From Rhodococcus tibetensis (lineage in GTDB: Bacteria; Actinomycetota; Actinomycetes; Mycobacteriales; Mycobacteriaceae), in the NCBI RefSeq assembly GCF_024438035.1, contig NZ_JANFQF010000020.1, positions 1 to 64,000 of the forward strand: a DNA stretch of 64,000 nt, in the 5' to 3' direction. Below are positions 1 through 64,000 of this stretch, piece by piece; position 1 is the first letter of the stretch; each line of letters starts with the position of its first letter. The notes under the pieces were generated by a model, which searched no databases, was not told the origin of the DNA, and worked only from the letters and a program-made list of their open reading frames with translations. The position numbers were made by a program, and so were the translations under genes.

Positions 1-798
1 CAGGCCGGTGTCCTCAAGGGTGAGGTCAAGGACGTTCTGCTCCTCGACGTCACGCCGTTGTCCCTCGGTATCGAGACCAAGGGTGGGGTGATGACCAAGC
101 TCATCGAGCGCAACACCACTATCCCGACCAAGCGCAGCGAGACCTTCACCACGGCCGATGACAATCAGCCGTCGGTGCAGATCCAGGTGTTCCAGGGGGA
201 GCGCGAGATCGCCTCGCACAACAAGCTCCTCGGCTCGTTCGAGCTCGCCGGTATCCCGCCGGCTCCCCGAGGTGTCCCGCAGATCGAGGTCACCTTCGAC
301 ATCGATGCCAACGGCATCGTGCACGTGACCGCGAAGGACAAGGGCACCGGCAAGGAGAACACGATCAGAATCCAGGAAGGTTCCGGTCTGTCCAAGGAAG
401 AGATCGACCGCATGATCAAGGACGCCGAGGCCCACGCTGCCGAAGACGCCCGACGGCGTGAGGAAGCCGAAACACGGAATCAGGCTGAGTCGCTGGTGTA
501 CCAGACCGAGAAATTCGTCAAGGACAACGAGGACAAGATTCCCCAGGAGGTCAAGGGCAAGGTTCAGACCGCCATCAAGGGCGTCAACGACGCTCTGGCC
601 GGAACCGACATCGCAGCGGTCAAGTCCGCGGTGGAGAAGCTGACCACGGAATCGCAGTCCTTGGGTCAGGCCCTGTATGACACGCAGGGCGGGCAGGATA
701 GTCCTGGCGGCGGTGACCGAACCGGTGAAGCCGACGGGTCGGACCAGGTCTTCGATGCGGAGGTGGTGGACGAACCCGGGAGGGAGGACGCGCGATGA
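1..798 (+). CDS. dnaK: Chaperone DnaK (Hsp70), C-terminal part
   Basis: The frame is open from the first base, so the gene begins outside the window. The visible 265 residues are the end of the Hsp70 nucleotide-binding domain, the interdomain linker ([12 protein letters not shown], about residues 12-23), the whole beta-sandwich substrate-binding domain ([21 protein letters not shown]) and the helical lid ([17 protein letters not shown]). The tail is acidic and disordered ([17 protein letters not shown]). DnaK refolds proteins in the cytosol using ATP, with DnaJ and GrpE as partners. Its stop overlaps the next start (ATGA), so dnaK-grpE-dnaJ is one operon. The locus looks like an accessory copy because the downstream GrpE and DnaJ are shortened and no hspR follows. 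Confidence 0.95.
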
Positions 799-1235
799 GT
801 ACCGAGCGCGCCAACGGGAAAGAGTCACCGCGCGAGCCGATTTCGATCACCGACAAGCGCCGGGTCGACCCGGAGACCGGGCAAGTTCGAGAGCGCACGC
901 CCTCGAGCGAGGGCGATAACCCTCGAGTGGCGGAGTTGACTGCGGATCTGCAACGACTGCAGGCCGAATTCGCGAACTACCGGCGTCGGATCGAACGCGA
1001 TCGGCACGTCACCGCCGACGCATCCAAGATTCGGGCGACGCTTGCGGACCTGGGTGTCGCTGCGTTCGGCGAAGAAGGTGATCCGTTCGACCCGACTCTG
1101 CACGAGGCCGTTCAGCACGAGGGCGGCGGGCACGAACTCGTCGTGGGGAGCGTGCTGCGCCGCGGGTACAAATTCGGTAATCGCAGAGTGTTACGGACGG
1201 CGACGGTCACCGTGGTGGATGCTCATCGACCGTAG
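795..1235 (+). CDS. grpE: GrpE-like nucleotide exchange factor, internally shortened
   Basis: GrpE releases ADP from DnaK. The 146 residues keep a disordered N-terminus, the start of the long helix ([20 protein letters not shown], about 50-69) and the C-terminal beta domain that touches DnaK ([19 protein letters not shown], then [15 protein letters not shown]). Between DASK (about 77-80) and [10 protein letters not shown] the segment that normally finishes the long helix and begins the four-helix dimer bundle is absent. I estimate 40-45 residues missing against typical actinobacterial or E. coli GrpE. The deletion is in frame. The start ATG overlaps the dnaK stop by 4 bp. The DnaK-facing wing is intact, but dimerisation and the thermosensor helix are doubtful. 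Confidence 0.85.
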
Positions 1236-1258
1236 AGACTGTGGAAGGAGGATGTCCG

Positions 1259-2317
1259 GTGACGCAGCAGGAATGGTCGGAGCGGGACTACTACGCCGAT
1301 TTGGGCGTCCCCTCGGGTGCGTCGGCGGACGAGATCAAGAAGGCGTACCGGAAGTTGGCCCGTGAACTGCATCCGGACGCCAACCCGAACGACTCTCGCG
1401 CCGAGGAACGTTTCAAGGCTGTCAGCGAGGCGCATGCCGTGCTGTCGGACCCGGCCAAACGCAAAGATTACGACGAGACGCGGCGGCTGTACAAGGCGGG
1501 GATGTTCGGCCACACGGGGTTCCGGCCCGGTGCCGCCGGCAACTCGGGTATGGGCGATTTCGACCTCGGGGACCTCTTCCGGAATGGATCGCACTTCACG
1601 ACTGCCGACGCCGGTTCGATGAGCGACGTGTTCGGTGATCTCTTTCGGAGTCGCCGGCAAACGACCCGAACGCGGCCTCGGCGCGGAACCGATATCGAGA
1701 CGGCAACACATCTGTCCTTCCGGGACGCGGTCACCGGTGTGGTAGTTCCGTTGCGGATCGGTGGACCGACGGTGTGTATCACCTGCCACGGCAACGGTTC
1801 GGTGGTCGATTCACCGTGCGCGGACTGTCACGGCGCGGACGTCGCGAACCGCACCCGCACCATCTCGGTTCGCATCCCCGCCGGGGTGAGTGACGGGCAA
1901 CGTATCCGCCTTCCCGCACAGGGCGAACCGGGTCTGCGGGGCGCACCGTCCGGAGATCTGTACGTGGACGTGCGGGTGGATCCCGACCCCGTGTTCGCTC
2001 GTAGTGGTGACGACCTGACTGTCACCGTACCGGCGACGTTCAGCGAAATGGCGCTGGGCGCAACGCTGTCGGTTCCCACTCTCGACGGCCGGGTCACCGT
2101 GCGAATTCCGCCGGGGACGCCGAGCGGGCAAACGTTCAGGCTGCGAGGTCGCGGAGTGCCCGTGCGTAACGGCTCGGTCGGTGATCTGCTCGTCACCGTC
2201 GAGGTCGCGGTCCCGTCCGACCTCGACGCCCGCAGCGCGGAGGCGTTGCGCGCCTACGCAGCGGCGGAGCGGAAGGCAGGTTTCGACCCCCGGGCGCAGT
2301 GGGCGGGCCGGATCTGA
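1259..2317 (+). CDS. dnaJ: DnaJ1-type co-chaperone with half of the zinc-finger domain
   Basis: J-protein that stimulates DnaK ATPase. I chose GTG 1259 because GGAAGGAGGA lies 7 bases upstream; an in-frame GTG at 1241 has no such site. Order: J domain with the HPD motif (ARELHPDANPN, near residue 40), a Gly/Phe linker (FDLGDLF), a short zinc region, then two C-terminal beta domains (RIPAGVSDGQRIRLPAQGEP; SVPTLDGRVTVRIPPGTPSG). DnaJ normally has four CxxCxGxG repeats; only two Cys pairs remain here (CITCHGNG and CADCHGAD), 13-14 residues apart. The pattern fits an in-frame loss of about 45 residues covering two repeats. The 3' end overlaps the convergent J-protein gene by 64 bp. Confidence 0.9.
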   Translation: MTQQEWSERDYYADLGVPSGASADEIKKAYRKLARELHPDANPNDSRAEERFKAVSEAHAVLSDPAKRKDYDETRRLYKAGMFGHTGFRPGAAGNSGMGDFDLGDLFRNGSHFTTADAGSMSDVFGDLFRSRRQTTRTRPRRGTDIETATHLSFRDAVTGVVVPLRIGGPTVCITCHGNGSVVDSPCADCHGADVANRTRTISVRIPAGVSDGQRIRLPAQGEPGLRGAPSGDLYVDVRVDPDPVFARSGDDLTVTVPATFSEMALGATLSVPTLDGRVTVRIPPGTPSGQTFRLRGRGVPVRNGSVGDLLVTVEVAVPSDLDARSAEALRAYAAAERKAGFDPRAQWAGRI

Positions 2318-2610
2318 CGGGTGCATTTCTCAGCTGTGGCGGCGAACCGGCCCTGGATGGTCATCGGCACGGCGGGTCGCGCACTCGAATGCTGGCGGTC
2401 GTATTCGGCCCGTCGGCCGGGATCCCGGAGGACGGCGTAGGCGGCCAGCAAATGTTGTAGCAGTTCGTCCGAGGGCTGCGCGTCGATTCCGGCTGCGCGG
2501 GTGTCGGGGTGGAACTCTCGTAGCCTGCGCCGGTAGGCGCGGGTGATCTCAGTCTGCGTTGCCGACCGGGACAGACCGAGAATGTCGTAGAAGTCGTTGC
2601 GGGCGTTCAT
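2254..2610 (-). CDS. Small stand-alone J-domain protein
   Basis: A 118-residue protein. The N-terminal J domain (DFYDILGLSRSATQTEITRA, then REFHPDTRA with the HPD catalytic tripeptide near residue 38) spans about residues 4-75 (YAVLRDPGRRAEYDRQH). The tail is short, basic and has no zinc finger or substrate domain, so this is a type III J-protein. The start at 2610 has AAGGAG about 8 bases upstream. It lies behind hsp20 on the same strand, separated by a hairpin, so hsp20 transcripts could read into it. It could load a particular client or the neighbouring DnaK; the client is not visible. Its last 64 bp are antisense to dnaJ. Confidence 0.8.
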   Translation of the reverse strand: MNARNDFYDILGLSRSATQTEITRAYRRRLREFHPDTRAAGIDAQPSDELLQHLLAAYAVLRDPGRRAEYDRQHSSARPAVPMTIQGRFAATAEKCTRQIRPAHCARGSKPAFRSAAA

Positions 2611-2640
2611 CACCGTGTTCTCCTTGCCCACCGCATGCCG

Positions 2641-2679
2641 GTGGCCCCGGACACCGGCAGTTGCGGTATTCGGGGCCAC
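2641..2679 (-). terminator. GC-rich hairpin between hsp20 and the J-protein gene
   Basis: GTGGCCCCG (2641-2649) pairs perfectly with CGGGGCCAC (2671-2679), a 9 bp stem with a 21 base loop. It fills the 85 bp gap between two minus-strand genes and has no U-run. It may act as a partial terminator or RNA processing site that lowers J-protein relative to Hsp20. Confidence 0.45.
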
Positions 2680-2695
2680 GGCAGGCTCGGCCGCC

Positions 2696-3115
2696 TCAGG
2701 CGTTGACTGCCTTCTTCTCGGTGTTGCTGCCGATTTCGATCTTGCGCGGCTTGGCCTTCTCGGCGACAGGGATGGTCAGGGTCAGCACCCCGGCGTCGTA
2801 GTGAGCCTCGATCCGGTCGGTGTCGAGGTTCTCACCGAGGAACAACTGCCGGCTGAACACACCCCGTGGCCGTTCGGCCGCCACCATTTCCTTGTTCTCG
2901 TCCCGACTCGGCCGCTCGGCGTGAACGGTGAGAACGTTGCGTTCGACGTCGAGGTGCAACGAATCGGCGTCCACCCCCGGCAGGTCGAACTCGACGATGA
3001 ACTTCTCACCTTCTCGCCAGGCGTCCATGGGCATCACTGCCGGTCGGGCAGCGGTACCGAGGATCGACTGGGTCAAACGGTCGAGATCGCGGAACGGATC
3101 TGTGCGCATCAACAT
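2696..3115 (-). CDS. Hsp20 / alpha-crystallin small heat-shock protein
   Basis: A 139-residue ATP-independent holdase of the cytosol. The start at 3115 ([16 protein letters not shown]) is preceded by GGAGGT at a spacing of about 8. The alpha-crystallin domain runs from about residue 35 ([20 protein letters not shown]) to the conserved GVLTLTIP strand near 115-122. The C-terminal tail PRKIEIG carries an I-x-I-like anchor, as in small Hsps that form oligomers. It is convergent with the dnaK operon and followed by a J-protein. Two palindromic elements lie in its upstream region (see 3163-3201). Length and motifs are normal. Confidence 0.93.
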
Positions 3116-3162
3116 CGTGTCCACCTCCAGAAAACCCTCTACTTGTGACAGGTTACCTGCAG

Positions 3163-3201
3163 CAGATGCTGTAGATTCGTTATAGCATCTGACGTACGTC
3201 A
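3163..3201 (-). promoter_or_regulatory. Two palindromes upstream of hsp20, candidate heat-shock operator
   Basis: CAGATGCT (3163-3170) and AGCATCTG (3184-3191) form an 8 bp inverted repeat around a 13 bp spacer. It abuts a perfect 12 bp palindrome, TGACGTACGTCA (3190-3201). On the minus strand the region contains TTGACG and TATAAC, but their 12 bp spacing is too short for a standard sigma-70 promoter. The sites lie about 50-85 bp upstream of the hsp20 start, between it and the MATE gene end. No HAIR sequence (CTTGAGT-N7-ACTCAAG) is present, so HspR control is not supported. Confidence 0.5.
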
Positions 3202-3259
3202 AAACAAGAGGTATCCGGGCAATATTCCTGGTGAGGGTGCTTTTTCGGCGTCCGCTCGG

Positions 3260-4675
3260 TTACGAAGCGGGTGCAGTTTCGATCGCCCGTAGACGTTGGT
3301 GGAACGTCCGCAGCAACAGGATCGCGGCGGTGAGCAAACCGCACGACAGGCCGATCCACATTCCGTACGTTTCCAGCCCGAACCCGAAAGCGAACAGGAG
3401 GCTGACCGGCAAACCCACCAGCCAGTACCCGATGAGGGTGATCCCGAAGCTCGAGGCCGTGTCACCCACTCCTCGAAGCAATCCGATGCCGATGTTCTGG
3501 GCGGAGTCGGCGAACTGCTGGAAAATCGCGATCGCGAGGAGCACTGTCGCGATGGAGACCGCTGTGGTGTCGGAGGTATCCATGAACAACGCCAGCACCC
3601 ACGTCGGTGCCAGGAGGTACACGAGGCCGACGACTGCGATGACGATCGCAGCGTGGGAGAAGGCAACTCGGGCTGTCATGCGCGATCTGAGCGCCTCGCC
3701 GAGGCCGACGAATCGGCTGACCAGGATCGACGAACCGTGCGAGATGCCCACCGACACTTGGAAGACGATGTAGGTGAGCTGATTGACGACGGTATGGGCG
3801 GCCAGAGCGGGGGCGCCGAAGCTCCCGATGATCACGGCGGTGACCGAGAACAGTCCCGCCTCGCTGCCGTACGTTCCGGCGATCGGGACCCCGAGGCGGA
3901 GAATCGTTCGCACTGTCTCCGGTCGGGAACGGTGTATGGCAAGGCTGAGCATCGGCGCCAGCGCGTCGTCGCGGCGCACCATGGTCGCGAAGATCCCGAA
4001 CGTCAGCAGGTACACCAGGGAGGTGGAGACACCGATTCCCGGCAGTCCGAGGGCAGGAAGTCCGAAGGTGCCGTAGATGAATGCCCAGTTCAGGGTGATG
4101 TTGAAGAGCACCGACAGGATGGTGATTACCAACAGCGCCTTGGGCCGCCGCATGCCGACGGTGTACTGGCGGATCACCTGGAACCACAGGCACGGCACCA
4201 GACCCGGGGCGAGCGCGATGAGCATCGGCAACGCCATGTCGAGAACTTCGGCGTCCTGGCCGAAAAATCGGAGACCGTAGCCGAGCCCGACGAGCAGGAT
4301 GCCGCCGAGGATCCCGGCGACCGTGGCGATGAGGAAGCTGGACCGGACGATGTCGCGAACTTCGTCTGCGGTGGCCTCGGACGGTGTGGTGTCGCCAGCT
4401 CGTTCACCGCGGCCGACAGCCCCAGAGACGAGGTTGCCGACTGCGGTCACCAGCCCGACGCCCATGGTGCGCAACTGATTGAACAGGGTGATGGCCAGGC
4501 CGCCGGCCGCGAGGGCCTGAATGCTGATCAGACCCATCATGACGGTGTCGGTGGTGGTGAGGGCCACCTGCGCGAGCTGGGTCAGGGCGATCGGCGCAGA
4601 GAGGTAGGCGAGTTCGCGACTGGTCTGCCGGTAACTCTGTGTGGGCGCGATGGTTCCTGTACTTCCGTGTGTCAT
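3260..4675 (-). CDS. MATE family efflux transporter
   Basis: A 471-residue, 12-helix inner-membrane antiporter of the NorM/DinF type. Recognisable parts are the first helix pair (LAYLSAPIALTQLAQVALTT), the Gln/Gly-rich turn after it (MGLISIQALAAGGLAITLF), and the second repeat start (LRLGVPIAGTYGSEAGLFSV). The first codon overlaps the stop of the SbnA-like gene (ATGA), so it is the last gene of the biosynthetic operon that starts at the iron box near 9265. MATE proteins usually export cationic or drug-like small molecules with H+ or Na+. Here the inferred role is export of the product made by the four enzymes upstream; the substrate is not shown by the sequence. Confidence 0.9.
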   Translation of the reverse strand: MTHGSTGTIAPTQSYRQTSRELAYLSAPIALTQLAQVALTTTDTVMMGLISIQALAAGGLAITLFNQLRTMGVGLVTAVGNLVSGAVGRGERAGDTTPSEATADEVRDIVRSSFLIATVAGILGGILLVGLGYGLRFFGQDAEVLDMALPMLIALAPGLVPCLWFQVIRQYTVGMRRPKALLVITILSVLFNITLNWAFIYGTFGLPALGLPGIGVSTSLVYLLTFGIFATMVRRDDALAPMLSLAIHRSRPETVRTILRLGVPIAGTYGSEAGLFSVTAVIIGSFGAPALAAHTVVNQLTYIVFQVSVGISHGSSILVSRFVGLGEALRSRMTARVAFSHAAIVIAVVGLVYLLAPTWVLALFMDTSDTTAVSIATVLLAIAIFQQFADSAQNIGIGLLRGVGDTASSFGITLIGYWLVGLPVSLLFAFGFGLETYGMWIGLSCGLLTAAILLLRTFHQRLRAIETAPAS

Positions 4676-5742
4676 GCGTACTCGATCGGCGACTGCTCGC
4701 GGGCGGACCGGTGTGCTGGTACTCCGGCCGAATCGAGCTTCTCATCCACGCGCAGCTCGGCGGCGAGGTCGAGGAGCTCGTGGCGTGTCATCCATTCGTC
4801 GTCGAAAACTGTATCAAGGTACTTTTCGCCACCGTCGCAGACGATCGTGACGACGGTACTGCCGGCGGGCAGTGCGGGGAGGATATCGAGTGCGGCGAAG
4901 ATGGCGCCACCGGACGAACCACCGACCATCAGCCCGTTCCGCCGGGCCAGAGCGCGCGCGGTCGCGAAGGCGTCGACATCGGACACCTTGACGCCCTGGT
5001 CGAGGAGCGCGTAATCGACTGCGGTTCCGATGCTGGCTCCGGGAGGAGTGCCGGTGCCGGACTGGTGGTACGGCCCACCGGGGCCGCCGAAGGCAATCGA
5101 ACCCACGGGTTCGACGCCGATGACCGTGGTCGACTGCCCGAGCCGCCGCAGTTCCCGCGCCGTGCCGAACAGCGAGCCGCCGGTGCCGACCGCGCACACC
5201 AGCGCGTCGATCGGTGAGGCCGCGTCGTCGAGGAGTTCGGCGGCGAGGGCGCGGTAGCCCACGGCGTTGCTCGGGTTGTTGTGTTGTTCGGGGAACCACC
5301 CGTCCGGATCCGCCGCGGCCATCTGTTCGGCGAGGTCCTCCCGGGCCGACGTGGCGAGTTCGGTTTCGCCGTCCTCCGTGACGAAGTGCAAGTGGGCGCC
5401 CATTGCCCGCATGGAACGGAGCTTCTCGGCGCTGGCGTGGTTGTCGACGACGGCGGTGAAACGGTATCCGCGTTCCGCCGCGACCACCGCGAGCCCGAGG
5501 CCCGTGTTTCCCGAGGTGGATTCGATGATGTGTCCTCCGGGACGCAGCAGCCCCGCGACCTCGGCATCGATCACCATCTGGCGCGCCATGCGAATTTTCA
5601 TGGACCCGGTCGGATTGAACTGCTCGAGTTTGAGGAGATAGCGTGTCCCGTTCTCGAGGGCGCACAGTTGTAGCAGGGGAGTCGAACCGATCAGATCCGA
5701 CACTCGGCTCACGACGCGGGCGGTAGTGGCAATGGTCTCCAC
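4672..5742 (-). CDS. SbnA-like PLP-dependent beta-substituting synthase (cysteine synthase family)
   Basis: A 356-residue fold-type II PLP enzyme. The Schiff-base lysine is in NPTGSMKIRMA (about residues 43-53), the substrate loop is STSGNTG, the phosphate loop is GTGGSLFG, and SSGGA closes the site. Proteins of this branch (SbnA of staphyloferrin B, VioB of viomycin) condense O-phosphoserine with glutamate to an amino-carboxyethyl glutamate, which an SbnB-type partner converts to L-2,3-diaminopropionate plus 2-oxoglutarate. An SbnB-like gene lies two genes away. GTG 5742 has AGGAGAAG upstream. It overlaps the MATE gene by 4 bp. Ordinary cysteine synthase is the alternative, made less likely by the partners and iron box. 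Confidence 0.82.
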   Translation of the reverse strand: METIATTARVVSRVSDLIGSTPLLQLCALENGTRYLLKLEQFNPTGSMKIRMARQMVIDAEVAGLLRPGGHIIESTSGNTGLGLAVVAAERGYRFTAVVDNHASAEKLRSMRAMGAHLHFVTEDGETELATSAREDLAEQMAAADPDGWFPEQHNNPSNAVGYRALAAELLDDAASPIDALVCAVGTGGSLFGTARELRRLGQSTTVIGVEPVGSIAFGGPGGPYHQSGTGTPPGASIGTAVDYALLDQGVKVSDVDAFATARALARRNGLMVGGSSGGAIFAALDILPALPAGSTVVTIVCDGGEKYLDTVFDDEWMTRHELLDLAAELRVDEKLDSAGVPAHRSAREQSPIEYA

Positions 5743-5751
5743 TGTCTTCTC

Positions 5752-7137
5752 CTAGTTGCTGGTGGGGCGGTCGAGTTCCCAGACGGGTCGGCCGTCGACG
5801 AGCGTGATGACGACCTTGGGCGGGATGGGGGTGTCGTGAAACGCGGATTCGTTCGAGTCCATCTGGTAGCCCGCGGTGTTGTGGTAAACCAGGAAATCGC
5901 CCGGGGCAGGGCGGTGCGGGAACTCGATCACTCGCCACGTCAGCATGTCCGATTCCAGACAGGTTGCGGCGCCGACCGACGCGAAGAACGGCGCCGGATC
6001 CGCGACAGGCGTTGTGGCGGAGACCAGCTGAGGGTCGGGGAGGAACTCGGTGTCGAACCACTGTTCGGACAGGCTCAGGCTCGTGCCGTTGACGACGATC
6101 ATTCCGGGCTCGCGTTCCTTGACTCCCAGCACGGGGAACACCGTGATTCCGGCGCGATCCAGTAAGGCGCGCCCCGGTTCGGTGAACAACGAGATCCCGT
6201 GGTCCTGGCAGGACTGGGCAATCGACTTCCGTCCCGGCGCGGGTTCGGTGACGATAGCGCGCAAGGCCTGTGCGCCGGTGATCGCCGAGTGGTACGGGTA
6301 ATAGCTGTCGAACTGTTTGCCGGCATGGAACGCGTGGGCCGTCTCGTTCGTGAATCGCTGCCAGTCGTCCTGCGGGACATAGCTGATGGGGTACCCGCCA
6401 CCGAGGCTGATCGTCCGGGCCGCAAGCCCCTGGGCGCGCGCTGCCCGGACGCGATCGACGAGTTGGCAGGCCTGATCACGACGCTCGGAAAGGCTGTACC
6501 CGGAGAGGTGGAAGCTGTACCCGAGCATCGCCACGTCAGTCGCGTGATCGAGCGCCAGCCGTTCGGCGTACCGCAGTTCGTCGTCGTTCATCCCGAACCG
6601 GCTGATCGCCGGCTGGGGGAGAACCCGGAACAGAACTCGCACCCCCAGTCCGTCCGACAGGGCGGCGAGTGCCCTGAGTTCGCTCGGCGAATCGATGGTG
6701 ACGACGGCATCGTGGCGCACGGCGAGCCCGAGAAGCTCCGCCGGCTTGGTAGGGCCGGTGATCAACAGGTCCCTTCCGCGGACTCCCGCCGCGAGGGCTT
6801 GACGGAATTCCCCGACGCTTGCCACATCGATGCCGAAGGTGCCGGAACGCCCGGCGCGGCGGTCGGTGGTGACGAGGTCGGCGACGGCATCGGCGAAGGC
6901 ATTGGCCTTGTTGGCCTTCTTCCCGAAGTACACGGTCCCGTCCAACCCCGCCTCGTCGAACACCGCGGCGAAACCGCGGGCGTTTCGCGCGAACTGTGCC
7001 GGATCGAGAAGGTGCACGGGTCCGCCGCCGAATCCCCGCACGAGGGCCTGTAACAGGGGTCGGTCAGCGGTGACGGTGTCGGTCCAGGGGGTAGTCAACG
7101 CCGGCAGTCGCACGGACCGCAGAATGCTCCGGGTCAT
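5752..7137 (-). CDS. PLP-dependent decarboxylase, diaminopimelate/SbnH-like
   Basis: A 461-residue fold-type III (alanine racemase-like) decarboxylase. The PLP lysine is in TVYFGKKANKANAF (near residue 70); other family motifs are GYSFHLSGYS, the phosphate-binding SLGGGYPISY and the active-site FTEPGRALLD. The start is ATG 7137, which overlaps the upstream stop (ATGA); a GTG two codons earlier is less likely. In staphyloferrin B, SbnH decarboxylates a diaminopropionate-containing intermediate. Here it may decarboxylate diaminopropionate, a derivative of it, or the hydroxylated amino acid. It is unlikely to serve lysine synthesis, since no dap genes are near and the operon looks iron-regulated. 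Confidence 0.8.
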   Translation of the reverse strand: MTRSILRSVRLPALTTPWTDTVTADRPLLQALVRGFGGGPVHLLDPAQFARNARGFAAVFDEAGLDGTVYFGKKANKANAFADAVADLVTTDRRAGRSGTFGIDVASVGEFRQALAAGVRGRDLLITGPTKPAELLGLAVRHDAVVTIDSPSELRALAALSDGLGVRVLFRVLPQPAISRFGMNDDELRYAERLALDHATDVAMLGYSFHLSGYSLSERRDQACQLVDRVRAARAQGLAARTISLGGGYPISYVPQDDWQRFTNETAHAFHAGKQFDSYYPYHSAITGAQALRAIVTEPAPGRKSIAQSCQDHGISLFTEPGRALLDRAGITVFPVLGVKEREPGMIVVNGTSLSLSEQWFDTEFLPDPQLVSATTPVADPAPFFASVGAATCLESDMLTWRVIEFPHRPAPGDFLVYHNTAGYQMDSNESAFHDTPIPPKVVITLVDGRPVWELDRPTSN

Positions 7138-8120
7138 GACCACAGCCCCAATGGGCTGCCGAGACCCTGCTCGCGTGCCTTGCGTGCGAACAGAAGTCCG
7201 AGCGCGATGTCGGTGACCACGAGTCCACTGTTGTAGGCGAACACCCGGTCGGACGGTGAACGGCGGGGCGCCGCCCGGCCAGCCAGAATGTCAGGCAGTT
7301 CCGCATCCACGGCACGCAGGATCCCGTCCTGGCCTGCCATGTCGGTGCCGGTGGTACGCATCTGTTCGGCACTGGTGGCTACCACGTAATCCGCACCGGA
7401 CAAGGTGGACGGTGACAGGCCGTAGCCGACGAGAATGGACAGTGCACCCGGGGCCAGCCAGCCGGATTCGATTCGGGCGGGTGTCGCTTCACCGGCCACG
7501 GCGAGGATTACGTCGGCCCGCCGGACGGATTCCTCGAGATCGGTACTGATCCGGATAGTCCGGTTCGGGTACTGACGAGCCAATTCCTCACGGACCGCGG
7601 CAATTCCGTCCGGATGCGTCGCGAAGAGTTCGAGATGGGTCAACTGCGGGTGCGCGGTCAGCGCCAAGGGTAACGCAAACCGCCCCTGCGTTCCGGAACC
7701 GACGACGAGCACGGTGGATGCGGTGGGTGTCGCGCAGGCACGGATGATCAACCCCGATACGGCTGGCGTCCGCAATGCGCCGATGCGCCCGCAGTCCATC
7801 AGGGCGACCGGCAGTCCCGTGGCGTCGTCGTACAGCGACAGCGTGGTGTAGTAGCGCTTACTCGAACGGTCACGGTCCGGGTCGAACTTGTACGAGGTCT
7901 TGAATGCCACGGTGGAACTCTGCCCATCCCGGGCAAGCATCGAGTAGGCCACCGAGTGCTTGTCGGCAGGCGCGACGGTGAGTTTCCCGGGATTCGTCGA
8001 TTCGCCGGCCGCCAGTGCGCCATAGGCCTGCTCGATCGCGGTGAGGACCTCAGCCGAGGAAACCTCGACCTTGTCGAGATCGCTCGCTGTCAGCGTCAAG
8101 ATCGGATGCGGTGCGCTCAT
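7134..8120 (-). CDS. SbnB-like ornithine cyclodeaminase family dehydrogenase
   Basis: A 328-residue NAD(P)-dependent enzyme. The start at 8120 (MSAPHPILTLTASDLDKVEV) has AGGAG about 10 bases upstream. The Rossmann fold begins at TVLVVGSGTQGRFALPLA (about residues 133-150); the conserved Lys/Arg substrate region (FKTSYKFD) precedes it. SbnB oxidatively cleaves the SbnA product to 2,3-diaminopropionate and 2-oxoglutarate. The paired SbnA-like gene in the same operon makes that role much more likely than ornithine cyclodeaminase or alanine dehydrogenase. It overlaps both neighbours by 4 bp, so expression is coupled. Confidence 0.82.
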   Translation of the reverse strand: MSAPHPILTLTASDLDKVEVSSAEVLTAIEQAYGALAAGESTNPGKLTVAPADKHSVAYSMLARDGQSSTVAFKTSYKFDPDRDRSSKRYYTTLSLYDDATGLPVALMDCGRIGALRTPAVSGLIIRACATPTASTVLVVGSGTQGRFALPLALTAHPQLTHLELFATHPDGIAAVREELARQYPNRTIRISTDLEESVRRADVILAVAGEATPARIESGWLAPGALSILVGYGLSPSTLSGADYVVATSAEQMRTTGTDMAGQDGILRAVDAELPDILAGRAAPRRSPSDRVFAYNSGLVVTDIALGLLFARKAREQGLGSPLGLWS

Positions 8121-9163
8121 CGGTTCGCACTCCTGACGGAGTAGATCGGGTGAACTCCCGACGGGTCGACGACGTCCTCGCCGTAGCCGTCCTCGAAGTC
8201 CTCGGCAGGGGGCCGATGCCGACCTGGGACCCGCACGTTGATGCGCTTGAGCCACCGATCCGTGCCGTCGTAGCGGGGTGTGAAGGGAACTCGCCCGTGG
8301 ACGATGACGTCGTTATCGATCATGAGTACCTCCCCGGCGTCGAGGGAAATGGTGCGGGCATGACGTGCGAGCTCCTCGGACAGCCGGGAGTAGGCGCGCC
8401 GATACCGTTTCGGAGCTGTCTCGAGTGGGGTGTAGGCCGGATCGTAGCGGAGGCACAACCCGTCCTCGCCAACCCACAGCGTGGGTAGCGCAAGCGCATT
8501 GCCACCGGGTACCGCCGTGGGTGTGCCCGCTGCCGGGTTGGTCTCGTAGGAGGCGTCCGGGAGGATCGGAACGGTGGCGCTGGCGAGTTCGACGAATTCG
8601 GCGGGTTCGAGTTCGACTTCTCGGATCGAGGAGATGGTCGTGCCGATCCGGTCGTGATTACGCATGGCACCGAGCAGGAGGAAGTGGCACCGGCCCGGGT
8701 GGAAAGCGTCCTCGGTGTGTGGTTCGAGCAGGACGGTGCTGCTCGCCCCCGTCTGTTCCTTCTCGTGGCCTGGAGACGGGACGATATTGTTGACCAGGCG
8801 ACCTTCCTGTTGGCCGGACCAGCCGAACGGGCAGCCTACGACGTGGGCGAGAAGCAGCATCAAGATGTCCCACTCGGCCGTCCGATGGGGATGCACGTCA
8901 TTCCATCGTGCGGGGGTGGGCCCAATTGCGCGGTCGTCGATCTCGAACCCGGACAACACCTGGAATCCGAGTCCACGCGGCTCCATCGCGCACGCCTCGC
9001 GGACCTCGGCGGGCAACGTTCTCGCGATGTCCGCTGCCTCACGAATCAGATCCGGGTTGTCGACGGTGCCGTACGCCGACACCGCCGCCGCGAGAAGGTC
9101 TGCAGTGGCCGCCGCACCGGCAACCGAGATGGCACGCGTGGTGAGCTTTGATGCTGTGGGCAT
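8117..9163 (-). CDS. Fe(II)/2-oxoglutarate oxygenase, VioC/clavaminate synthase type
   Basis: A 348-residue TauD/clavaminate-synthase-like oxygenase. The iron ligands use the HxE form of this subfamily: His149 and Glu151 in EPHTEDAFH, and distal His289 in DNDVIVHGR. Arg303 and Arg307 (RWLKR) follow at the same spacing as the two conserved arginines of arginine hydroxylase VioC. Relatives hydroxylate C-beta of free amino acids (Arg, Asn, enduracididine precursors). As first gene behind the iron box it opens the biosynthetic operon. The set SbnA/SbnB plus this oxygenase recalls VioB/VioK/VioC, which supply diaminopropionate and hydroxyarginine in viomycin synthesis. The substrate here is unknown. 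Confidence 0.85.
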   Translation of the reverse strand: MPTASKLTTRAISVAGAAATADLLAAAVSAYGTVDNPDLIREAADIARTLPAEVREACAMEPRGLGFQVLSGFEIDDRAIGPTPARWNDVHPHRTAEWDILMLLLAHVVGCPFGWSGQQEGRLVNNIVPSPGHEKEQTGASSTVLLEPHTEDAFHPGRCHFLLLGAMRNHDRIGTTISSIREVELEPAEFVELASATVPILPDASYETNPAAGTPTAVPGGNALALPTLWVGEDGLCLRYDPAYTPLETAPKRYRRAYSRLSEELARHARTISLDAGEVLMIDNDVIVHGRVPFTPRYDGTDRWLKRINVRVPGRHRPPAEDFEDGYGEDVVDPSGVHPIYSVRSANR

Positions 9164-9260
9164 GAAGTATCCAACTTTCGGTCAGACGATCGAGAACCGT
9201 CGTTGCTGAGAAGAAAGTGTTGTGTGAGTGAAAGATTCGACGAGGCTCACGGCCCGAATC

Positions 9261-9296
9261 ATTATATGGGAAGGCTAACCTCATTGCGGGTTAACC
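9261..9296 (-). promoter_or_regulatory. IdeR/DtxR-like iron box and -10 element for the biosynthetic operon
   Basis: On the plus strand TATGGGAAGGCTAACCTCA (9265-9283) matches 14 of 19 positions of the IdeR consensus TTAGGTTAGSCTAACCTAA, with the right half-site nearly perfect. Read on the minus strand, a TATAAT -10 element (9266-9261) lies at the edge of the box, so a bound repressor would cover the promoter. A second palindrome, GGTTAACC (9289-9296), lies just upstream. The leader to the oxygenase start is about 90 bases. The remaining gap to 9392 shows no gene. Confidence 0.7.
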
Positions 9297-9392
9297 GAAA
9301 CCCCCTGTGCGGCAGATCACAGCAAGCGTAAAGATCAACGTATCCCTATGTGGCAGTGTGTTTTAACGATTGCCTACCTTGGAGGCCATGGG

Positions 9393-10808
9393 TCAGCGCA
9401 GCCGATCGACCGCAGCGTACGAGCCGGATTCGACTACCCGTCCGTCGTCGATCACGAGTACGTCCCGACAGTATCGGGCCGCGAGCTCCAGATCGTGAGT
9501 GATCACGATCAGGCTCGTATGTCGCTCGTGCATCGTCCCGCGGAGCACGTCCATGATGGACTGCGCAGTGGCGGCGTCGAGCGCGGAGGTCACCTCGTCA
9601 CAGATCAAGACGTCGGGCTCCGCGGCCAGTGCCCGTGCAATCGAAATGCGTTGACGCTGACCGCCGGAAAGTTCGTGAGGGTAACGAGGCGCAAAGTTCC
9701 CGGCGAGCCCCACGGTGGCGAGCAGCGCCGTGACGGTGCTGTCGAGGCGTGCCCGTTCGCGGATGCCTCGACGTCGCAACGGCCGGGCGAGGGTGCGTCC
9801 GACGGTGTGAGCGGGATTGAGCGTCGACAGCGGGTTCTGCGGGATGAGCTGTATCCGGCCGCGCAGCGACCGTGGCCGGCGGGCGATCGGGAGTCGGAGC
9901 GCGCTGTCGTGGAGTCGCACCGTTCCGGTCGCCGCTGGTTCGAGTCCGGCCAGTACCCGCGCCAAAGTCGTTTTCCCGGCTCCTGATTCACCGAGCACGG
10001 CGATCGCCTCACCCGGGTGGACGGTGAGATCCACGCCCGCCAGAACCGCCCTTCCGTCGCGGACGAGGCCGAGGCCGGACGCGGACAGCACGGCGGAACC
10101 GACTGGGGTCCGGTGCTTTCCGGGGGTGGTGTGCACCGAGGTGATGACGGGGACGCCGAGGTGCACGGTGTGATCCGCGAGGTCGTTCAGGATCGTGGTG
10201 TCGTGACCGGACACGGCGACTGCGACACCGGCGTCCGCGAGACGACGCAGTACGTCGGCGACTTCGTGCCGCACCCGCCCGTCCAATCCGGCGAAAGGTT
10301 CGTCGACGAGCAGAACATCGACACCGCGGATCAGGGCCCGGGCGAGCGCTACCCGCCGCTGCTGGCCACCCGACAGGGCGCCCGGCCGGCGGTGGAGAAC
10401 CGAGGGGGGCAACTGGACACGCTCGAGAACGCGGGCCGGTTCCTCGGGGTCGCGGGTGGCGGCGACTTCGCGGAGCAATGCGTGTACACGCATGGTCGGG
10501 TTCAGGGCCGATCCCGGGTCTTGCCCCACGAAAGCCAGGTGCGCTCGGCGGAGTCGGCGCAGGGGTTCGGGCTGCATCGTCAGGATGTCCTGCCCGAGCA
10601 CCCGGAGACTGCCCGAATCGCGGCGGGCTCCGGCCGGGAGGTAGCCGACGATCGCCTGCAGGAGAGTGGTTTTACCTGATCCGGACTCTCCGGTGATCGC
10701 GGTGACCGTGCCGGGGCGCAGGGTGATCGACCCGTCGTGCAGAAGTGGTTTCACCGTGCCGGCGGCGGTGATGGTCAGGTGGTCGGCGACCACGGTCGGA
10801 TCAGTCAT
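9393..10808 (-). CDS. Fused double-ATPase of a dipeptide/nickel-type ABC importer
   Basis: A 471-residue protein with two nucleotide-binding domains in one chain. Domain 1 has Walker A GESGSGKTT (40-48), signature LSGGQ (145-149) and Walker B with DE at 169-170. Domain 2 has GESGAGKTT (273-281), LSGGQ and DEVTSALD. In most Opp/Dpp/Nik systems these are two genes (OppD, OppF). It energises the two permeases from the cytosolic side. The start at 10808 overlaps the permease stop by 4 bp, so it is the last gene of the importer operon. The next operon begins 230 bp downstream behind its own iron box. Confidence 0.92.
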   Translation of the reverse strand: MTDPTVVADHLTITAAGTVKPLLHDGSITLRPGTVTAITGESGSGKTTLLQAIVGYLPAGARRDSGSLRVLGQDILTMQPEPLRRLRRAHLAFVGQDPGSALNPTMRVHALLREVAATRDPEEPARVLERVQLPPSVLHRRPGALSGGQQRRVALARALIRGVDVLLVDEPFAGLDGRVRHEVADVLRRLADAGVAVAVSGHDTTILNDLADHTVHLGVPVITSVHTTPGKHRTPVGSAVLSASGLGLVRDGRAVLAGVDLTVHPGEAIAVLGESGAGKTTLARVLAGLEPAATGTVRLHDSALRLPIARRPRSLRGRIQLIPQNPLSTLNPAHTVGRTLARPLRRRGIRERARLDSTVTALLATVGLAGNFAPRYPHELSGGQRQRISIARALAAEPDVLICDEVTSALDAATAQSIMDVLRGTMHERHTSLIVITHDLELAARYCRDVLVIDDGRVVESGSYAAVDRLR

Positions 10809-11611
10809 GCATCCATCCCCCGCCGGTCCGTTCGGGCCGAGGCGATGGCGAGATTCACGCTGACCGCGAGCAACCCGATGGCGAGGCTCGGGACGAGCAC
10901 CGACCACGGGTTGAGCAGGGCGCCGGAGCTGTTCTCCCGGACCATCAGAGCCCAGTTGGATTTCCCCAGCGCCGTCGGCAGCTGCAGGAATGCGGCAGTG
11001 CTCACCAGGTACATCGCCTCCACGAAACGGAGGCCGAGCTGGGTGGTCACCGTGGTGCGCAGGTTGGGCAGAACTTCACGGAACACGAGGTACGTCAGGC
11101 GCTCGCCACTCGCGGCGGCGACCTCGATGTAACCCGACGCCGCGACACCACTGGCGGCGGCGGCGAACACCCTTGCGGTGTACGGGGTTCCGACGACCAC
11201 GGCGATCAGGACCAGGCCGGCGGCGCCCGAGCTGGGCCACGACAGCATCACGAGCAGGATCGCGAGGATCGGGGGCAGCAACATCAGGGCGTCGGTGGAC
11301 CGTTCGATGACTGCGCCGACGCGGGGTCGCAGGGCCGCCGCGGTACCGATCGCAGCCGCCAGTCCGGTGACGAGGACGGCGATGACCGCGGCCAGCACGA
11401 GCAGTCCCCACCCCCCGACGAGGAGATGTGTCAGGACGTCCTGGCCCAGGTGATCGGTGCCCAACGGCGCCGCCGCCGACGGCTCGGCATAGGGAATGTC
11501 CACACCGTCGTCCACGGCGTGCGGCGCGAAGAAGGGGCCCAGTACGGCCAGTCCGATGACGGCGGCGGCCGGGAGCGCGAGCAGCGCAGGCCGGACCCAG
11601 GGCGGGGTCAT
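10805..11611 (-). CDS. ABC importer permease, DppC/OppC-like
   Basis: A 268-residue inner-membrane protein with about six helices. The N-terminal helix is followed by the periplasmic turn typical of OppC-type permeases (AAPLGTDHLGQDVLTHLLVG, about 47-66), and the EAA-like loop that contacts the ATPase sits near GYIEVAAASGERLTYLVFRE. The start ATG 11611 overlaps the upstream stop by 4 bp; an earlier in-frame ATG at 11665 would overlap the neighbour by 58 bp. It pairs with the permease just upstream. The family carries oligopeptides, nickel and opine-type metallophores. Confidence 0.88.
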   Translation of the reverse strand: MTPPWVRPALLALPAAAVIGLAVLGPFFAPHAVDDGVDIPYAEPSAAAPLGTDHLGQDVLTHLLVGGWGLLVLAAVIAVLVTGLAAAIGTAAALRPRVGAVIERSTDALMLLPPILAILLVMLSWPSSGAAGLVLIAVVVGTPYTARVFAAAASGVAASGYIEVAAASGERLTYLVFREVLPNLRTTVTTQLGLRFVEAMYLVSTAAFLQLPTALGKSNWALMVRENSSGALLNPWSVLVPSLAIGLLAVSVNLAIASARTDRRGMDA

Positions 11612-12612
11612 GCGCGCCCCCGGACCGACCACGCGCGCAACAGGTCTGCGACGAGAAGGACGCACGTGATTGCCGCACCGGTCAGTGCGACCACCGAGGC
11701 CACCAGTGCCGCATCACGGTCGGCGACCGAACCGGACAAGACGGAACCGATGCCGGGATAGTTGAAGATCGTTTCGACCACGAGTGCGCCCCCGAGCAGC
11801 ATTCCGACGGAGGTCGCCAGGGAAGTGGCGATGGTCGGAAGCGCGATCGGCAGTATGTGGCGCACCAGCACGTGCCGGTGGGGCAGGCCGTCGAGGACGG
11901 CGGCGTGGACGTGCGGCGCCTGCGCGGCCTCGTGCAGAGCCGCACGCGTGACCCTGATGTTCCACCCCGACTGCGGAATTGCCAGAGCGATGACGGGCAG
12001 CACCAGCATGGCGGCGTCCAGGGGACCGCCGGCCGAATCGGTAATCGTCACGGCGGGAAACCAGCCGGTTCCGAGTGAGAAGGCAAGGACGAGGAGGGTG
12101 GCGATGACGAATTCGGGTACCGCAATCACCATCGTCGTGGTGGGCGACAGGACGCGGGCGCCGGCACTGTGCGGGCGCAACGCCCACAGAGCGCCGCCGA
12201 GCAGAGCCGCGATGGTGGTCAGGGCCAGTGCGAGACTTCCGAGCAGCAACGTGCTCGGGAACTTGGACGCGAGGATCTCGCTGATGGGAGTGCCACGCAC
12301 CGTGGTCCCGAGATCACCCGTGAGCAGTCCCTCGAACCAGATCACGAATCGCACCGGAAGGGCCCGGTCGAGTCCCAACGCCTGCTCGGCAGCCGAGATC
12401 TGCTCCTCGGTCGCGTCGCGGCCGAGGGCGGCGCGCGCCGCGCTGCCCGGTAGGAGATCGATGGCGACGAATACGAGGATCAGGACGAGCACCAGGATCG
12501 ACACCCGTTGGGCGAGCACCACCGAGACCCGTGTCCCGAGGGTGGTGAACCGACGGGCGTCGACCGCCACGACCGTGGCGGCCGACTCGGCCGTGGTGGT
12601 GGACTCGCTCAA
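11608..12612 (-). CDS. ABC importer permease, DppB/OppB-like
   Basis: A 334-residue inner-membrane permease. Features are the first helix (VSILVLVLILVFVAIDLLPG), the N-terminal motif ALGLDRALPVRF with a large loop, and the coupling helix region near AALHEAAQAPHVHAAVLDGL. I chose TTG 12612 because it overlaps the SBP stop as TTGA, matching the 4 bp overlaps throughout this operon; the earlier ATG at 12717 would overlap the SBP gene by more than 100 bp. The TTG start may keep permease levels below binding-protein levels. Confidence 0.85.
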   Translation of the reverse strand: MSESTTTAESAATVVAVDARRFTTLGTRVSVVLAQRVSILVLVLILVFVAIDLLPGSAARAALGRDATEEQISAAEQALGLDRALPVRFVIWFEGLLTGDLGTTVRGTPISEILASKFPSTLLLGSLALALTTIAALLGGALWALRPHSAGARVLSPTTTMVIAVPEFVIATLLVLAFSLGTGWFPAVTITDSAGGPLDAAMLVLPVIALAIPQSGWNIRVTRAALHEAAQAPHVHAAVLDGLPHRHVLVRHILPIALPTIATSLATSVGMLLGGALVVETIFNYPGIGSVLSGSVADRDAALVASVVALTGAAITCVLLVADLLRAWSVRGRA

Positions 12613-14135
12613 CTCGACAGCCAGGTCTTTTCCAGTTGCACCCGTCCGTATCCGCCGAGCTGTGGGAGTCCCTGCACCTTCGAGGAGGCCACGTCGACTC
12701 CGTCGGCCATGCCCCACACGAGATATCCGCCGCGGGCGTACTGGATCTCCTGCAGTGTGCGACTCGCCTTCGCGTAGGTGTCGTCGTCAGAAGCCGCCAG
12801 CGCCTCGAGGTAAGCCGCGTCGAACTCGGGATCGCGGAAGCCGGATTCGTTCCACTTGGTGCCCGAGTACATCACCTTGCTGGCGAAGAAGATGACGGAG
12901 TCGTTGGTGCCCCAGTTCGCCGTGTACAGCGGTGCCTTCAGCCACGTGTCGTCGTAGAAGGCATTGGCGTCCTGTGTTACCACGTCTATCGTGACACCGA
13001 TGTCCCGGGCCTGGGTGGCGAACAGCTTCGCGGAGTCGACCTCGCCTGCGGCTTCCTCCTTGGTGAACAGGGTGTACGTCTGCCCGGTATCGAAGCCGGC
13101 CTCGCGCAGCAGTTGTTTGGCTTTGTCGATGTCGCGACTGCGCTGTTCGAACGACCAGTCGTAGGTGGGATCACCGGTGCCCAGCACGTCGTTGGCGATG
13201 GTGCCGTAACCGGACGTCACCTGCTTGACCATGGCGTCCCGGTCCACGGCGAGCCGCAGAGCCTCGCGCACTCGCGGATCGGCGAACGGGCCGTCGGACG
13301 TGCGCATGACGATGGGGATGACGACGTCGTTGGGACGTCGTACCACCGCGAGGTCGCCGCGCCCGTCGGCGGTGCGGCCCGCCACGGCTCCGACATTGGA
13401 CGCGAGGTCGATCTGCTTGGCGATTACCGCGTTGGCCATCGCCGTGGTGCTGTCGAAGCGCGTCACCTCGATGGCCTCGAGCAGTGGGGTGCCGCCGTGC
13501 CAGTTCTCGTTGCGCACCAGGCGCGCGTTTCCGTCGCGGTACGACTCCAGCTTGAACGGCCCCGTTCCCACAGGCGTGGTGAAGTCCGTGGTGTCCTTCT
13601 TCACGACGAAGGTCATCAACCGCAGAAGTAGGGGAAGCTCACGGTTCGGTGCCGCGGTGGTGATCACGATTGCAGAGGGCCCGTCGGCGACGATGTCCTC
13701 CGCGGAAGCAACGGGGACCTTTGTCTCACCGGCGTTCTCCCGCAGGCGTCGCAGCGACCACACCACGTCGTCGGACGTCACCGGCGACCCGTCGTGGAAC
13801 GTCGCGCCCTCGGCGAGCGTGAATTTCCACTTGCGGAGATCCTCGAGTTGGGTCCACTCGGCGGCGAGACGCGGCGCCACGTTGGGGTTCTCGCCGGGAA
13901 CGGTGAGTGCGTCGTACACCAGCGAGGTGATCAGGAAGTCGCTGTCGTTACTCAGTGTCTGATGAGGATCGCGTTCGATCTTCGACGGCTGCCCCAGCGC
14001 GCCGACCCGCAACGTGCCACCGGTAGTGGGGTTGCCGGATCCAACCGAAGACTCGGAGGAACTACAAGCGGCAAGGGCGATCAACGCCGTCGTGCCGAGT
14101 CCGGCAGAGATGAATTGCCGACGGGAGAAAGTCAC
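12609..14135 (-). CDS. Extracytoplasmic solute-binding lipoprotein, SBP_bac_5 family
   Basis: A 508-residue binding protein and first gene of the importer operon. GTG 14135 starts VTFSRRQFISAGLGTTALIA, a twin-arginine signal (SRRQFIS) followed by the lipobox LAAC, so it is probably exported folded by Tat and lipidated. The mature part has the family features DALTVPGENPNVAPRLAAEW and VGTGPFKLESY. This family binds peptides, nickel chelates, heme or metallophores. An IdeR-like box lies about 40 bp upstream of the start, the same kind of site that controls the biosynthetic operon. I infer it recaptures the metal-loaded product. Confidence 0.88.
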   Translation of the reverse strand: MTFSRRQFISAGLGTTALIALAACSSSESSVGSGNPTTGGTLRVGALGQPSKIERDPHQTLSNDSDFLITSLVYDALTVPGENPNVAPRLAAEWTQLEDLRKWKFTLAEGATFHDGSPVTSDDVVWSLRRLRENAGETKVPVASAEDIVADGPSAIVITTAAPNRELPLLLRLMTFVVKKDTTDFTTPVGTGPFKLESYRDGNARLVRNENWHGGTPLLEAIEVTRFDSTTAMANAVIAKQIDLASNVGAVAGRTADGRGDLAVVRRPNDVVIPIVMRTSDGPFADPRVREALRLAVDRDAMVKQVTSGYGTIANDVLGTGDPTYDWSFEQRSRDIDKAKQLLREAGFDTGQTYTLFTKEEAAGEVDSAKLFATQARDIGVTIDVVTQDANAFYDDTWLKAPLYTANWGTNDSVIFFASKVMYSGTKWNESGFRDPEFDAAYLEALAASDDDTYAKASRTLQEIQYARGGYLVWGMADGVDVASSKVQGLPQLGGYGRVQLEKTWLSS

Positions 14136-14172
14136 GTGTGCACACCTTCGAGTTCTACGAACACCAACAAAG

Positions 14173-14191
14173 CATGGAATGCATAACCTAA
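14173..14191 (-). promoter_or_regulatory. IdeR/DtxR-like iron box for the importer operon
   Basis: CATGGAATGCATAACCTAA matches 12 of 19 positions of the IdeR consensus; the TAACCTAA half-site (14184-14191) is perfect. It lies 38-56 bp upstream of the binding-protein start. Weaker than the box at 9265 but at the expected place. From here to 14480 I see no gene or other clear element. Confidence 0.5.
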
Positions 14192-14480
14192 CTTGTCGGC
14201 GCCTGTAAACCGGGTGGAATTTCCGGCGGATGTGCCCTCGCGGTGTCGTGCGAGTGCAGTCGAGGCGTTTTCCGGGGTATCTCCTTTGCGTGGGCGCGAT
14301 CCGATGCCTGGCTGGATGCCGAAAATCTCGAGCGGCGTTCAAGTCGCGGGCGGATCTGGACGGTCGACAAGGTGCCCGGCAGTCTCGCAGAACGTGTGAG
14401 CGAACTCACAGAGGCGGACTTCGGGCCTGGGAAACCGAGATTTCGGAACTCCGTAACTTTGTCTCGCGGGGCACGCCGCC

Positions 14481-14501
14481 TCGAGTCTCCTGTCGACTCG
14501 A
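14481..14501 (+). promoter_or_regulatory. MerR-type operator upstream of the merR remnant and ynfA
   Basis: TCGAGTC (14481-14487) and GACTCGA (14495-14501) form a perfect 7 bp inverted repeat with a 7 bp spacer, about 20 bp before an ATG that opens a MerR-like N-terminus. MerR-family operators of this kind sit in an overlong -35/-10 spacer; I cannot fix the -35 and -10 with confidence. Confidence 0.45.
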
Positions 14502-14519
14502 AGGTTTACCGTGATCGGT

Positions 14520-14594
14520 ATGTACCTGATCTCGGAGTTGTCGCGGCGGACCGGAGCCCCGGCAACAGTGTCTGCCGCGCCGGGGGACATGTGA
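14520..14594 (+). pseudogene. MerR-family regulator remnant (24 codons)
   Basis: ATG 14520 opens [17 protein letters not shown], which matches the first helix and turn of MerR regulators (normally continuing into a TTLRYYE-like recognition helix). After 15-17 residues the similarity ends and the frame stops at 14594 with TGA overlapping the GTG of ynfA. The rest of a usual 120-150 residue regulator, including the recognition helix and effector domain, is missing. It could now serve only as a short leader that couples translation to ynfA. Confidence 0.6.
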
Positions 14595-14920
14595 CCGTCA
14601 CCAAGTCGATCGCTCTGTTCGCCCTCGCCGCGGTGTTCGAGATCGGCGGCGCCTGGCTGGTCTGGCAGGGTGTGCGGGAACACCGCGGCTGGATCTGGGC
14701 CGGCCTCGGCGCCGTCGCGCTCGGCGCCTACGGTTTCGTCGCGACCCTGCAGCCCGACGCCGACTTCGGGCGCATCCTCGCCGCCTACGGGGGCGTATTC
14801 GTCGCCGGTTCCCTGGTGTGGGGCATGGCGTTCGACGGCTTCCGCCCCGATCGATTCGATGTGATCGGTGCCCTGATCTGCCTCGTGGGCGTCGCCGTCA
14901 TCATGTACGCGCCCCGGTGA
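14591..14920 (+). CDS. YnfA/UPF0060 family small membrane protein
   Basis: A 109-residue protein with four transmembrane helices and almost no loops: [58 protein letters not shown] and [19 protein letters not shown]. Length and the [10 protein letters not shown] motif are typical of UPF0060, a family related in fold to small multidrug transporters and of uncertain substrate. GTG 14591 overlaps the stop of the merR remnant. A MerR partner would fit a metal- or drug-responsive pump whose regulator has been lost. Confidence 0.88.
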
Positions 14921-14921
14921 C

Positions 14922-15932
14922 TTACCGGACGAGGGCCCGCGGTTCCACGACCGGGGTGGTCAGCGTGCCCGAGGCGAGGAAGTCGTCGAGGTTGCGCAAC
15001 GTGAGCGCTTCCATGGCAGCTCGCGTCTCGACGGTGCCGCTCGCTACATGGGGGAGTAGGACGACGGTGTCGAGCGCGAGAAGCGCTTCAGGAGTGTGCG
15101 GCTCATCGGTGAACACGTCGAGACCCGCCCCGGCAAGGCGTCCTTCGGTGAGCAGTTCGATGAGCGCCTCCTCGTCCACGACCGTGCCGCGGGCCACGTT
15201 GATCAGATAGCCGTCGGGGCCGAGCGCCTCGAGCGCGGCGCGGTCGACGAGTTTCTCGGTGCCCTTACCTCCGGCCGCTGCCACCACCAGTACATCGACT
15301 CCCGCGGCGAGTTTCACAACCGAATCGACATACGGGTATACAGACCCCGGCACCTCGCGCCGGTTGTGGTACGAAATCGAGCAACCGAATCCGCTGAGCC
15401 GGTTGGCGATCGCGGAGCCGATCCGTCCCAGCCCGACGATGCCGACGCGGGTGCCGCTCACCCTGCGGGTCAAAGGGAAGTTGCCGTCCACGGGCCACCG
15501 CCCCGCTCGCACGTAGCGGTCAGCGGCCGAAAACCCTCGAAGGGTGTCGATCAGCAGTCCGACGGCGGTGTCGGCAACGCAGTCGGTGAGCACGTCCGGA
15601 GTGTTGCTCACGCCGATGCCGCGTTCCTCGGCGAGCGCGACATCGGTTGTGTCGTAACCGACTCCGAAATGCACGATGGCCCCGAGGCGGGGGAGGGCGG
15701 TCATCAATGTCGCATCGACTCCGGTCCGGCCGGAGGTGACCACCGCAGTGACCGACTCGGCATACTCGCCCAGAAAGTCCGCCCGGCCGTCGCCCAGCGG
15801 TAGATCGAGTGCGTCGTACTTCTCCGTCAGAGTTGCCGCGAGAGATGGCTTCAGTGGTCCGACCTTCAGTACGCGGCCGATCTGAAGAGACTGTGGCGCA
15901 TTAGAATTGGGAGAAGCCTCTGTGGTCGCCAT
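14922..15932 (-). CDS. D-isomer specific 2-hydroxyacid dehydrogenase
   Basis: A 336-residue NAD(P)-dependent reductase of 2-keto acids. The start at 15932 (MATTEASPN) follows AGGAGG at good spacing. The Rossmann motif is VGIVGLGRIGSAIANRL (about 156-172). Catalytic residues are present: Arg in NVARGTVVDEEAL, Glu in DVFTDEPHTP and His in LLPHVASGT. The GRIGSAIA form fits the glyoxylate/hydroxypyruvate reductase branch. It is divergent from an ABC importer operon that also contains glucarate dehydratase and a second 2-hydroxyacid dehydrogenase, so it probably belongs to the same sugar-acid or hydroxyacid pathway. Confidence 0.9.
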   Translation of the reverse strand: MATTEASPNSNAPQSLQIGRVLKVGPLKPSLAATLTEKYDALDLPLGDGRADFLGEYAESVTAVVTSGRTGVDATLMTALPRLGAIVHFGVGYDTTDVALAEERGIGVSNTPDVLTDCVADTAVGLLIDTLRGFSAADRYVRAGRWPVDGNFPLTRRVSGTRVGIVGLGRIGSAIANRLSGFGCSISYHNRREVPGSVYPYVDSVVKLAAGVDVLVVAAAGGKGTEKLVDRAALEALGPDGYLINVARGTVVDEEALIELLTEGRLAGAGLDVFTDEPHTPEALLALDTVVLLPHVASGTVETRAAMEALTLRNLDDFLASGTLTTPVVEPRALVR

Positions 15933-16296
15933 ACGGTCCTCCTCGCACGAGGTGGAGCGGCTCTCCACGCATCGGATGCTCGTACGTTAAGCCGGGCCTG
16001 GATGCCTGTCCAACACGTAAATAACATGGATCGATACTGAAACGGCATGAATGGTGGGCTCGCTGTCGTCGGTGTCGGACGGCAGAACCGGATATCCGCC
16101 GGTCACAGGCCCGCTCAATGGTGATCGCAGTCACCTGGACCGGCCCAACGTGACCGGCTTCACCTGGCCTTTTGGGGTGGGGACCTCGGCTTCCCGCTGT
16201 TGACGCTGCTCCGGGGCCGCTTCTAGCGTGTGTCTACCGTCACAGACGGGCCCTCTTCATTCGCGGAAGGTCGCGACACATCCTACGGAGGACACC
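15933..16296. other. Divergent intergenic region with inverted repeat
   Basis: This 364 bp gap between divergent units has no convincing gene. It holds GGTGA (16120-16124) and TCACC (16131-16135), a 5 bp inverted repeat with a 6 bp spacer, among several GTGACC-like words (around 16101 and 16150). A GntR- or LacI-type operator is possible. No regulator gene is adjacent. Confidence 0.35.
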
Positions 16297-17877
16297 ATGA
16301 GCCCGCCACGTTCGTTGCAGCAGGGAACCCGTTACCGCGCCGTCATCGCAGCCACAGCCGCAATGACGGTGTCGGCGCTGGCCGCCGGCTGCTCGGTGGC
16401 CAACTCGAACCACAGCGATGCCGCCAGCCCCGACACGCTGCGCATCGTGCTCCCGCAGGAGCCGCCCACGCTCGAACCCTGCGACGCGTCCCTCACCTCC
16501 ACTGGAGTCGTGGTGCGGTCCAACATCACCGAACCCTTGGTCGAGCGCAACGCCGACACAGGTGACCTCGAACCGAAACTCGCCGAATCCTGGGAGCAGA
16601 CGTCGGACAAGGTGTGGACGTTCCGGATTCGCCCAGACGTGACGTTCAGCGACGGCAGCGTGTTCGACGCGGCGGACGCCGCCTTCTCGATCGATCGCAC
16701 CGTCAACTCCACCATCGGCTGCGACGTGGACGGGTACGTCTTCGGAGACGACGCACTGGTGGTCGCAGCGGTAGACCCATCCACGGTGACGGTGACGACG
16801 GCCACCGCCGATCCGATCCTCCCGCTCCGGATCTCTTTCGTAGAGATGGTGCCCACCACCACGGACGCGCAGGACAAGGTGCGTGCGCCCATCGGAACGG
16901 GTCCTTACCGCGTGGACTACTGGGATCACGGCCAGCGTCTGTCGCTGGTGCGGAACGACACGTACTGGGGTTCGATGCCCGAGTACACGCGCGCGATCTA
17001 CCAGTGGCGCACCGAGGGCAGTGTGCGCGCCGCCATGGTCACCAACGACGAGGCGGAACTCGCCACATACCTCGGCCCGGAAGACGGAGCGGGCGACCTC
17101 GGTGTCGCCTACCCCAACAACGAGACGACGGCGCTGCGCATGATGGCCACCGAACCGCCGCTCGACGACTACCGCGTCCGCGAGGCCATCGACTACTCCG
17201 TCAATCGCGGTGGCATCGTCAAGGCACTCTTCCAGGGGCTCGGCGATCCGGCGGCGCAGCTGGTCGGTAGCAGCATCGTCGGTTTCGATCCGGATCTGCA
17301 GCCCACTCCGTACGACCCGCGCCGGGCGGCAGCTCTCGTCGCCGAAGCGAAGGCCGACGGCGTCCCGGTCGACAGGGAGATTCGGCTGATCGGCCGCACC
17401 GGGCAGTTCCCGAAAATCAACGAGACCATCGAGGTCATCCAGAACTCGCTGAGCGAGGCAGGCCTCAACGTCAAGATCGAGATGATGGACACGGCCGGGC
17501 AGATGCAGTATCAGATCCGACCGTTCCCCGACGCCGGACCGGTGCTGCTGATGATCCAGCACGGCAATCAAGCTGGTGACGCGCAGTTCACCGTCGACCA
17601 GTACATGCGCAGCGACGGCTATCAAAGTTACTTCGGCACAGCGCAATACGATGCGCACATCGACGCCGCCGAACAGCTCGTCGGCGACGCCCGCCAAGAC
17701 GCCTTCGCGGCGGTTCTCGCGGACGAACCGGAAGAGGTTCGCCAGTTCGCGTACATCGCCCACATGAACGCGGTGCTCGCCAAGTCGCCATCCGTCCGGT
17801 ACGAGCCGAACTCGGCGACCGGAGACGAGATGCGCCTGAGCGAGATGACCCGTGCCGACACCAACGCGAGCGGTTAG
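16297..17877 (+). CDS. Solute-binding lipoprotein of a peptide-type ABC importer
   Basis: A 526-residue SBP_bac_5 family protein. ATG 16297 follows ACGGAGGA. The Sec signal ends in a lipobox (MTVSALAAGCS, Cys about residue 32), so it is a membrane-anchored periplasmic-side receptor. Family motifs are NITEPLVERNADTGDLEPKL, VWTFRIRPDVTFSDGS and PIGTGPYRVDYWDHGQ. It heads a five-gene importer operon and is not close in sequence to the iron-linked binding protein at 12609. Ligand unknown; the downstream glucarate dehydratase suggests an acidic sugar or a conjugate, but peptides are equally usual. Confidence 0.9.
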   Translation: MSPPRSLQQGTRYRAVIAATAAMTVSALAAGCSVANSNHSDAASPDTLRIVLPQEPPTLEPCDASLTSTGVVVRSNITEPLVERNADTGDLEPKLAESWEQTSDKVWTFRIRPDVTFSDGSVFDAADAAFSIDRTVNSTIGCDVDGYVFGDDALVVAAVDPSTVTVTTATADPILPLRISFVEMVPTTTDAQDKVRAPIGTGPYRVDYWDHGQRLSLVRNDTYWGSMPEYTRAIYQWRTEGSVRAAMVTNDEAELATYLGPEDGAGDLGVAYPNNETTALRMMATEPPLDDYRVREAIDYSVNRGGIVKALFQGLGDPAAQLVGSSIVGFDPDLQPTPYDPRRAAALVAEAKADGVPVDREIRLIGRTGQFPKINETIEVIQNSLSEAGLNVKIEMMDTAGQMQYQIRPFPDAGPVLLMIQHGNQAGDAQFTVDQYMRSDGYQSYFGTAQYDAHIDAAEQLVGDARQDAFAAVLADEPEEVRQFAYIAHMNAVLAKSPSVRYEPNSATGDEMRLSEMTRADTNASG

Positions 17878-17943
17878 CCCCTCTCCCAGCCACCCGAAGG
17901 AATCCTGATGTCCCGACCGATACCGTCCGAAAGGCGGTGACCC

Positions 17944-18870
17944 GTGTTCGCCTTCCTGCGTCGACGCGTGTACACCAGCCTCGTTCCACTGCTCGTCGTA
18001 CTCTTCGGTGTGTTCCTGCTCGCCCGTCTCACCGGTGATCCGACCAACCTCTATCTGCCGGTGTCGGCCACACCCGATCAGCGGGCGGAGTTCGCCGCGG
18101 AGAACGGTCTGGACAAGCCGGTCCTGAGCCAGATGGCCGACTACCTTTCCGGAGTCGTCCACCTCGACTTCGGTGAGTCGCTGCGGACGGGGGAATCCGC
18201 CGCCACCATGGCGTTGCGGGCCTTCCCCGCCACCCTTCAGCTCGCGTTCTTCACCATGCTGCTGGCGGTGATCGGTGCGGTCGTCATCGGTTGCTGGGCC
18301 GCCTACCGGCCCAACTCGCCGGCCGACCGGATCTCGAGCCTGCTGTCGATGACCGCGGCCAGCATCCCCGACTTCTGGTTCGCCATCACCGGCGTGTGGA
18401 TCTTCGCGGTGGTGCTGGGGGTGCTGCCCACGTCGGGTACCGGAAGCGCGCTGTCGTGGATCCTGCCGATCACCACGCTGCTGATCCGCCCGCTCGGTGT
18501 GCTCACCCAGGTGGTCCGCGGCGCGATGGTGTCGGCGCTGTCCGCACCATACGTACGACTTGCCCGCAGCAAGGGCGCCGGCGACCTGCGCGTCGTCACC
18601 CATCACGCGCTCCGCAACGCCGCGGCTCCCGCGCTGACGGTGGCCGGTGACCTCACGGTGGGCCTGGTCAACGGCGCCGTGGTGGTCGAGGCGATCTTCG
18701 GATGGCCCGGCATCGGCAAGCTGATGATCGACGCGATCCTGCAGCGCGATTTCGCGGTGCTGCAGGCGGCGGTCCTTCTCACCGCGGTCAGCATCTTCGT
18801 GCTCAACATCCTGATCGACGCCGGGTACGCGCTTCTCGACGCGCGTGTCCGCGAAAAGTCCAAGGTCTAG
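17944..18870 (+). CDS. ABC importer permease, DppB/OppB-like
   Basis: A 308-residue inner-membrane permease with the OppB-type N-terminus (FLRRRVYTSLVPLLVVLFGV), the FAAENGLDKPVLSQMADYL loop and the coupling region near APYVRLARSKGAGDLRVVTH. The GTG start is preceded by AAGGCGGTGACCC. That site lies inside a 10-codon open frame (17908-17940, ATG to TGA, itself with GAAGGA upstream) that ends 3 bp before the permease start, which may couple translation. Confidence 0.9.
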   Translation: MFAFLRRRVYTSLVPLLVVLFGVFLLARLTGDPTNLYLPVSATPDQRAEFAAENGLDKPVLSQMADYLSGVVHLDFGESLRTGESAATMALRAFPATLQLAFFTMLLAVIGAVVIGCWAAYRPNSPADRISSLLSMTAASIPDFWFAITGVWIFAVVLGVLPTSGTGSALSWILPITTLLIRPLGVLTQVVRGAMVSALSAPYVRLARSKGAGDLRVVTHHALRNAAAPALTVAGDLTVGLVNGAVVVEAIFGWPGIGKLMIDAILQRDFAVLQAAVLLTAVSIFVLNILIDAGYALLDARVREKSKV

Positions 18871-18882
18871 GAGGCCGCCGAC

Positions 18883-19893
18883 ATGTCCATCGACAACCCG
18901 CCCCGGGTGGACGAGCCCACCGCGGTCCCGCTGCCCGGCGAACTCGTCCCGGCCGAACCCACCCGGCCCGGAAAGCCCGCGGCAGGAAAGATCCCGCTGT
19001 GGCGGTTGCTTCTGCGTGACCGGATGGCCACGGTCGCCGCTGCGGTCCTGGTGACCGTGTTCCTGGTGGCCGTCTTCGGTCCCTGGCTGGTCGGTGACGC
19101 GGCCACGGACCAGGACTTGGAAAAATCTACCCTCGCACCGTTCGACGTGACCAACGGCTGGATGAACATCCTCGGCACCGACCCGCTCGGCCGGAGCATG
19201 CTCGCTCGGCTCGTCGTCGCGTGCCGCACCACCCTTCTCGTCGCACTGCCCGCGGTCGCGCTGTCCTGCATCATCGGGTCCCTGGTCGGCATGTGGGCCG
19301 GTTACCACCGAGGATGGCGTGAGACGACGGCGATGCGAGTCGCCGACGTCATCATGAGCTTCCCGTCCCTGCTGATGGCCGTGGTGGTGCTGTACGTGTT
19401 CTCGCCGAGTGCGGCGAATATCGTTCTGGTGCTGGCGATCACCCGCATTCCTATCTACCTGCGCACTGCCCGCGCAGAGTCGGCCGAATTGCAGAGCCGG
19501 TTGTTCGTCGATGCCGCACGCACTTTCGGCGCCCGCAGCGGAGCCGTCATCCGGCGGCACGTGTTCCCGATCCTCCTGCCGACTCTCCTGACCGTCGCCA
19601 CCCTCGACTTCTGCTACGTGATGCTTGCCGAATCGTCGCTGAGCTTTCTCGGCATCGGCATTCAGCCGCCGGACATCAGCTGGGGTCTCATGGTGTCGCA
19701 GGGCCGTACGTACCTGCAGACCGCCTGGTGGCTGTCGTTCTTCCCCGGACTGGCCATCGTGATCACGACGGTGTCGGCCACCGTACTGGCGGCGTGGGCG
19801 CGCATTGCCACCGACCCGGGCCAGCGCTGGCGCCTGACCGTTCCCCGCTCGCGCCGTGCACGCCTTCTCCCCACCCGAAAGGTGGTCTCATGA
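18883..19893 (+). CDS. ABC importer permease, DppC/OppC-like
   Basis: A 336-residue inner-membrane permease. A proline-rich cytosolic N-terminus of about 45 residues precedes the first helix (MATVAAAVLVTVFLVAVFGP). The OppC hallmark GTDPLGRSMLARLVVACRTT follows near residues 102-121, and the coupling loop is SRLFVDAARTFGARSGAVIRR. AGGAGG lies 8 bp before the start. It pairs with the preceding permease, and its stop overlaps the next ATPase start by 4 bp. Confidence 0.9.
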   Translation: MSIDNPPRVDEPTAVPLPGELVPAEPTRPGKPAAGKIPLWRLLLRDRMATVAAAVLVTVFLVAVFGPWLVGDAATDQDLEKSTLAPFDVTNGWMNILGTDPLGRSMLARLVVACRTTLLVALPAVALSCIIGSLVGMWAGYHRGWRETTAMRVADVIMSFPSLLMAVVVLYVFSPSAANIVLVLAITRIPIYLRTARAESAELQSRLFVDAARTFGARSGAVIRRHVFPILLPTLLTVATLDFCYVMLAESSLSFLGIGIQPPDISWGLMVSQGRTYLQTAWWLSFFPGLAIVITTVSATVLAAWARIATDPGQRWRLTVPRSRRARLLPTRKVVS

Positions 19894-20912
19894 GCGCATC
19901 GGCTGTCGAATCGCTCGAGGTCGCAGAGACCGACCGTGTGGCCCTCGAGGTCTCGGATCTGACCGTCGACCTCCGGACCCCCGCAGGCACTGTCCGGGCC
20001 GTCGACGCGGTGTCGTTCACTGCACGCCGTGGTGAGACTCTCGCCCTGCTGGGAGAATCCGGGTGTGGCAAATCGATGACCGCCCAGGCGCTCGTCGGTC
20101 TCCTCGAGCCGATCGCCGACATCACCAGCGGCTCGGTGCGCCTCGCGGAGGTGGATCTGGTCACCGCAGATGCCAAGACCCGGCGCGCCCTCGCCGCCAC
20201 CGAACTCGCCATCGTCTTCCAGGACGCGCTGACCGCGCTCAACCCGGTCTACACCGTCGGCAAGCAATTAGCGGAGCCGTTCCGACTCCACCGGGGCATG
20301 ACGGCGAAAGAGGCCCGTCGGGAAGCGATCGCCTTGATGCGCCGGGTGGGCATCCCCGAACCCGACTCCCGCGCCGACTCGTACCCGCACCAGTTCTCCG
20401 GGGGCATGCGCCAGAGACTGCTGATCGCCATGGCCGTCGCGCTCAGTCCGTCGGTGCTGCTCGCCGACGAACCGACCACCGCGCTGGACGTCACCGTGCA
20501 GGCACAGATCATGTCCCTGCTGCGCGACCTGCGCACCGAACACGACATGGCGGTCGTCCTCATCACCCACGACCTCGCTCTCGTCGCCGAGGAAGCGGAC
20601 CGCGTCGCAATCATGTATGCGGGCAACGTGATCGAGACGGGGCCGGTCGCCGAGGTGTTCGCGCAGCCGCTCCACCCGTACACCAAGGGCCTGCTCGACT
20701 CGGTTCCGGTCCACGCGGTGCGCGGAGAAGACCTGAAGTCTATCGGCGGCACCCCGCCGGACCTGCATTCCATTCCCTCGGGCTGCGTCTACCAGGCCCG
20801 GTGCCCGTCGGCCCGCGAACTCTGCCGCACCACCCGACCGCCGCTCGAGAGTGTCCAGGGAGCCGGCCGCCAAACCGCATGTCATTTCCCCGAGGAGGTA
20901 ACCGGTGTCTGA
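19890..20912 (+). CDS. ABC importer ATPase, DppD/OppD-like
   Basis: A 340-residue ATPase. Walker A is GESGCGKSMT (about 53-62), the signature is FSGGMRQRLLIAMA, and Walker B is LLADEPTTALD. The C-terminal oligopeptide-ABC extension with the Cys cluster CVYQARCPSARELC (about 299-312) is the iron-sulfur/zinc-like motif usual for this family. ATG overlaps the previous stop, and its own stop overlaps the next GTG. It forms a heterodimer with the next gene product. Confidence 0.93.
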   Translation: MSASAVESLEVAETDRVALEVSDLTVDLRTPAGTVRAVDAVSFTARRGETLALLGESGCGKSMTAQALVGLLEPIADITSGSVRLAEVDLVTADAKTRRALAATELAIVFQDALTALNPVYTVGKQLAEPFRLHRGMTAKEARREAIALMRRVGIPEPDSRADSYPHQFSGGMRQRLLIAMAVALSPSVLLADEPTTALDVTVQAQIMSLLRDLRTEHDMAVVLITHDLALVAEEADRVAIMYAGNVIETGPVAEVFAQPLHPYTKGLLDSVPVHAVRGEDLKSIGGTPPDLHSIPSGCVYQARCPSARELCRTTRPPLESVQGAGRQTACHFPEEVTGV

Positions 20913-21915
20913 GTCGATACTCGAGGTGCGGGGGCTGACCAAGACCTTCAAGGTCCCCGCCAACAAGGCAGGCAAGAACCGACTACGCGCGCTCGACGGC
21001 ATCGACCTCGACCTGGCCCGCGGTGAGACGCTCGGGCTGGTAGGTGAATCCGGTTGCGGCAAGTCCACTCTCGCCCGCACGCTGATGATGCTCGAGCGCC
21101 CCGACTCCGGTTCGGTGACGTGGGACGGCGTCGACCCGTTCTCGCTGAAGGGCAAGGACCTGCTCGGGCTGCGCCGCCGGGTGCAGATGGTGTTCCAGGA
21201 TCCGTACGCCTCGCTGAACTCCCGGATGTCGGCGGCCGAGATCATCGCCGAGCCGTGGCGCACCCACAAGACGATGTACAAGACCGGTCGGGACCGGGCC
21301 GCGCGCGTGCGGGAATTACTGCAGCTCGTCGGGCTGCGGCCGAGCGACGAGCACCGTTATCCGCAGGAGTTCTCCGGCGGGCAGCGTCAGCGACTCGGCA
21401 TTGCCAGGGCTCTCGCCCTCGACCCCGGTGTCGTCATCTGTGACGAGCCGGTGTCGGCGCTCGATCTGTCGGTGCAGGCCCAGGTGCTCAACCTGCTGAA
21501 CGACCTGCAGAAGCAGCTCGGCATCTCGTACGTGTTCATCTCCCACGATCTGTCCGTGGTCCGGCACGTCGCCGATCGCGTTGCCGTGATGTACCTCGGG
21601 CGGATCGTGGAGACGGGTGCAACGGACGCGGTGTTCGACCGGCCCGCGCATCCATACACGGAAGCGCTGATGTCGGCGGCACCGAAGCTGGACGCCGCTT
21701 CCCGCGGCAAGCGGATCATCCTCGACGGTGAAGTGCCCTCGCCCCTCGACCCACCGTCCGGCTGCCGGTTCCGGACACGGTGCGCCCACGCGACCGACGT
21801 TTGCGCGAACACGGTCCCACCGAGGGCCGTCGATGCACGAGAGGCAGACCACGTCGCCGAATGCCATCATCCGCGGCGTCCGGTCGAACTCGGCGTCCCC
21901 GTCGCGGTCGGGTGA
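20905..21915 (+). CDS. ABC importer ATPase, DppF/OppF-like
   Basis: A 336-residue ATPase. Walker A is GESGCGKSTLA (about 49-59), signature FSGGQRQRLGIARAL, Walker B VVICDEPVSALD, and the C-terminal Cys region CRFRTRCAHATDVC. GTG 20905 lies behind GAGGAGGTAACC. The 3' end overlaps the start of the broken exporter gene (GTGA), so all six genes from 16297 form one coupled transcript. Confidence 0.93.
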   Translation: MSESILEVRGLTKTFKVPANKAGKNRLRALDGIDLDLARGETLGLVGESGCGKSTLARTLMMLERPDSGSVTWDGVDPFSLKGKDLLGLRRRVQMVFQDPYASLNSRMSAAEIIAEPWRTHKTMYKTGRDRAARVRELLQLVGLRPSDEHRYPQEFSGGQRQRLGIARALALDPGVVICDEPVSALDLSVQAQVLNLLNDLQKQLGISYVFISHDLSVVRHVADRVAVMYLGRIVETGATDAVFDRPAHPYTEALMSAAPKLDAASRGKRIILDGEVPSPLDPPSGCRFRTRCAHATDVCANTVPPRAVDAREADHVAECHHPRRPVELGVPVAVG

Positions 21916-22509
21916 GCGGGGCGGAACTCGCGATCATCGCGTTCGCCGTCTTCCTCGCCTCGTGCATGCAGGCGTCGATCGGATTCGGGATGGGCATGCT
22001 CGCGGCACCCGTCGTCGCGCTCGTCGACCCGGGCCTGCTGCCCGGGACGCTGATCATGACTGCGACGGTCGTGACGGTGATGGTGGTGTGGCGGGAACGC
22101 GTTTCTGCTGGTGGTGCTGCCGGAACGGGGGCTGTCGCTGCTGCTCGCCGCCGTGGTGCTGGCCGGGGTCGTCTTCGCGACGCTGGGCTGGGCACCGCCG
22201 CCGCGACGCCGGAACCTCGCCGTCGCCGGCGCCGCGTCGGGGCTGCTCGGCACGGCCACGTCGATCGGCGGGCCGCCGATGGCCCTGGTGATGCAGGGGT
22301 CGAAGGGGGCGCAGCTGCGCGGCAGAATGAGCGCGTTCTTCCTGGTGGGCTCCACGCTGTCGGTCGCCGTTCTCGCCGCGACGACGGTGCTCAGCTATGT
22401 GGCGTCGCGGTTCGTGAATCGCCACCTGGACGCTGCACGCCTGCGCCGGGCGTCGATCACGGTGTCCTGTGTGGGTGCGTTGATGCTGATCGGACAGCAA
22501 CTTCTGTGA
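21912..22509 (+). pseudogene. TauE/SafE (TSUP) family membrane exporter, disrupted
   Basis: The first frame (GTG 21912) encodes the TSUP N-terminus: FAVFLASCMQASIGFGMGML, then LLPGTLIMTATVVTVMVVW. After W-R near 22095 the match jumps one frame, to GNAFLLVVLPERGLSLLLAA and on to the last repeat (ASGLLGTATSIGGPPMALVM) and the stop at 22509. The segment between the two parts, normally about 25-30 residues with an R-x-PGT motif, is missing. The lesion is a deletion of a length not divisible by three. TSUP proteins carry sulfite, sulfonates or organic acids. The intact form would have been the last gene of the importer operon. Confidence 0.75.
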
Positions 22510-22581
22510 TGCAGTGTCTGCATCGTTCGATGCTCAACAAGTCTTGGACGTGTATCGATCGGGCCACTTAGAGTTTTGGCT

Positions 22582-22595
22582 GTGAGGCCCCTCAC
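22582..22595 (+). promoter_or_regulatory. Palindrome in the glucarate dehydratase leader
   Basis: GTGAGGCCCCTCAC is an inverted repeat of 6 bp arms (GTGAGG/CCTCAC) around two bases, 35 bp before the start at 22631. A possible promoter (TTGGAC near 22541) lies upstream. It could be an operator or a small hairpin. Confidence 0.35.
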
Positions 22596-22630
22596 GGGTG
22601 GCGCTGCGCTGTGAAGGAAGGTTTTCGGAG

Positions 22631-23968
22631 ATGAGTACAACGAGCACCCCGGTCGTCACCGACATGCGAGTGGTCCCGATCGCGGGACACGACAGCATGC
22701 TCCTGAACCTGTCCGGCGCGCATGCCCCGTACTTCACCCGGAACCTGGTGATCCTCACCGATTCCGACGGCAACACCGGTGTCGGCGAGGTGCCCGGCGG
22801 TGAACCGATCCGCCGTACCCTCGAGGACGCCCGCGCGATCGTGACGGGGCGCAGCATCGGCGAGTACAACGGCGTTCTCGCCGATCTGCGACGCACGTTC
22901 GCCGACCGGGACCCGGCGGGCCGCGGCAACCAGACGTTCGACCTCCGTGTCGCGATCCACGCCGTCACCGCCGTCGAGTCGGCACTCCTCGACGTTCTCG
23001 GGCAGCACCTCGGTGTTCCCGTCGCGGCCCTGCTCGGCGAGGGTCAGCAGCGCGAGAAGGTGCAGGCGCTCGGCTACCTCTTCTTCGTCGGTGACCGCAA
23101 CAAGACCGACCTCGAGTACCAGTCGGGTGCGGCGGAGTCCGACGACTGGCTGCGCCTGCGGCACGAGGAGGCGCTGACACCGGACGCGGTCGTGCGGCTT
23201 GCCGAGGCGGCTCAGGCGCGATACGGCTTCGCCGATTTCAAGCTCAAGGGCGGCGTCCTGGCGCCCCGGGAGGAGGCGGCGGCCGTCACGGCGCTGGCCG
23301 AGCGATTCCCCGACGCCCGGATCACCCTCGACCCCAACGGCGGTTGGCTGCTGTCGGAGGCGATCGAGACGTGCCGCGGACTGAAAGACGTTCTGGCGTA
23401 TGCCGAGGATCCCGTCGGCCCCGAGGGCAGCTTCTCCGGTCGCGAGGTGATGAGCGAATTCAAGCGCGCCACCGGACTGCCGACGGCCACCAACATGATC
23501 GCCACCGACTGGCGCGAGATGGGGCACACCATCCGCTCCGGCGCCGTCGACATCCCGCTCGCCGACCCGCACTTCTGGACGATGAACGGATCCGTCCGCG
23601 TCGCCCAGCTCTGCGACGCGTGGGGCCTCACGTGGGGTTCGCATTCCAACAACCACTTCGACGTGTCGCTCGCGATGTTCACCCACGTCGCGGCCGCGGC
23701 TCCAGGCGACATCACCGCCATCGACACCCACTGGATCTGGCAGGACGGTCAGCGGATCACCAAGGACCCGTTCGAGATCGAAGACGGCTACCTCACCGTG
23801 CCGTCGACCCCCGGACTCGGTGTCGAACTCGACATGGACCGCGTCGAGGCTGCCCACGAGCTGTACCGGCAGAAGGGGCTCGGCGCGCGCGACGACTCGA
23901 TCGGCATGCAGTTCCTCGTGCCGAACTGGACGTTCGACAGCAAGCGGCCGGCGTTGGTGCGCGCCTGA
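22631..23968 (+). CDS. gudD: Glucarate dehydratase, enolase superfamily
   Basis: A 445-residue cytosolic Mg-dependent enzyme that removes water from D-glucarate (and usually L-idarate) to give 5-keto-4-deoxyglucarate. Evidence is near full-length agreement with Gud[19 protein letters not shown] near the N-terminus, the K-x-K catalytic pair in FADFKLKGG, the metal ligands in LDPNGGW and AEDPVG, and the second catalytic base in [13 protein letters not shown] 22631 follows GAAGGAAGGTTTTCGGAG. Its stop overlaps the next start. No keto-deoxyglucarate aldolase is in the window, so the rest of the pathway lies elsewhere. Confidence 0.92.
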
Positions 23969-24948
23969 TGAAGGTCGTCGTCGGCGAACGAAACCTGCTG
24001 CCGCATCGCGAGCTGTTCGAGTCGGGACTGCCGTCCGGTGCGACGGCGTCGTGGCATCGGACGTTCGACGAGTCGGCGATCGTCGCCGACCTCGCCGACG
24101 CCGACGTGTACGTGGGCGGCCGGTTCACCGCCGCGATGGCGGCCGCAGCGCCGAAGCTGCGCCTGCTGCACGTCGCCGGCGCGGGCACCGACAACGTGGC
24201 GTTCGCCGCGCTCCCGGCGGACACCCTGGTGGCCAACACCTTCCACCACGAGGACTCGATCGCCGAGTACATCGTGTCGGCGGCGCTGATGCTGCGCCGC
24301 GGATTCCTCCGGCACGATCGCGCCCTCCGCGGCGACGTGTGGGCAACCTCGGTGTACGACGACGCGATCGCGCAGTCCCGGTCGATGCGGGGCGCGCGGG
24401 TCGGGTTCGTCGGCTTCGGTCACATCGGCCGGAGGTCGTGGAACATGCTGCGCGCGTTCGGGTCCGAAGGCTGCGCCGTGACCGGGCGGGGAAATCTCGA
24501 CGCCGCCGCGGAAGGTCTCGCCTGGGCAGGGGGCAACACGTCGCTGCTCCGGCTCCTGACGGAGTCCGACGTCGTGGTGGTGTCCGCGCCCCTGAACGAT
24601 CACACCCGCGAGATGATCGGCGGCGCGGAACTCGACGCGCTCGGCCCCGACGGCATTCTGATCAACGTCGGCCGCGGCCCCCTCGTCCAGGAACAACCGC
24701 TGTACGACGCGCTCGCGTCGCACCGAATCGCGGCCGCGGCGATCGACGTCTGGTACTCCTACCCCGACGCCGGCGGTCACGGCGCCCCGAGCGCGCTGCC
24801 GTTCCGCGACCTGCCGAACGTCGTGATGACCCCGCACTCGTCCGGCGTCAGCGACCACACGTTCGTCGGCCGGGTCGGCGACATCACCGACAACATCCGC
24901 AGGCTGGACACGGGGCAGTCGGTCCTGCGCACCGTCCGCCCCGGCTAG
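23968..24948 (+). CDS. D-2-hydroxyacid dehydrogenase family protein
   Basis: A 326-residue NAD-dependent family member translationally coupled to gudD (TGATG). The nucleotide fold has VGFVGFGHIGRRSWNML (about 147-163), and Arg is in NVGRGPLVQEQPLYDAL with His in MTPHSSGVSDHT. The usual catalytic Glu of the D-V-x-x-x-E-P motif is absent: the sequence reads DVWYSYP. This variant occurs in a branch of the family, so it need not be dead. It probably reduces or oxidises a hydroxyacid produced in glucarate breakdown, such as tartronate semialdehyde or glyoxylate. Substrate not shown. Confidence 0.85.
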   Translation: MKVVVGERNLLPHRELFESGLPSGATASWHRTFDESAIVADLADADVYVGGRFTAAMAAAAPKLRLLHVAGAGTDNVAFAALPADTLVANTFHHEDSIAEYIVSAALMLRRGFLRHDRALRGDVWATSVYDDAIAQSRSMRGARVGFVGFGHIGRRSWNMLRAFGSEGCAVTGRGNLDAAAEGLAWAGGNTSLLRLLTESDVVVVSAPLNDHTREMIGGAELDALGPDGILINVGRGPLVQEQPLYDALASHRIAAAAIDVWYSYPDAGGHGAPSALPFRDLPNVVMTPHSSGVSDHTFVGRVGDITDNIRRLDTGQSVLRTVRPG

Positions 24949-24954
24949 CGTGCG

Positions 24955-25335
24955 TCAGTAGTTACCGCAGGTCTCGGCGATCGTCAGCGCCTTCGCGGGC
25001 CACTCGACGGCCGGTCCCTCGGTGGGCACGGTGTCCAGTCGGCTCTTCAGCTGCGGGTGCGCGTCGAGGACCGCCTGGCGGTCGGCCGGGGACTTCGAGA
25101 AGAAGTCCGCCAGCTGAGCTTTGCGCTCGGGTGCCTGGTCGAGGCGCGCGGCGAGCTGCGGAGTCACGTCGTGCATCGCCGCATCGATCTGCGCGAAGCT
25201 GCACGTGCTGTTCACGAGGCGGGCGGAGTCGGAGTCGGCCGGATCCGCGGAGGCTATGCCCGGGATCACGAGGGCGGCGGAGATCGCGCCGACGGCGGCG
25301 ATACCGAATTGCAGACGTGCTCGTGAAACGTTCAT
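24955..25335 (-). CDS. Secreted hemophore-related protein (Rv0203-like family)
   Basis: A 126-residue exported protein. ATG 25335 follows GGGAGGATT. A Sec signal (RLQFGIAAVGAISAALVIPG, cleavage after ASA) is followed by a small helical domain with one disulfide pair (Cys in NSTCSFAQIDAAM and Cys in ETCGNY) and the repeat-like helices PQLAARLDQAPERKAQLADF and FSKSPADRQAVLDAHPQLKS. This matches the mycobacterial hemophore-like family, which binds heme outside the membrane. No MmpL partner is adjacent. Heme binding here is inferred from family only. Confidence 0.8.
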   Translation of the reverse strand: MNVSRARLQFGIAAVGAISAALVIPGIASADPADSDSARLVNSTCSFAQIDAAMHDVTPQLAARLDQAPERKAQLADFFSKSPADRQAVLDAHPQLKSRLDTVPTEGPAVEWPAKALTIAETCGNY

Positions 25336-25416
25336 GACGAATCCTCCCGTGTCGGTTGGTTTGCCGGGGAAACGATTGGGGCCCGAATTGTGACTTTCCT
25401 GAGGACCGTCTGAGAA

Positions 25417-25719
25417 TTGCGGCCCGGTCATGTCCCGGTGGGGGAGATCCGTGTCCACCGAGGGCAGGCTGCCCGGTGGACTGCACGTCGTGTAGCGGGC
25501 TCCCGGTCTGTACCGGCGACTCGCCGCCGCCGACTCGTCCCGTGGCCACGAGTCGAGGAGGCCGGGCTAACCCATCAGCAGCTGCACCAGCTCGCGGTGA
25601 AGGAAGATCTGGCGGGCGGATTGAACGAGGCTGTCCGGGAGAGGCTCCGCGATCCGTTGTGGCGGGATGAAGCGATCGCCATCCTCAGTCGGCGGATCGA
25701 AAAAGTGTCGGGCGGTTGA
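25417..25719 (+). CDS. Possible small protein or gene fragment, unknown
   Basis: An open frame of up to 100 codons without a good ribosome site. Only the last 50 residues look protein-like: VEEAGLTHQQLHQLAVKEDL, then EAVRERLRDPLWRDEAIAIL, a helical stretch with alternating charge. The N-terminal half is Arg-rich and looks like non-coding translation. It may be the end of a damaged gene. I do not recognise it. Confidence 0.3.
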   Translation: MRPGHVPVGEIRVHRGQAARWTARRVAGSRSVPATRRRRLVPWPRVEEAGLTHQQLHQLAVKEDLAGGLNEAVRERLRDPLWRDEAIAILSRRIEKVSGG

Positions 25720-26042
25720 ACCGCCTGATCAGGACCGAATGGACCAATGCTTGATGGGGACCACATACGTAACTCGGCCCGCGACGTGATCCGTTCGGGA
25801 TTCTCGCGCGTCCGTCCGACCCATCACATTGTTCTCTGCAGCCATGCCGGGCGTTGACATCCGGTGCGACTCTGCGATCGCAGCGGGATACTGTCACCAC
25901 CGCACATGTTGGGTCCGCCGCTCGAGTGGAGCCAGCCGCGGCCGCGGCACGGACCGATGGCAGCAACCGTGTGTGTCGGTCCCGCACGCAATACTGTCGG
26001 GTGATTCCGAAAGCGGACACTATGACGGGGGTTGGGTAGACG
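25720..26042. other. Intergenic region, no gene seen
   Basis: About 320 bp between the small frame and the helicase. I see no coding pattern on either strand, no strong promoter and no repeat. Confidence 0.5.
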
Positions 26043-29000
26043 GTGGGCGGGGACGAGAGAACAAAGGCCGACGTCGTGGCGTTCTGGAGAGCGATCGAGC
26101 TCTTCAGCCCGCAGACGGTGCCGATGGTCGACCGATTCGACACGCACGCGCCGGTCGAGAAGGTCACCGACGGGACGTCTCTCCCGTGGGAGGCCGGCCA
26201 TCGGCTGCGCGGGAAATCCACCCGCCGTGGATACCAGCGCCAGCACATCTTGTACCTCGGCGTGTACCGCATCGACGACGTGTGGGTGGCGGTCGACGAT
26301 ATTCTCGACCCCGGCACCGAGAACTTCGACCCGCGCCCGGCCGGTGACTGCGCGCTTGCCGCGATTGTCCTCGACGGCGACGGATGCTACCTGCCCGACA
26401 CCGCGATTGTGTCCGGTCTCGCGTGGGCCGCCGGCCGGACTCGCAATCCGGGGCCGGACGGGCCGACCTGGCTCAGCGGATTTGACGTCGCGGCGACGCG
26501 GTTCCGGGAACTCGTCGACGAGGCCCAGCTCGTCGACGAGGACCATGGTGGACGCGCGCCACTCGACCACACCCAATTGTCCACGATCCGCACGAAAACC
26601 GAAGCGCTGCTCGGTGTCACCGGTCTCGTGCAGTGCACGGAGATCCGGGTGCGCTCGGTCGATGTCCGCGAATCGGACGGTGTCGACAGCACCGATTTCC
26701 TCAACAGCTTCATCGCCGAGGACCTGGACCTGGTCCGGGCGGAGGTGGCGCAGGGACGGTTCGGCGCCGGGCTCGGCCGGTACCTCACCGAAGATGCGAA
26801 CCTCGACCTCGAGCGTCGGGTCGACCTATACGCCGACCCCGCCGCCTCCCTCGACGGCTGCCGGCCGAGCGCGACACCGCTCGGCCGCTGGCCGAGCGAG
26901 CCGGACCATCCCCTTGCTCTGGGGCAGCAGTTCGCCGTCAACTCGATCATGAGCGAACTCGGCGACGGGGCAGGTGTGTTCGCCGTGAACGGTCCTCCGG
27001 GCACAGGGAAATCGACGCTGCTGCGGGATCTCGTGGCCGCGGTCGTCGTGGAACGTGCCAACCGCATCGCCGCCCTCGGGCGTCCCCGCGACGCCTTCTT
27101 CGCGGCCCCGCACCGTTGGAAGGCCGGCGAATACCCCCGCATCGTCCAGCGGTGGAAACCGGAGTTCCATGGTTTCGAGATGGTCGTCGCGTCGTCGAAC
27201 AACGGTGCGGTCGAGAACATCAGCCACGAGATGCCTGCCGCCGGGCAGTTCGACGAGGCCACTTTCGGCGAGGTGGACTGTGACATCGCGACCGCGTTGC
27301 TCGGTGACGGGGCGGGACCCGCGTGGGCGCTGACGGCGGCGAGGCTGGGCCGCAAGTCGTACCGTTCGGACTTCGTCGCCACACTGTGGTTCGACGAGAA
27401 GGCGCCCCGCGAGGACCACGACGGATCTGCCGATCAGGTGCGACGTCGGGGGATCCAGTCGATCCTGAAGGAACTCGAGACGGCGGGGCCTGGCCGACCG
27501 TGGAGGGATGCGGTCGCCGACTACGAGGCTGCGCGCGTCCACGTCGAGGCCCTGCTCGCGCAGCGTCAGCGCGCACACGACGGGCTCTCCGAGGTCGTCG
27601 GCCTCCGCCGACGGCTCGCCGAACTCGGCCCACAGCTGGATGTTGCGGTCGAACACCTCAGGAAGGCGCAGCAATTCGAGCTCACGCTGCGGGCAGCCGT
27701 CGACCGTGAGGACACCGGCCGATCGACCGTCGCTGCAGAGATCGAGAGTCACGACCAAATCCGCCCGCCGTGGTGGCACATGCTGAGCAGACGGGCGCGC
27801 GCCGACCGTGACGGCTGGCAGGCGCGCCGGCAGCAGCTGGCCGAGGCGTTGTCCCGATGGAACAGCGCCTATCAGAACGCCTGGGCCGCGCATCGGGAAT
27901 CGCTCCACACCCTGCACGAAGCCCAGAGCCGGCACGAACCGCTCGCGGACGAGCACCGGGGCATGAGTGCACGGATCGACTTCCTGGACGCCGCGCTTGA
28001 TCGGTACCGGGAGCAGTGGGGGAATGCCGTCCCCGGGCGCGACTGGCTCGACGACCCCGCGCAGCGTGAACTGGCCGCGCCGTGGTCCGATCCGCAGGTG
28101 ACCGAGGCTCGGTCCCGGTTGTTCCTCGCGGCGCTGGACTTGCATCGCGATTTTCTCGGCCACGTTCCGAAGCAGATGCGGCAGGCCCTGCAGGGGGCCA
28201 CCGACGTCGTCGGCGGCAGCGCGCCGCGTGACCTCGACCCGGCGGCTGTGGCGGACGCGTGGCGTGCGCTGTTCTTCGTCGTCCCATTGGTGTCGACGAC
28301 GTTCGCGTCCCTGGGCAAGATGTTCCGCGGGCTCGGTGCGGAGAGCCTCGGCTGGCTGCTCATCGACGAAGCGGGGCAGTCCACACCACAGAACCCAGTC
28401 GGGGCGATCTGGCGGGCACGGCGCACCGTGGTCGTCGGTGATCCGCTGCAGCTCGAGCCCGTTGTCACCCTGCCTTTCCGGGCTCAGCAGGCCGTACGCC
28501 GAACATTCGGGGTGTCGGAACGGTGGCTGCCCGCCGCGAACTCCGCACAGTCCATTGCCGATAGGCTCAACCGATGGGGTACCACTCTCTCCGACGGTGA
28601 GAATTCGATCTGGGTTGGGGCGCCGCTCCGTGTCCACCGCCGGTGTGACGACCCCATGTTCTCTATCGTGAACGCCATCGCGTACGACGACACGATGCTG
28701 CATGGGCGCGACCCAAGTCCCCGCGACGACCACTCACCATCAGCGTGGATTCACGTCACCGGACCGTCGTCCGGCCACTACGTTCGCGCCGAGCACGACG
28801 TCTTGCGCGAGCACCTCGACCGGCTGCGCGACAGTGGGCACGAGATGAGCGAGGTCATCGTCATCACCCCGTTCCGTCAGGTCGCCAGCCGGATTGCCTC
28901 GCTCTCGGACCAGTACCCGGGCCTGTCTGCGGGCACGGTGCACAAGGCTCAGGGCAAGGAAGCCGACATCGTGTTCTTCGTCCTCGGCGGCGACCCGGCC

Positions 29001-29171
29001 AAGAACGGCGCCAAACGTTGGGCGGCAGCGAAACCGAACCTCGCGAACGTCGCGATCAGCCGGGCCAAGAAGCGGCTGTATGTCATTGGTGACTACGACG
29101 GATGGTCACGACATCCCCGATTCGATGTGCTGGCTCGTACGCTGCCGCGGCGTGAGGGAGGCGTGTTCTGA
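26043..29171 (+). CDS. Superfamily 1 (UPF1/DNA2-like) helicase, large orphan
   Basis: A 1042-residue protein. Residues 1-300 form an uncharacterised N-terminal region (KSTRRGYQRQHILYLGVYRI; NFDPRPAGDCALAAIV). The helicase core has Walker A NGPPGTGKSTLL (about 316-327), a long inserted helical segment (about 490-700, Arg/Glu/Leu-rich, coiled-coil-like), Walker B LLIDEAGQSTPQ (Asp775, Glu776), motif III-like VVGDPLQLEP, motif V GTVHKAQGKEAD (about 964-975) and motif VI NVAISRAKKRLYV. This is the AAA_11/AAA_12 arrangement of COG1112-type helicases. No nuclease or methylase is adjacent. Role could be RNA/DNA repair or phage defence; neither is shown. GTG start with a weak ribosome site. Confidence 0.82.
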   Translation: MGGDERTKADVVAFWRAIELFSPQTVPMVDRFDTHAPVEKVTDGTSLPWEAGHRLRGKSTRRGYQRQHILYLGVYRIDDVWVAVDDILDPGTENFDPRPAGDCALAAIVLDGDGCYLPDTAIVSGLAWAAGRTRNPGPDGPTWLSGFDVAATRFRELVDEAQLVDEDHGGRAPLDHTQLSTIRTKTEALLGVTGLVQCTEIRVRSVDVRESDGVDSTDFLNSFIAEDLDLVRAEVAQGRFGAGLGRYLTEDANLDLERRVDLYADPAASLDGCRPSATPLGRWPSEPDHPLALGQQFAVNSIMSELGDGAGVFAVNGPPGTGKSTLLRDLVAAVVVERANRIAALGRPRDAFFAAPHRWKAGEYPRIVQRWKPEFHGFEMVVASSNNGAVENISHEMPAAGQFDEATFGEVDCDIATALLGDGAGPAWALTAARLGRKSYRSDFVATLWFDEKAPREDHDGSADQVRRRGIQSILKELETAGPGRPWRDAVADYEAARVHVEALLAQRQRAHDGLSEVVGLRRRLAELGPQLDVAVEHLRKAQQFELTLRAAVDREDTGRSTVAAEIESHDQIRPPWWHMLSRRARADRDGWQARRQQLAEALSRWNSAYQNAWAAHRESLHTLHEAQSRHEPLADEHRGMSARIDFLDAALDRYREQWGNAVPGRDWLDDPAQRELAAPWSDPQVTEARSRLFLAALDLHRDFLGHVPKQMRQALQGATDVVGGSAPRDLDPAAVADAWRALFFVVPLVSTTFASLGKMFRGLGAESLGWLLIDEAGQSTPQNPVGAIWRARRTVVVGDPLQLEPVVTLPFRAQQAVRRTFGVSERWLPAANSAQSIADRLNRWGTTLSDGENSIWVGAPLRVHRRCDDPMFSIVNAIAYDDTMLHGRDPSPRDDHSPSAWIHVTGPSSGHYVRAEHDVLREHLDRLRDSGHEMSEVIVITPFRQVASRIASLSDQYPGLSAGTVHKAQGKEADIVFFVLGGDPAKNGAKRWAAAKPNLANVAISRAKKRLYVIGDYDGWSRHPRFDVLARTLPRREGGVF

Positions 29172-29363
29172 CGAACTCGAGTGCTTCCGAGATTCGCCGG
29201 CCTCTCGTTCCGGCCATGCCGACCGAGTTGTCGGTCAGGCGATACAGTGCGGTGCTGCGGCAGAGATTCTTTCGGGGACGTGTGCAGGCTCGCAGGTCGG
29301 TGTAGACGCTCGAGTCGCGAGAATCGCCGCGATCGACAACCACTTCCGACGCAGGGAAGCCCA

Positions 29364-29686
29364 TTAGAGGCGCACCCTGCCGAGGACGAGCATGAACAAG
29401 CCGATCCACAGTGCGCCGGTCACGAACCCCGCGAGCGCCATCAATAGCAGGAAGAGAGCCGGGACGGGTGCCGACGAACCGCCACGGCAATCGGATCGCT
29501 GGTGGAGGTGAACGCGTCCATCTCGGGCGCGGAGGCAGGCTGCCAGGGCGAGGTCGGATCGGCAGCGCGATGGCGGCGGGGGCGCGGCACTCGACGGAAC
29601 GGGGTCGCGGCGGTGACCGCGCCGAGCGCGGCCCGGATGGCGCTCCACCGCGACGACTGCTGAGTCGTCTCCCTCGACACCGTCAT
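29364..29686 (-). pseudogene. Small one-helix membrane protein, frameshifted
   Basis: ATG 29686 opens MTVSRETTQQSSRWSAIRAA and runs with strong G/C third-position bias to a premature stop at 29441. One base shift near 29455-29465 restores a frame reading PALFLLLMALAGFVTGALWI, then GLFMLVLGRVRL and a stop at 29364. Joined, they give about 107 residues: a basic, proline-rich cytosolic N-terminus and one C-terminal membrane segment. I do not recognise the family. The codon bias on both sides of the lesion supports a recently broken gene or a sequence error. The stretch 29172-29363 shows nothing. Confidence 0.5.
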
Positions 29687-29745
29687 CGAAGCGACTCGGG
29701 TGAAACGGGCATATCGGGAGTGACAGCTGCGCCTAGACTCCGAAG

Positions 29746-30134
29746 ATGGTGCGCAACGCGAAGGCGGCACATCAGCAGCCCACCGAGCAGCGTTCGACAG
29801 GTTCGTGGAGCAGATCGAACTCCGGGTCAGCCAGGCGCCGTTCTTCGGGATCTGTGCAGGAGTGGTCGCGCTATGGGTCGTCAGCATTCCGCTCTGGAAG
29901 GACCTTCACGAGTGGCAGATCGCCATCCACGCCGTCGGCGCCGTCTTCACGTTGCTCCTCGTGGTCCTGCTCGAGAATGCCAGCCGCCGCGCCACGGAGG
30001 CTCTGCAGGAGAAACTGAACGTCATCGCCGAGGCGCTCGCCGCCCTGCTCGATTCGTCCGCCCAGGACAACCCCGAGCTGAAGAAGGCGGAGGAGAAGTT
30101 GCGAGAGGCTGTCGGGCTCGAAGACCGGCACTAG
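29746..30134 (+). pseudogene. Low-affinity iron permease family protein with 5' frameshift
   Basis: The body, open from GTG 29805, is 109 residues: VEQIELRVSQAPFFGICAGV, two membrane helices (to VVSIPLW and IAIHAVGAVFTLLLVVLLE) and an amphipathic tail (KLNVIAEALAALLDSS). This matches the small integral membrane family annotated as low-affinity iron permease (Fet4-like). The in-frame residues FDRF lie just upstream but no start precedes them. ATG 29746 (MVRNAKAAHQQPTEQR) is one frame away, and a single missing base near 29790 would join the two. The 109-residue product from GTG 29805 might still be made. The iron role is a family label only. Confidence 0.6.
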
Positions 30135-30213
30135 CCATCCGCCCTGTGACTTGGCACACCAAGCAGGTAAGTTATGTGTAACCGCAAAAACTACTATCCA
30201 GTAGGGGTACGTC

Positions 30214-31767
30214 ATGCCTGTTCCGTCCGCCGCCACCTTCGCGCGGCTCGCTGATCTCATCGCCATCCCGGAGGCGGCGGATCGACCGACCCGATCCGTC
30301 GTCGAGGCGTTCACCGGTAAGGAACTGGCGACCATCCCGATCGGCACCGCACAGGACGCGGTGGACGCCATCGCCCGTGCCCGGGTAGCGCAGAAGGAAT
30401 GGGCACAGCGGCCGGTCGCCGAACGCGCCGCCATCTTCCACCGCTACCGCGAACTGGTGCTCGAGAACCGCGACGCCCTGATGGACATGGCGCAGGCAGA
30501 GACCGGGAAGTCCCGCACGGCCGCCCAGGAAGAGGTCCTCGACATCTCGATGACGGCCCGCCACTACGCGCGCGTCGCACCGAAACTGCTCCGCCCCCGC
30601 CGCGTCTCCGGGATGCTCCCAGTGCTCACCAAGACGGTGGTGCGATACCAGCCCAAGGGCGTCGTCGGAGTCATCTCTCCCTGGAACTACCCCATGACCC
30701 TCGCGGTGTCCGACGCCATCGCGGCCCTCCTCGCCGGCAATGCGGTGGTCCTCAAGCCCGACAGTCAAACGCCGTACTGCGCCCTGGCCTGCGTCGACCT
30801 GCTCTACAAGGCGGGACTTCCCCGTGACCTGTTCGCCGTGGTCCCGGGACCCGGTTCGGTAGTCGGCACGGCACTCGTCGAGAACACCGAATACCTGATG
30901 TTCACCGGTTCCTCGCAGACCGGGCAGCTGCTCGCCGAGCAGGCCGGTCGCCGGCTCATCGGTTTCTCCGCGGAACTCGGGGGCAAGAACCCCATGATCG
31001 TCGCCGCCGGTGCCAACCTCCGTGAGGTCACCGACGCCGCCGTGCGCGCCTGCTACTCGAACTCGGGCCAGTTGTGCATCTCGATCGAGCGCATCTACGT
31101 CGAGGAGTCCATCGCCCCCGAGTTCACTCGGATGTTCGGTGAACGGGTTCGCAACATGTCACTGGGCACCGGTTACGACTTCGGCATCGAAATGGGCAGC
31201 CTGGTGTCCGAGGCGCAGGTCAAAGCGGTGTCCAGCCACGTCGACGACGCCGTTGTCAAGGGCGCCACCGTGGTGGCCGGCGGCAAGGCCCGTCCCGATC
31301 TGGGGCCGCTGTTCTACGAGCCGACCGTCCTCACCGGGGTCTCCGAGGACGCCGAGTGCTATCGCGAGGAAACGTTCGGACCGCTGGTGTCGGTGTACCC
31401 GGTGGCGAACGTCGACGAGGCGATCGAGCGTGCCAACGACACCGAATACGGGCTCAACGCCAGCGTGTGGGCGGGAACCAAGGCGGAGGGTGAAGCCATC
31501 GCGGCGCGTATCCACGCCGGAACGGTCAACGTCGACGAGGGTTATGCTCCCGCCTGGGGCAGCACCAGCGCGCCGATGGGCGGCATGGGAGTGTCCGGGG
31601 TGGGGCGCCGCCACGGTGCGGACGGGCTTCTCAAGTACACCGAACCGCAGACCATCGCCACCACCCGCATTCTCAACCTCGGGGGACCACGCGGATTGCC
31701 GCCCAAGGTGTGGGCCAAGATCATGCCGCCGTTCGTGAAGGCCTTGCAGTACCTGCCAGGCCGGTAG
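30214..31767 (+). CDS. gabD2: Succinate-semialdehyde dehydrogenase (NADP+), GabD2 type
   Basis: A 517-residue aldehyde dehydrogenase close to mycobacterial GabD2. It oxidises succinate semialdehyde to succinate, or related semialdehydes, in the cytosol. Key residues are visible: Glu254 in SAELGGKNPM and nucleophile Cys288 in NSGQLCISIERIYV. The folding signature is GVVGVISPWNYPMTLAVSD. The C-terminal extension GGPRGLPPKVWAKIMPPFVK is typical of this branch. It stands alone, with a promoter-like AT-rich stretch at about 30165-30190 (GTAAGTTATGTGTAACC). No GABA transaminase is adjacent. Confidence 0.92.
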   Translation: MPVPSAATFARLADLIAIPEAADRPTRSVVEAFTGKELATIPIGTAQDAVDAIARARVAQKEWAQRPVAERAAIFHRYRELVLENRDALMDMAQAETGKSRTAAQEEVLDISMTARHYARVAPKLLRPRRVSGMLPVLTKTVVRYQPKGVVGVISPWNYPMTLAVSDAIAALLAGNAVVLKPDSQTPYCALACVDLLYKAGLPRDLFAVVPGPGSVVGTALVENTEYLMFTGSSQTGQLLAEQAGRRLIGFSAELGGKNPMIVAAGANLREVTDAAVRACYSNSGQLCISIERIYVEESIAPEFTRMFGERVRNMSLGTGYDFGIEMGSLVSEAQVKAVSSHVDDAVVKGATVVAGGKARPDLGPLFYEPTVLTGVSEDAECYREETFGPLVSVYPVANVDEAIERANDTEYGLNASVWAGTKAEGEAIAARIHAGTVNVDEGYAPAWGSTSAPMGGMGVSGVGRRHGADGLLKYTEPQTIATTRILNLGGPRGLPPKVWAKIMPPFVKALQYLPGR

Positions 31768-31868
31768 AGCCGCCTGAGGTGGGCGATTTCCCATCCTGGG
31801 GTGCCTGTCGTCGGTGACCACCCGGGCGGAGTCTAGGGGTAATGCTCATACCTGCGGAGGCGCCCCAC

Positions 31869-32969
31869 ATGAATCCTCGGCCGACACCAGCCGAATATCC
31901 CTGTCCTGACACCCGCCGTGAGGAAGTGGAATTCTCCTCCGGTGGACAGCGCTGCGCCGCCTGGCTCTACCGTCCGGGCTCGCCCACCTCGGCAACCCTT
32001 CCGTGCGTAGTGCTGGCGCACGGCTGGAGTGGAGTGCGCGAGCAACGACTCGACGCCTACGCCGAGCGGTTCGCAGCCGCGGGACTCGCGGTGCTCGTGT
32101 TCGACTACCGCTACTTCGGCTCGAGCGAAGGGGAGCCCCGGCAACTGCTCGACATCGACAGTCAGCTCGCCGACTGGGCGAGCGCCCTCGACTACGTTCG
32201 GAGGCGTCCCGACATCGACCCCGACCGCATCGCGATCTGGGGTACATCGCTGGCCGGTGGTCTCGTCCTGACGACGGCCGCGCGGGATCACCGGGTTGCC
32301 GCGGTCGTGTCGCAGGTGCCCTACGTCGACGGGCTGACGAACCTTCGGCGGCTCGGAACCGCGGGGCTGGCCCGCATGTCGGTCGCGTACCTGCGGGATC
32401 GGCTCGCGCAGTTACGACGTCGGCCGCCGCACATGTTCCCCGTGGTCGGGCAGCCGGGGTCGTTCGCTGCGATCACCACACCCGACGCAGAGGCGGGGTA
32501 CCGGGCGATGGACCCGCCTGAGTCGACGTGGCGCAACGAAACTCCCGGTAGGGTCGCGTTGCAGGCGGCGCTGTACCGGCCGACGACGGCGGTGGCGCAG
32601 ATCGACTGTCCGGTCTTCTTCGCCATCGCCGACAACGACGCCGTCACCTTCACGGGTAGCGCCCGGAATGCCGCGGCGAAAACGTCGGATGCCGAGGTCC
32701 ACCTGTACCCGGGCGGTCACTTCGACGTCTACTTCGGTGATCTGTTCGAGAAGGTGGTGGCCGACCAGATCGACTTCCTGGTCCGCAAAATCGGCGCGGT
32801 TCGGCCGCCGACCGGCTCGAAACTCCTCAGACCCGACCGAACACTGCCGGCCGCTTCTCCTGGAATGCGGCAACGCCTTCCTCGAAGTCGGGCGCGGCGA
32901 GAAGGACCAGTTGTCCCGTGCGCTCACGGGCAAAGGCGCTGTCGAGTTCGGTCAGGGTGGCGTCGTTGA
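31869..32969 (+). CDS. Alpha/beta hydrolase, dienelactone hydrolase-like, with odd C-terminal extension
   Basis: A 366-residue serine hydrolase. ATG 31869 follows GGAGG by 8 bases; an ATG at 31842 has no such site. The core fold shows VVLAHGWSGVREQR (oxyanion region), nucleophile Ser in IWGTSLAGGLVL, the acid in FAIADNDAVT and His in YPGGHFDVYFG. After about residue 310 (VADQIDFLVRKIG) the typical domain ends, but the frame continues for about 50 residues rich in Arg and Pro. The last 47 codons are antisense to the 3' end of the convergent enoyl-CoA hydratase. The natural stop was probably lost. Substrate unknown. Confidence 0.8.
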   Translation: MNPRPTPAEYPCPDTRREEVEFSSGGQRCAAWLYRPGSPTSATLPCVVLAHGWSGVREQRLDAYAERFAAAGLAVLVFDYRYFGSSEGEPRQLLDIDSQLADWASALDYVRRRPDIDPDRIAIWGTSLAGGLVLTTAARDHRVAAVVSQVPYVDGLTNLRRLGTAGLARMSVAYLRDRLAQLRRRPPHMFPVVGQPGSFAAITTPDAEAGYRAMDPPESTWRNETPGRVALQAALYRPTTAVAQIDCPVFFAIADNDAVTFTGSARNAAAKTSDAEVHLYPGGHFDVYFGDLFEKVVADQIDFLVRKIGAVRPPTGSKLLRPDRTLPAASPGMRQRLPRSRARREGPVVPCAHGQRRCRVRSGWRR

Positions 32970-33609
32970 CGGCGTCCTTCGTGAAGTGGAAGGCCTCCGA
33001 CGGTCCGTCGGCGAGGCGTCGGGCGAGCGCGTCGACTGAGGCGGCGAACTCGTCATCGGGGTACACGTCGGCAATCAGTCCCGCCGTGAGAGCCGCTGCA
33101 GCGGGCAGTTTTTCGGCCAGGATTGCCATCTTCAGCGCGCGGGCGCGGCCGATGGATGCGGCGACGAGCGCGGTGGCGCCTCCGTCGGGCATCAGACCCA
33201 CCTTCGTGAACGCCAGCAGGAAGTAGCTCGACGCCGCGGCGATCGTGAGGTCGCAGGCCAGCGCGAGGGAGACACCGACACCGGCTGCGGGACCGTTGAC
33301 GGCGCCGATCACGGGGCGGGGGAACGCGCGCACAGCGGCGACCGTGCGATTCGCGGCGTCGATCGTCGCGGGGGACGGCGGACCGGCGGCCTTCTCCCCA
33401 CCCAGGTCCGCACCCGTGCAGAACGCGCGACCGGCGCCGGTGAGGACGGCGACCCGCACCCCGGCGTCACCCGAGTACTTCTCCAACGCATCCGCAACGG
33501 CGTCGAGAGTGTCGGTGGTGACGGCATTCATGCGGGCGGGTCGGTTCAGCGTGATGCGGAGGACGCCGTTGTCGACGTCGGTATCCACTCCGGGGAGGTC
33601 GGATGTCAT
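32827..33609 (-). CDS. Enoyl-CoA hydratase/isomerase family protein
   Basis: A 260-residue crotonase-fold enzyme. The oxyanion-hole motifs are GAGRAFCTGADLGGEKAAG (about 57-75) and VIGAVNGPAAGVGVSLALAC (about 99-118). At the hydratase glutamate positions it reads FTKVGLMPDGGATALV, with Asp rather than Glu at one of them, so isomerase or another crotonase activity is possible. The start overlaps the stop of the broken quinone oxidoreductase behind it (ATGA). It is one of three crotonase genes within 8 kb and probably acts on acyl-CoA intermediates. Confidence 0.9.
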   Translation of the reverse strand: MTSDLPGVDTDVDNGVLRITLNRPARMNAVTTDTLDAVADALEKYSGDAGVRVAVLTGAGRAFCTGADLGGEKAAGPPSPATIDAANRTVAAVRAFPRPVIGAVNGPAAGVGVSLALACDLTIAAASSYFLLAFTKVGLMPDGGATALVAASIGRARALKMAILAEKLPAAAALTAGLIADVYPDDEFAASVDALARRLADGPSEAFHFTKDAVNDATLTELDSAFARERTGQLVLLAAPDFEEGVAAFQEKRPAVFGRV

Positions 33610-34152
33610 GAGGGTCCTTCGGTGTTGTTGGGGCGGAGAGAAAGGGCAATCTTGCCGACGGCCGCACGGGTCTCGAGGGTGCGCAGCGCGTCGGCAGTGT
33701 GTTCGAACGCATTAGGTGGTGGGTTCGGCGATCCGAAGAGCACCGGAGTCGAGCAGCGGACCAAGAGTCGCCCACTGTCGGCCTTCTTGTCGGTGCTGAC
33801 CACCGCGATGGACTCTAGCCCCAGCGCGGCAGCCACCTGCAATGCGGTCGCCCCGACACCCCCGGCGGCGCCGTGGACCAGAACCGTTTCGCCGGCGCGG
33901 AAAGGGCGCGCTCGTCGAGAGCGAAATGCACGGTGAGGTAATTCATAAGAAAACCGGCGCCCTCGATGCCGAGCACGAACGGAAGGTCCTGCACCACTTG
34001 ATAACTGCCCGTGGTCTGCAACAGGTCGGGAAAGGACACTCCGGCGGCGTGTAGATCGACGACGACGAGACCGGATCCGTCGGGTTCGTCGATCTCGGTG
34101 AGCTGTACACCGCTCGGGGTCCGGACGTCGCAGTCAGGTGCTGGGCATACAC
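33606..34152 (-). pseudogene. Zinc-type NADPH:quinone oxidoreductase (MDR family), degraded
   Basis: Pieces of one gene occur in order on the minus strand in different frames. They are the start GTG 34152 (YAQHLTATSGPRAV), then, after a shift, QLTEIDEPDGSGLVVVDLHA to LPFVLGIEGAG, then directly FLMNYLTVHFALDERA, then, after another shift, the cofactor loop (readable as LVHGAAGGVGAT) joined to LQVAAALGLESIAVVSTDKK, and finally ALRTLETRAAVGKIALSL. Typical members have about 320 residues; here about 180 remain. The apparent lesions are two one-base losses and two large deletions (after IEGAG and after DKKADSG). The next gene overlaps its stop, so it was once part of the operon. Confidence 0.8.
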
Positions 34153-34198
34153 GTGGTGGTCTCCTCTGTCGGTCCGGAACTATCCATACCAGACGCAA

Positions 34199-34272
34199 CT
34201 GAACGGGCGCTAGATAAATCCAGCCATTGACCGTGCCGGTCAGGTCGTGGTACTAACTTTAACGAGCGATCA
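34199..34272. promoter_or_regulatory. Candidate TetR operators in the divergent promoter region
   Basis: CTGAACGGGCGCTAG (34199-34213) matches CTGAACGATCGCTAG at 40143-40157 at 13 of 15 positions. A third related pseudo-palindrome, TTAACGAGCGATCAGTAA, lies at about 34255-34272, close to the start of the plus-strand enoyl-CoA hydratase (34303). The sites flank units of one acyl-CoA degradation cluster that contains a TetR gene (37186). Confidence 0.45.
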
Positions 34273-34302
34273 GTAATCCTGGGTGAAGGCGGAGGGTGAG
34301 AC

Positions 34303-35103
<801 letters not shown>

Positions 35104-35111
35104 ACCAGACT

Positions 35112-35147
35112 CGGCCCGGTGTCCTGTCGATCCCGGACACCGGGCCG
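35112..35147 (+). terminator. Strong hairpin between hydratase and thiolase genes
   Basis: CGGCCCGGTGTCC (35112-35124) pairs perfectly with GGACACCGGGCCG (35135-35147): a 13 bp stem with a 10 base loop, 8 bp after the hydratase stop and 32 bp before the thiolase start. There is no U-run. It may be a terminator or an mRNA-stabilising hairpin that sets the ratio of the two products. Confidence 0.6.
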
Positions 35148-35179
35148 CAACCACTTTCTCCTCCTCGAAAGGGACAATC

Positions 35180-36373
35180 ATGACCAACGCTGTCATCGTG
35201 GACGTCGTCCGCCTCGCTTCCGGTAAGGGCAAGCCCGGAGGCGCGCTGTCCGGCACGCATCCGGTGGAACTGCTCGCGCACGTGCTGCGCAGCCTTGTCG
35301 AGCGCAACGGCATCGACCCCGCGCAGGTCGACGACGTCATCGGCGGCTGCGTCGGTCAGGCCGGCGAGCAGGCCCTCAACATCTCCCGGACGGCGGTGCT
35401 GTCGGCCGGATTCCCCGACTCGGTTCCGGCCACCACCGTCGACCGCCAGTGCGGCTCGAGCCAGCAGGCGGCGCACTTCGCCGCGCAGGGCGTGATCGCC
35501 GGCGCCTACGACATCGTGATCGCCGCCGGTGTGGAGTCGATGTCCCGCGTTCCGATGGGCACGACGACCATCGGTCAGGACGCGTCCGGCCCGGGCATCG
35601 CCGCCCGCTACCCCGAGGGACTCGTCAACCAGGGCATCTCCGCCGAACTGATCGCCGCCAAGTGGAAGTTCGACCGCGACGCCCTCGACGCGTTCTCCGC
35701 GCAGTCGCATCAGCGTGCCGCCGACGCCGCGTCGAAGGGCTTGTTCGACAAGGAGATCCTGCCGATCGAGGTGACCAACGCGGCCGGGGAGACCGTCTCG
35801 CACGCCGTCGACGAGACCGTGCGCGCAGCCACCACCGCGCAGGGTCTTTCGGGTCTGAAGTCGTCGTTCTACTCCGAGGAGTACGCGGCCCGGTTCCCGG
35901 AGGCACAGTGGCACATCACCCCCGGCAACTCGTCTCCGCTCACTGACGGCGCGTCCGGTGCGCTGATCATGAGCGAGGAGATGGCCGCCAAGCTGGGCCT
36001 GACTCCGCGGGCGCGGTTCCACTCGTTCTCCGTCGCCGGCGACGACCCGGTATTCATGCTCACTGCCCCGATCCCGGCCACGAAGAAGATCCTCGCGAAG
36101 TCGGGGCTCAGCATCGACGACATCGACGCCTACGAGGTCAACGAGGCGTTCGCTCCGGTACCGCTCGCCTGGGCCCACGAGTTCGGGGCCGACCCGGCCA
36201 AGCTGAACCCCCGCGGAGGTGCCATCGCCCTCGGCCACGCTCTCGGCTCTTCGGGCACCCGTCTGCTCGGCACGCTGGTCAACCAGCTCGAGGCCACCGG
36301 CGGACGCTACGGCCTGCAGACGATGTGCGAAGGCGCAGGCATGGCCAACGCCACCATCATCGAACGCATCTGA
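35180..36373 (+). CDS. Acetyl-CoA C-acyltransferase (thiolase)
   Basis: A 397-residue thiolase. The three catalytic positions are visible: Cys91 in [11 protein letters not shown], His353 in [14 protein letters not shown] and Cys383 in [10 protein letters not shown]. It cleaves a 3-ketoacyl-CoA with CoA to release acetyl-CoA, or the reverse. ATG 35180 follows GAAAGGGACAATC. The AVFSF-like condensing loops are replaced by the degradative type ([17 protein letters not shown]). It lies between the hydratase and a hydroxyacyl-CoA dehydrogenase-like SDR, as expected for beta-oxidation of a short or branched chain. Confidence 0.94.
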
Positions 36374-36413
36374 CCCACATTTTCTGACAACCCCTGCATT
36401 CGAAAGGCACAAC

Positions 36414-37175
36414 ATGATCGTCAATGACAGCGTCGCCCTCGTCACCGGTGGCGCCTCGGGCCTCGGCCTCGCTACCGCCAAGGCCCTTCTCGCCGACGGC
36501 GCCAGCGTCGTCATCATCGACCTGCCCTCGTCCAACGGCGAAACGGTCGCCAAGGAACTCGGCGACCGCGTCCGCTTCGCCGCCGGCGATGTCACCAACG
36601 AAGCCGATGTATCTGCCGCACTCGACGTCGCGGAGTCGCTCGGCCCGCTTCGCGTGGCCGTCAACTGCGCCGGCATCGGTAACGCCATCAAGACCGTCGG
36701 CAAGAACGGTGCGTTCCCGCTGGCCGATTTCACCAAGATCGTCACCGTCAACTTGATCGGCACGTTCAACGTGATTCGTCTTGCCGCCGAGCGGATCTCG
36801 AAGACGGAGCCGATCGAAGGCGAGCGCGGCGTCATCATCAACACTGCGTCCGTCGCCGCATACGACGGACAGATCGGTCAGGCCGCGTACTCCGCCTCGA
36901 AGGGCGGCGTCGTCGGCATGACCCTGCCGATCGCCCGTGACCTCGCGTCCCTGCTGATCCGCGTCAACACCATCGCCCCCGGCCTGTTCAAGACCCCGCT
37001 GCTCGGCTCCCTGCCGGAGGCCGCCCAGCAGTCGCTCGGAAGCCAGGTTCCGCACCCCTCGCGTCTGGGCGACCCGTCCGAGTACGGCGCGCTCGCCGCA
37101 CACATCGTGTCCAACCCCATGCTCAACGGTGAGACCATCCGTCTCGACGGCGCTATCCGCATGGCACCGCGCTGA
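36414..37175 (+). CDS. SDR, 3-hydroxyacyl-CoA dehydrogenase type (HSD17B10-like)
   Basis: A 253-residue short-chain dehydrogenase. The cofactor site is [20 protein letters not shown] (about 10-29), Asp follows in VVIIDLP (NAD preference), and the catalytic Ser and Tyr-x-x-x-Lys are in [11 protein letters not shown] and AYSASKGG. The insertion around [20 protein letters not shown] and the [15 protein letters not shown] loop match type II 3-hydroxyacyl-CoA dehydrogenases, which oxidise 3-hydroxyacyl-CoA, including 2-methyl branched ones. It supplies the step between the hydratase and thiolase upstream. Confidence 0.9.
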
Positions 37176-37185
37176 TCGGCGACCG

Positions 37186-37857
37186 GTGACTCTGCGCGAG
37201 GACGGGCCGACCGTGACGGAGCCGGAGTACGCCGACTGGCGGACGTTCGAGGCCCTGTCGCTGACACCCATCCTCGAGCAGGCACTGGATCTGTTCAACG
37301 AGAACGGTTACCACGGCACGACGGTGCGGCAGATCGCCCGTCGTGTCGGGGTGACCGTCCCCGCCCTGTACTACCACCACGAGAGCAAGGAAGCCATTCT
37401 CGTGGCACTGTTCGAACTGCAGATGCGTGAACTGAACGATCGCGCCGAGGCCGCCGCCTGTGACGCCGGCGCCGACGACGTCGTGGCGCAATTCTCCAAC
37501 GTCGTCGAAGCGATCGTCCTCTACATGACGCACCGGGTGCGGCACGTCTGCCTCGACACCGAGTTGCGGCACGTCTCCGCCGACAGTCGTAGTCGGTACG
37601 CGGCCACGCGAAAACGCCTCGAGCTCATGGTGATCGATCTGGTCACCGAGGGTGTGGCCACGGGTGAGTTCCACGCCACCCACGTGGCGGAGACCGCTCG
37701 CGCCCTTCTCGGCATGTGCCAGTCCATCCCACGGTGGTACCAGTCGGGTGGCGCCTTGACCCCCGACCAGGTGGCCGCCCGCTATGTCGACATCGCCCTT
37801 CACACTGTAGGCGGCTCCGCCGCCCGTGCGCGGTTGACGAGTTTCTGGACTCCTTAA
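37186..37857 (+). CDS. TetR family transcriptional regulator
   Basis: A 223-residue regulator from GTG 37186, or 214 residues from GTG 37213; neither has a strong ribosome site. The helix-turn-helix is NGYHGTTVRQIARRVGVTVPALYYHHESKEA (about 50-80, shown for position). The C-terminal domain, about 120 residues, is the ligand part with RHVCLDTELRHVSADSRSRY. It is the fourth gene of the acyl-CoA module and 10 bp from the SDR, so it probably represses this cluster and senses an acyl-CoA, as related regulators do. Candidate operators are at 34199-34272 and 40143. Confidence 0.88.
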   Translation: MTLREDGPTVTEPEYADWRTFEALSLTPILEQALDLFNENGYHGTTVRQIARRVGVTVPALYYHHESKEAILVALFELQMRELNDRAEAAACDAGADDVVAQFSNVVEAIVLYMTHRVRHVCLDTELRHVSADSRSRYAATRKRLELMVIDLVTEGVATGEFHATHVAETARALLGMCQSIPRWYQSGGALTPDQVAARYVDIALHTVGGSAARARLTSFWTP

Positions 37858-37878
37858 CCACGCACGGGCGCGAAGCGC

Positions 37879-38838
37879 CTAGAGCAGGCGGGCTTTCGCC
37901 TCGGCGTACTCGCGAGTGAGTCGCTCGACGACGGTGGCGGCGGGAACTACCGCGTCCACGGCGCCGATCCCCTGCCCGGCGCCCCAGATGTCACGCCACG
38001 CCTTGGACTTCGACTTCTCGTTCGTTCCGAAATCCATTGCGCTGGAATCGGAGACCGGAAGCGCTGCGGGATCGTACCCGGCCGCGGTGATGCTGCCGCG
38101 GAGGTAGTTCCCGTGCACGCCGGTGAAGAGGTTGGAGTAGACGATGTCGGATGCGGTGGAGTCGACGATCATCTGCTTGTAGGCGGCGTCGGCATTGGCT
38201 TCTTCGGTGGCGATGAACGCGGACCCGATGTAGGCGAGATCGGCGCCGGCGGCCTGCGCGGCGAGCACCGAACGTCCGTGGGCGATGGAGCCGGACAGCA
38301 ACACCGGGCCGTCGAACCATTCGCGGATTTCCTGCAACAACGCGAACGGTGACTGGGTGCCCGCGTGTCCGCCGGCACCTGCGGCAACAGCGATCAGGCC
38401 GTCCGCGCCCTTCTCGACGGCTTTCTTCGCGAACCTGTTGTTGATGACGTCGTGCAGAACGATGCCGCCGTAGGAGTGGACGGCGTCGTTGACGTCGGTG
38501 CGGGCGCCGAGGGAGGTGATGACGATCGGGACTTGGAACTCGACGACGGTGGCGAGGTCTTCGTCGAGCCGGTCATTGCTCTTGTGGACGATCAGGTTGA
38601 CCGCGTAGGGCGCGGATAGAGCCTCGGGGTTGTTCGCGTCGTGCTTGGCGAGTTCTTCGGTGATGCGGGTGAGCCACTCCCGCAGTACCGGCTGCGGCCG
38701 TGCGTTGAGGGTGGGGAAAGAACCGACGACACCCGAGGTGCACTGGGCGATCACCAGGTCCGGACCGGACACGATGAACATCGGTGAGGCGACGACGGGC
38801 AGGCTCAACCGGTCTTCGAGAATGGGGGGCAGGCTCAT
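37879..38838 (-). CDS. Nitronate monooxygenase / 2-nitropropane dioxygenase-like
   Basis: A 319-residue TIM-barrel flavoprotein. FMN-binding features are GADGLIAVAAGAGGHAGTQS (about 145-164), a His in that loop, and the later LLSGSIAHGRSVLAAQAAGAD with IGSAFIATEEA. The N-terminus LPVVASPMFIVSGPDLVIAQ is typical. Related enzymes oxidise nitronates or act as enoyl-reductases. It is the last gene of a minus-strand unit with a SnoaL-like protein and a crotonase, so an acyl-CoA or hydroxylated substrate is as likely as a nitro compound. Confidence 0.88.
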   Translation of the reverse strand: MSLPPILEDRLSLPVVASPMFIVSGPDLVIAQCTSGVVGSFPTLNARPQPVLREWLTRITEELAKHDANNPEALSAPYAVNLIVHKSNDRLDEDLATVVEFQVPIVITSLGARTDVNDAVHSYGGIVLHDVINNRFAKKAVEKGADGLIAVAAGAGGHAGTQSPFALLQEIREWFDGPVLLSGSIAHGRSVLAAQAAGADLAYIGSAFIATEEANADAAYKQMIVDSTASDIVYSNLFTGVHGNYLRGSITAAGYDPAALPVSDSSAMDFGTNEKSKSKAWRDIWGAGQGIGAVDAVVPAATVVERLTREYAEAKARLL

Positions 38839-38862
38839 GAAAGCTCCTTGCTGTGCAGGGGT

Positions 38863-39267
38863 TTACGACTGGGAGAGCTGGGCGGCCATCAGCGGGATGA
38901 GCGCTTGGAGGCCTTTCACCGGGCGGACCATCACCTTGAACGACGTAATCTGGTCGTTGTCGTTCCAGTGCATGATGTCGACGCCGTTCACATGGACGCC
39001 GTCGAGTTCGGTGGCGAATTCGAGGACCGCGGAGCGGTGGCTGTACCACTCCTCGACGTAATGGAAACCGGTGCCGTCGAAGACGGTCAGGGCGGCGCCG
39101 AGGTAGGCCAGGACCTCCGCCTTCCCTTCCTGCGGAGTGAACACTGCGGGTGAGGTGAACACGGCGTCTTCCGCGATCAGGGCGTCGAGGGCGTCGAGGT
39201 CGCGATGTTCCACGACGTGGTGCCAGCGGGTGACGACGCGCGGGGCCACCGGCAGTTCGGCGTTCAT
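38863..39267 (-). CDS. SnoaL/NTF2-like fold protein
   Basis: A 134-residue small cone-shaped barrel protein. ATG 39267 overlaps the crotonase stop (ATGA). The first helices HVVEHRDLDALDALIAEDAV are followed by strands FHYVEEWYSHRSAVLEFATE and DIMHWNDNDQITSFKVMVRP. The family includes polyketide cyclases, ketosteroid isomerase-like proteins and unknown limonene-epoxide hydrolase relatives. No catalytic residue can be assigned from sequence. Context points to acyl-CoA or ring intermediate handling. Confidence 0.82.
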   Translation of the reverse strand: MNAELPVAPRVVTRWHHVVEHRDLDALDALIAEDAVFTSPAVFTPQEGKAEVLAYLGAALTVFDGTGFHYVEEWYSHRSAVLEFATELDGVHVNGVDIMHWNDNDQITSFKVMVRPVKGLQALIPLMAAQLSQS

Positions 39268-40121
39268 CCGCGGAACGCCGGGATCGGGAGGTCGTCCCCG
39301 AAGAGGTCCGGCGTGTTGTCTCGCACGCTGTCGGGGAACGCGGCAGGACGCTTCTCGAGGAAGGCGGAGATTCCTTCCCGGGCATCCGGTCCGATTCCGC
39401 GGATGTTGAGGCCGCGGGTCTCCACGCGGTGCGCGATCATCGGGTGTTCGGCGCCGAGCGTGCGCCACATCATCTGCCGGGACAGCGCCACGGACACCGG
39501 CGCCGAATGCTCGGTGAGCGTCCGGGCCAGCGTGTACGCCTCGTCGAGGAGCGACTCCTTCGGATACAGCCGATAAACGAGGCCTGCCCGCAAAGCCTCG
39601 TCGGCGTCGAACACCCGGCCCGAGTACACCCAGTCGAGTGCGGTCTGCAGCGGCACGAGTTTGGGCAGGAACCATGTGGAACAGGATTCGGGCAGTATTC
39701 CGCGTCGGTTGAACACGAAGCCGATGCGTGCATCGTCTGCGGCCAAGCGGAAGTCGGCTGCCAGGGTCATCGTGATGCCCACGCCGACGGCGGGTCCGTT
39801 GATGGCGGCGATGATCGGCTTGCGAGATTCGAACATCCGCAGGACGACGCGGCCGCCGCCGTCGCGTCGAACCTCCGGATCTGCGTCTTCTTCCTGCCAC
39901 TCGCCGAACGTCTCGGCACCGGCAGACAGGTCCGCGCCCGCGCAGAACGCTCGTCCCGCTCCGGTGAGCACGATCGCCCGGACGGAATCGTCCGCGTCGA
40001 GCTGGTCGTATGCGGCGATCAGCTCGTTCTCCATGATGGTGGTGAAGGCGTTGAGTTGGGCGGGCCGGTTCAAGGTGATCGTCGCGATGCCGTCCGCGAC
40101 GACGAGGCTGATGTGCTCCAC
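39264..40121 (-). CDS. Enoyl-CoA hydratase/isomerase family protein
   Basis: A 285-residue crotonase. Oxyanion-hole motifs are GAGRAFCAGADLSAGAETFG (about 54-73) and IAAINGPAVGVGITMTLAAD (about 105-124). The glutamate region reads FVFNRRGILPESCSTWFLPK, with a Glu at the second catalytic position, as in 2-(1,2-epoxy)/PaaG-like and some dienoyl-CoA members. The GTG start at 40121 lies about 20 bp from a candidate TetR operator. It begins the minus-strand unit hydratase, SnoaL-like, nitronate monooxygenase-like. Confidence 0.9.
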   Translation of the reverse strand: MEHISLVVADGIATITLNRPAQLNAFTTIMENELIAAYDQLDADDSVRAIVLTGAGRAFCAGADLSAGAETFGEWQEEDADPEVRRDGGGRVVLRMFESRKPIIAAINGPAVGVGITMTLAADFRLAADDARIGFVFNRRGILPESCSTWFLPKLVPLQTALDWVYSGRVFDADEALRAGLVYRLYPKESLLDEAYTLARTLTEHSAPVSVALSRQMMWRTLGAEHPMIAHRVETRGLNIRGIGPDAREGISAFLEKRPAAFPDSVRDNTPDLFGDDLPIPAFRG

Positions 40122-40142
40122 CTGGCCAGCATGACACGCCGA

Positions 40143-40157
40143 CTGAACGATCGCTAG
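40143..40157 (-). promoter_or_regulatory. Candidate TetR operator upstream of the crotonase
   Basis: CTGAACGATCGCTAG, with the core AACGATCGCT as a pseudo-palindrome, lies about 20 bp upstream of the GTG at 40121. The same word with two changes occurs at 34199-34213. The site touches the stop of the SRAP gene. Confidence 0.45.
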
Positions 40158-40873
40158 TGCGGGTCTCGCACGGGCTCGACCAGTTCGGGTCCGTTGTTAC
40201 GCGGGGAGTTGACGGCGGTACTCACCTCGTACGGTTCTAGACGTGGCTCGGGAATCGAGGCGATGAGGGCGTCGACCTGTTCACGGTCGGTCAGGGTGGG
40301 GTCGAGCCAGTGTTCCTGGAAGCTGGGCGGCAGCACCACCGGTGAACGGTCGTGTATATGGCCGAGGACGTCGGTGGCCTGGGTGGTGAGAACCGTGGTG
40401 GTCCAGAGCCACCTGTTCGGGTCGTCCTCCGGGAGTGCGGGGTCGGGCCACAGTTCGTACAGGCCGGCCATCGCCAACACACCGTCGCCGTGCAGGAAGT
40501 AGGGGATCTTCGTGCCGTCCTCCCGTTTCATCCACTCGTAGTAGCCGTCGGCGGGGATGATGCAGCGCCGTCGGGTTGCGGCCTTCCGAAATGCGGGCTT
40601 CTCCGTGATCGACTCGGATCTGGCGTTGATGAGCTTGTTGCCGATCTTGACGTCCTTGGCCCACGGCGGGACCAGCCCCCATTTTGCCGTGCGAAGTTGA
40701 CGGACCGGGTCGGTGTCGGGTTTTCCGCGCGGTGGCCGTTCCAGCACGACGCGGACCTGCTGGGTGGGAGCGACGTTGTAGGACGGACCCACCTCCTCAC
40801 CGACGATCTCGGCGACCTCGAAGATGGACCGCAGTTCCTTGTCGGTGGTGGTGCTGGCGTACCTTCCGCACAC
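40154..40873 (-). CDS. SRAP domain protein (YedK/HMCES family)
   Basis: A 239-residue protein that forms a thiazolidine crosslink with abasic sites in single-stranded DNA and shields them during replication. Catalytic Cys2 follows the start codon (GTG, then CGRY). Other active-site residues are visible: Asn83 in INARSES, Glu113 in DGYYEW and His174 in IHDRSPVV. The KWGLVPPWAKD strand is typical. After initiator Met removal Cys2 becomes the N-terminus, as required. It is the only gene of its unit and divergent from the DoxX gene. Confidence 0.93.
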   Translation of the reverse strand: MCGRYASTTTDKELRSIFEVAEIVGEEVGPSYNVAPTQQVRVVLERPPRGKPDTDPVRQLRTAKWGLVPPWAKDVKIGNKLINARSESITEKPAFRKAATRRRCIIPADGYYEWMKREDGTKIPYFLHGDGVLAMAGLYELWPDPALPEDDPNRWLWTTTVLTTQATDVLGHIHDRSPVVLPPSFQEHWLDPTLTDREQVDALIASIPEPRLEPYEVSTAVNSPRNNGPELVEPVRDPH

Positions 40874-41003
40874 TTCTCGGTCTCCTTACTCGGGTCTTCG
40901 TCCGATCCGTGGGCCGCGATGAGTTTTCCGCGGCCCGGCAGTCTGTCTTCTCGAGGGAACGGAACACCCTCCCGCCCCGCAACTTCTACCTTCGGAGATC
41001 GCC

Positions 41004-41453
41004 ATGACCTCGACACCACATTCCACCGCAAAGTCCGCCGGACCGCTCGGTTCTCCCGAGAACGCGGCACCGGTCGGGAGGAAGGCGCGGATCGCCGGAC
41101 TCGTCGTCACCGGTCTGGTCATCGCGTTCCTGCTCTTCGACGCGATCATTCACATCGCGAACATTCAATCCGTGCGTGATGCGATGGCCGAACTCGGTTT
41201 CGACGAGAACATCGCCGTGGTGATCGGGATCGTGATGCTGGTGTGCCTTGTGCTGTACGTCGTCCCGGCGACGAGCATCCTCGGTGCCGTTCTCCTGACC
41301 GGATACCTCGGTGGCGCGGTGGCGACCAACATGCTCACCGAGCAACCGCTGTTCAGCACCATTCTGTTCCCCATCTACGTCGGCATCTTCGTGTGGGGCG
41401 GACTGTGGCTGCGCGATGCCGAGGTCCGCAAAATCATGCCGATCCGGCGTTGA
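41004..41453 (+). CDS. DoxX-like small membrane protein
   Basis: A 149-residue protein with a 30-residue polar N-terminus and four membrane helices: IAGLVVTGLVIAFLLFDAII, VVIGIVMLVCLVLYVVPATS, ILGAVLLTGYLGGAVATNML and IFVWGGLWLRDAEV. The pattern matches the DoxX-like family, linked in mycobacteria with oxidant detoxification. CGGAGATCGCC precedes the ATG. No oxidoreductase partner is adjacent, though a MOSC gene follows after 22 bp on the same strand. Confidence 0.85.
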   Translation: MTSTPHSTAKSAGPLGSPENAAPVGRKARIAGLVVTGLVIAFLLFDAIIHIANIQSVRDAMAELGFDENIAVVIGIVMLVCLVLYVVPATSILGAVLLTGYLGGAVATNMLTEQPLFSTILFPIYVGIFVWGGLWLRDAEVRKIMPIRR

Positions 41454-41475
41454 GAGGTCGGTAGGGTCGGAGTGC

Positions 41476-42015
41476 ATGGGCACGATCACCGCCGTGAGCC
41501 GGAGCGGCAGGCATTCGTTCACCAAGCCGAACGAGAGCGCCGTGCACCTGCTCGCCGGACTCGGTGTGGACGGTGACGCTCACCAGGGTGTCACCGTCCG
41601 ACACCGTTACCGGGTGCGCCGCGATCCCACGCAGCCGAACTTGCGGCAGGTCCACCTCATGCACGCAGAGTTGCACGACGAGTTGAACTCGCTCGGATTC
41701 GAGATCCAGGCAGGTCAGCTCGGTGAGAACATCACCACCCGCGGAATCGATCTGCTTGCACTACCGACAGGAACTCGTCTCCACCTGGGTCGGCAAGCGG
41801 TGGTGGAGGTGACGGGTCTGAGGAATCCGTGCAAGCAGATCGAGGCGTTCCGGAAGGGTCTGCTGTCGCACGCGGTGGACCGGCACCCGAAAGGCACGAT
41901 CGTCCGCAAGACGGGAATCATGTCGATCGTCCTCGAAGGCGGCGAGGTCCGGCCCGGTGACTCCATCTCTATCGAACTGCCGCCCGAGCCGCACCGGCCA
42001 CTCGTGCCGGTATGA
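41476..42015 (+). CDS. MOSC domain protein
   Basis: A 179-residue molybdenum-cofactor sulfurase C-terminal-like protein. Visible motifs are GLGVDGDAHQGVTVRHR, GQLGENITTRGIDLLALPTG and the conserved cysteine in VTGLRNPCKQIEAF. Stand-alone MOSC proteins (YiiM-like) reduce N-hydroxylated compounds or move sulfur on a molybdenum site. It follows the DoxX gene closely. Partner reductase not seen. Confidence 0.88.
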   Translation: MGTITAVSRSGRHSFTKPNESAVHLLAGLGVDGDAHQGVTVRHRYRVRRDPTQPNLRQVHLMHAELHDELNSLGFEIQAGQLGENITTRGIDLLALPTGTRLHLGRQAVVEVTGLRNPCKQIEAFRKGLLSHAVDRHPKGTIVRKTGIMSIVLEGGEVRPGDSISIELPPEPHRPLVPV

Positions 42016-42017
42016 CC

Positions 42018-42593
42018 TCACCCGCGTCGGAACTTCTGCAGGACGCCCGTCACGGTATAGGCGACGCCGGCAGCGGAAAGTACCCAGGGTGCGGCGACGA
42101 TGATCGGGTCCATCCACAGGTGGCTCAGATCGGCGCGCTTCTTCCCGAGACGGGAGGACACACCGTGATGAGACAACTCGCTCCGGATGCCGGTCTCGGT
42201 GACGGGGTTGTCGGGGTGCAGGGTCAGGAACGAGGCCAGATGGCTCTCCACCGCATCGACCCGGTCGGCGGCCAGCAGGATGAGCCAGTGCGCGGCCCGT
42301 GCCTCGCTGTATCGGAAGGCGAACTTCCGCATCACTCCGGAGAGGCCCTTGGGCGGGCACGACGTACCGAATACCGGTGTGAGGAACTCATGTTCGATAG
42401 ACCGCTCACGCGGCCACTTCTCCTCCTGGCGCTCGGGGAAATCCCAGTGGGCGCCCGTCCCGCCGGGATCGAATCGCTCCTTCGGCACCGCAGGCCGGTC
42501 CCGGGGGTCGAGGTCCACGCCCCATCCCGGGATGCGCGCGCGCAACTCGGCACTCGTCAACGCAGGCTTCGGCTTGTCTGCTGTGTACGCCAT
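42018..42593 (-). CDS. Conserved-looking protein of unknown function
   Basis: A 191-residue soluble protein with a possible C-terminal membrane-proximal segment. ATG 42593 lies 13 bp after the alcohol dehydrogenase stop on the same strand, with GAGGAGGAC upstream. The N-terminal half is charged (ARIPGWGVDLDPRDRPAVPK, then HWDFPERQEEKWPRERSIEH). The middle is helical (FAFRYSEARAAHWLILLAAD). The end is hydrophobic (IVAAPWVLSAAGVAYTVTGV). I do not recognise the family. Co-transcription with the dehydrogenase suggests a shared process. Confidence 0.65.
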   Translation of the reverse strand: MAYTADKPKPALTSAELRARIPGWGVDLDPRDRPAVPKERFDPGGTGAHWDFPERQEEKWPRERSIEHEFLTPVFGTSCPPKGLSGVMRKFAFRYSEARAAHWLILLAADRVDAVESHLASFLTLHPDNPVTETGIRSELSHHGVSSRLGKKRADLSHLWMDPIIVAAPWVLSAAGVAYTVTGVLQKFRRG

Positions 42594-42606
42594 CGTGTCC
42601 TCCTCG

Positions 42607-43755
42607 TCATCCGGCGTTCGGCACGATGACCGGTTTGATGCAATTGTCGAGCTTCGCCGAGAAGATGTGGTACCCCTCGGCGATATGCTCCAGCGGAATA
42701 CGATGTGTGACAATGTCGTTGGGCTTCAGATAGCCGTTGCGGATGTGCTCGAACAGGCGGGGCCACTGTCGCTTCACGGGGCACTGGTTCATGCGAAGCG
42801 TCAGCCCCTTGTTCAGCGCGTCACCGAACTTGACGGCACTGAACATCGGACCGTAGGCGCCCATCACGGAAATCGTCCCGCCCTTCCTGACGGAATCGAT
42901 CGCCCAATTGAGGGCGATCGGGGACCCGCCCTGCAGCTTGAACTTGGCGGCCGTGACGTGCTGAATGAAATTGCCGTCGGCCTCGGCACCGACAGCGTCG
43001 ATGGCCACATCGGCCCCGAGATGGTCGGTGATCTTCTTCATGTGGACCACGATGTCGGCGTACTCGGCGAAGTTGTACGTCTCGGCGTGCGCGAACGTGC
43101 GGGCCTTCTCCAGCCGGTACCCGAGGTGATCGATCACGATGACTCGCCCGGCACCCATGAGCCAGGACGACTTGGCCGCATACAGGCCCACCGGCCCCGC
43201 GCCGAACACCACCACGGTGTCGCCTTCGACGATGTCGCCGAGCTGTGCTCCGAAGTAGCCGGTGGCGAGCGCGTCGGTGAGCAGCAATGCGTCCTCGTCG
43301 TCCATCCACTCGGGGATTTTGGTCGGGCCCACATCGGCGAACGGCACGCGAACGAACTCTGCCTGCCCGCCGTCGTATCCGCCGCACGTGTGGGAGTACC
43401 CGTAGATTCCGCCCACGGCGGTGGCATTCGGGTTGACGTTGTGGCAGTTCGAGTAGAGCCCGCGTGCGCAGAAATAACACGAACCGCAGTACACGTTGAA
43501 CGGCACCATCACCCGGTCACCGCACTGCAGGTTCTGCACCGACGGGCCGACCTCCTCGACGACGCCGATGAACTCGTGGCCGAACGTCATGCCGACCCGG
43601 GTGTCCGGCATCATGCCGTGGTACAGATGCAGGTCGGAGCCGCATATGGCCGCCAAAGTCACCCGCACGATCGCATCGTTGGGGTGCTCGATCCGGGGGA
43701 TATCTTTCTCTTCGACTCGGACCTTGTACGGCCCCCGATACACCATCGCTCGCAT
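42607..43755 (-). CDS. Zinc-dependent alcohol/formaldehyde dehydrogenase-like protein
   Basis: A 382-residue medium-chain dehydrogenase. Catalytic zinc ligands are in AAICGSDLHLYHG and FGHEFIG; the structural zinc lobe has four cysteines (CGSCYFCARGLYSNC, about 90-104). The NAD site is VVVFGAGPVGLYAAKSSWLM. The long loop after it and the final third resemble glutathione-independent formaldehyde dehydrogenase relatives common in actinobacteria. It probably oxidises an aldehyde or alcohol with a bound or free NAD. The gene runs with the unknown 191-residue protein. Confidence 0.88.
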   Translation of the reverse strand: MRAMVYRGPYKVRVEEKDIPRIEHPNDAIVRVTLAAICGSDLHLYHGMMPDTRVGMTFGHEFIGVVEEVGPSVQNLQCGDRVMVPFNVYCGSCYFCARGLYSNCHNVNPNATAVGGIYGYSHTCGGYDGGQAEFVRVPFADVGPTKIPEWMDDEDALLLTDALATGYFGAQLGDIVEGDTVVVFGAGPVGLYAAKSSWLMGAGRVIVIDHLGYRLEKARTFAHAETYNFAEYADIVVHMKKITDHLGADVAIDAVGAEADGNFIQHVTAAKFKLQGGSPIALNWAIDSVRKGGTISVMGAYGPMFSAVKFGDALNKGLTLRMNQCPVKRQWPRLFEHIRNGYLKPNDIVTHRIPLEHIAEGYHIFSAKLDNCIKPVIVPNAG

Positions 43756-43906
43756 CTACGCCTCCTTGTCTGCGCCCGATAGCGGGAGCAAGTACCCGCG
43801 TCGGGCCGAACGAAACACAACCGGTGCGGTGCGGCGGGGCGGAGGCGGCCCCGTGCTCACGGCGGGTGAATAGATGTGAACAACGTGTTTCTTCTAAAGT
43901 CAAGGG

Positions 43907-43966
43907 TTGACGGATGTCTTGTGCGTGAGATTACATCTTAGCGGTAAGCCTTTGAGGGCTTAAGTA
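43907..43966 (+). promoter_or_regulatory. Promoter and operator for the MFS-ALDH unit
   Basis: TTGACG (43907-43912) and ATTACA (43930-43935) are 17 bp apart. CTTAGCGGTAAG (43937-43948) follows at once, near the expected transcription start, so a repressor there would block initiation. The block TTAGCG-x-TAAG-x3-TTGAG recurs at 46989 upstream of the ring-cleavage operon. Confidence 0.6.
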
Positions 43967-43995
43967 AATGCCTCGACACAACCCTGAGGATGCTC

Positions 43996-45372
43996 ATGAC
44001 GACGGTATCGCCCGCCATGGCTGCCACAGCTGAGATGATCAGCGCCCGACTCGAACGCCTGCCCATGAGCAGGTGGCACATCAAGGCACGCGTCATCGTC
44101 GGAGCCGTCACGTTCTTCGACGGCTTCGACCAGCTGATGATCGCCTACTCGCTCCCCGTTCTCACTCCCAAGTGGGACCTCACTCCGTCCTCGATCGCCT
44201 GGGTGATCGCCATCGGCGGTATCGGCATGCTGGTCGGCGCGCTCGCCGGCGGCTGGTTCGCCGACCGCGTAGGACGACTCAACGTCATCATCGCCTCACT
44301 CGCCCTGTATGCGGTGATGAGCCTCGGTATGGCGTTCACCGACAGCCTCACCCTGTTCCTCGTCTTCCGATTCGTGCAAGGCATCGGTCTCGGTGCCGAG
44401 GTCCCGGTGGCTGCGAGTTACATCGGCGAGATCACCAAAGCCCACAAACGTGGCCGCTTCGTCCTTCTCTACGAGGTGATCTTCCCGGTCGGCCTCGTCA
44501 TGTCGGCCATCGTGTCGGCCTGGGTGGTGCCCAACTTCGGCTACGAGATTCTGTTCGCCCTCGGCGCCCTGCCGATCGTCCTGCTGCCGTTGCTGTGGAA
44601 GCTCCCCGAGTCGCCGCGCTGGCTCGCCTCCCGCGGACGCTTCGAGGACGCGGACAAGGCGATGACGCAGATCGAACGTGAGATCACCGACAAGTACGGC
44701 AAGGCTCTGCCTACCCCGCAACCCCTGCCCGCCGTCGCCGTCGACATCCGGCGCGGTCGGTTCATCGAAGCGTTCCAAGGCATCTACCTGCGCCGCACCC
44801 TGATGCTCGCGGCCATCTGGGGATGCGCCTACTTCGTCAACTACGGCATCGCATCCTGGCTGCCCACGCTGTACCGCTCCGCCTTCGACGTCAGCGTCGA
44901 CACCGCCCTGCACTACAGCATCGTCACCAGCGTCGCCGGTCTGCTGGGCTGCATCCTCGTCGCATTCCTCATCGACAACCTCGGTCGCCGCATCTGCATC
45001 ACCGCGTCGATGGTCCTGTGCTCGTCGCTGCTCTTCCTGCTCGCCGCGACCGGTGCGGACACCGCGACGAAGGTCCTGTTCTGGTCGGCCGGATCCGCCC
45101 TGTTCGTCTTCGCCGTCAACATGGCGCTCTACGTCTACACCGCCGAGCTGTACCCCACCCGGATGCGAGCCATCGGCTGCGCGATCGGTGGTGCAAGCGG
45201 ACGCCTCGGCATCATCGTCGGACCCCTCGCCGTCGGCGCCATCCTCGATGGTGGCGGCACGCTCACCATCGTGTTCGGAATGTTCTCCGCAGTCGCCCTG
45301 ATCGGTGCCCTCGTGGTCGGCTTCTTCGCCGTCGAAACCCGCGAAAAGACCCTCGAGGAGATCTCGCAGTGA
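43996..45372 (+). CDS. MFS transporter, aromatic acid/sugar acid symporter type
   Basis: A 458-residue, 12-helix importer. ATG 43996 has GAGG 6 bases upstream; ATG 43990 overlaps that site. Between helices 2 and 3 is the MFS signature GWFADRVGRLNVI. The first helix contains FFDGFDQLMIAYSLPVL, an acidic motif typical of aromatic-acid:H+ symporters (D-G-x-D). The central loop has PESPRWLASRGRFEDADKAM, as in sugar porters. It overlaps the aldehyde dehydrogenase start (GTGA). It probably brings in the substrate of the downstream ring-cleavage genes, with which it shares an operator. Confidence 0.9.
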   Translation: MTTVSPAMAATAEMISARLERLPMSRWHIKARVIVGAVTFFDGFDQLMIAYSLPVLTPKWDLTPSSIAWVIAIGGIGMLVGALAGGWFADRVGRLNVIIASLALYAVMSLGMAFTDSLTLFLVFRFVQGIGLGAEVPVAASYIGEITKAHKRGRFVLLYEVIFPVGLVMSAIVSAWVVPNFGYEILFALGALPIVLLPLLWKLPESPRWLASRGRFEDADKAMTQIEREITDKYGKALPTPQPLPAVAVDIRRGRFIEAFQGIYLRRTLMLAAIWGCAYFVNYGIASWLPTLYRSAFDVSVDTALHYSIVTSVAGLLGCILVAFLIDNLGRRICITASMVLCSSLLFLLAATGADTATKVLFWSAGSALFVFAVNMALYVYTAELYPTRMRAIGCAIGGASGRLGIIVGPLAVGAILDGGGTLTIVFGMFSAVALIGALVVGFFAVETREKTLEEISQ

Positions 45373-46877
45373 CCGTTCTCGACATCCAGGAAGCGACACT
45401 GCCGTTCGCCCCGATCGCCGATCGGATCTTCGTCGCAGGAACGTGGCGGCAGGGGACAGGGTCGGCCTTCGAGGTGACCGATCCGTCCACCGGACAGGTC
45501 CTGCAGGTCGTGCACCAGGCCACGACCACCGACGTCGACGAGGCGGTCCGTCAGGGCCGCGCCGCCGCCGACGACCCGGCCTGGCGAAGCCTGCTGCCAC
45601 ATCAGCGGGCGAAATTTCTGCACCGCATCGCCGACGCGATCGAGTCGAAGACCTCCCGGCTCGCACTGTTGCAGAGTTACAACACCGGCAAGACCGTCGC
45701 GGAAACCACCGCACTCGTCGGCAGCGCGGCGGGCACGTTCCGTTACTTCGCCGCCGTCCTCGAAACCGCGGACGACGACCTCACCACCCCGCGCGGCAAC
45801 TTCCTCACGATGAGCGTTCTCGAGCCCATCGGCGTGGTCGGCGCCATCGCACCGTGGAACTCGCCGGTGGCCAGCGACGCGCAGAAGATCGCCCCCGCCC
45901 TGGCGGCAGGCAACGCCGTCGTCCTCAAGCCCGCCGAGTGGACACCGCTGGTGTCGCTGGAACTCGCGCGAATCATCGACGGGACGGGCTTGCCCGCCGG
46001 ACTGCTGTCGGTGCTGCCGGGCAAGGGCTCGGTGGTCGGCGACGCCATCGTCACCCACCCCGGTGTCGGAAAGGTGACGTTCACCGGCGGCACCAACACC
46101 GGACGGTCCATCGCCCACGCGGCAGCCGACAAGCTGATGCCCGTGTCGCTGGAACTCGGCGGCAAGTCGCCGACGATCGTGCTGGACGACGCCGACCTCG
46201 ACGCCGCCGTCAACGGCGTGATGTACGGGATCTTCTCGTCCACCGGGCAGAGCTGCATCGCCGGATCCCGGTTGTTCGTCGACCGCCGCATCTACGGCGA
46301 ATTCCTCCAGAAACTGGTGGCCAAGACGCAGCGACTGCGACTCGGGCCCGGCCGCGACCCCGACACCCAGGTCGGGCCGATGGTCCACCGCAAGCACCGC
46401 GACAGCGTGGCCGCATACGTCGACCTCGCTCGCGAAGAGGGCGGACGAGTGCTGTGCGGCGGGGCGATCCCCGACGGCGAGCGACTGCGCGACGGCGCGT
46501 ACTACCTGCCGACGATCATCGACGGGCTCCCCAACAGTTCACGCACCTGCCAGGAGGAGATCTTCGGACCCGTCCTGGTGGCACTGCCGTTCGACGGCGA
46601 TGCGGATCTGGTTGCGCAGGCCAATGATTCGGTGTTCGGTCTGGCGTCGGGAATCTGGACGCGCGACTACCGCCGCGCCTGGAAACTCGCACGCCGTCTC
46701 CAGGCCGGCACGGTGTGGATCAACACCTACAAGCAGTTCAGCATCTCGACGCCGTTCGGTGGCGTCAAGGAGAGCGGGCTCGGGGTGGAGAAGGGGCGCA
46801 GCGGTATCGCCGCCTACTCGCGGCAGAAGAGCATCTACTGGGGCCTCGGCGAGGAACCCAACCCCTGGGCAGGTTGA
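45369..46877 (+). CDS. Aldehyde dehydrogenase family protein
   Basis: A 502-residue NAD(P)-dependent dehydrogenase. Catalytic Glu262 is in LELGGKSPTIV and nucleophile Cys296 in TGQSCIAGSRLFV. The cofactor motif is GVVGAIAPWNSPVASDAQKI and the C-terminal signature is FGGVKESGLGVEKGRSGIAA. It is coupled to the MFS importer by a 4 bp overlap. Members of this branch oxidise aromatic or hydroxylated aldehydes such as benzaldehydes and muconic semialdehydes. In this context it may take the aldehyde made by the ThDP decarboxylase at 50822. Confidence 0.92.
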   Translation: MTVLDIQEATLPFAPIADRIFVAGTWRQGTGSAFEVTDPSTGQVLQVVHQATTTDVDEAVRQGRAAADDPAWRSLLPHQRAKFLHRIADAIESKTSRLALLQSYNTGKTVAETTALVGSAAGTFRYFAAVLETADDDLTTPRGNFLTMSVLEPIGVVGAIAPWNSPVASDAQKIAPALAAGNAVVLKPAEWTPLVSLELARIIDGTGLPAGLLSVLPGKGSVVGDAIVTHPGVGKVTFTGGTNTGRSIAHAAADKLMPVSLELGGKSPTIVLDDADLDAAVNGVMYGIFSSTGQSCIAGSRLFVDRRIYGEFLQKLVAKTQRLRLGPGRDPDTQVGPMVHRKHRDSVAAYVDLAREEGGRVLCGGAIPDGERLRDGAYYLPTIIDGLPNSSRTCQEEIFGPVLVALPFDGDADLVAQANDSVFGLASGIWTRDYRRAWKLARRLQAGTVWINTYKQFSISTPFGGVKESGLGVEKGRSGIAAYSRQKSIYWGLGEEPNPWAG

Positions 46878-46938
46878 GCGACCCGCTCGTGGCAAATTGA
46901 GCGACCCGCTCGTGGCAGATTGAGCGACCCGCTCGTGG
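46874..46938 (+). repeat. Three tandem 23 bp hairpin repeats
   Basis: The unit TTGAGCGACCCGCTCGTGG plus 4 bases starts at 46874, 46897 and 46920; the first 19 bases are identical in all three. Each unit contains GAGCG-ACC-CGCTC, a 5 bp stem with a 3 base loop. The array begins over the stop codon of the aldehyde dehydrogenase (46875-46877) and lies 95 bp before the next gene. It could act as a bidirectional transcription or RNA-decay barrier, or be a small mobile repeat. Confidence 0.9.
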
Positions 46939-46982
46939 GATAGGTCGGGCAGAAAGAAATTCCCGCCAGCTCTGTACGACCC

Positions 46983-47016
46983 AATACTTTAGCGCTAAGA
47001 TATTGAGACCTAAGCA
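46983..47016 (+). promoter_or_regulatory. Operator for the ring-cleavage operon
   Basis: TTAGCGCTAA (46989-46998), a perfect 10 bp palindrome, follows a weak -10-like AATACT. The following bases (AAGATATTGAGACCTAAGCAA) align with those after the site at 43938 with one gap. The block ends 15 bp before the dioxygenase start. It marks the two units as one regulon. Confidence 0.6.
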
Positions 47017-47030
47017 ACTGGAGGCATGCG

Positions 47031-47960
47031 ATGAACCAACCCATAGCCCGGCTGCGGTGCCTGCGCTCCGTGGAACTGCGCACGCAGGCCAGCATCGAAT
47101 CCACCGAGTTCTACTCGGAGGTCTGGGGCCTTCGCGTTGTCGATCAGGGCGCGACCGGCGCCTGGCTGCGGGGAACCGGTGAGCACCACCACGCGCTGCA
47201 GCTCACCCAGGCCGAGCGGAACGGCCTCGGCCGCATCACCTTCGCAGTCGCCACACCCGCAGAGGTCGACGAGGCCGCCCGCCGACTCGAGTCCTGGGGT
47301 GTGCCGATCGTCAGCGGGCCGGGCCCCGTCGACGATCTCGGCGGCGGCTACGGCGTGAGCCTGGTCGACCCCGAGGGTCGCGTCGTCGAACTGCTCGCCG
47401 ACGCGCTCGCGGTCCCGAAGCTCGGTCGCGAGGACGCCGTCCCAGTGGGTGTCACGCACGTCGTCCTCAACACCGTCGACATCGACGCCGCGGTGACGTT
47501 CTACTGCGACGTCCTGGGCATGCGGGTCTCCGACTGGTCCGAGCACCAGATGGCGTTCCTGCGCTGCAACACCGACCATCACAGCATCGCGTTCAATCAG
47601 GCCGAGTGGACGTCGGTGAATCACGTCGCCTACGAGATGCCCACCGTCGACCACTTCATGCGCGGCATCGGCCGGTTGCGTCACCACGGCGCCGTGCCGC
47701 TGTGGGGTCCGGGCAAGCACGGCCCCGGCGACAACACCTTCTCCTACTTCGCCGATCCGGCAGGGCTGGTGTGCGAGTACACGTCCGGCATCGCACAGAT
47801 CGACGAGGACCGGTGGCTGTGCAAGGTATGGCGCCGGGTTCCGGAACTCTCCGACCTGTGGGGCACCGCGGGCCCGCCGTCCACGCAGGTCCGCGACCAC
47901 ATGGCCGGCATCCCCGACCCCGGCGCGTTCGAGCGGTTCGACCTCGGGCGGGCGTCGTGA
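47031..47960 (+). CDS. Extradiol ring-cleavage dioxygenase (type I, VOC fold)
   Basis: A 309-residue two-domain protein like BphC. The iron ligands of the C-terminal domain are in place: His143 (GVTHVVLNT), His198 (VNHVAYEMP) and Glu249 (VCEYTSG). Supporting second-sphere residues are His183/His184 and Tyr239 (TFSYFADP). It would open a catechol-type ring next to the hydroxyl pair using O2 and Fe(II). The next gene is a C-C hydrolase-like protein, the usual next step in meta-cleavage. ATG 47031 follows CTGGAGGCATGCG. Ring substrate unknown. Confidence 0.88.
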   Translation: MNQPIARLRCLRSVELRTQASIESTEFYSEVWGLRVVDQGATGAWLRGTGEHHHALQLTQAERNGLGRITFAVATPAEVDEAARRLESWGVPIVSGPGPVDDLGGGYGVSLVDPEGRVVELLADALAVPKLGREDAVPVGVTHVVLNTVDIDAAVTFYCDVLGMRVSDWSEHQMAFLRCNTDHHSIAFNQAEWTSVNHVAYEMPTVDHFMRGIGRLRHHGAVPLWGPGKHGPGDNTFSYFADPAGLVCEYTSGIAQIDEDRWLCKVWRRVPELSDLWGTAGPPSTQVRDHMAGIPDPGAFERFDLGRAS

Positions 47961-48739
47961 CGCACGTCGTCGAATCCGGTTCCGGCCCCGCGCTGCTCCT
48001 GCTGCACGGGATCGGGGGCGGCGCAGACAGTTTCGCGCCGCAGTTCGACGAACTGTCGTCGTCACTGCGACTGCTGGCCTGGGACGCTCCCGGCTACGGC
48101 CGCAGCGAAGACCCGGGCCGTCCGTTCGACCTCGACGACTACGCCGACGCCGCCGCCGACCTGATCCGCGACCGTTGCGGTGACGCGGGAGCGCACGTCC
48201 TGGGAATGTCGTGGGGCGGCGTGATCGCCACCCGGCTGGCGATGCGTCACCCCGGGCTCGTGCGGAGCCTGCTGCTCGGCAGTTCCACCGTCGGCTCGGG
48301 AGCGGACGACGAAGCCGCCGGCCGGATGCGCGCCCGGGCGGCGATGCTCGATCGGGAAGGTGCGGAAGCCTTTGCCGCCGAACGGGCCCCGCGGCTGCTG
48401 TCCGGGACCGCAGACGACCAAGTGACCGCGAAGGCCACAGCGATCATGGCGTCGTCGATCCGGCTGCCCGGCTACGGGTACGCCGCGGAGTCGATGGCGG
48501 CCACCGATCACACGGCCGATCTGCCGAAGATCGACATCCCTACGCTCGTCCTCGGCGGAGACGAGGACAGTGTGACCGGGGTTCCCGCGAGTCAGGTGCT
48601 CGCAGGAGGAATTCCGGGCGCCGTGTTCGTCACCATCCGGGGTGCCGGGCACCTTGCGAACCAGGAGCGGCCGGAGGCCTTCAACGCCTGGGTCGAATCC
48701 TTCATCCACATCACCGAACGCCTACGCAACCACTTCTAG
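47957..48739 (+). CDS. Alpha/beta hydrolase, meta-cleavage product hydrolase-like
   Basis: A 260-residue hydrolase. Oxyanion loop LLLLHGIGGGADSF, nucleophile Ser in VLGMSWGGVIATR (about residue 84), acid in VLGGDEDSVTG and His in GAGHLANQERPEAF are all present. GTG 47957 overlaps the dioxygenase stop. BphD/MhpC-type enzymes split the ring-opened dienoate into a 2-hydroxypentadienoate and an acid. Enol-lactonase is the alternative. The hydratase and aldolase that would follow BphD are not in this operon. Confidence 0.85.
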   Translation: MTHVVESGSGPALLLLHGIGGGADSFAPQFDELSSSLRLLAWDAPGYGRSEDPGRPFDLDDYADAAADLIRDRCGDAGAHVLGMSWGGVIATRLAMRHPGLVRSLLLGSSTVGSGADDEAAGRMRARAAMLDREGAEAFAAERAPRLLSGTADDQVTAKATAIMASSIRLPGYGYAAESMAATDHTADLPKIDIPTLVLGGDEDSVTGVPASQVLAGGIPGAVFVTIRGAGHLANQERPEAFNAWVESFIHITERLRNHF

Positions 48740-48753
48740 AGAAGGAGCACGAC

Positions 48754-49260
48754 ATGACACTCGAATACGGCACCGCCGATCTGAAGGAATTCACCGACTC
48801 GCTGATCCTCACCCGTGGCTCCCGCCACGAGGACTGGGACACCCTGGGTTTCCAGGCCAAGGCCGGCGACCAGTTCAAGCGCGCGCAGATCCGCTACGTC
48901 GGCTCCGGCGCGACGGGTAACCACGAGAACGACAACCGCACCATTGCCTCGCGCGGATTCACGTTCTCCAACATGCTGCTTCCCGCCGGCGCCGAGGGCC
49001 CGGAGCACACCCACCACGACGCCGAGGAAGCCTTCTTCGTCCTCGAGGGCGAGGTGGAGGTCGGTGTTCACCGCGACGGCCAGGTGGAGAAGCGCACCCT
49101 CGGTTACCGCGACATGATCGTCGTCCCGGCCGGTGTTCCGCGCAGCCTGAAGAACAACGGTGACAAGGACGCTCTGTTCTGCGTCATCATCGGCGCGCAG
49201 AAGCCGCAGATCCCGACGTACCCCGAGACGTCGGCCATGCACGGCGTGACGCGGGACTGA
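48754..49260 (+). CDS. Cupin domain protein
   Basis: A 168-residue single-domain cupin. The metal motif is EHTHHDAEEAFFVLEGEVEV (about 84-103; two His and a Glu), and the second cupin motif is GYRDMIVVPAGVPRSLKNNG, which lacks a clear His. GAGAAGGAGCACGAC precedes the ATG. Small cupins in such clusters act as dioxygenases, isomerases or decarboxylases. The exact reaction is not visible. Position after the hydrolase suggests a role on the ring-opened product or as an auxiliary oxygenase. Confidence 0.85.
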   Translation: MTLEYGTADLKEFTDSLILTRGSRHEDWDTLGFQAKAGDQFKRAQIRYVGSGATGNHENDNRTIASRGFTFSNMLLPAGAEGPEHTHHDAEEAFFVLEGEVEVGVHRDGQVEKRTLGYRDMIVVPAGVPRSLKNNGDKDALFCVIIGAQKPQIPTYPETSAMHGVTRD

Positions 49261-49262
49261 CC

Positions 49263-50012
49263 GTGAATCTCGACGGCCGGAGCATTCTCGTCACCGGGGC
49301 GGGGCGGGGTCTCGGCCTCGCCCTGGCCCGCCGGCTCGGCGAGGACGGCGCCACCCTGTGGCTCGCCGACATCCGCGAGGACTGGGGCGAGGACGCGGCG
49401 GCGAGCCTGCGCGCCGGCGGCGTCAAGGCACAGTTCGTCCGGGTCGATCTCCGCGACGCGGAGTCCGTCGACGCGATGGCGGCCACCGTCACCTCCGGTG
49501 GCCCGCTGTACGGCCTCGTCAACAACGCGGCCCTCGCGGACGGCGTGGGCGGCAAACCGATCCACGAACTCGACATCGACGAGTGGGACCGGGTGCTGGG
49601 CGTCAACCTGCGCGGCACCTTCCTCGTGAGCAGGGCGATCGTTCCCTCCATCATCGGGAACGGGGGCGGACGAGTCGTCACCATCGGCTCCGACGCCGCC
49701 CTGTACGGTTCGCCGCGTCTCGCGCACTACATCGCCTCCAAGGGCGGGGTGGCCGCGCTGACCCGCGCCATGTCCCGCGACCTCGGGCCGCACGGCATCA
49801 CCGTCAACACCGTCTCGCCCGGTCTGACCGAAAGCGAATCGGCGCAGAAGGTTCCGGAGCACCGGCACGAGCTGTACCGCCTGGGCCGTGCGCTCGAGCG
49901 GCCGCAGCAGCCGTCGGATCTCGTCGGCGCCGTCGCGTTCCTGATGGGTCCCGAGGCGTCGTACATCACCGGCCAGCAACTCGTCGTCAACGGCGGATTC
50001 GTCCTGCACTAG
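49263..50012 (+). CDS. SDR family oxidoreductase (classical)
   Basis: A 249-residue short-chain dehydrogenase. Cofactor site VTGAGRGLGLALARRLGEDG (about 10-29), Asp in LWLADIRED (NAD type), NNAA motif in LVNNAALADG, catalytic Tyr and Lys in HYIASKGG. The tail (SYITGQQLVVNGGFVLH) is standard for tetrameric FabG-like enzymes. The GTG start lies 2 bp after the cupin stop. It probably interconverts a hydroxyl and keto group of a pathway intermediate. Confidence 0.9.
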   Translation: MNLDGRSILVTGAGRGLGLALARRLGEDGATLWLADIREDWGEDAAASLRAGGVKAQFVRVDLRDAESVDAMAATVTSGGPLYGLVNNAALADGVGGKPIHELDIDEWDRVLGVNLRGTFLVSRAIVPSIIGNGGGRVVTIGSDAALYGSPRLAHYIASKGGVAALTRAMSRDLGPHGITVNTVSPGLTESESAQKVPEHRHELYRLGRALERPQQPSDLVGAVAFLMGPEASYITGQQLVVNGGFVLH

Positions 50013-50028
50013 AGAAGGGGACCACGTC

Positions 50029-50811
50029 GTGGACCTGCAACTGAAAGACCGCACCCACCTGGTGACCGGCGGAAGCTCGGGAGTCGGGCTCGCCACCGTC
50101 GCGATGCTGCTCGAGGAGGGTGCCAACGTCGTCACCTGCGCGCGCGACCGCGACCGGCTCGACTCCGTGATCGCGCCGCTGCCCGGCAGCAACCGCGTCC
50201 TCACCGCGTCCTGCGACGTCCGGGACCCCGCCGCGGTCGCCGCGCTGGTCGACGCCGGTGTCGCCCGATTCGGCGGCCTCGACGGTCTGGTCAACAACGC
50301 AGGCAAGTCCCGCATGGTCCCGCGCAGTGAGGCGACCCTCGACGACTGGCGCGACGAACTCGACCTCAAGTTCTCCAGCGTCCTCAACACCACCTCGGCC
50401 GCCCTGCCGCTGCTGCGCAAGTCCGACGCCGCGTCCATCGTCAACATCTCAGCGGTGCTCGCACGTCAGCCCGAGCCGCGACTGGTCACCACCAGCGCCG
50501 CCCGGGCCGGGCTGCTGAACCTCAGCAAGTCGCTGTCGCTCGAACTCGCCGCCGACGGCATCCGCGTCAACTCGGTGTCGCTCGGACTGGTCGACACCGG
50601 CCAGTGGCGGCGCCGCTACGAGGAATCCGGCACCGACGCCACATTCGCCGAATGGGAGGCGGAGATTGCCCAGGACCGCGGCATCGGCCTCGGCCGATTC
50701 GGCCGCGCCGACGAGGTGGCCGCCATGATCGTGACCCTGCTGTCCCCACGCTCGTCCTACGTGACGGGCACCAGCCTCGACGTCTGCGGAGGCGTCGCGC
50801 GCTATGTCTGA
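50029..50811 (+). CDS. SDR family protein lacking the catalytic Tyr/Lys
   Basis: A 260-residue SDR fold. The cofactor motif VTGGSSGVGLATVAMLLEEG and NNAG motif (LVNNAGKSR) are normal. Where Tyr-x-x-x-Lys is expected it reads RLVTTSAARAGLLNL: Tyr is Thr and Lys is Arg. Ser is present (NISAVLA). A branch of SDR proteins shows this TSAARAG signature, so it may catalyse with other residues or bind substrate only. The C-terminus has the normal SYVTGTSLDVCGG. AGAAGGGGACCACGTC precedes GTG 50029. It may pair with the classical SDR upstream. Confidence 0.85.
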   Translation: MDLQLKDRTHLVTGGSSGVGLATVAMLLEEGANVVTCARDRDRLDSVIAPLPGSNRVLTASCDVRDPAAVAALVDAGVARFGGLDGLVNNAGKSRMVPRSEATLDDWRDELDLKFSSVLNTTSAALPLLRKSDAASIVNISAVLARQPEPRLVTTSAARAGLLNLSKSLSLELAADGIRVNSVSLGLVDTGQWRRRYEESGTDATFAEWEAEIAQDRGIGLGRFGRADEVAAMIVTLLSPRSSYVTGTSLDVCGGVARYV

Positions 50812-50821
50812 GAGGAACACA

Positions 50822-52477
50822 ATGTCTGCAGGAAATGACAAGCAGGTGGGTAATGGGGGCGACCTGCTCGTCCAGGTGCTGCGCGAGGCCGGTGTCGACA
50901 CCGTCTTCGGCATCGTGAGCGTCCACAACCAGCCCCTGGTGCAGGCGGTCAGCAAGCACCTGCGGTTCGTGCCGGTCCGGCACGAGGCCACCGCGGTCAG
51001 CGCCGCCGACGGGTACGCCCGCGCCACCGGCGGACTCGGCTGCGCTCTCACGAGCACCGGCACCGGTGCCGGCAACGCGGCCGGTTCGCTGATCGAATCG
51101 CTCAGTGCCGGAACGTCGGTGCTGCACGTGACGGGCAACGTCGAGAGCCGCTACCTCGGCTCGGGTCGCGGCTTCATCCACGAGACCAAGGATCAGCTGG
51201 GGATGCTGACGGCGACGTCGAAGCATGCTGCCACCATCCTCGACACCGACAGTGCGGGAAAGACGTTGCGGGAGGCGGTTGCCCAGGCTCTGGCAACGCC
51301 CGGCGGTCCGGCGAGCATCGAGTGGCCGATCGACCTCCAGTACGCCGAGCACGAGATCGACGTGGTGGAGGCGGCGCAGGAGTCGCCGCGCACGCCGGAC
51401 GCCGACGAACTCGCTGCGGCACTGTCGTTGCTGGCAGCGGCCGAGCGCCCCGTCATCTGGGCCGGCGGCGGCGTCGCACGAGCCGGTGCCCAGCTGACCG
51501 AACTGGTCGAGCGGTGGGGTGTCCCGTTGCTCACCAGCAACTCCGGTCGTGGAGCCGTGCCCGAGGACCATCCGCTGTGCATCGGCAACTACGGCAATAC
51601 CCCCGCGGGGCGCGAGCTCCTCCGGGACGCCGACCTGCTGCTGTCGCTGGGTACGCACTTCCGGTCCAACGAGACCGGCGACTACTCCATGCCCGTTCCC
51701 GCCGTGCACGTCCAGGTCGATATCGACGCGGCCGCGCTCGGCCGCGTGTATCCCGCGCAGGCCGGGGTCACCGCCGACATCGCGACGTTCCTCCGGCAGC
51801 TGTCGGGCCTGGCTCCCGTCGACGCCGCCTGGACCGAACGTGCCCGCGCCACCCGCGAACTCGTCCGCAGCAAGCAGCGCGCCGGACTCGGTGATCACGC
51901 GGTGCTGTGCGATTCCGTGCGCGCGACGTTCCCGCAGGATTCGGTGATCGCCCGCGACGTCACCATCGCGTCGAGTTCCTGGGGCAACCGGCTGCTGCCG
52001 ATGTTCGACCCCAAGTCCAACGTCTTCCCCCGCGGCGGCGGCATCGGGCAGGGCCTGGGCATGGCCATCGGTTCCGCACTGGCCGACGAGACCCGGCCCA
52101 CCCTGGCCCTCGTCGGCGACGGCGGCCTGGCCGTCCACTTCGGCGAGATCCTGACCATGGCGCAGGAGAAGCCGTGGCTGGTGCTGCTCGTGTTCAACGA
52201 CGGCGGCTACGGCGTGCTGCGCAACATGCAGAAGGGCGGCGGCGAAGACACTTACGCCGTCGACCTCGTCACCCCCGACTTCCCGTTGCTGGCGCAGTCC
52301 ATCGGTGTGCCGTACCTGCGGATCGGAGGCGCAGACGAGGCCCACGACGTGCTCGCCGACGCGGTGTCGCGGCAGGCGCCGGTGATCGTCGAGGTCGATC
52401 TCGCCGCCTACGGCGAGATGCCGGCACCGTTCACGCCGCCCGTCGCGGTGCCCGGACAGAATGGAAATAAAAAATGA
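50822..52477 (+). CDS. ThDP-dependent decarboxylase/lyase, benzoylformate decarboxylase-like
   Basis: A 551-residue three-domain ThDP enzyme. ATG 50822 is preceded by GAGAGGA; another ATG at 50804 overlaps the SDR stop. The cofactor-activating Glu is in VPVRHEATAVSAADGYARAT. The ThDP/Mg site is LVGDGGLAVHFGE through FNDGGYGVLRN. The middle domain has RPVIWAGGGVARAG. Relatives include acetolactate synthase, benzoylformate decarboxylase and oxalyl-CoA lyase types. In a catabolic operon with an aldehyde dehydrogenase, decarboxylation of a 2-keto acid to an aldehyde is the likeliest job. It overlaps the flavin hydroxylase by 4 bp. Confidence 0.88.
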   Translation: MSAGNDKQVGNGGDLLVQVLREAGVDTVFGIVSVHNQPLVQAVSKHLRFVPVRHEATAVSAADGYARATGGLGCALTSTGTGAGNAAGSLIESLSAGTSVLHVTGNVESRYLGSGRGFIHETKDQLGMLTATSKHAATILDTDSAGKTLREAVAQALATPGGPASIEWPIDLQYAEHEIDVVEAAQESPRTPDADELAAALSLLAAAERPVIWAGGGVARAGAQLTELVERWGVPLLTSNSGRGAVPEDHPLCIGNYGNTPAGRELLRDADLLLSLGTHFRSNETGDYSMPVPAVHVQVDIDAAALGRVYPAQAGVTADIATFLRQLSGLAPVDAAWTERARATRELVRSKQRAGLGDHAVLCDSVRATFPQDSVIARDVTIASSSWGNRLLPMFDPKSNVFPRGGGIGQGLGMAIGSALADETRPTLALVGDGGLAVHFGEILTMAQEKPWLVLLVFNDGGYGVLRNMQKGGGEDTYAVDLVTPDFPLLAQSIGVPYLRIGGADEAHDVLADAVSRQAPVIVEVDLAAYGEMPAPFTPPVAVPGQNGNKK

Positions 52478-53592
52478 CCACGGTTGCGGTGTGCGGCGGC
52501 GGCATCGGGGGACTGACCACGGCCATCGCCCTTCGTGAACTCGGTCTCGATGTCACCGTCTACGAACAGACGAAACAGTTCGCGCGCGTCGGCGCCGACA
52601 TCAACCTCACCCCCAACGCGGTCCGGGCTCTCGACGGACTCGGCATCGGGCCGGCGATCCGCGAATCGGCTGCCCGGCCGCAGTTCCGGATCAGCCGCAC
52701 GTGGGACACGGGAGCCGAAACGTCCCGGCTGCCGATGGGCAACAGCGCGGAACAGCAGTACGGTGCACCGCAGTTGACCATGCACCGGGGCGACCTCATG
52801 ACCGCGCTCGAGAGCCGGCTGCCGTCGGGTGTCGTCGAAATGGGTCGCCGGATCAGCGGCGTCGCCGACGGCCGCATCGAGTTCACCGACGGCAGTGGGG
52901 TTTCCGCAGACGTGATCGTCGGTGCCGACGGGATCCACTCCGCGGTCCGGACGTCGTTGCTCGGCCGGGAACAGCCGACGTTCACCGGGGTCGTGGCGTT
53001 CCGCGCCGTCGTCCCCACCGAACGCGTTGGCAACCTGCCGAACCTCGACTGCTTCACCAAGTGGTGGGGGCCGAACCCGTCGACGCAGATCGTGACGTTC
53101 CCCCTCAATCAGGGCAAGGATATCTTCGTCTTCGCCACCTGCGCGCAGGAGGAGTGGACCGAGGAATCGTGGACCACACCCGGATCCGTCACCGAACTGC
53201 GTGAGCTGTACCGCGACTTCCACCCCGAGGCACGAGCCCTTCTCGACGCCTGCGAAGACGTCCTGAAATCCGCTCTCTACGTGCGCGACCCGCTGGCGTC
53301 GTGGACCGACGGACGGTCCGTGCTCCTCGGCGACGCCGCGCATCCGATGATGCCGTTCATGGCGCAGGGCGCCGGCATGGCCATCGAGGACGCCGTCGTC
53401 CTGTCCCGCTGCCTGAGCCTGTTCGACGAACCCGCGGTCGCGCTGCAGACCTACCAGGAGACACGACTGCAGCGGACCTCACACATCCAGCGGGGGTCCC
53501 GGTCCAACGAGTGGCTCAAGGTGGCAGGCAACGGCGACTGGGTGTACGAATACGACGCCTGGCACGTGCCGCTCGAGCTCGGCTCACAGTAG
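52474..53592 (+). CDS. FAD-dependent aromatic hydroxylase, salicylate/3-hydroxybenzoate type
   Basis: A 372-residue class A flavoprotein monooxygenase. FAD and NADH motifs in order are VCGGGIGGLTTAIALRELGL (about 5-24), the GD-like GADGIHSAVR (about 150-159) and LLGDAAHPMMPFMAQGAG (about 285-302). It hydroxylates an aromatic acid using NAD(P)H and O2, possibly with decarboxylation, giving a catechol- or gentisate-like ring. This would create the substrate for the extradiol enzyme that opens the same operon. ATG overlaps the ThDP gene stop. Confidence 0.9.
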   Translation: MTTVAVCGGGIGGLTTAIALRELGLDVTVYEQTKQFARVGADINLTPNAVRALDGLGIGPAIRESAARPQFRISRTWDTGAETSRLPMGNSAEQQYGAPQLTMHRGDLMTALESRLPSGVVEMGRRISGVADGRIEFTDGSGVSADVIVGADGIHSAVRTSLLGREQPTFTGVVAFRAVVPTERVGNLPNLDCFTKWWGPNPSTQIVTFPLNQGKDIFVFATCAQEEWTEESWTTPGSVTELRELYRDFHPEARALLDACEDVLKSALYVRDPLASWTDGRSVLLGDAAHPMMPFMAQGAGMAIEDAVVLSRCLSLFDEPAVALQTYQETRLQRTSHIQRGSRSNEWLKVAGNGDWVYEYDAWHVPLELGSQ

Positions 53593-53657
53593 AACCGCGG
53601 CAATCTCCCCGGCTGCGACGCGAGCGAGGTCCACGAAGAAGGGGATGCGCTGGTCGA

Positions 53658-54332
53658 TCATGAGTTCGGTGGGCCCCTCAGTCCGAGGGCGAACCGGACG
53701 ACACCGTCGGAGTCGCGGATCGGTAACCCGATGGTGCGAAAGTCGGGGGTCAACTCCTCGTCGTTGAAACCGTAGCCACGCTCACGGGTGCGGTTCAGCT
53801 CCTCTCGAATGCCGGCGACGTCAGTGATCGCGCGGGAGGTGGTGGCCGTCCGTGGTAGTGAAGCGAGCTCGGTGTCGTCCGCGTCCGACCACGCGAGGAA
53901 CACCTTGCCCAAGGCGCTTGCATGCAGCGGAAGCCGGACACCCTGCAGTACGTGTCCGTCGCTTTCCCGCCACCGGCTGAAACCCAGGAGCACGACCTCG
54001 TGACGGTGGCGCATGGCCAGTGAGGCGGACGCCCCCGTCGTGGCGGCCAGCTGTTCGAGATAGGGCTCCGATAGATAGATGCGATGCTGCCGGTAGGAAA
54101 TCTGGCCGTAGGCGGCCAGTGCACTCCCGAGCCGGTAGCGGCCCGACGTCGGATCCTTGTCGAGGAAGCCGGCGTCGACCAAGGACTGGAGGAGGCGATG
54201 AGTGGTGCTCACCGCGAGGTCCTGGCGCTTGGCGATCTCCGACACCCCAAGCTCATCGCCCCCGCCGAAACAGGAGAGCATCGTCAGGGCCCGCGTCACC
54301 GTCCGAACTCCGGCCGCACGTGAGTCGGTCAC
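53658..54332 (-). CDS. IclR family regulator with C-terminal frameshift
   Basis: A 224-residue regulator. GTG 54332 (TDSRAAGVRTVTRALTML) follows AAAGGA. The winged helix is SEIAKRQDLAVSTTHRLLQS (about 33-52). The effector domain begins near LSEPYLEQLAATTGASASLA and contains RLPLHASALGKVFLAW. It stops at GLRGPPNS. In the next frame the sequence continues as LMIDQRIPFFVDLARVAAGE to IAAVLL and a stop at 53584, which is the normal IclR end. A single missing C in the run near 53670-53677 explains it. It is divergent from the sulfur operon and next to the ring-cleavage operon. Loss of the last helix may affect dimerisation or ligand response. Confidence 0.85.
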   Translation of the reverse strand: MTDSRAAGVRTVTRALTMLSCFGGGDELGVSEIAKRQDLAVSTTHRLLQSLVDAGFLDKDPTSGRYRLGSALAAYGQISYRQHRIYLSEPYLEQLAATTGASASLAMRHRHEVVLLGFSRWRESDGHVLQGVRLPLHASALGKVFLAWSDADDTELASLPRTATTSRAITDVAGIREELNRTRERGYGFNDEELTPDFRTIGLPIRDSDGVVRFALGLRGPPNS

Positions 54333-54411
54333 GAAGGGTCCTTTCGTCGGGCGGTGCACGAGCCACACCGCCGGATGGAGGGACGGTTTCGTCCCCGGTA
54401 TCGGAACCATA

Positions 54412-54505
54412 CTTTCCGGCTGTCGGAAAGCTTCGGGCCCCGCGACTGCGAAATACGCTGCGCACGGCGGTGAACTGGGTTTCCGAAACTTGTCAAGGTT
54501 TCCGA
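54412..54505. promoter_or_regulatory. TTTCCG-type operator cluster between iclR and the sulfur operon
   Basis: CTTTCCG (54412-54418) and CGGAAAG (54424-54430) form a perfect 7 bp inverted repeat with a 5 bp spacer. GTTTCCGAAAC (54479-54489) is a palindrome, and GTTTCCGA recurs 19 bp later (54498-54505). This spacing and repetition fit an IclR-type operator read in both directions. The rest of 54333-54599 holds no gene. Confidence 0.6.
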
Positions 54506-54599
54506 TCTGTAGAAAACAAACAGGAGGAAATCGGACGCAGGGGACATAGCGTCAACGGTCGTCACACCTGACGATTCATCCGTTGAAGGAGTTCCCCAC

Positions 54600-55634
54600 A
54601 TGTCCCGCTTACGCCGACTGCCACGAGCCGCCGCAGCGCTCGCCATGATCCCGCTGGCCGGGTTGGCGGTGGCGTGTGGGACTTCCGAGGAATCCGGAGG
54701 AAACAGCGCAGGTGCCGACTTCACTCTCCAGGTCTTCGATCCGGGCAACTCGGGTGCCATCGCCGTCGGGAAACGCGACGGAACCTACGACGAGGCCCTC
54801 GCGCCGCTGGGCGCGAATATCGAATGGGTCAAGACCACACCGGGATTCAGCTCCAACCTCAAGCTTTTCAACACCGGCGAACTCGACATTCAGACCGGTG
54901 CGTACAGCCCGGTGGTCGGCGCGCTGTCCAAGGATGTCGGGGTGCGGATCTTCGCCACCTCGGACCCGTACAACAAGGATCAGGCAGGCATCATCGCCAG
55001 GCCCGAATCCGGGATCAAGACGGTCGCGGATCTCGCCGGAAAGCGGATCGCGGTGAATCCCGCCGGTAAGGGCGAGTACATCACCCTGAAGGCACTGACC
55101 CAGGCGGGCGTCCCCGTCGACTCCGTCGAGCGGGTGCCTTTGCAGCAGGCCGACGCCGCGTCGGCGTTCTCGACCGGCCAGGTCGACGCCTGGGCATCGT
55201 TCCTGGTCCCGTACCAGGAGGCGAAGGCGAAAGGCGCGGTCGAAATCGTCACCGAGGCGAGCATCGGCTCGGTGGACAGCACCATCATCGCAGGCCGTAC
55301 CGAGGTGCTCGAGGAGCATCCCGAGGTGGTGCAGAAGTTCCTCGAAGTGACACAACAGCTCACGGAGAAGCAGCGACAGGATCCTGCGTCGTTCGAGAAC
55401 GTCTTCGAGAAGACCGGCCCCAGGGCACTGTCGGGTCAGCGTCTCGACGACGCGATCGCTCTGGGCGGTCGGATCACCACCTTCCGCTATCCGACCACCG
55501 CCGACGCTGCCGACCTCGAATCGATCGCCGCGTTGTTCGCGGAGAACGGGGTGATTCAGCAGCCGCTGAAGGGCAGCGACGTCATCTTCGATCTCCCCGC
55601 CGCGCTCGATAACGCCTCGGCCGAGGGCAAGTGA
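54600..55634 (+). CDS. Sulfonate-type ABC binding lipoprotein (SsuA-like)
   Basis: A 344-residue extracytoplasmic binding protein of the NMT1/SsuA family. The signal ends in the lipobox GLAVACGTSEES (Cys about residue 25). The fold is recognisable from IKTVADLAGKRIAVNPAGKG and SAFSTGQVDAWASFLVPYQE. ATG 54600 follows GAAGGAG. Relatives capture alkanesulfonates, taurine or aromatic sulfonates. It leads an operon with permease, ATPase, a desulfinase-like protein and two monooxygenases, so an organosulfur ligand is well supported. Confidence 0.9.
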   Translation: MSRLRRLPRAAAALAMIPLAGLAVACGTSEESGGNSAGADFTLQVFDPGNSGAIAVGKRDGTYDEALAPLGANIEWVKTTPGFSSNLKLFNTGELDIQTGAYSPVVGALSKDVGVRIFATSDPYNKDQAGIIARPESGIKTVADLAGKRIAVNPAGKGEYITLKALTQAGVPVDSVERVPLQQADAASAFSTGQVDAWASFLVPYQEAKAKGAVEIVTEASIGSVDSTIIAGRTEVLEEHPEVVQKFLEVTQQLTEKQRQDPASFENVFEKTGPRALSGQRLDDAIALGGRITTFRYPTTADAADLESIAALFAENGVIQQPLKGSDVIFDLPAALDNASAEGK

Positions 55635-56491
55635 GTTCGGCGGTGATCCTGACGGAGCCTGCGCGCAGCGAGGCGCCGGCCGCCCTGGCATTGGAGACAC
55701 CCCGCTATCGCCGTATCCAGGAACGGCCCCGGTGGATCTCTGTTCCCCTGCGGTTCCTCGTCCCCGCACTGCTCGTGGCCGGGTGGTGGATCGGGTCTGC
55801 TACCGGCACGCTCAGCCCGGAGATCCTCGCCGGACCGCCCGCGGTGTGGCTGGCCTTCGCGGAGCTGTACGAGTCGGGCCAGCTACTCGACTTCGGTATC
55901 GCGTCGCTGCAACGCGCTGCACTGGGTGTGGGCTGCGGCGTCGTCATCGGGCTCGTGCTCGGCGTGCTGTCCGGACTCTCCGCGCTCGGTGAGGAGCTCA
56001 TCGACTCCACGATGCAGATCAACCGGGCGGTACCGTTCCTCGCGCTCGTTCCGCTGTTCATCGCGTGGTTCGGCATCGACGAGACGTTCAAGGTCGTCCT
56101 CATCACCGTGGCGACCCTTGCTCCGATGTACGCGTACACCTACCTCGGAGTGCGCGGCGTCGACCGCAAGATGGTCGAGGCCGCCCGCGGGTTCGGGCTC
56201 ACCGGCTGGCGGCTGGTGTTCGGCGCAATCCTGCCGACCGCACTGCCAGGAGTGCTGATGGGGTTGCGTATCTGCCTGTCTCTCAGTATCACCGGGCTCA
56301 TCGCCGCCGAACAAGTGGGAACCCGCGAAGGCATCGGGTACCTCGTCACCCTCGCGCAGGAATACAACCGCACCGACTACATGGTTCTGTGCATCGTGTT
56401 GTATGCGGTTCTCGGTTTGATCTTCGATGCCGTCGTCCGGGTGATCGAGAAGTTCGCGATGCCGTGGCGGCAACTGTCGGTGACCCGATGA
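55631..56491 (+). CDS. Sulfonate-type ABC permease (SsuC-like)
   Basis: A 286-residue inner-membrane protein with a 35-residue polar N-terminus and about six helices (RFLVPALLVAGWWIGSATGT; ALGVGCGVVIGLVLGVLSGL). The ATPase-coupling loop is KMVEAARGFGLTGWRLVFGA followed by ILPTALPGVLMGLR, the EAA motif of this family. The GTG overlaps the binding-protein stop by 4 bp. Confidence 0.92.
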   Translation: MSSAVILTEPARSEAPAALALETPRYRRIQERPRWISVPLRFLVPALLVAGWWIGSATGTLSPEILAGPPAVWLAFAELYESGQLLDFGIASLQRAALGVGCGVVIGLVLGVLSGLSALGEELIDSTMQINRAVPFLALVPLFIAWFGIDETFKVVLITVATLAPMYAYTYLGVRGVDRKMVEAARGFGLTGWRLVFGAILPTALPGVLMGLRICLSLSITGLIAAEQVGTREGIGYLVTLAQEYNRTDYMVLCIVLYAVLGLIFDAVVRVIEKFAMPWRQLSVTR

Positions 56492-57294
56492 ACACCACCG
56501 AGGCGCCGTTGCCGTCGCTCGCCGCCCGCGAACGCACCGCGACCACCGCAGCGGAACGACGAGCCGGGTCGCCCCTTGCCGTGTCGCTGAGGGGTGTGCG
56601 GAAGTCGTTCGGCGACAAAGGCGTACTCGCCGGGATCGACCTCGAGATCACCCGCGGTGAGTTCGTCGTCCTGCTCGGCCCGAGCGGCACCGGGAAGACG
56701 ACACTTCTGCGCCTGCTCTCGGGACTCGAGCCGCCGGACGGCGGTGACGTTCTGGTACCGCGGCAGCGCACGGTGGTGTACCAGGAACCGCGACTGATTC
56801 CGTCCAAGCGCGTGCTGTCGAATGTGTCAGTGGGACAACAACGATCGCGCGCCACTCGCGAGAATGCGAAGCGAGCGTTGACCGAGGTCAATCTCGCCGA
56901 CAAACAACGCGCGTGGCCCGCCACCCTGTCCGGCGGCGAAGCGCAACGCGTCGCACTCGCCCGGGCACTGGTCCGTGAGCCGGAACTGCTGCTGTTGGAC
57001 GAGCCCTTCGCCGCACTGGATGCGCTGACACGGTTGCAGATGCAGGACCTTGTCGGCGACCTGGTGGCCCGTCACCGGCCGGCCGTTCTGCTCGTCACCC
57101 ACGATGTGGACGAAGCGGTGCGACTGGCCGACCGGGTCCTGATACTCGACAACGGTGGCTTCGCGGTGGACGTAGACATCGACCTCCCGCGTCCACGAGA
57201 GCGGAACGATCCCGAGTCGCTCCGCTACCGCGCGACCTTCCTCGCCCAACTGGGAGTGGGACGCCATTCCCCACCAGATAAGGACAACTCATGA
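56488..57294 (+). CDS. Sulfonate-type ABC ATPase (SsuB-like)
   Basis: A 268-residue ATPase. Walker A is GPSGTGKTTLL (about 66-76), the Q-loop is VVYQEPRLIPSKRVLSNV, the signature is LSGGEAQRVALARAL and Walker B is LLLLDEPFAALD. The N-terminal 30 residues are a variable extension. ATGA overlap with the permease and with the next gene shows tight coupling of uptake to catabolism. Confidence 0.93.
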   Translation: MNTTEAPLPSLAARERTATTAAERRAGSPLAVSLRGVRKSFGDKGVLAGIDLEITRGEFVVLLGPSGTGKTTLLRLLSGLEPPDGGDVLVPRQRTVVYQEPRLIPSKRVLSNVSVGQQRSRATRENAKRALTEVNLADKQRAWPATLSGGEAQRVALARALVREPELLLLDEPFAALDALTRLQMQDLVGDLVARHRPAVLLVTHDVDEAVRLADRVLILDNGGFAVDVDIDLPRPRERNDPESLRYRATFLAQLGVGRHSPPDKDNS

Positions 57295-58334
57295 CTGTGA
57301 CGACCGGAAGTGCCCTCGCCACCCTCTGGTACACCCGCTGCCCGGTACCCACGGCGAGCGGTCTCGCGAACAACCTCGGCTGGCTGGGCCGGACGGCGAA
57401 AACCGCCGGAGTGGAATTCGGCGTCTTGCAAGACGCCGGTCCCGAACTGGCGGTGCGTCACTTCGATCATCAGCTGCCGGGGCTCATCCGGGAAGGCGGC
57501 AACGTGCCGGCCCTCGCTGCACGTGCCGAAGGTTCACCCACCCGGTTGATCGGTCTCACCTGGATCGACGAAGCGCAGGCGATCGTCGTGCGCCCGGGTT
57601 CCGAGGTCCGCGTGGCCTCCGGACTTGCCGGCCTGCGCTTCGGCATTCCCGCTTGGGCCGCCGACCGGGCACGGAGCTTCCCGCGCGCGATGGCACTTCA
57701 TGGCGTCGCCTCCGCGCTACGCCTGGGTGGCCTCTCGTTCGCGGACGTGCGACTCGTGGAGGTCGCGACGACGGCGGCCCCGCAGGTGCGGACCGCGAAT
57801 CCCGACCGCAATACCACCTGGGGCATCGAATCGCTGCTGGCGGGGGATGTCGATGCCGTGTACATCAAGGGCGCCCGCGCCCAGGAAGTTGCTCGGCAGC
57901 ATGGGCTGGTCGTTGCGGTCGACCTCGATTCCGCTGCCTCCCTCCGCGATCGGGTGAACAACGGGACCCCGCGTCCGGTCACTGTCCACGCCGACCTTCT
58001 CGAACAGCGCCCCGACATCGTGGTCGGGTTTCTCGCCGAGAGCCTGCGCGCCGCGAACTGGGCGGCGGCGAACGTGGACCGGGTACGTGCCGTCTTCGAA
58101 GCGGAGACGCAGTCCGGGCCGGAAGGCGTTGTCGCGGCGTACGGCGAGAACTTCCACAAAGGTCTGCACCTGAACCTGTCCGAGGAGCGGGTCGACCTTC
58201 TCGGTGTGCAGAAACAGTTCTTGTACGCCCACGGCTTCCTCGCCCGGGATTTCGACCTCGAATCCTGGGTGGCGCGCGAACCCCTCGAGCAGGCCAAGGC
58301 ACAGCTCGCCGCGGAGAAGGAGCCCACGACGTGA
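57291..58334 (+). CDS. DszB-like desulfinase
   Basis: A 347-residue cytosolic protein of the periplasmic-binding-protein fold without a signal peptide. It aligns with 2-(2'-hydroxyphenyl)benzenesulfinate desulfinase DszB: Cys17 in YTRCPVPTASG (DszB Cys27), His57 in VRHFDHQLPG (His60) and Arg67 in IREGGNVPAL (Arg70 in RFGGEIPPL). The His-to-Arg spacing of 10 is the same. Such enzymes release sulfite from an aryl sulfinate. It is coupled by 4 bp overlaps to the importer and to two flavin monooxygenases that could make the sulfinate from a sulfone or sulfonate. Substrate is unlikely to be dibenzothiophene itself, since no DszC homologue is adjacent. Confidence 0.82.
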   Translation: MTVTTGSALATLWYTRCPVPTASGLANNLGWLGRTAKTAGVEFGVLQDAGPELAVRHFDHQLPGLIREGGNVPALAARAEGSPTRLIGLTWIDEAQAIVVRPGSEVRVASGLAGLRFGIPAWAADRARSFPRAMALHGVASALRLGGLSFADVRLVEVATTAAPQVRTANPDRNTTWGIESLLAGDVDAVYIKGARAQEVARQHGLVVAVDLDSAASLRDRVNNGTPRPVTVHADLLEQRPDIVVGFLAESLRAANWAAANVDRVRAVFEAETQSGPEGVVAAYGENFHKGLHLNLSEERVDLLGVQKQFLYAHGFLARDFDLESWVAREPLEQAKAQLAAEKEPTT

Positions 58335-59431
58335 CGGACTTCTACTGGGAGTTACCGTCCCGCGGTGACGGGCGCCGGGCCGCATCCGAGCTGAACACTC
58401 GCGGCGGATTCGGGGCCGATCGTCCGGCGACGGTCGCCACCGACCTGCGTCCAGGCAAGCTCGGCCCCTTCGACGAACTCGCCCAGGTGATCCACGCCGC
58501 GGAACTGTCCGGTGTCGACGCAGTGATCGCGCCCTACGACCCGTCGGGTGAAGAATCCTGGGTGGTGGCCGCGGCGGCACTGCGGCAGACCCGGCACGCG
58601 CGGGTCGCGGTCGAATTCCACTCCGCGTTCGGCACTCCGGTGTACGCGGCGAAGATGTCCGCGACCCTGCAGAGGCTTTCCGGTGGACGGCTCGAGTGGC
58701 GACTGAAGGTCGAGACCGACCCGGCCGACGCCCGCGCCCGCGGCGACTGGGTGACCGGTCGTGACCGTTACGCGCGTGCGGACGAGTTCCTGACCGTGGC
58801 TCGCGGTGTGTGGAACGACAGCGAGGTTCTTCCGGGCGGATTCGGTGGCACCGGATACGAGTTCGCCGGAAACCACTACGACGTGATCGACGGCGGATTC
58901 CGCGGCATCCTCTCCGGGCTTCCCTTCCCCGTCGTGCACCTCACCGGGAATTCGGACGAGGCTGTGACGTTGTCTGCCAAGCACGGTGACGTCCACCAAT
59001 TCGTGCTGACCGACGCCGGGTACGAGTCGTCCGCGCGCACCCTGGCCGACCATGCACTCGAGCATGGTAGGTCGGTGCGAAAGCTGTTGCGGCTGCCGAT
59101 CATCGCGCGTGAGACGACGGACGAGGCGTGGGCGCGCGTCGAACGGCTGTGGCGGGAGGTGCACCCGGACGGTGTGAGCGGCGACAGCCGCGCTCTCGCA
59201 CGCGAGAACGCCCGGTGGTCGGGGTTCGACCGCCTCGGCTACGACCAGAGCATCGGCCTGATCGGCAGCTATGAGGACGTGGCCCGCGAGTTGTCGTCGT
59301 TCCGGCATATCGACGGTTTCGTCCTCACCGGCCGACCACACATCGAAGAGCTTCACCGGGCGGGCGAACACCTGCTCCATCTCGTCGACCCCGCCGGACG
59401 CACCCTCGCCGGTCAGGAGGCACACACATGA
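58331..59431 (+). CDS. FMNH2-dependent luciferase-like monooxygenase (SsuD-related), first copy
   Basis: A 366-residue TIM-barrel of the bacterial-luciferase superfamily. Features of the SsuD branch are the N-terminal strand TDFYWELPSRGDG, LSGVDAVIAPYDPSGEESWV, the FMN-site region LQRLSGGRLEWRLKVETDP and DRYARADEFLTVARGVWNDS, with the late IGLIGSYEDVAREL. It would oxidise a C-S compound with O2 and reduced flavin supplied by a separate reductase, none being in this operon. It is less typical than the second copy. GTG overlaps the desulfinase stop. Confidence 0.87.
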   Translation: MTDFYWELPSRGDGRRAASELNTRGGFGADRPATVATDLRPGKLGPFDELAQVIHAAELSGVDAVIAPYDPSGEESWVVAAAALRQTRHARVAVEFHSAFGTPVYAAKMSATLQRLSGGRLEWRLKVETDPADARARGDWVTGRDRYARADEFLTVARGVWNDSEVLPGGFGGTGYEFAGNHYDVIDGGFRGILSGLPFPVVHLTGNSDEAVTLSAKHGDVHQFVLTDAGYESSARTLADHALEHGRSVRKLLRLPIIARETTDEAWARVERLWREVHPDGVSGDSRALARENARWSGFDRLGYDQSIGLIGSYEDVARELSSFRHIDGFVLTGRPHIEELHRAGEHLLHLVDPAGRTLAGQEAHT

Positions 59432-60582
59432 GTATCGATTTCTACTGGCGCATCGGCATGGAGGGCGATCACGCGTCGCTGCGAACACCCCGGCGCTACA
59501 ACCGCGGTGATGCGGGCGGCCACGGTCCCGGCAACATCGCCCCCGCGATCCGGAACGGCGAACTCGACGGCTACGGGTACATCGACCACATGGCCGCCGT
59601 GGCGAAGGCGTCCGAGTCGGCCGGCTTTCTCGGCGGTCTCCTGCCGTCGTTCCCCATGACGGAAGATCCGTGGGCCACCGCGGCCGCGCTGGCCGCCGAG
59701 ACCACCACGTACCGGTTCATGGTCGCCTTCCAGCCCGGTTTCCTCCACCCCGTGCAGGCGGCGAGAATGTCGGCGAGCCTGCAGCGCGCCACCGGTGGGC
59801 GACTGGTCTACAACATCATCAGCGGCGGCGGCGGGGCCCCGCAGCTGTGGTGGGGCGACAAGGTCGATCACGATGACCGCTACGCACGGACCTCGGAGTT
59901 CCTCGACGTGCTCCGCGGCGTGTGGGACGGCCGTCCGTTCGACTTCGACGGCCGCTTCTTCCACACGGAAGGTGCTGCCCTTCCGCCAGGCCTCGCCGGC
60001 CAGCAGTTCCCCGAGGTGTTCTTCTCCGGCTCGTCGGGAGCCGCAGTGGCCGCCGCGGGACTGCACGCGGACTACTACCTCTCCTGGCTCGAGCCGTACG
60101 CCGACCTGCGGGCCAAGTTCGACGGGGTGCGTGAGCATTCCGCGAAGCTCGGCCGCACGCCGAAATTCGCGGTGCGGATCGACGTCGTCGCTCGTCACAC
60201 CGAGGAGGCCGCCTGGGCCGAGATCGAGAAGGGCTGGGCTTTCGTCGACAAGGGTGCCGCCGACCGTGCAGCACAGGGTGATTCCGTCGGTGCGGCCCGT
60301 ATCAGGGGGTGGGTGCCCGAACACATCACCGGTTACCGCGACCTCGAGGTCCAGCCGAACGTGTGGTGCGGGTTCAGCCTCATCCGCGGCGGCCCGGCGT
60401 TCGGCCTGGTCGGCAGCTACGAGCAGGTCGCAGAACGTCTCGACGAACTGCGTGAACTCGGCGTGGACGCCTTCATCCTGGCCGGTAATCCCCACCTCGA
60501 GGAGGCATACCGCGTCGGTGAGGAAGTTCTTCCCCTCCTGCAGCGCCAACCACTTCCTACTTCCGGACAGGACACACCATGA
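59428..60582 (+). CDS. Alkanesulfonate monooxygenase-like (SsuD) enzyme, second copy
   Basis: A 384-residue luciferase-fold monooxygenase, close to SsuD length. Motifs are MSIDFYWRIGMEGDH, ESAGFLGGLLPSFPMTEDPW, FMVAFQPGFLHPVQAARMSA, ATGGRLVYNIISGGGG and DRYARTSEFLDVLRGVWDGR, with GLVGSYEQVAERLDELRELG near the end. It cleaves the C-S bond of sulfonates or oxidises sulfones using FMNH2. Two related copies in tandem suggest successive oxidations or two chain types. It overlaps both neighbours by 4 bp. Confidence 0.9.
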   Translation: MSIDFYWRIGMEGDHASLRTPRRYNRGDAGGHGPGNIAPAIRNGELDGYGYIDHMAAVAKASESAGFLGGLLPSFPMTEDPWATAAALAAETTTYRFMVAFQPGFLHPVQAARMSASLQRATGGRLVYNIISGGGGAPQLWWGDKVDHDDRYARTSEFLDVLRGVWDGRPFDFDGRFFHTEGAALPPGLAGQQFPEVFFSGSSGAAVAAAGLHADYYLSWLEPYADLRAKFDGVREHSAKLGRTPKFAVRIDVVARHTEEAAWAEIEKGWAFVDKGAADRAAQGDSVGAARIRGWVPEHITGYRDLEVQPNVWCGFSLIRGGPAFGLVGSYEQVAERLDELRELGVDAFILAGNPHLEEAYRVGEEVLPLLQRQPLPTSGQDTP

Positions 60583-61286
60583 CTACAACCGAGAACCGCG
60601 TGAATCCCGATGTCGCCACGTTCGTGGAGGCCGCGCGCCGGGACGCCGACAAGGCCTTCGGAGTGTTCCGGCGCACCGGGACCGTATCGGCCAACGGCAC
60701 CGTCAACTTCGTCGAACGGGTGCCGGGCACCGAGATCGCAATCGCGCTGAACGATCCCGGCCCGTGGGCGGATGATCCGCAGGTGTCGCCGGTCGTGGCG
60801 ACCTTCGACGGTGAGGTGTTGTCGGGTAACGGTTCCGCCGGATTCGTCACCGGTTACGCCGCCGTGTTCCGGCAGCATCCGGAGATCACCAGCGTCGTCC
60901 ACATCCACACGCCGTGGCTCGGCGGCTGGGCGCAAACCCACCGCACCCTGCCGATTCGATACGCGGCGTCACAGCGACTGACGCTGTCGCGGGAAATTCC
61001 GCCACACATCGACCGTTCGCAATCGGCCGGCGACTTCATCCTCGAACGCCTCCGGGACGACCCGGACCTCGTTGCAATCTTCGAGGCCAACGGCGGCGTC
61101 AACGTGATCGGCCGCAGCGGCCTGCTCGATCTCGCGAAGTTCGTCGTTCTCCTCGAGGAAGGAGCCCAATTCCAGGCCATCGCCGAATCCCTGGGAGGGT
61201 CGGTCGAATTCGACACCTCGAACCTCGCCGTGCAGTGGGGACGCTCGGGCCTCGCCGACGAGGCGCGCCGACGCGGCCTCCTCTGA
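60579..61286 (+). CDS. Class II aldolase/adducin family protein
   Basis: A 235-residue zinc-dependent fold. The metal-binding histidines are visible in VVHIHTPWLGGWAQ; the N-terminal part NGTVNFVERVPGTEIAIALN resembles the phosphate-binding region, and GNGSAGFVTGYAAVFRQHPE precedes the metal site. Members split aldols (fuculose-phosphate type), epimerise or decarboxylate. Here it may act on the carbon skeleton left after desulfurisation. The start overlaps the monooxygenase stop. Confidence 0.85.
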   Translation: MTTTENRVNPDVATFVEAARRDADKAFGVFRRTGTVSANGTVNFVERVPGTEIAIALNDPGPWADDPQVSPVVATFDGEVLSGNGSAGFVTGYAAVFRQHPEITSVVHIHTPWLGGWAQTHRTLPIRYAASQRLTLSREIPPHIDRSQSAGDFILERLRDDPDLVAIFEANGGVNVIGRSGLLDLAKFVVLLEEGAQFQAIAESLGGSVEFDTSNLAVQWGRSGLADEARRRGLL

Positions 61287-61329
61287 TTTCCTCACCCTCC
61301 TCTTCAACCGAACAGAACAGGTAACGGTC

Positions 61330-62271
61330 ATGACAGTCCGTGTCGGATACTTCCCACACAACAACTCGCTCTTCGTGCTGCGGCACACCGGAATCCTCGA
61401 GCGTCGGCTGCCCGACGTCGAATGGGTGGATCTGCGTGAACTGCCGTCGAAGCCGCCCGTCGATCCAACGAACGCCCTTCCTACCCTGCATTCCGACTGG
61501 CTGTTCGAGGACGGCGGATACGACGTCATCGGCACCGGCTTCACCCCGCCGATCACCGGCTTGGCGCACGACCGCGATCTCGTCTACATCGGCATCTCCG
61601 GCCCCCGCGTCGAGAACGGCCGTCTGGTCGTGAAGGCGGAGTCGGGCATCGAGTCCGTCGAGGATCTTCGCGGTAAGCGTGTCGGCATTGCGCACGGGTC
61701 GTGGCAGACGACGCTGCTCCTGTTCGCGCTCGACCGGGCAGGACTCACCTGGTCCGACATCGTGCCCGTCGACACCGACGTGCGCGCAGGCGGCGCCGAA
61801 CTCGTCAGCGGAACCATCGACGCGTGGGTCGGCGCATACCCGGGGCTGGCGGATGTCGAAGCCGATCACGAACTGCGGACGCTCGTCGAGACGGATGGGC
61901 TCTTCAGCCATCCCTCGCTGTGGTTCACCCGCCGCGACTTCGCGGAGAGCAACTCCGCACAGTTGCGTGCCGTCGTCGAGGCGCTGCAGGAGTCCGACGC
62001 GTGGATCGAGACACACCCGCGCGAAGCGGCACAGTTCTTCGTCGACGACGTCGAGCGGCGCGGCGGCACCGCAAGTCTCGACGCCTGGGAGGCGGCGCTG
62101 CGCGGACGGCCCTTCGGCATCAACCCGGTCACCGAGCAGTTCCTGGACGAACAGCAACGCGCCGCCGACCTGTTGCTCGCGAATGGACTGCTTCCGCGGT
62201 CGATCCGGATCCGCGACGCTGTGGTCTCCGAGATCGGGGAGTTCGTCGCCGCCGATCGCGCCGCCGTGTAG
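61330..62271 (+). CDS. Cytosolic binding-protein-like partner of the sulfur operon
   Basis: A 313-residue NMT1/SsuA-like fold without any signal peptide: it starts MTVRVGYFPHNNSLFVLRHT. The core motif is IESVEDLRGKRVGIAHGSWQ, followed by GAELVSGTIDAWVGAYPGLA. It is related in fold to the DszB-like protein at 57291, but no Cys is found at the corresponding N-terminal place (YFPHNN instead of a Y-x-x-C-P-V-P motif), so it is not expected to be a cysteine desulfinase. Possible roles are a substrate chaperone, a divergent hydrolase or a binding protein whose signal was lost. ATG 61330 lies 43 bp after the aldolase. Confidence 0.8.
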   Translation: MTVRVGYFPHNNSLFVLRHTGILERRLPDVEWVDLRELPSKPPVDPTNALPTLHSDWLFEDGGYDVIGTGFTPPITGLAHDRDLVYIGISGPRVENGRLVVKAESGIESVEDLRGKRVGIAHGSWQTTLLLFALDRAGLTWSDIVPVDTDVRAGGAELVSGTIDAWVGAYPGLADVEADHELRTLVETDGLFSHPSLWFTRRDFAESNSAQLRAVVEALQESDAWIETHPREAAQFFVDDVERRGGTASLDAWEAALRGRPFGINPVTEQFLDEQQRAADLLLANGLLPRSIRIRDAVVSEIGEFVAADRAAV

Positions 62272-62311
62272 CGGGACTCGGGGCACGCAGATCGACCCCA
62301 CGAAAGGTGGA

Positions 62312-63322
62312 TCATCGGCTCGGGAGTGATCGCGGCAGCCCGAAGGATGGGAGCACGCTGCTGTCGAAGCGGGTGAAGGCGCAGATCCGTTCGACGGTCA
62401 GGGTGAGGACGAACAGGCCGGAACCATGCCGGATGCCGGTCGGGGCGCGCAGGTAGGCGCCGAACGCCGGCTGACCGTTCGCTCGGGTCGGAACGAGGTC
62501 GACTCTCCTGCCCGAGCCGAAGATGCCGGCGAACAGGCGAATGGCGGCGTCACGGCCCTGGTATTCGAAGGGAATCGGTGGCATCGAGATGAAGACATCG
62601 TCGGTGAGCAAGGCGACCAGCGCGTCAGGATCCCCGGACTCGTAGGCACGGACGAACTCGGCCACGAGCGCTTGCTCGGACGCCGAATTCGGGCCGGGAG
62701 CCGGTTCGCGCTCCTCACTCTGCGACCGATGGCGTTTCAGCCCGGCGCGGGCTCGTTTGAGGGCGCTGGTAACCGAGTCCACGGTCGAGTCGAGCATGTC
62801 GGCCACCTCGATCGCGCGGAACCCGAGGACGTCGCGCAGGATGAGCACGGCGAGCTGGCGCGGTGGCAGGAGCTGAAGGGCGGTCACGAAGGCCAGGGAG
62901 AGGGATTCGCTCTGCTCGACGCGGGCCTCCGGTCCGAGCGGTACCCCGACTGCCCCCTCGAGCACGGAATCGGGAAAGGGCTCGAGCCAGGGCACTTCGC
63001 CGAACCCGGTCGGCTCGGGTGGTTCGACCCCGGGCATGTCCCACTCCCTGCGGAGACGTCGGCCGGCCGAGCGACGCGCATTGAGGCAGCGGTTGGTGGC
63101 GATCCGATAGAGCCAGGTGCGAAGGGCGGCGCGTCCCTCGTACCCTCCGATGCCTTGCCAGGCGGCCAGCAAGGTGTCCTGGGCGGCGTCCTCGGCGTCG
63201 TGAAACGATCCGAGCATCCGGTAGCAGTGCACCAGCAGTTCCCGGTGGTGCGGCTCGGTCAGCTCTCGGAACGCGTCGCCGTCCCCCGCCCGGGCCCGGG
63301 AGAGCAGGTCGCCTGCTACCAC
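62312..63322 (-). CDS. ECF sigma factor with C-terminal SnoaL-like domain
   Basis: A 336-residue extracytoplasmic-function sigma factor. Region 2 (about 8-80) contains MLGSFHDAEDAAQDTLLAAW and RTWLYRIATNRCLNARRS. Region 4 (about 135-195) contains LQLLPPRQLAVLILRDVLGF and the helix-turn-helix MLDSTVDSVTSALKRARAGL. From about 210 on is a SnoaL/NTF2-like domain (VAEFVRAYESGDPDALVALL). Such sigma factors are usually controlled by their own tail rather than a separate anti-sigma, and none is adjacent. GTG 63322 has GGAAGGA about 12 bases upstream. The divergent neighbour is a RibD/DHFR-like gene. Confidence 0.9.
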   Translation of the reverse strand: MVAGDLLSRARAGDGDAFRELTEPHHRELLVHCYRMLGSFHDAEDAAQDTLLAAWQGIGGYEGRAALRTWLYRIATNRCLNARRSAGRRLRREWDMPGVEPPEPTGFGEVPWLEPFPDSVLEGAVGVPLGPEARVEQSESLSLAFVTALQLLPPRQLAVLILRDVLGFRAIEVADMLDSTVDSVTSALKRARAGLKRHRSQSEEREPAPGPNSASEQALVAEFVRAYESGDPDALVALLTDDVFISMPPIPFEYQGRDAAIRLFAGIFGSGRRVDLVPTRANGQPAFGAYLRAPTGIRHGSGLFVLTLTVERICAFTRFDSSVLPSFGLPRSLPSR

Positions 63323-63365
63323 GGTGCATCACCGTCCTTCCAGCCCGTCGCAGATTCTCCTCGTA

Positions 63366-63433
63366 TAGACACCGATGAGGGCGGGAACCGGGCGGTCGAG
63401 GCGTCGACCACTTTCTCGTCGTCGCGGTGTCTA
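63366..63433. promoter_or_regulatory. Mirror-image CGGTGTCTA elements in the sigma/RibD-like divergent promoter
   Basis: TAGACACCG (63366-63374) and CGGTGTCTA (63425-63433) are exact inverted copies 50 bp apart. Each lies 38-44 bases before one of the two divergent starts, the place expected for -10 elements. An ECF sigma recognising CGGTGTCTA could drive itself and the neighbour. A matching -35 word at equal spacing was not found. Confidence 0.45.
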
Positions 63434-63471
63434 CATCAGTGCCCTGACACCGCACACGAAGGAGAACCGGA

Positions 63472-64000
63472 ATGGGAAAGATCGTGATGAGCGATTTCGT
63501 CTCTCTCGACGGGGTCGTCCAGGACCCCGACGGCAAGGAAGGCTTCAGAGTCGGCGGCTGGTTCGGCCGGCTCGACGATCGCCGAGAACTGTTTGCGGTC
63601 AAGCTGGACGAGGCGCTGGGCGCCGAGGCCCTACTACTGGGTCGACGCAGCTACGAGTTCTTCGCCGCCCGGTGGCAACCCCGCGGTGGCGGCTTGGCGG
63701 ACAGACTGAACAACCTGCCGAAGTACGTCGTGTCCTCGACACTTCGAGATCCGGACTGGACGAACACGACGGTCCTCGGGCGCGACGCGGTGGCCGATAT
63801 TTCGATGCTGAAGCGCGCGGTAGCAGGGGAGATCCTCGTCTACGCCAGCTTCCAGCTCTCGCGCACGCTGCTGATGCACGACCTCGTCGACGAAATCCGG
63901 TTGATGATGCTCCCCGTAGTGCTGGGCGCCGGTGCGCGGCTCTTCGGCGAAACGCGCGACACGACATCTCTGCGCCTGGTCGACTGCCGGACCGTCGCCG
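63472..64000 (+). CDS. Dihydrofolate reductase/RibD C-terminal-like protein, cut by window end
   Basis: The visible 176 residues start MGKIVMSDFVSLDGVVQDPD at ATG 63472, behind GAAGGAGAACCGG. Motifs of the bacterial DHFR-like family are ALLLGRRSYEFFAARW, LNNLPKYVVSSTLRDPDW, a GEILVYASFQLSRTLL turn where the cofactor loop G-S-x-x-L is expected, and RLMMLPVVLGAGARLFGE. Members are NADPH-dependent reductases of unknown substrate, often paired with SnoaL-tailed ECF sigma factors, as here. Only the last few residues should be missing. Confidence 0.88.
   Translation, partial: MGKIVMSDFVSLDGVVQDPDGKEGFRVGGWFGRLDDRRELFAVKLDEALGAEALLLGRRSYEFFAARWQPRGGGLADRLNNLPKYVVSSTLRDPDWTNTTVLGRDAVADISMLKRAVAGEILVYASFQLSRTLLMHDLVDEIRLMMLPVVLGAGARLFGETRDTTSLRLVDCRTVA

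Follow-up and report, generated by a model that had tools for sequence, protein, structure and literature searches.

A probable bdsABC-type sulfur-starvation operon with a DszB-like protein in Rhodococcus tibetensis

The window, a stretch of 64,000 nucleotides of DNA from the soil bacterium Rhodococcus tibetensis, holds an eight-gene operon on the plus strand (54600-62271) that encodes, in this order, a binding protein (SBP1), an SsuC-like permease, an SsuB-like ATPase, a DszB-like protein (DszBL), two luciferase-type proteins (LLM1 and LLM2), an aldolase-like protein and a further binding protein (SBP2). The kinship of DszBL with the desulfinase DszB is real. We consider it likely that the operon serves during sulfur starvation, in that an organosulfur anion would be imported by an SsuABC-type transporter and its sulfur released as sulfite by way of a sulfinate. 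The operon is not new: published annotation of bdsABC with its flanks (PMC3868597) and of IGTS8 peg4799-4806 (PMC8557817) matches it.

An earlier reading of the window from its letters alone (the sequence-only reading) had described the operon and its coordinates, and the positions of the open reading frames bear it out. They also bear out its statement that the genes are joined by 4-bp overlaps from the binding protein as far as the aldolase: such overlaps occur at six of six junctions, and SBP2 starts 43 bp past the stop of the aldolase-like gene. SBP1 (54600..55634) is an SsuA-like binding lipoprotein with a hydrophobic N-terminus, whose sole cysteine is the lipobox Cys26; it scores above the cut-off for NMT1 and below that for SsuA_fam. 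The permease (55631..56491, GTG start) matches BPD_transp_1, with NCBIfam SsuC as its best NCBIfam family (202.8 bits; cut-off 347), and the ATPase (56488..57294) matches ABC_tran, with the NCBIfam aliphatic sulfonate ATPase as its best (237.9 bits; cut-off 395). An SsuA-like lipoprotein, a permease and an ATPase are thus encoded together, as is expected of an SsuABC-type importer, with all three below the curated NCBIfam cut-offs. SBP2 (61330..62271) is also SsuA-like (SsuA_fam, 139.1 bits; cut-off 163.5) and has no signal peptide; its N-terminus is not hydrophobic, it has no cysteine, and its start is its only methionine.

DszBL (57291..58334, 347 aa) is the probable counterpart of BdsA of Gordonia terrae C-6. 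When it was used to search the PDB sequences at E values up to 0.1, the only matches were DszB chains, the best at 3.6e-18, with an identity of about 30%. Its structure model (pLDDT 88.1, pTM 0.88) has DszB 2de3 as top structural match (Z 33.0, 313 residues, 2.5 A), and the best SsuA match is 3uif (Z 25.6). In a tree of four DszBs (three of them labelled by motif), DszB-like rows and 14 SBP rows, for which the tool adds a long-branch warning, the DszB and DszB-like rows stand apart from the SBP rows with support of 100/99 and in 200 of 200 bootstrap trees. DszBL therefore joins the DszBs and does not fall among plain NMT1 binding proteins, the placement that would have told against the sequence-only reading. 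The possibility that DszBL is itself a plain binding protein is rejected by the tree, the fold and the conservation of the active site.

The Cys17, His57 and Arg67 that the sequence-only reading had matched to the catalytic residues of DszB lie at exactly those positions in DszBL and align with C27, H60 and R70, the last in its RXGG motif; Gly70 aligns with G73, and Thr15 stands for S25, so that equivalents of the whole DszB set are present. Among 104 family rows, C17 is kept in 103, H57 in 102, and R67 and G70 in all 104; in none of the 14 SBP rows is position 17 a Cys or position 67 an Arg. In the passages of PMC6100217 that deal with the mechanism, DszB works through C27, an H60-S25 dyad, R70 and the RXGG motif; R70 is assumed to be structural, and H60Q lowers activity only about 17-fold. 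Therefore, the conservation of H57 and R67 is weaker evidence of catalysis than that of C17.

The substrate pocket is another matter. The DszB stretch holding L152 and W155 is missing from DszBL, and pocket residues F203, Y63 and Q65 are changed, with F203 aligned to Asp172 in a variable column. Among the residues of the biphenyl pocket (F61, W155, F203), F61 is kept as F58; DszBL does not pass as a DszB proper, whose substrate is 2'-hydroxybiphenyl-2-sulfinate. The hydrophobic clamp of DszB is absent, and charged residues are near-invariant, with R16, H60, K193, R221 and R228 among the near-invariant positions; DszB N26 is replaced by a near-invariant Arg.

Seven of the eight operon proteins contain little Cys and Met, the permease being the exception. 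Median Cys plus Met content is 0.6% in DszBL and zero in LLM1, the aldolase-like protein and SBP2, versus 2.14% in 568 flanking genes. Exactly one cysteine occurs in 79 of 80 DszBL matches (the best 80 of at least 457), and in the DszBL of the window that single cysteine is C17, at the catalytic position.

The two luciferase-type proteins are of different standing. LLM2 (59428..60582, 4-bp overlap), the probable BdsC counterpart, appears to be an FMNH2-dependent monooxygenase of the SsuD group; it matches TIGR03565 at 267.8 bits, about half the cut-off of 518.2. We checked the positions of what we take to be the SsuD residue set (C54, W196, R226, H228, R297, Y331). LLM2 keeps three of the six (W196 in 80/81 rows, R226 in 80/81, R297 in 78/81), has Thr, Asp and Asn at C54, H228 and Y331, and its FMN-phosphate residues are intact. 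LLM1 (58331..59431, GTG start, Bac_luciferase), the probable BdsB counterpart, is a diverged member in which most of the SsuD residues are lost, and with them part of the FMN-phosphate site. In the window only the R226 position of the six is Arg, as it is in 16/81 rows, the alignment being uncertain in places; the MsuD H123 and S177 positions are replaced, with Gly at the FMN-phosphate His in 69/81 rows and Ser at S177 in 3/81. Its own conserved residues are R146 (78/81), Y147 (77/81) and S208 (72/81), and it evolves faster, with a mean identity of 60% as against 83% for LLM2. LLM1 may possibly be a degenerate partner of LLM2. Accordingly, of the "two SsuD-type oxygenases" in the sequence-only reading, LLM2 is fairly close to SsuD though it has lost half of the set, and LLM1 has lost most of it; a true SsuD pair is rejected, given the lost residues and the higher SsuD score of a protein encoded at another place in the genome (438.3 bits).

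The aldolase-like gene (60579..61286, 4-bp overlap with LLM2) belongs to Aldolase_II. Class II aldolases bind zinc through three His residues, those of an HxH motif and that of NHG. Here the HxH is present (H108 and H110, each in 62/62 rows), and no third zinc His was found, as G172 stands in its place with NGG in 62/62 rows; the protein does not pass as a class II aldolase proper. It has no cysteine and no methionine beyond its start. Of the 75 loci in which the core continues as far as SBP2 (among the best 80 of at least 457 relatives), 18 showed no aldolase, which argues that it is not needed.

Synteny was assessed at the fetched loci of the best 80 of at least 457 confirmed relatives; the 80 loci are mutually related, so their counts are not independent. 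Among them, the six-gene core from SBP1 to LLM2 occurs in order at 77/80 loci and the complete eight-gene order at 57/80; together with the conserved active site, this exceeds what chance would give. In searches of sampled genomes, 5 to 7 candidates were scored per genome, so weak relatives may be missed there. An IclR-family regulator (53658..54410, minus strand; Pfam IclR_C and HTH_IclR above cut-off) is divergent from the operon, and such a regulator lies divergent within 700 bp at 53 of the 80 loci. The divergent promoter region (54411..54599) contains GTCAAGGTTTCCG at 54492-54504, a one-base variant of which, GTCAAGCTTTC, is shared by 26 of the 54 upstream regions compared. The 11-bp palindrome GTTTCCGAAAC at 54479-54489 was found in one of these 54, that of the window itself, and is not claimed as an operator. 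Genes for two SDR proteins, a ThDP protein and a FAD protein farther upstream (49263-53592) are rejected as members of the system, scattered SDR matches of 28-35% identity being all that stood among the matches listed for the 80 loci.

We propose that SBP1, the permease and the ATPase import an organosulfur anion. LLM2, with FMNH2 from a reductase encoded elsewhere (flavin reductase family matches lie at 10 other places in the genome), would oxidise the substrate and open a C-S bond to yield a sulfinate; LLM1 could be its degenerate partner in this step. DszBL would then take off the sulfinate group as SO2/sulfite. Here C17 would donate a proton or serve as the nucleophile, with support from the T15-H57 pair, and R67 and G70 would lie at the sulfinate. 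A sulfinate intermediate in Rhodococcus tibetensis is inferred. The DszB-like desulfinase and the sulfinate route of the sequence-only reading find support in sequence, fold and tree, in the conserved active site, and in published work on an operon whose genes are annotated in the same order.

What is the substrate? One answer is that the operon is dedicated to benzothiophene, as bdsABC has been proposed to be, LLM1 and LLM2 forming the sulfone and opening the ring and the desulfinase yielding o-hydroxystyrene. The annotated order of bdsABC is the same, and E. coli extracts containing bdsABC made o-hydroxystyrene (PMC3868597). A neutral thiophene, however, should need no ABC importer, yet the importer is found at 77 of the best 80 of at least 457 loci; DszBL lacks the hydrophobic clamp and has near-invariant charged residues; and IGTS8 has the operon by annotation yet seemingly does not desulfurise benzothiophene (PMC3868597). 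We regard this answer as unlikely: the natural substrate is probably polar or charged, not benzothiophene, and induction on benzothiophene or DBT may perhaps simply reflect sulfate starvation. Far less credible still is a direct, SsuD-like cleavage of a sulfonate by the LLM proteins, with DszBL a cytosolic binding protein devoid of desulfinase activity. DszBL does have the SBP fold, its (P0001) only NCBIfam match is SsuA_fam, below cut-off, and LLM2 retains W196, R226 and R297; but the Cys/His/Arg set is near-invariant with Cys17 and Arg67 absent from the SBP rows, the sole cysteine kept in a Cys-poor protein is C17, and LLM2 has lost C54, H228 and Y331 and is outscored as an SsuD match by the protein encoded elsewhere.

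Quite conceivable, and compatible with the sulfinate route, is a variant in which LLM1 and LLM2 work in series as separate oxygenases, one for sulfoxidation and the next for C-S cleavage. It agrees with the DszC-like and DszA-like roles given to bdsB and bdsC (PMC3868597) and with the conserved R146, Y147 and S208 of LLM1. The Gly at the FMN-phosphate His of LLM1, the rarity of Ser at the S177 position and the faster evolution of LLM1 speak against it, as does the annotation of DszC, which places it with acyl-CoA dehydrogenase-type rather than luciferase-type proteins. More speculatively, and with real doubt on our part, the operon might belong to a large clade of DszB-like desulfinases that naturally act on a charged, imported organosulfur compound, LLM1-LLM2 being a luciferase-like pair in which one subunit is active and the other degenerate. 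The desulfurisation of thiophenes by DszB would in that case be an offshoot of an enzyme family that is widespread in soil, scavenges sulfur there and goes in databases under the name "ABC transporter substrate-binding protein". Such a substrate would be, for example, a soil compound that gives rise to an aryl or alkenyl sulfinate bearing a hydroxyl or carboxyl group. A clade publicly annotated under that name is here placed with the desulfinases, with an active site that can be tested, and the question narrows to the natural substrate; benzothiophene as the physiological substrate of bdsABC-type operons is also put in doubt.

Membership in the dszABC (4S) operon, in which the desulfinase is accompanied by DszA (NtaA/DmoA family) and DszC (acyl-CoA dehydrogenase type), is rejected on the partners, as both LLM proteins are nearer SsuD and reach 90.1 and 46.8 bits on TIGR03860 (cut-off 279.7). 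DszBL shares with DszB the fold and the active-site set (S25 as Thr), but differs in its W155, F203, Y63 and Q65 positions and in its operon partners. LLM2 in turn shares with SsuD/MsuD (1M41, 7JV3) the FMN-phosphate residues and the three retained residues, but not the three replaced ones. Rhizobial and other plasmid DszB-like proteins (40 of 92 records listed) are 38 to 50% identical to DszBL, and nearly all those fetched have TRCPVP-type and RxGG motifs; several have LLM and/or acyl-CoA dehydrogenase-type proteins and peptide-type transporters as neighbours. Among the same 40 of 92, 13 of 14 gene-named rows are called "ABC transporter substrate-binding protein".

Among the closest published systems is bdsABC of Gordonia terrae C-6 with its flanks, described in 2013 (KC831580; GTC6_01585-01620; PMC3868597) and recounted in passages of PMC11852219; passages of PMC7661421 and PMC9861168 do not name the operon. 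By annotation and order, with a desulfinase, an FMNH2 monooxygenase and an SsuD-like protein following one another inside an SsuABC-type operon, the window operon is probably bdsABC-type. The bdsABC cloning primers lie at gene ends, which are variable among loci: at eight loci no true site was found (best forward at least 7 mismatches, best reverse at least 5), 59 Gordonia genomes gave one 3-mismatch forward hit among unrelated genes (L110) and no reverse hit at up to 2 mismatches, and no primer-like gene ends were seen among the locus termini inspected by eye. The C-6 annotation (SBP, permease, ATPase, desulfinase, FMNH2 monooxygenase, alkanesulfonate monooxygenase, hypothetical, SBP) follows the window order (PMC3868597), as do the Gordonia loci L059-L062. 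By RNA-seq, GTC6_01585-01620 was induced 92 to 188-fold on benzothiophene versus sulfate, and the E. coli extracts, supplied with DszD, NADH and FMN, converted benzothiophene to o-hydroxystyrene, an assay from one paper in crude extract with no intermediate identified (PMC3868597). In Rhodococcus qingshengii IGTS8, peg4799, 4801, 4802, 4804 and 4806 were more abundant on DBT; they are annotated as SsuA, SsuB, "Dibenzothiophene desulfurization enzyme B", SsuD and SsuA and are spaced as expected, a match by annotation, with peg4800, 4803 and 4805 outside the table of significant proteins (PMC8557817). Finally, R. qingshengii IEGM 1359 has the full eight-gene order, and its DszB-like protein is 83% identical to that of the window.

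The sulfur operon at 54600-62271 (+) consists of eight genes: a substrate-binding protein (SBP1), a permease, an ATPase, the DszB-like protein (57291..58334, 347 aa), the luciferase-type proteins LLM1 (58331..59431) and LLM2 (59428..60582), a class II aldolase-like protein and a second substrate-binding protein (SBP2). An IclR-type regulator gene (-) is divergent from them. The operon is as the sequence-only reading had described it, with 4-bp overlaps at all six junctions from SBP1 through the aldolase; SBP2 starts 43 bp past the latter. The DszB-like protein has a single match in the genome (5.8 Mb, 63 contigs). GTCAAGGTTTCCG lies at window 54492-54504, in the stretch that separates the IclR gene from SBP1, and its one-base variant GTCAAGCTTTC is present in 26 of 54 upstream regions. 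A tight, catabolic-looking group of genes (49263-53592), for two SDRs, one ThDP enzyme and one FAD monooxygenase, ends adjoining the IclR gene; in relatives it is not listed next to the operon as a unit. An ECF-type sigma factor whose C-terminal domain is SnoaL-like (62312-63322) is encoded convergently with the end of the operon.

The fourth gene had been proposed to encode a DszB-like desulfinase, and this is well supported. At E up to 0.001 the protein matches no Pfam family; in NCBIfam it reaches only SsuA_fam, scoring 51.1 bits where the cut-off is 163.5. Among PDB sequences it matches DszB only (best E 3.6e-18). An AlphaFold2 model (32 rows, pLDDT 88.1, pTM 0.88) superimposes on DszB 2de3 with Z 33.0 over 313 residues at 2.5 A, and on 2de2 with Z 32.4; the next structural matches are sulfonate-binding SsuA proteins, with Z 25.6 and 24.5, and Foldseek likewise ranks DszB chains first. 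In a tree of 52 rows, to which the tree tool attached a long-branch warning, 38 DszB and DszB-like rows are split from 14 binding proteins with support 100/99, which places the window protein on the DszB side of the comparison that the sequence-only reading had suggested. Four DszBs form their own branch; one (locus L088) is annotated as such, and the other three were labelled from their motif. One contig labelled Cyanobacteriota by the tree tool (L002) bears the record title Rhodococcus sp. IEGM 1379.

The active site was compared over 104 rows: the window protein, one DszB and 102 further relatives, the set coming from 111 matches after removal of four duplicates, the copy from the window itself and three that scored below 60 bits. 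C17 is found in 103 rows, H57 in 102, R67 and G70 in 104 and T15 in 102, and they align with DszB C27, H60, R70, G73 and S25, so that Cys17, His57 and Arg67 do occupy the DszB catalytic positions assigned to them earlier. Neither Cys at 17 nor Arg at 67 occurs in any of the 14 binding proteins. A study of the DszB mechanism discusses the cysteine as the proton donor, a dyad formed by H60 with S25, and the RXGG motif; R70 is assumed there to be structural, and H60Q costs only about 17-fold (PMC6100217). Therefore, C17 is the strongest member of the set. The set is broken in two rows: in one, from a Sphingobium plasmid, it reads C, D, R, and in the other, from a Burkholderia plasmid, S, I, R. 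DszB-like rows lacking His57, or both Cys17 and His57, lie beside intact paralogues (L082 7842-9017 and L091 5240-6967) and are possible degenerate partners.

The pocket is another matter. DszB L152 and W155 fall within a stretch absent from the DszB-like protein, F203 aligns with a variable position, and Y63 and Q65 are replaced by His and Leu. Of R16, K193, R221, N223 and R228, not found in DszB, none is missing from more than one of the 103 rows. From these differences and from the five kept residues, which may face the pocket, we infer that the substrate would be polar or charged.

The two luciferase-type proteins differ in conservation, with mean identities to the window protein of 60% for LLM1, the faster evolving, and 83% for LLM2. 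For E. coli SsuD we take the residue set to be C54, W196, R226, H228, R297 and Y331, the positions having been verified on the alignment. LLM2 retains W196 (80/81 rows), R226 (80/81) and R297 (78/81), and replaces C54 by Thr (80/81), H228 by Asp (77/81) and Y331 by Asn (63/81). In luciferase, LuxB stands as a degenerate partner beside LuxA, and it is tempting to guess that LLM1 might be such a partner of LLM2. At the FMN His position LLM1 has Gly in 69 of 81 rows and His in two, and at the S177 position Ser in three; it retains R146 (78/81), Y147 (77/81) and S208 (72/81). The set of FMN-phosphate residues is complete in LLM2 (MsuD numbering, PMC8234197). The best SsuD match in the genome is on another contig, at 438.3 bits against 267.8 for LLM2. 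It belongs to a further sulfur cluster (contig C16, about 94000-104041), which includes one SfnB-family match over the cut-off with two weaker matches of the same family adjoining. The ten flavin reductase family matches in the genome could supply FMNH2.

Class II aldolases have NHG at the third zinc His. In the aldolase-like protein (60579-61286), HxH is kept in 62 of 62 rows and NGG, with Gly for that His, likewise in 62 of 62. SBP2 (61330-62271) is SsuA-like, and its N-terminus is without a hydrophobic stretch. Among 13 relatives listed, 12 start in the same way as SBP2, with no signal peptide evident by eye; the remaining one belongs to an Eremiobacterota MAG and is a distant binding protein with a signal peptide. 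SBP2 may be a second case in which the binding-protein fold was co-opted in the cytosol.

Sulfur-scavenging proteins are known to be low in Cys and Met (PMC7661421), and the operon proteins, counted with the start Met left out, have few: SBP1 has one Cys (lipobox) and one Met, the ATPase no Cys and one Met, the DszB-like protein one Cys (C17) and one Met, LLM1 no Cys and one Met, LLM2 one Cys and five Met, and the aldolase-like protein and SBP2 none of either. The permease, with three Cys and six Met, is ordinary. In the fetched loci, 568 flanking genes have a median Cys+Met of 2.14%. The median is 0.6% in the DszB-like protein, 0.59% in SBP1, 0.83% in the ATPase and 1.08% in LLM2, and it is zero in LLM1, the aldolase and SBP2; that of the permease (2.96%) is not low. 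The p values are small, but the loci are related and the tests are not independent. The matched region of the DszB-like protein has exactly one Cys in 79 of 80 loci and six in the other; in the somewhat longer aligned rows, 70 of 87 have one, 12 two, four three and one eight, and Cys is at 17 in all 87. The DszB-like protein, under pressure to lose Cys, retains its catalytic Cys.

Among the 80 loci fetched, the best 80 of at least 457 confirmed relatives, the six-gene core from SBP1 to LLM2 is kept in 77 and the complete eight-gene order in 57; the core is followed directly by SBP2 in 12 and by an IclR gene and then SBP2 in six, and a divergent IclR gene lies no more than 700 bp away in 53. 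SBP2 follows aldolase or LLM2 in most loci; in 18 of the 75 with SBP2 downstream of the core, no aldolase was detected between LLM2 and SBP2. Relatives occur in 10 of 28 genomes of the genus, 48 of 301 of the family (weak and partial matches counted), 14 of 59 Gordonia genomes (five strong, at 66-67%) and five of 396 in the phylum sample, where two are strong, one being the genome that contains the window and the other a match at 50%; the distribution is therefore patchy. In the plasmid collection a relative is found in 92 of 72,556 records, with 38 to 50% identity among the 40 matches listed. On rhizobial and Paracoccus plasmids (L083, L086, L089, L090), DszB-like genes have LLM and/or acyl-CoA dehydrogenase-type genes as neighbours, L083 having a dsz-like trio and some having peptide-type transporters. 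One Eremiobacterota MAG (L078) has two DszB-like genes from different clades and several LLM genes.

No paper on the natural substrate of the operon was found among the open-licence PubMed Central papers listed. In Rhodococcus qingshengii IGTS8, peg4799 (SsuA), 4801 (SsuB), 4804 (SsuD), 4806 (SsuA) and peg4802, 'Dibenzothiophene desulfurization enzyme B', are commoner on DBT (PMC8557817), and the complete operon order is found in R. qingshengii IEGM 1359. Since PMC3868597 describes IGTS8 and strains like it as apparently unable to desulfurise benzothiophene, that compound fits badly as the natural substrate. The same paper describes the bdsABC operon of Gordonia terrae C-6, encoding a desulfinase, an FMNH2 monooxygenase and an alkanesulfonate monooxygenase; E. 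coli extracts containing bdsABC produced o-hydroxystyrene when DszD, NADH and FMN were present. Table 1 of the paper gives, in locus-tag order, a substrate-binding protein, permease, ATPase, the bdsABC trio, a hypothetical protein and a substrate-binding protein, all induced 92 to 188-fold on benzothiophene by RNA-seq (PMC3868597). The bdsABC primers given there, which sit at variable gene ends, have no true site in eight loci or, with up to 3 mismatches allowed for the forward primer and 2 for the reverse, in the 59 Gordonia genomes. The annotated C-6 gene order is that of the window and of the Gordonia loci L059-L062, a match of order and annotation, and the window operon adds another member to this published kind.
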